A DNA stretch of 9,570 nt, from NCBI GenBank assembly GCA_021795795.1, contig JAJYPA010000222.1:1-9570 (forward strand). The letters are read 5' to 3'. This stretch comes from Pseudomonadota bacterium. Its GTDB lineage: Bacteria; Pseudomonadota; Gammaproteobacteria; Halothiobacillales; Halothiobacillaceae. The translations under genes and the position numbers were made by a program. Of this stretch, positions 1-9,570 are shown one piece after another; positions within the stretch are counted from its first letter, which is position 1; each line of letters starts with the position of its first letter. The notes below the pieces were generated by a model. That model was not told the origin of the DNA. It made no database searches and saw nothing but the letters and a program-made list of their open reading frames with translations.

Positions 1-143
1 GCTTGCCGCAGGTTTTCCTCCACGACCGGATCGGGCGGCTTCCCTTGCGCAATCTGGCGCAGGTTTTCCATGGTCCAGGCCGCCATCGCCAGTTCCAGTT
101 GCCCACTCTGGGCGAGATTCCAGGCGATCTCTCGGTAGGTCAT
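1..143 (-). CDS. Unrecognised protein, N-terminal 47 residues (runs off left edge)
   Basis: An ATG at 143 opens a frame that continues to the left edge without a stop. AGGAGG lies nine bases upstream and overlaps the methylase stop codon, which makes this a genuine coupled gene start rather than a chance frame. The visible protein begins MTYREIAWNLAQSGQLELA, continues with a short helical, tryptophan-containing segment, then QGKPPDPVVEENLRQ. It has no signal peptide or membrane segment and is probably a small cytoplasmic helical protein. I do not recognise the family. Confidence 0.72.
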   Translation of the reverse strand, partial: MTYREIAWNLAQSGQLELAMAAWTMENLRQIAQGKPPDPVVEENLRQ

Positions 144-152
144 GACCCGCTA

Positions 153-158
153 CCTCCT
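153..158 (-). promoter_or_regulatory. Ribosome binding site of the left-edge gene
   Basis: AGGAGG on the minus strand, nine bases before the ATG at 143 and overlapping the stop codon of the methylase gene. It is the main evidence that the left-edge frame is a real gene. Confidence 0.7.
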
Positions 159-1005
159 ATCCGAACAATCCAATTTGCTGATTCTGAATCCCCGGCGACA
201 GCCAGAGGCATTCCGTGCGGGTTTGAGTCTTATCCTGCACCGATGCATAGAGGGCCACTTTGGTGTCGATGCGCTGCCAGCCCGCCGCCTCCAAGGGTCC
301 ATGTACGGCATCGTTCCGATAGCCGGAAACGATGGCCTGCCCTTTCAGGCGCAACAGGGCTTCGATCAGCGCGTGATGATCTTTCAGGCCCATTTCTTCC
401 TGATAGCGCGAGCGATGGTCGCTCATTTTCCGGGTCGTCGGGACGTAAGGCGGGTCGCAGTAAAAAACGGCATGAGGCGCGTCCCAGGTCGAGAGCAGTT
501 GCAGGGCGTCCCGGTTCTCGATGATGACCCCGGACAGCCGTTCCGCCAGCCCTTCCAGTTCTTGCACATGCCAGCGAAACCGCGAGGCCGTATCCCGCTC
601 TTTGGATACGCCCCAATTATTCTCGTTACTGGCATTGCAGCCGCCACCGGAAATGCCCTGGTTCTGGGCGACGAAAAACGCCCAGGCGCGATCCACACTG
701 CCGGATGCCGGATCGCGCAACACATGCAGAGCGCGGGCAAACTCGGAGCGGGCATAGGGGGTGTACTTGAGTTTTTGCATCAGGCGGTCCCGTAAAAGAT
801 CGTCCTGCAAGACCCGGTAGAAGTTCACAATGCGCTCATCACGGTCATTGACCACTTCCATGCCTTTACAGGGTCGAGCCAGCAGGACATTCAGGGCACC
901 CGCGAATGGCTCCACATACAGGGAAGCCCCTACGGTATAGGGTACGATACGGTCCCGGATGCGATTCTTGCCGCCCATCCAGGAAAATGCGGGGGTAACG
1001 TTCAT
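157..1005 (-). CDS. D12-class N6-adenine DNA methyltransferase (Dam-like)
   Basis: Encodes 282 residues. ATG at 1005 is preceded by GGAGG seven bases upstream and overlaps the previous stop. Motifs in order: SWMGGKNRI (8-16, N-terminal cofactor motif), VEPFAGALNVLL (31-42, motif I, S-adenosylmethionine binding), VVNDRDERIVNFY (51-63), FYCDPPYVP (181-189, catalytic motif IV DPPY), GQAIVSGYRND (222-232) and C-terminal TECLWLSPG (264-272). This is the layout of D12-class adenine methylases such as Dam and many phage enzymes; the region around RKMSDHRSRYQEEM resembles the phage and plasmid branch more than housekeeping Dam. Recognition site cannot be read from the sequence. No restriction endonuclease is adjacent in the window, so it looks like an orphan methylase, possibly protecting transferred DNA from host restriction or marking replication state. 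Length is normal for the family. Confidence 0.92.
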   Translation of the reverse strand: MNVTPAFSWMGGKNRIRDRIVPYTVGASLYVEPFAGALNVLLARPCKGMEVVNDRDERIVNFYRVLQDDLLRDRLMQKLKYTPYARSEFARALHVLRDPASGSVDRAWAFFVAQNQGISGGGCNASNENNWGVSKERDTASRFRWHVQELEGLAERLSGVIIENRDALQLLSTWDAPHAVFYCDPPYVPTTRKMSDHRSRYQEEMGLKDHHALIEALLRLKGQAIVSGYRNDAVHGPLEAAGWQRIDTKVALYASVQDKTQTRTECLWLSPGIQNQQIGLFG

Positions 1006-1523
1006 CCAATTTCCTCCAGCATGAAATGACGGATATCCCGATGTATCCGGTCGATGACGCGCATGGCGATGTTTTCACCGGACACATACCGATAGAAAAT
1101 GTCCCGATCTTCCGGCGACAGGCAAAGCAGCGCCTTATTCAAGAGCGGTTCCATATCTGTCAGCCCGAAACTCGTATCGTCCAACTCCTCGTCTACACCA
1201 CGGACAGAGTATTCCGCTTCGAGGCGGCGATAGTGACTTCGATAATCGGTACGGATTTGCCAGTTCAAAAAACTGATAAATCCGCGCCCTTCAAAAGACC
1301 GTGAAACATCGTATTTATCAATACAGCGCACAAAAGATTCCCGGTATTCCTGATAAATATCGTCTACATCATCCCAGGCATGATAACGGTGATGACTTTG
1401 TGCCAGACGGTATAAAAAGGGGTCCGCCCTTTGGAGTAAGGCGGTCAGCACTTGCGGCGATGACCGCGCCGCCAGCACTTCATCGGCCAGAATGGTGGCA
1501 AACGGCAAGGACTTGGTTAGCAA
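1002..1523 (-). CDS. Sigma-70 region 2-like protein, possible element-encoded regulator
   Basis: Encodes 173 residues from TTG at 1523. AAGGGGG lies six bases upstream and no ATG or GTG sits between it and the conserved part, so TTG is the best start. Residues 51-100 follow sigma-70 region 2: DDVDDIYQEY (like D.vQe), then VRCIDKYDVSRSF (like A..kFDp.rg.F) and FLNWQIRTDYRSHYRR (like y...wIr..irr..rr). After an acidic linker (110-118) residues 135-170 begin LSPEDRDIFYRYVSG, as sigma region 4 often does, but the rest is not a convincing helix-turn-helix. It may be a divergent ECF-type sigma factor, or a protein that only keeps the core-polymerase-binding helices. Role by inference: transcription control of the element. 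Its stop overlaps the methylase start by 4 bases (ATGA). Confidence 0.62.
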   Translation of the reverse strand: MLTKSLPFATILADEVLAARSSPQVLTALLQRADPFLYRLAQSHHRYHAWDDVDDIYQEYRESFVRCIDKYDVSRSFEGRGFISFLNWQIRTDYRSHYRRLEAEYSVRGVDEELDDTSFGLTDMEPLLNKALLCLSPEDRDIFYRYVSGENIAMRVIDRIHRDIRHFMLEEIG

Positions 1524-1529
1524 GGCAAT

Positions 1530-1536
1530 CCCCCTT
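1530..1536 (-). promoter_or_regulatory. Ribosome binding site supporting the TTG start of the sigma-like gene
   Basis: AAGGGGG on the minus strand sits six bases before TTG at 1523, in the 26-base gap after the dotG stop. It fixes the unusual start codon, since no other start lies between it and the conserved domain apart from a less likely ATT at 1529. Confidence 0.55.
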
Positions 1537-1549
1537 CTTAATCAGTAAG

Positions 1550-2731
1550 TTATTGTACCTGTTTCATAAACAGAAGTCCAATCGGCGCACCTTGTGCTTC
1601 CCGCACGGTCGGCGGTTCGTTAAAGCGTTTTGCCATAATAGGCGTCAGTACGTTTCCGACATTGCCTGCCGCATACAGGGGAATTTCAGGGCCGGTCAAC
1701 GACTGCGATATTGCAGCATAACCATTACCCATTATGGTGTTGCTGTTGGACATAGCCAAGGCATTATCCACACCGCCCAAAAGGGATGCGGCAATCAGCG
1801 AACCCCACCGGACCAGTGTGTGATGATTGACGCTGGTGGCAACATAAGTACGGGCCGTTTTGGCGTTGATGGCGTATGCGGAAATGGCGTAACTCTGATG
1901 ATTCCAGGTCATTTCGTTAAACTGGATCACGAGCCGGTCTTTTTCGCGTTTGAACTTACCCAACAGTTTCGCTTTATTGAAGCGGCCAGAGACAATTTCC
2001 GCTTCCACCGGCCCCGGTTCATTGCTGTTCATGGCCGTGAGCAGTTCGCCAAAGGCGATATGACCGGGTTGAGCCAACACCGGGCCTTTTGCCACGCCGG
2101 ACATGCTCTTGTTGCTGCCAGGCAGCGGCATACCACGCCCTTGCTCTCCATACCCTTGCAGGGTGCCAACCCCATTATTCAGTACCCGCAAACTGGTGGT
2201 CAGCGGGGTGGGTACAGGTTCGTCGATGAAGCGCATCAATTCCATTTGCGCATCCTTATCCATGGCTTTCTGATAGGCCGTGGGTTTTTGGGGGGCCGCC
2301 GCAGGTTGTACCGGAGCCGGGGCGGGCGCCTTGGGAGGGGCGGACTGGACGGGCGCGACCGGGGCTGCCGGATGCAGAGCGCCCAGGGTCGGAATGTAGC
2401 TCTGGTGGTGCTGTGCCGCCTGTTGCGCCCGCTTTGCGTTCAGTCGCGCAAGATTCTGGTTGTAGAGGGCACCCCCCTTGTCTCCGCCCGGAAGATTCTG
2501 GACGTGCTGCGTCGAACCCGGACTACTCATGACCTTCTGGTGACTGCTACCCAGAAGGTCATACGCGCCGTAGGCGACCATGGCGACGGCCAGGCTCGTC
2601 AGCAACAGGGCGTTGATCCGCGTTTCCGGGCTGGTGTAAAAGTTTTTCAGGTTCCCCAAAACGGAGATTTTCTTTTTTGGCGTTGCTTCATCCTGACTGG
2701 TGTTTGCGGAAGGGTCCGGCTGCATACTCAT
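1550..2731 (-). CDS. dotG: DotG/IcmE-like (TraO-type, VirB10-domain) core complex protein
   Basis: Encodes 393 residues. Start chosen at ATG 2731, overlapping the dotH stop (ATGA) and preceded by an exceptionally complete ribosome binding site. Short cytoplasmic N-terminus rich in charged residues, the segment NFYTSPETRIN, one membrane helix (about 40-57), then a long Pro/Ala/Gln-rich periplasmic linker (about 119-150). The C-terminal part (about 217-390) has VirB10/DotG features: GPVEAEIVSGRF, KLLGKF, RLVIQFNEM, then YAISAYAINAKTARTYVAT, followed by a glycine-rich membrane-antenna-like stretch (SLIAASLLGGVDNALAMS). This subunit links inner and outer membranes in the channel. It lacks the long repeat region of Legionella DotG (about 1050 residues) and is closer in size to plasmid TraO proteins (about 430). 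The next expected gene of a Dot/Icm cluster (dotF/icmG) does not follow; a sigma-like gene does, after 26 bases. Confidence 0.87.
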   Translation of the reverse strand: MSMQPDPSANTSQDEATPKKKISVLGNLKNFYTSPETRINALLLTSLAVAMVAYGAYDLLGSSHQKVMSSPGSTQHVQNLPGGDKGGALYNQNLARLNAKRAQQAAQHHQSYIPTLGALHPAAPVAPVQSAPPKAPAPAPVQPAAAPQKPTAYQKAMDKDAQMELMRFIDEPVPTPLTTSLRVLNNGVGTLQGYGEQGRGMPLPGSNKSMSGVAKGPVLAQPGHIAFGELLTAMNSNEPGPVEAEIVSGRFNKAKLLGKFKREKDRLVIQFNEMTWNHQSYAISAYAINAKTARTYVATSVNHHTLVRWGSLIAASLLGGVDNALAMSNSNTIMGNGYAAISQSLTGPEIPLYAAGNVGNVLTPIMAKRFNEPPTVREAQGAPIGLLFMKQVQ

Positions 2732-3876
2732 TCATCACCTCCTTGCAGGGTGCTAACCCCTTGGTGCGTTTCAAAAACGATGGTGCGCGGTTCGCCATTC
2801 ACGGTCAGCATGGCGGTTTCCGTGGCGGGCAGTTCGTAGGCGTGGACGCCATCGGGCGATTGCAGGGTGGCGAGCCAGGCCGGAGCGAGGACGCTATGCC
2901 GGGTGCGCAGCCAGATTTTGCCGTTCATGCGCCAGGCTTCGCCGTAGCCAAACGGTATCGGTTGCGCGGATCGTGGCATGGTGTCGTACAAGGCCCGCAT
3001 GAGCACGGCATCCGCCGCATCGTGCGAGCGCCCCAGGCCGCCGATGGGCGGCATGGCTCCGGCAGTCAGCCCGTCTACGCGCACGATGATCCGGTAGTCC
3101 ACCATTTTTTGACCTGTTTGCAGATCAAAAAGCAGGGGCGTCGGTAACTGTTGCAACAGGACCGAGAGATTGGAGTCCCGAAACTTCTGTTTGGCCGCAA
3201 TGATGATGGTGCTGGTTTTGACGGGGGCCGCGCCATTGGCCGAGGTCTTGCCTTCCTTGTTCTCCAGGGCGCTTTCGGTCTGGATGCTGCCCGATGTGAC
3301 CGGATTGACGACCTGAAAAGCCGTACCATTGCCCACCGTGGCATCCTCCACGAACCAGGGCTGCCCCCATTCATTGACGAAAGATACGTCTGTCACATAG
3401 CCCGCCGCCATGGGAATGACGGGAATACCCCCCCGGTTGGGATGCACCGTAATGACTTCGGTTTTCGCCAGGGGCGGTGTAATCGGCACTTCCGAAGCTT
3501 TCTGTGTCGCCTGGAGTTTTTTGCGGAAGTTCATCAGGTCTTTGGGATGCAAAGGCAACAGCGACTTGGCCGCAGACTGGTACAGGGTGTTTTCCGGGGG
3601 CAGGGGCGGCAGGGTTGCACCCGGCATAGGGCTGGCCGCAGTTTGGGCTGTCGCCTGCAAGGCGGCAGGAGTGACCGTGACAGCACTCGGCGCGGATTGT
3701 AGCTCCTGGGTCGTTTGGGGCAGGTTGGGGATGGGCGTAGGCGCGGAAAGATGCTCTACGGGCGGGACCGGCGCTTGCGGCACCACCACGACACCCGCCA
3801 CAGCCAGGGCCGGAAAGAGGCTGAGTGCTACGGCCAGCCGAAAGGGGCTGCGCCCCGGCAAAGAGTTTTTGTTCAT
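2728..3876 (-). CDS. dotH: DotH/IcmK-like (TraN-type) outer-membrane core protein of a type IVB system
   Basis: Encodes 382 residues. The start ATG overlaps the dotI stop (ATGA); TAGGAG lies ten bases upstream. Signal peptide about 1-27 (FRLAVALSLFPALAVAG) with no lipobox cysteine, so a soluble secreted protein. Residues 30-98 are a Pro/Ala/Thr-rich linker. The conserved part begins near LLPLHPKDLMNFRKKL (106-121) and includes YVTDVSFVNEWGQPWFV (160-176), matching the 'g.v..i.F.D.tG.pWPI' pattern of DotH/IcmK/TraN, then SNLSVLLQQLPTPLLFDL (235-252) and VDYRIIVRVDG. In Dot/Icm machines this protein forms the outer-membrane ring with lipoproteins DotC and DotD; neither lipoprotein is in the window. 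Length is close to the Legionella homologue (about 360). The stop overlaps the dotG start by 4 bases. Confidence 0.87.
   Translation of the reverse strand: MNKNSLPGRSPFRLAVALSLFPALAVAGVVVVPQAPVPPVEHLSAPTPIPNLPQTTQELQSAPSAVTVTPAALQATAQTAASPMPGATLPPLPPENTLYQSAAKSLLPLHPKDLMNFRKKLQATQKASEVPITPPLAKTEVITVHPNRGGIPVIPMAAGYVTDVSFVNEWGQPWFVEDATVGNGTAFQVVNPVTSGSIQTESALENKEGKTSANGAAPVKTSTIIIAAKQKFRDSNLSVLLQQLPTPLLFDLQTGQKMVDYRIIVRVDGLTAGAMPPIGGLGRSHDAADAVLMRALYDTMPRSAQPIPFGYGEAWRMNGKIWLRTRHSVLAPAWLATLQSPDGVHAYELPATETAMLTVNGEPRTIVFETHQGVSTLQGGDE
2734..2744 (-). promoter_or_regulatory. Near-complete ribosome binding site of the dotG-like gene
   Basis: Read on the minus strand this is AAGGAGGTGAT, an 11-base match to the full complement of the 16S rRNA 3' tail, with GGAGG six bases before the dotG ATG. 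It lies inside the last codons of dotH, so dotG gets a strong independent initiation signal besides stop-start coupling. Other genes in the block have only 4-6 base matches. Confidence 0.8.
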
Positions 3877-4646
3877 GGTTTCGTCGCTCCTAGTACAAGG
3901 TTCTGGATACTGATGCCAGAGGGGTTTTTGATGGTCACGGCGCGTTGAATCAAGACCGTGGCGAGATACTGGTGGTCATTGATCTGGCTCGATGAGCGGA
4001 AAATCATTTTGACGGGGAACTGTACCCGCCAGGCATAAATGCCATTGGGCAGATGCCCTTGCCAGACGACGACGCCGGGGCCGTAAGGGATGGTGGACAC
4101 CATGAGATTACGGTCACGGATGGCCTTGAGTTCGTTATGCGCTTTCAGTCCGGCCAGAAAACCTTGATAACCATCTGATGTGAAATACGCCTGTGCTCTC
4201 TGGAGGTCGCGGCGATAATTCAGAGCCGACAGGCTCAGGGCGTCCGGGATTTTCTGCATGGCCCAGGCGATGACGGTGTGATCCGTGATATAGGGCACGT
4301 CCAGCGCCACCAGGGGCACGATGCGTCCGGTATTGGACGTGGCGAAATAGGCGGGCAAGGGCGGGTGGGTCTCGATCCAGACCGCCGCAAACGTCGCCAT
4401 GGCGCTATAGGCCAGTAGCGCCACATTGATGCGACTGGCGAGTGTATAGAGCCGAAACAGCGAGACATTGGTTTCCCAATGTTGCTGCGCCGCGTTCAAG
4501 TTTTTTTCTATCGCCTTTCGCGTTTCCGCAGCCGCAGGGGCTTGCACCCCGGCAAGGGGTTGCACCCCGGCAGGGGCTTGCCCCCCCGCAGAGGTCTGGC
4601 TTCCCGCAAGGGGTTCAGGCAATGGCTTTTTCTTCATGCCAAACAT
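3873..4646 (-). CDS. dotI: DotI/IcmL-like (TraM-type) type IVB secretion inner-membrane protein
   Basis: Encodes 257 residues. ATG at 4646 has GGAGG nine bases upstream; a second Met at 4637 is less well placed. Layout: cytoplasmic N-terminus with five six-residue repeats of the type [AP]xAGVQ (about 11-40), a charged amphipathic segment (41-70), one membrane helix (about 73-91, INVALLAYSAMATFAAVW), then a periplasmic domain to the end. The C-terminal NPSGISIQNLVLG (241-253) matches the NPxGI.I signature of DotI/IcmL. In Dot/Icm and IncI systems this bitopic protein forms part of the inner-membrane complex, and its periplasmic domain is structurally like VirB8. Gene order dotI-dotH-dotG agrees with Legionella icmL-icmK-icmE and IncI traM-traN-traO. 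The 5' end overlaps the nuclease gene by 32 bases; the 3' end overlaps dotH by 4 bases (ATGA). Confidence 0.85.
   Translation of the reverse strand: MFGMKKKPLPEPLAGSQTSAGGQAPAGVQPLAGVQAPAAAETRKAIEKNLNAAQQHWETNVSLFRLYTLASRINVALLAYSAMATFAAVWIETHPPLPAYFATSNTGRIVPLVALDVPYITDHTVIAWAMQKIPDALSLSALNYRRDLQRAQAYFTSDGYQGFLAGLKAHNELKAIRDRNLMVSTIPYGPGVVVWQGHLPNGIYAWRVQFPVKMIFRSSSQINDHQYLATVLIQRAVTIKNPSGISIQNLVLGATKP
4534..4623 (-). repeat. Five-copy 18-base tandem repeat at the start of the dotI-like gene
   Basis: Five 18-base units in tandem at 4534-4551, 4552-4569, 4570-4587, 4588-4605 and 4606-4623. The first three are nearly identical (on the plus strand GCAGGGGCTTGCACCCCG, with few changes) and the last two have decayed. 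Each encodes a six-residue unit, giving PLAGSQ, TSAGGQ, APAGVQ, PLAGVQ, APAAAE in the cytoplasmic N-terminus of DotI. Alternating G and C runs (GGGG, TTGCA, CCCC) can pair into small hairpins. Copy number may vary by slippage. Confidence 0.85.
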
Positions 4647-5022
4647 GGGGCAATTCCTCCCGGATCAACTGACAGATGGTGGATAAATCGGTGTGACACA
4701 AAGAGCCGGTATCGACATTCGGGTAAATATCGGCCAGGTCGAACACGGCGGTCCAAGGATGCCGGGACTGGCGATAAAAGAGGATCGGGATCACGCCTCC
4801 ATTCTGGTGGCGGGTGGCGTTGACCTGATCCCACCAGGCTTGCCGAAAGGGAATCTCCTGGCGCTTCACTTCGATGGAGAAGCCAGGAATGCTCAGGGAA
4901 TCCGCGCCCGAATCGCGGGTCTGCACGAGATTGCGCTGCACAACGGTTCCCAACCGTTCGGACAGCAGAGCAAACAATTGACGTTCACCGCATGCACCCT
5001 TTTCGCGTTGCATTTTTGCCAT
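4615..5022 (-). CDS. PD-(D/E)XK-type endonuclease, small
   Basis: Encodes 135 residues. The start ATG at 5022 has AGGAG six bases upstream, overlapping the stop of the dsb gene. An early basic segment leads to GERQLFALL (Glu13), then RDSGAD (Asp41) and, ten residues later, the signature E51-V-K53 in IEVKRQE, followed by an aromatic AWWDQV and a beta segment PILFYR. The spacing Glu...Asp...ExK is that of the PD-(D/E)XK nuclease fold, and the overall pattern resembles small phage and plasmid putative PDDEXK endonucleases related to VRR-NUC and Holliday-junction resolvases. Substrate is unknown; a structure-specific or repair role in element DNA metabolism is an inference. Its last 32 bases overlap the start of the DotI-like gene, suggesting coupled translation. 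No signal peptide, so it should act in the cytoplasm. Confidence 0.78.
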   Translation of the reverse strand: MAKMQREKGACGERQLFALLSERLGTVVQRNLVQTRDSGADSLSIPGFSIEVKRQEIPFRQAWWDQVNATRHQNGGVIPILFYRQSRHPWTAVFDLADIYPNVDTGSLCHTDLSTICQLIREELPHVWHEEKAIA

Positions 5023-5025
5023 GAC

Positions 5026-5802
5026 CTACTCCTGCACCTGGGGAAGCGTGGGCATGACGATATGCCGGACACGCGGCACCGGAACCAGCCCTTGCCGGAA
5101 GTCCGACCCCACTACCGGAGCTTTTTTCACGGTGGGGGGTTGCACCCCGGCAGGGGTTTGTACAAAACCCTCATGTAGCGCCGGACCCTGGGGGGTCGTC
5201 ACGACGAAAGTGGGCGTTGCGGGCTTTCCGCCTTCCAGGTCGGCCAGCACCGCCGTATTGATGGCCACGATGTCGGCAATGGTCTTGTGGCCTTGCGGGA
5301 AAGCCTGGGGCAGTCCGCCTTCCTCGGTGACGGTGTTGAAGTGGCGCTCATTGCGCAAAAACATCGCTTGCGGGTTTTTCGCCTGCAAGATGCGCCCGGC
5401 CTTGGGTAAGGAGCTTTTTTTGAGGATGGCGACTGGAATGATGAGATAGCGGGCCTTGCCCGCCGCCACCCCGGCCTGCACCTGTTCAAAAAACCGATGG
5501 CACCAGAGGCAGTTCGCGTCGATGAACACAATGGCCTTGGCCGGAGCCGTTTTCGCGCCCCACACGAAGCCGTGAATTTTGTGCAGCAGGAGCGCATCCT
5601 GGGCCGGAATCGGCGTGAGGCCCGCTTGCAGCGGTGCAACCACTTGTGCCGGGGTTACCGACTGCGCCGGGGCAGCCGGTTGCACCGGAACGGTGGTTTT
5701 TTCTATGGGTCTTTCCCAGACGGGGACGGGCAAGGGGACGGCGGCCCAGGCCATGCCGGATACCAGACTCAGCAGCAATGCAACCAGCAGTTTATTTCGC
5801 AT
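5026..5802 (-). CDS. DsbC/DsbG-like periplasmic thioredoxin-fold disulfide isomerase
   Basis: Encodes 258 residues. The open frame reaches 5940, but the first 46 codons are not secretory and look like a shadow frame; ATG at 5802 has GGGAG seven bases upstream and begins a clear signal peptide (MRNKLLVALLLSLVSGMAWA). After a Pro/Ala/Val/Gln-rich linker (about 22-65) comes a thioredoxin fold: strand IVFID, then active site C98-L-W-C101 followed by His, and PATPTF with the likely cis-proline at 197. The Cys-x-x-Cys-His layout and long helical insert fit DsbC/DsbG rather than plain thioredoxin. The usual N-terminal dimerisation domain is missing and appears to be the preceding gene. A proline- and valine-rich tail (about 215-258) contains TPAGVQP, close to the repeat unit at the start of the DotI-like protein. 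Role by inference: oxidative folding of exported transfer-apparatus proteins, as Dsb proteins do in other conjugative systems. The next gene follows after 3 bases. Confidence 0.85.
   Translation of the reverse strand: MRNKLLVALLLSLVSGMAWAAVPLPVPVWERPIEKTTVPVQPAAPAQSVTPAQVVAPLQAGLTPIPAQDALLLHKIHGFVWGAKTAPAKAIVFIDANCLWCHRFFEQVQAGVAAGKARYLIIPVAILKKSSLPKAGRILQAKNPQAMFLRNERHFNTVTEEGGLPQAFPQGHKTIADIVAINTAVLADLEGGKPATPTFVVTTPQGPALHEGFVQTPAGVQPPTVKKAPVVGSDFRQGLVPVPRVRHIVMPTLPQVQE
5136..5156 (-). repeat. Second copy of the dotI repeat core, within the dsb gene
   Basis: These 21 bases are identical to 4556-4576 in the tandem repeat of dotI and encode part of TPAGVQPP near the C-terminus of the DsbC-like protein. 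The match joins two coding regions of unrelated function about 580 bases apart, and the G-run/C-run arrangement is also hairpin-forming here. Confidence 0.8.
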
Positions 5803-6100
5803 ACATTTTCTCCCAGAGTGGGGTGACGTTCTGCCCGGTTTTGAGGTCCATGAGCGGACCAATAGCGAGATACTTTCCAGCGACGAGATACGCGATCTCC
5901 GGGCCTTTGGGGGTGTGTAGCCGCACGATGGTGACGCCATGACGGTGCGAGAGGCGTACCGCCGTGACCGCGCCGTGGGTGTCTTGATGCGTCTGCACCG
6001 CGATGACGCTCAGATCGGGTTGATGCACCCATATCCAGGCCATCAGACCCGTAACGGCGACGAGAACGCCCGTGATATAGGTCCATGAGGATTTACGCAT
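5792..6100 (-). CDS. Membrane-anchored DsbC/DsbG N-terminal-domain-like protein
   Basis: Encodes 102 residues. An ATG at 6115 is also in frame, but it has no ribosome binding site, whereas 6100 has GAGGAAG just upstream, so 6100 is preferred. Residues 7-25 form one hydrophobic membrane helix (YITGVLVAVTGLMAWIWV) after a basic N-terminus, which predicts a periplasmic C-terminus. The end of the protein (YLVAGKYLAIGPLMDLKTG, then QNVT, about 71-93) resembles the DsbC/DsbG N-terminal dimerisation domain, where a 'DGKyiiqG..yD...vT' pattern precedes the linker to the thioredoxin domain. There is no cysteine. The next gene encodes the thioredoxin part, so the pair looks like a split disulfide isomerase. 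The similarity is from memory of the family and was not searched. The start overlaps the primase-helicase stop by 8 bases, and the end overlaps the next start by 11 bases, implying translational coupling. Confidence 0.75.
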   Translation of the reverse strand: MRKSSWTYITGVLVAVTGLMAWIWVHQPDLSVIAVQTHQDTHGAVTAVRLSHRHGVTIVRLHTPKGPEIAYLVAGKYLAIGPLMDLKTGQNVTPLWEKMYAK

Positions 6101-9100
6101 GGTGCGCTTCCTCATCTGTCCAGTAGTGGTCCGGTATCGGCTTCAAAATGATCTCCCGCAGCATTTGCACGTACTCATCACCAGGGTGATGCCGATTTTT
6201 GTGCAGGTCCGTGAGGATTTTTTCTGCGGCTTGCGCCGAATCGCAGCGATGGCGGTCCATGACGCGGATCGTGTCCATGAGGGCTTCCCCGTCCGGCGCG
6301 TCGCCGCGCCCCGGCAGAGCGGCTTCCCGGCGTCGGATACGGTCGCCTTCTCGTCGCGCAAAGGCTCGGACAGCCTCGGCATTGGTCAATGCCCAGAGTT
6401 CCGCAATGTCGATGCCCGGAACATTGACACCTCGGCTACTATTCTCTTTTACCAAGGTGTCAATAACTTGCCGCCAGTTCTCGTAACGGATGCCCTTGCT
6501 GGTTTTTTCCTTTGCTATCTGGTCGATACGCTGAAAAGTCGGACGCATACCCAGTTCGATAACCTGTTGTACGATGCTGCGTACTTTCTCAACGGCGCGG
6601 TTGTGAACTTTCTTCTGGCAGTGGCTATGCCCATCCACGGAATGAACGACCATGCCAAAGAGGGGCAGCAACGGGATATTGCAGCGCAGGTTGACGGTCA
6701 GTTGTTCATCGGGCCTTTGGGCGGCGCGTAGTCGGCCAACGGCCTGTACGATTTCGATGGTGTGATACTCGCGCACGAAATAGGCGAAGTCGGGATTTTC
6801 CGGCAGGGTACAAGACGTTTCCGAATGGGGAATATAGGAGATACCTACCGATTGCGGCGTCCAGGGATCATCTTCGCTGACGGGTTTCCAGGGCAGGTCA
6901 TAGAGTCGGCGCGTGGCCTCGTACATCAACCAGTATTGATGATGGGAGAGCATTTGCAGGCCCAGGATTTCCATGTGCGTACATTCCCGATACCGATTAT
7001 GTCCTTCATGATCCCGGTTCCAGTATCCAATGACCTTTAATTCCGTGGATTGGAGCGCGTCGGCATAGATTTTCGTCGTGAGCAGGATCGAGTTTTCGGG
7101 TGCGGCTTCCAGAATATCCACGGCATCCCGCAGGGTTTCCTCGAAGTGATAGGTCAGTGCGGTCTTGCTCCAGTTTCGTCCGCGTATCCAGTGGACGCGC
7201 AGATTGGGTGTCGCCGGATAATGCTCGGTGACGTTGTACTGACAGAGATGCCGAAGCGCCAAATTGGGTGTCGCCGTCAGGATGGTAATGTCCTGTTTGC
7301 GGGACTGGTGGAGCAGAGCCTCGCCTATCGTTGTTCGGGTCACGGCAATCATGGCCTGGTCGGCCCAGAACATGGTCCGGGTCTGAATGGCCTTGGAAAG
7401 CCGATCCAGCAGGACCGGCCCCCGATGTTTCCGCGAGTCACCCAATATTTTGTAGATGCGCTCAAAGATGGTGACATAACTGAAATGCTTGAAGTTTCTG
7501 ATGAGGTTGTGAAACTCGTCCCAGGATTTTCCGGGCATCGGCGGGATGTCGCCGTTCTTCCAGCCGGTCATGAGCAGGCTTTCCATGTACATGATCCAGC
7601 GCATCATTTTCTGATAGGCTTCGAGCCGTTCATCCCGGTCCGGCTCCGTGTAAAAGCGTTGATCGGTCAGAAAATTGTGGTGAACGCTCAAGCGTAGCTG
7701 GTACAGGATTTCACTCAGGTAACGGTTTTCCTCCAGGAGTTGCGGGGCTTCGTCGAGAACGACCTTGCCGCGCAGTTTGCCGTTTGCCTTGAACAGCGTC
7801 GGATCGCCATTGAGCGCGGCATGGGTGCTGGCGAGATGCGCTTCCTGATACCAGTGTTCCAGGCGCTTCATCATGTGCGGACAGAGGGGTGCTCCCGTAT
7901 CCGCCCCTTTTTTGCCATTGGTCAGATAAAAGAGGGTGGCCAGCCCTTGCGGGCACTCCTGATTGCAGAATTGCGAGACAGGGAACCCCAGGGCGCTGAG
8001 GGTGGCCGGTGCGGGCAGGCCATCCGGCTCCGTAGCGACATGGATAGGCGCGACTTCGGGTGGCGCTTCTCCCTGGAGTCCAAAGTAAACAGGACAATAT
8101 CGTTCTGGGTTTTCAATGATCTGCGTGGGCGTGGCATTGCCAGGCGCAGCCTTGCCGCAGGGATTGGAACAGGACTGGCAATTGCCAGTACACAGCGTTT
8201 CTCTACGACCGTGGTGTTCCTGGGTTTCCGGGTCGAGGTTCCGGGCCAGTGCCCGGCGTCCCTCGCGGGTCGGTGCGCAGGCGATGGCGCTTTCCTGGGC
8301 GTGGGGGAGGATTTCGGCCAGGGCATGACTTTTGCCCGCGCCGGTGCCTACGGCGATGATGCTTTTTTTTCCACTACCTGGCGCGTTCAGGTCGGTCTCC
8401 AGTGTGTGGCGTACTTTTTCGTAGATTTTCTCGATGGGTTCAGGACTCCACTGCCGCATCGGGTGATCGGGATGCAGCAGGTTATCCGAGGTCAGGAGCA
8501 GGGGGTGCAGATTGGCCCGTTGCGCTTTTGTGAGATCGTTGGCGTCCAGCTTGGCCGCAATCGAATCGAATGGGCCTTTACCGTCCGGGCGCAGCAGGAA
8601 CAGATTTGCGGACGTTTGGGGCAGCCAGCGGATAGCCAGATTAAGGATCGCCTGTAATCCCTTGCCGTGCGGTTCCAGGTCGGGCGAAAGAATGATTTGC
8701 TGGTATTTCTTGATGATTTCCAGTTGTGCAAACTGGCCTACGGACATGCCCGCAATCACATCGGCTTTGGGAAAGTCTTGGGCAGTAGTCCAGGCGCTTT
8801 CCAGTCCTTCGCCGATAACGAGAATGCTTGTGCCGGACGTTTTGCGGTAGAACACCCGGCCATTTTGGGCGACACCCGTTGGAAAATGCCGGGTGATCTT
8901 GCGGCCATCGGCGTCCAGCCAGGTTTCCTGCCAGGCGCGTTCATGGTGTTTCGCGGGATTGCGCAAGGGCGTAATCAGGACGGCTTTTACGCCCCGGTCC
9001 AGCAGGGCGCGGGCTTCCTTGCCGAGCTTGCCGTCCAGTGAGGTATGCGAAAAAAACAGGCCGTCAAAGGGGCCGTCCAGGTGGCGGTGTTCTTGCAGGT

Positions 9101-9570
9101 AGCGCAGCACGATGGCGCGGGTATTTTCAATGCCGTCGCTGGTCAGGGGTGCGGAAAAAGGGCTGACCATGGGGGGGTGTTTGCGGGCATGGGCCAGCCG
9201 CTTTTCCAGCAGTGGCCCATCGACCGGGTACACGTCATAGTTCAGGGTGATGTCGGGTTCGCCCCAATACAGCACTTCCAGTTGGCGCTTGGTAAATTCC
9301 CGGTTCTCTTTCGTGGCCCGCAAGGTCTCCAGATAGCTGCGGCGGGTATCCTTCTTCCGAAACGGTGCGTGGCGCTTTGCCGAGAAAAACACGCCCAGAT
9401 CATTGAAAGTCTGGCGCAGGTTGCCACAGACCGAGCAATGGGCATGGGTCCAGCCGCGTTCATCCTGGGCGATCCAGGCGGACGGGTTTTTGTCGTCATG
9501 GGCGGGACAGAGAAAGGTGGCCTTGTGCGATCCGGCCTTTTTGAACTTTTGGACCAGCGGCTGAATCTCG
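6093..9570 (-). CDS. Primase-helicase fusion protein (CHCC zinc ribbon, TOPRIM, SF2 DEAH helicase), 5' partial
   Basis: The reading frame stays open to the right edge, so the real start lies outside the window; 1158 residues are visible (residue 1 is the codon at 9569). A GTG at 9392 is only an internal valine, and starting there would delete the zinc ribbon. Domains in order: CPAH at 21-24 and CSVC at 45-48 form a DnaG-type CHCC zinc ribbon; about 140-250 resembles the primase segment of plasmid and phage primases; TOPRIM spans about 245-315, with GEGLESA (Glu254) and SPDLEP (Asp297, Glu299). A helicase follows: Walker A GTGAGKS at 408-414, a cysteine-rich stretch (C460, C464, C467, C471, C492, C535, C539, C563), Walker B/motif II DEAP at 606-609, motif III TATP at 765-768, motif VI QAVGRLR at 942-948. 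Cysteines between motifs I and II recall the Fe-S domain of XPD/DinG helicases. Inferred role: priming and unwinding during replication or transfer of the element. The 3' end overlaps the next gene by 8 bases. Confidence 0.88.
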   Translation of the reverse strand, partial: EIQPLVQKFKKAGSHKATFLCPAHDDKNPSAWIAQDERGWTHAHCSVCGNLRQTFNDLGVFFSAKRHAPFRKKDTRRSYLETLRATKENREFTKRQLEVLYWGEPDITLNYDVYPVDGPLLEKRLAHARKHPPMVSPFSAPLTSDGIENTRAIVLRYLQEHRHLDGPFDGLFFSHTSLDGKLGKEARALLDRGVKAVLITPLRNPAKHHERAWQETWLDADGRKITRHFPTGVAQNGRVFYRKTSGTSILVIGEGLESAWTTAQDFPKADVIAGMSVGQFAQLEIIKKYQQIILSPDLEPHGKGLQAILNLAIRWLPQTSANLFLLRPDGKGPFDSIAAKLDANDLTKAQRANLHPLLLTSDNLLHPDHPMRQWSPEPIEKIYEKVRHTLETDLNAPGSGKKSIIAVGTGAGKSHALAEILPHAQESAIACAPTREGRRALARNLDPETQEHHGRRETLCTGNCQSCSNPCGKAAPGNATPTQIIENPERYCPVYFGLQGEAPPEVAPIHVATEPDGLPAPATLSALGFPVSQFCNQECPQGLATLFYLTNGKKGADTGAPLCPHMMKRLEHWYQEAHLASTHAALNGDPTLFKANGKLRGKVVLDEAPQLLEENRYLSEILYQLRLSVHHNFLTDQRFYTEPDRDERLEAYQKMMRWIMYMESLLMTGWKNGDIPPMPGKSWDEFHNLIRNFKHFSYVTIFERIYKILGDSRKHRGPVLLDRLSKAIQTRTMFWADQAMIAVTRTTIGEALLHQSRKQDITILTATPNLALRHLCQYNVTEHYPATPNLRVHWIRGRNWSKTALTYHFEETLRDAVDILEAAPENSILLTTKIYADALQSTELKVIGYWNRDHEGHNRYRECTHMEILGLQMLSHHQYWLMYEATRRLYDLPWKPVSEDDPWTPQSVGISYIPHSETSCTLPENPDFAYFVREYHTIEIVQAVGRLRAAQRPDEQLTVNLRCNIPLLPLFGMVVHSVDGHSHCQKKVHNRAVEKVRSIVQQVIELGMRPTFQRIDQIAKEKTSKGIRYENWRQVIDTLVKENSSRGVNVPGIDIAELWALTNAEAVRAFARREGDRIRRREAALPGRGDAPDGEALMDTIRVMDRHRCDSAQAAEKILTDLHKNRHHPGDEYVQMLREIILKPIPDHYWTDEEAHHA
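6107..6113 (-). promoter_or_regulatory. Ribosome binding site deciding the start of the DsbC N-domain-like gene
   Basis: GAGGAAG on the minus strand lies six bases before ATG 6100 and covers the alternative ATG at 6115, so initiation at 6100 is favoured. It sits within the last codons of the primase-helicase. Confidence 0.6.

Follow-up and report, generated by a model that had tools for sequence, protein, structure and literature searches.

Textbook single-chain primase-helicases, the models for how unwinding is coupled to priming, use hexameric rings, and XPD/DinG-type motors are thought to act without a ring. The locus described here raises the question of whether a primase and a motor of this second kind are joined in one protein, and what such a protein would do beside genes for conjugation. 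It lies in a stretch of 9,570 nucleotides (the window) from a member of the Halothiobacillaceae, contig JAJYPA010000222.1 of assembly GCA_021795795.1.

A single chain with primase and helicase motifs

The open reading frames of the window include one on the minus strand that has its stop at 6093 and stays open through 9569, encoding 1158 aa. A preliminary description of this DNA had placed a gene from 6093 to the window end; the placement holds, but the gene is incomplete, as the window end cuts it and its start lies beyond. Because the full-length cluster representative P0001 has 1176 aa and differs by only 3 substitutions over the 1158 shared residues, the window protein is short of 18 residues, and motif residues are given here in P0001 numbering. 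The chain of more than 1150 residues with a full set of motifs that had been described is indeed there: C39/H42/C63/C66, TOPRIM E272 and D315-x-E317, GTGAGKS 426-432, DEAP 624-627, TATP 783-786 and QAVGRLR 960-966.

The family comprises 13 protein clusters, three of which bear the name Acidithiobacillus, and all but one are 1109-1227 aa in size. Across an alignment of 12 members (49-87% identity to the first; P0013 was left out), C39, H42, C63, C66, E272, D315, G430, K431, D624, E625, T783-P786, Q960, G963 and R964 are invariant in 12/12. Motifs that are invariant at such identities are no chance occurrence. As a fragment that truncates the gene, the window could suggest two merged genes or a mis-assembled chain, but both halves lie in one open chain in 12 homologues and eight distant ORFs either align across both halves or are identical to one that does, making an artefact extremely improbable.

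Table 1. Features of the window, in window coordinates.
Feature	Position	Strand	Basis or remark
Primase-helicase gene	6093..9569	minus	1158 codons within window; 5' end (~18 codons) outside
Zinc ribbon C39-H42-C63-C66	9426..9509	minus	invariant 12/12; weak Zn_ribbon_DnaG match
Primase RNA-polymerase/TOPRIM core	8430..9317	minus	
Toprim_3 domain with E272, D315-x-E317, KxDxND	8529..8822	minus	PF13362 and alignment
XPD/DinG-type SF2 helicase core	6609..8441	minus	
Walker A GTGAGKS	8328..8348	minus	alignment
Putative Fe-S-type insertion with C510, C553, C557, C581	7881..8096	minus	invariance and DinG alignment
Walker B DEAP	7743..7754	minus	alignment
Helical insertion at XPD/DinG arch-domain place	7383..7715	minus	predicted helices between Walker B and motif III; inferred from position
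Motif III TATP	7266..7277	minus	alignment
Motif VI QAVGRLR	6726..6746	minus	alignment
C-terminal helical tail	6093..6536	minus	predicted secondary structure; contains invariant PGRGD stretch (alignment)
107-aa protein	5792..6115	minus	weak match to the DsbC N-terminal domain (E 0.013); 23-base overlap with primase-helicase gene
DsbG/thioredoxin-like protein	5026..5940	minus	true start probably within frame
PDDEXK nuclease-like protein	4615..5022	minus	Pfam PF24608 9.3e-07
DotI/IcmL (TraM)	3873..4646	minus	Pfam PF11393 1.9e-38
DotH/IcmK (TraN)	2728..3876	minus	Pfam PF12293 3.6e-41
DotG/IcmE (TraO)	1550..2731	minus	NCBIfam NF033900 9.9e-50, under its cut-off

The primase half

Predicted fold and sequence both make the N-terminal part a primase of the DnaG/T7 gp4 type, with a zinc ribbon and a TOPRIM core. 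The top 17 fold matches of this half are all T7 gp4, Twinkle or DnaG, the RNA-polymerase/TOPRIM core fold is present, and Pfam and PHROGs also back the assignment. The individual Pfam matches lie close to or below their limits: Toprim_3 (PF13362) reaches E 5.9e-06 in the window protein, scoring 27.1 bits where the cut-off is 27.2, and Zn_ribbon_DnaG stays below its cut-off at E 0.026 in the window protein and 0.009 in P0001. Among two distant relatives, Pfam finds Toprim_3 in L051 (1.1e-06) and none at E<=0.1 in L046.

The primase part might nonetheless be catalytically dead, or a TOPRIM nuclease, and the protein a DNA-remodelling or counter-defence factor of its element. The second TOPRIM acid is E317, giving D-x-E rather than the usual D-x-D, and it varies among a wider set of relatives, in which C39 and C63 of the zinc ribbon are also absent from 5/10. 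However, E272, D315, D360 and D363 are invariant in 10/10 of that set, and in one case a related helicase is joined to a primase of the unrelated RepB type, a sign that priming is the task in common. In PADLOC the window protein has just a weak, partial match to RT_UG29 (3.4e-04 over 38 residues), on which grounds a defence system was rejected. We consider a dead or repurposed primase quite unlikely.

The helicase half and its cysteines

The C-terminal part is, on the same kinds of evidence, an XPD/DinG-type SF2 helicase. Its top 20 fold matches are all XPD, DinG or CasDinG (VIA rows 19-21 have equal Z), with low Foldseek TM-scores of 0.21-0.28 by model length and rmsd of 7-32 at ranks 1-5, from a predicted model of low confidence (pLDDT 66.6, pTM 0.56). 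A comparison of profiles puts the match to DinG at E 5e-7, and fold and profile together match residues 395-1005 to the two-domain SF2 core of XPD and DinG, with two RecA-like domains and invariant SF2 motifs I, II, III and VI. In single-block comparisons with DinG, using 40 shuffles per block, residues 395-470 (39.5, shuffle maximum 20.7) and 920-1000 (21.5, 17.1) score clear of the shuffles, 500-640 (23.0, 22.1) and 545-640 (22.5, 20.8) narrowly exceed the maximum, and 740-860 (18.4) falls under its maximum of 20.6. A global hhalign run gave nothing useful, and Pfam finds no XPD/DinG family in the 12 members and a weak DEAD match in one (E 0.19).

An SF3 or SF4 motor is rejected on the fold and profile matches to XPD and DinG. 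The preliminary description had proposed a primase paired with an XPD/DinG-like SF2 motor, to be abandoned should a profile search place the motor in SF3 or SF4 or reveal no helicase fold; neither occurred, and the pairing stands in both halves. Its label "DEAH-type" does not, as the box reads DEAP, DESP or DEEP among the 12 members.

That description also missed four extra cysteines, C510, C553, C557 and C581, between Walker A and DEAP. They are invariant in 12/12 aligned members and 10/10 of the wider set, and in the profile alignment they line up with the four cysteines of DinG; P0013, outside the 12-member alignment, has similarly spaced cysteines at 177, 217, 221 and 245. This suggests that the insertion probably carries a [4Fe-4S] cluster, in a stretch (residues 469-556) where the model has pLDDT <50. 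In the wider set, the putative ligands are retained even in relatives without the full zinc ribbon.

Genomic setting and distant relatives

Type IVB transfer genes had been named as neighbours, and DotI, DotH and DotG are identified downstream (Table 1). The primase-helicase gene lies upstream of them, which is the place of the conjugative primase in IncI1 and IncM plasmids.

Distant relatives, at ~20% identity, occur in 5/57 genomes of one order and keep both the chain and all four cysteines. Two of the three relatives with long context adjoin TrwC/TrwB genes, and the third, L047, has no conjugation gene in the 6 nearby ORFs scanned. Window DotH finds a weak match in 2/57 genomes of that order, neither of them among the five with relatives. 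The order was chosen by way of a rusticyanin hit, and an A. caldus insertion sequence has matches in 3/57 of its genomes, all of them short. The question had been raised whether homologues track with type IVB clusters; a link to conjugation seems to hold, but one to type IVB as such does not, given the two relatives beside TrwC/TrwB.

A search for near-identical plasmid DNA found none, tblastn of the window protein against plasmids and phages found none at the limits used, and viral contigs gave one short match (residues 8-37) with the window protein and none with queries A1 and A2. Genome contigs yielded three loci matching at most the N-terminal 97 residues, among them a 592-aa frame (L002) whose ATPase half is different by eye and a match inside a 146-aa frame (L003). 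Sequences of solved structures gave weak matches to unrelated-looking chains and nothing more. Against plasmids, L051 matched 9 records, none with 80% coverage, and L047 matched none. In an even draw of Gammaproteobacteria, A1 matched 7/369 genomes, all listed places being in the primase part. Across the phylum, A2 matched 202/398 genomes when scoring was limited to 2 candidates per genome; because the matches listed cover almost only model positions 5-346, they are no evidence for the fusion, and many of the ~600-aa frames look like ordinary DnaG. The helicase profile A3 matched 7/398 genomes in an even draw of the phylum (best G563), where absence is a weak result because no more than 3 candidates were scored in each genome. 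One of the weak A3 matches, G441, is an HrpB helicase.

This setting bears on whether the protein might instead be a replication initiator, or the vegetative primase-helicase of a plasmid or integrative element, that sits beside transfer genes by chance. Such a role has a precedent in CyRepA1, which joins a TOPRIM-like DUF3854 domain to an SF2 domain and, in the parts of the published accounts drawn on here, is a demonstrated plasmid Rep required for pSYSA replication (PMC9978351, PMC10079941), and L047 with its surroundings would fit it. However, the window gene overlaps and precedes the dot/tra operon at the sog/pri position, hhalign against a single CyRepA1 sequence gives no significant match, and Pfam at E<=1 on the 12 members reports five families, with neither DUF3854 nor an initiator domain among them. 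We therefore regard an initiator as rather unlikely, if less so than a dead primase.

Proposed role in conjugation

With moderate confidence, we favour a single-chain, conjugation-linked primase-helicase in which a T7 gp4/DnaG-type TOPRIM primase is joined to an SF2 motor of XPD/DinG type that would act without forming a hexamer, move 5'-3' and probably carry a [4Fe-4S] insertion. Sequence and predicted fold show one chain with two assigned domains, conserved cysteines and motifs, and a place in the operon; that it acts as a replication enzyme we infer. Its catalysis and Fe-S content, its oligomeric state and polarity, and its transport and the step it serves would be as follows. The motor would load onto single-stranded plasmid DNA arising during transfer and travel 5'-3' on that strand, removing structure or unwinding duplex ahead, and the primase of the same chain would lay primers on it too, allowing synthesis of the complementary strand. 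This synthesis could take place in the donor, behind the relaxase, or, should the protein be transferred as SogL is, in the recipient. The T7 gp4 helicase has 5'-3' polarity. Published work gives 5'-3' ATP-dependent unwinding as a property of the XPD/DinG family; because the two polarities agree, the motor would be correctly oriented to feed the primase.

More tentatively, and as a possibility we hold on balance to be doubtful, a separate class of primosome may have evolved in the conjugative elements of acidophiles and related bacteria, in which a DnaG-type primase rides on an Fe-S SF2 motor. This motor would be a monomer, track the transferred strand 5'-3' and perhaps respond to iron or redox state. 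The same kind of motor would have been joined independently to an unrelated RepB-type primase, making the motor the constant part.

If the primase-helicase is active, conjugation gains a candidate enzyme that could both prepare and prime the transferred strand, and one may ask whether coupling unwinding to priming requires a ring at all. Since the putative Fe-S ligands persist in relatives that have lost the zinc ribbon, control of priming by the cluster can be put to the test.

Comparison with known systems

In T7 gp4 and Twinkle, one RecA-like SF4 domain forms the motor and acts as a ring. These proteins resemble the window protein in carrying a helicase behind a DnaG-type primase (or primase-like) core on a single chain, and they are the best N-terminal fold match, but the motor of the window protein matches the two-domain SF2 type of XPD and DinG. 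Conversely, E. coli DinG/YoaA, XPD and CasDinG share the helicase core and the four cysteines between motifs I and II, and the helical insertion of the window protein lies where they have the arch domain, but in the portions of their descriptions drawn on here they come without a primase part.

Sog of R64 and Pri of pCTX-M3 are likewise large Toprim-type primases encoded upstream of DotI/TraM-DotH/TraN-DotG/TraO type genes, and Sog, too, has a Toprim_3 match below cut-off. Unlike the window protein, Sog has DUF5710 and LPD7 (3.6e-14), and Pfam gives it no helicase match at E<=1; LPD7 is found in none of the 12 family members at that limit, and hhalign of the family against one single Sog sequence gives no significant match.

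CyRepA1 and CyRepA2 also combine TOPRIM-like and SF2 domains in one chain and, in the excerpts used, serve plasmid replication; in CyRepA1 (Slr7037, 958 aa) the TOPRIM-like domain precedes the SF2 (DEXDc) domain (PMC9978351, PMC10079941). CyRepA1 differs in its DUF3854 (3.4e-50 in Slr7037) and in an SF2 part matching Herpes_ori_bp (UL9-like) in Pfam, and membership of the family in the CyRepA1 group was dropped for want of DUF3854 and of a significant hhalign match. Polyvalent proteins include Toprim_3 primases of T4SS elements, but the sections of that survey drawn on here give SWI2/SNF2 types with methylase as the main SF2 partners, mention DinG/RAD3-like helicases as RadC fusions and describe no primase-DinG chain (Iyer 2017, PMC5512222). 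The All3500 family of AEP primases joins a primase to an SF2-like domain in mobile elements, with a primase of AEP fold and a UL9-like motor, according to the part of the source consulted (Kazlauskas 2018, PMC5862659). The preliminary statement that known primase-helicase fusions use SF4 or SF3 motors is thus contradicted by CyRepA1 and by AEPs with UL9-like SF2 domains, as partially viewed in these sources, and because primase-SF2 chains are already known, a T7-type primase with an XPD/DinG motor makes no new category. Within that category, the pairing of a primase with an XPD-like helicase would offer mobile DNA another way of coupling unwinding to priming.

A predicted single-chain primase-helicase and its close family

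The single long open reading frame of the window lies on the minus strand, from 9569 to 6093, and runs past the window end; with 1158 codons open, it bears out the one chain of more than 1150 residues proposed in the preliminary description. A protein search of about 5.8 billion sequences, in which the 7992 candidates with the most words in common were scored, yielded 13 clusters at E<=1e-3 (P0001 to P0013). A profile search recovered the identical set, and a search with the helicase part of P0012 recovered 11 of the 13. The full-length representative P0001 differs from the window protein at 3 of 1158 shared residues and supplies our numbering (its residue r is residue r-18 of the window protein), while P0002 to P0013 are 48-86% identical to the query. 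Twelve clusters measure 1109-1227 aa; P0013, at 841 aa, was excluded from the family alignment of 12 members. Acidithiobacillus appears in the source name of three clusters (P0006, P0008, P0010).

An XPD/DinG-type motor with putative Fe-S cysteines

In the alignment of 12, cysteines outside the zinc ribbon are fully conserved at exactly four positions (C510, C553, C557 and C581), all located between Walker A (426-432) and the DEAP box (624-627). P0013, inspected apart from that alignment, has a cysteine set of similar spacing. Family and distant relatives together (20 rows, 19 used) were compared with a DinG set by hhalign; the 156 aligned columns reach from Walker A to Walker B and score 65.3 (probability 92.3, E 5.4e-07), versus 25.8 for the best of 40 shuffles, and the earlier assignment to XPD/DinG-like SF2 helicases is thereby upheld. 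The DEAP box aligns with DEGH of DinG, and the four cysteines align with DinG residues 120, 194, 199 and 205 (hhalign alignment numbering), which we take to be the DinG Fe-S ligands. Four cysteines are described for E. coli DinG (PMC10450177), and cluster binding is expected of four in YoaA, C108, C168, C173 and C179 (PMC9826845). Structure prediction modelled residues 469-556 poorly, a stretch that covers part of the putative Fe-S cysteines.

Distant relatives and a second primase partner

Of 57 genomes belonging to one order (that of genome G208), five matched the family profile; they hold eight relative ORFs of 1016-1132 aa, chosen by length >900 and motif VI. Two different copies occur in three of these genomes (L044 and L045 in G378, L046 and L047 in G370, L049 and L050 in G383). 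Because two ORFs are identical proteins in two genomes, seven relatives, 19-21% identical to P0001, were aligned with three family members. Invariant in all 10 rows are E272, D315, D360 and D363 of the primase part, as well as G428, G430, K431, D624, E625, A784, T785, Q960, G963, R964 and R966. All four cysteines are likewise invariant, whereas C39 and C63 of the zinc ribbon are present in 5/10 (C66 in three, with the cysteine shifted one position further in the other two), so that the presumed Fe-S ligands are conserved more strictly than the ribbon. Phage DNA primases were matched in a PHROGs scan of three relatives, to E 4.1e-23; a Pfam scan of two found Toprim_3 in L051 (1.1e-06) and not in L046.

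Elsewhere in the Gammaproteobacteria, four loci (L008, L009, L010, L015) contain large frames of 1380-1780 aa with a TOPRIM primase-like part. In A. caldus plasmid pTcM1, a short stretch (L052:20001-20567; record 40919-41485) matches a relative in its C-terminal helicase part only; it looks like a remnant, next to other mobile genes.

The top match in a phylum survey of 398 evenly drawn genomes with the family helicase profile was a 1216-aa ORF (L081:408-4058, minus strand), which carries an AEP-type RepB_primase domain in the same chain (Pfam 4.8e-12). Its helicase aligns with the family profile (hhalign probability 95.9, E 6.5e-09), it weakly matches PADLOC type IV DinG (1e-04), and it has six cysteines between Walker A and the DEA box. 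This one case suggests that XPD/DinG-type motors have been joined to unrelated primases. In Arthrobacter phage Atuin (L031:223-2469), a DinG-like helicase gene is directly followed by a gene annotated as DNA primase, as separate neighbours rather than one chain.

Genomic context and proposed role

The genes downstream of the primase-helicase share its strand and, as annotated, neither overlap nor stand apart by more than 26 bases.

Genes downstream of the primase-helicase, in order
Product	Window position	Place	Strand	Match
107-aa protein	within 5026-6115	first gene downstream	same	weak DsbC N-terminal
DsbG-like protein	within 5026-6115	directly after 107-aa protein	same	
PDDEXK nuclease-like protein	4615-5022	inside transfer operon	same	
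DotI		after PDDEXK gene	same	1.9e-38
DotH		after DotI	same	3.6e-41
DotG		after DotH	same	
Sigma-70 region 2-like protein	1002-1523	between DotG and methylase	same	TIGR02937 2.2e-09, below cut-off
Dam-type methylase		after sigma-70 region 2-like gene	same	

The DsbC-like and DsbG-like pair is perhaps one disulfide isomerase split in two genes.

The context of the relatives was read from three of the eight ORFs, in stretches of at least 15 kb; the contigs of the remaining five do not exceed 6.5 kb. Near L051 are genes for a TrwC relaxase and a TrwB coupling protein; near L046/L082 there are a TrwC relaxase, a PLD nuclease and two TrwB-type proteins; and among the six ORFs scanned around L047 there was no conjugation gene. 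Homologues with the same one-chain order exist, and with two of the three beside TrwC/TrwB genes the link seems to run to conjugation in general, not specifically to type IVB clusters.

T7 gp4 moves 5'-3' along the strand that it primes. XPD/Rad3 helicases also move 5'-3' (PMC9826845, PMC10450177), and an XPD/DinG motor would therefore have the polarity needed by a cis-acting primase. SogL and TraC1 are described as primases (PMC5512222) that are transferred to the recipient and prime post-transfer replication. Given this polarity and precedent, we read the window protein as a conjugation-linked primase-helicase, which would serve a step in the donor or recipient.

Comparison with known systems

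Known primase-helicase fusions had been said to use SF4 or SF3 helicases; this proved too narrow, as single primase-SF2 chains are in print, both CyRepA1/CyRepA2 (PMC9978351, PMC10079941, PMC10899382) and AEP primases that carry UL9-like domains (PMC5862659). A replication (Rep) role like that of CyRepA1 is conceivable for the window protein, though we consider it less likely than the conjugation-linked reading; the SF2 part of CyRepA1 differs in matching Herpes_ori_bp. Within the titles and abstract openings listed in full-text literature searches, which covered few subscription papers and no bioRxiv preprints, we found no description of a primase-XPD/DinG chain, and our claim of novelty is modest. 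The family appears to combine two well-known enzyme types in a clear and conserved manner, and the mechanism proposed for it can be tested, although primase-SF2 chains have precedents.

For the conjugation-linked reading, a comparison is offered by Sog, which also matches Toprim_3 (7.8e-05, under the cut-off) and differs in having LPD7 and DUF5710, with no helicase match at E<=1. Nuclease or nuclease-like genes occur nearby in several settings: PLD-type beside sog in R64 and near a relative in L082, PDDEXK nuclease-like in the window. In R64, sog is followed by a small transfer gene and then by DotI, traN and traO; pCTX-M3 has pri first, next a small gene and a further two small ones annotated on the opposite strand, and then DotI, DotH and traO (PMC6112013). 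In both plasmids the primase gene stands ahead of the DotI gene, as the primase-helicase does in the window.
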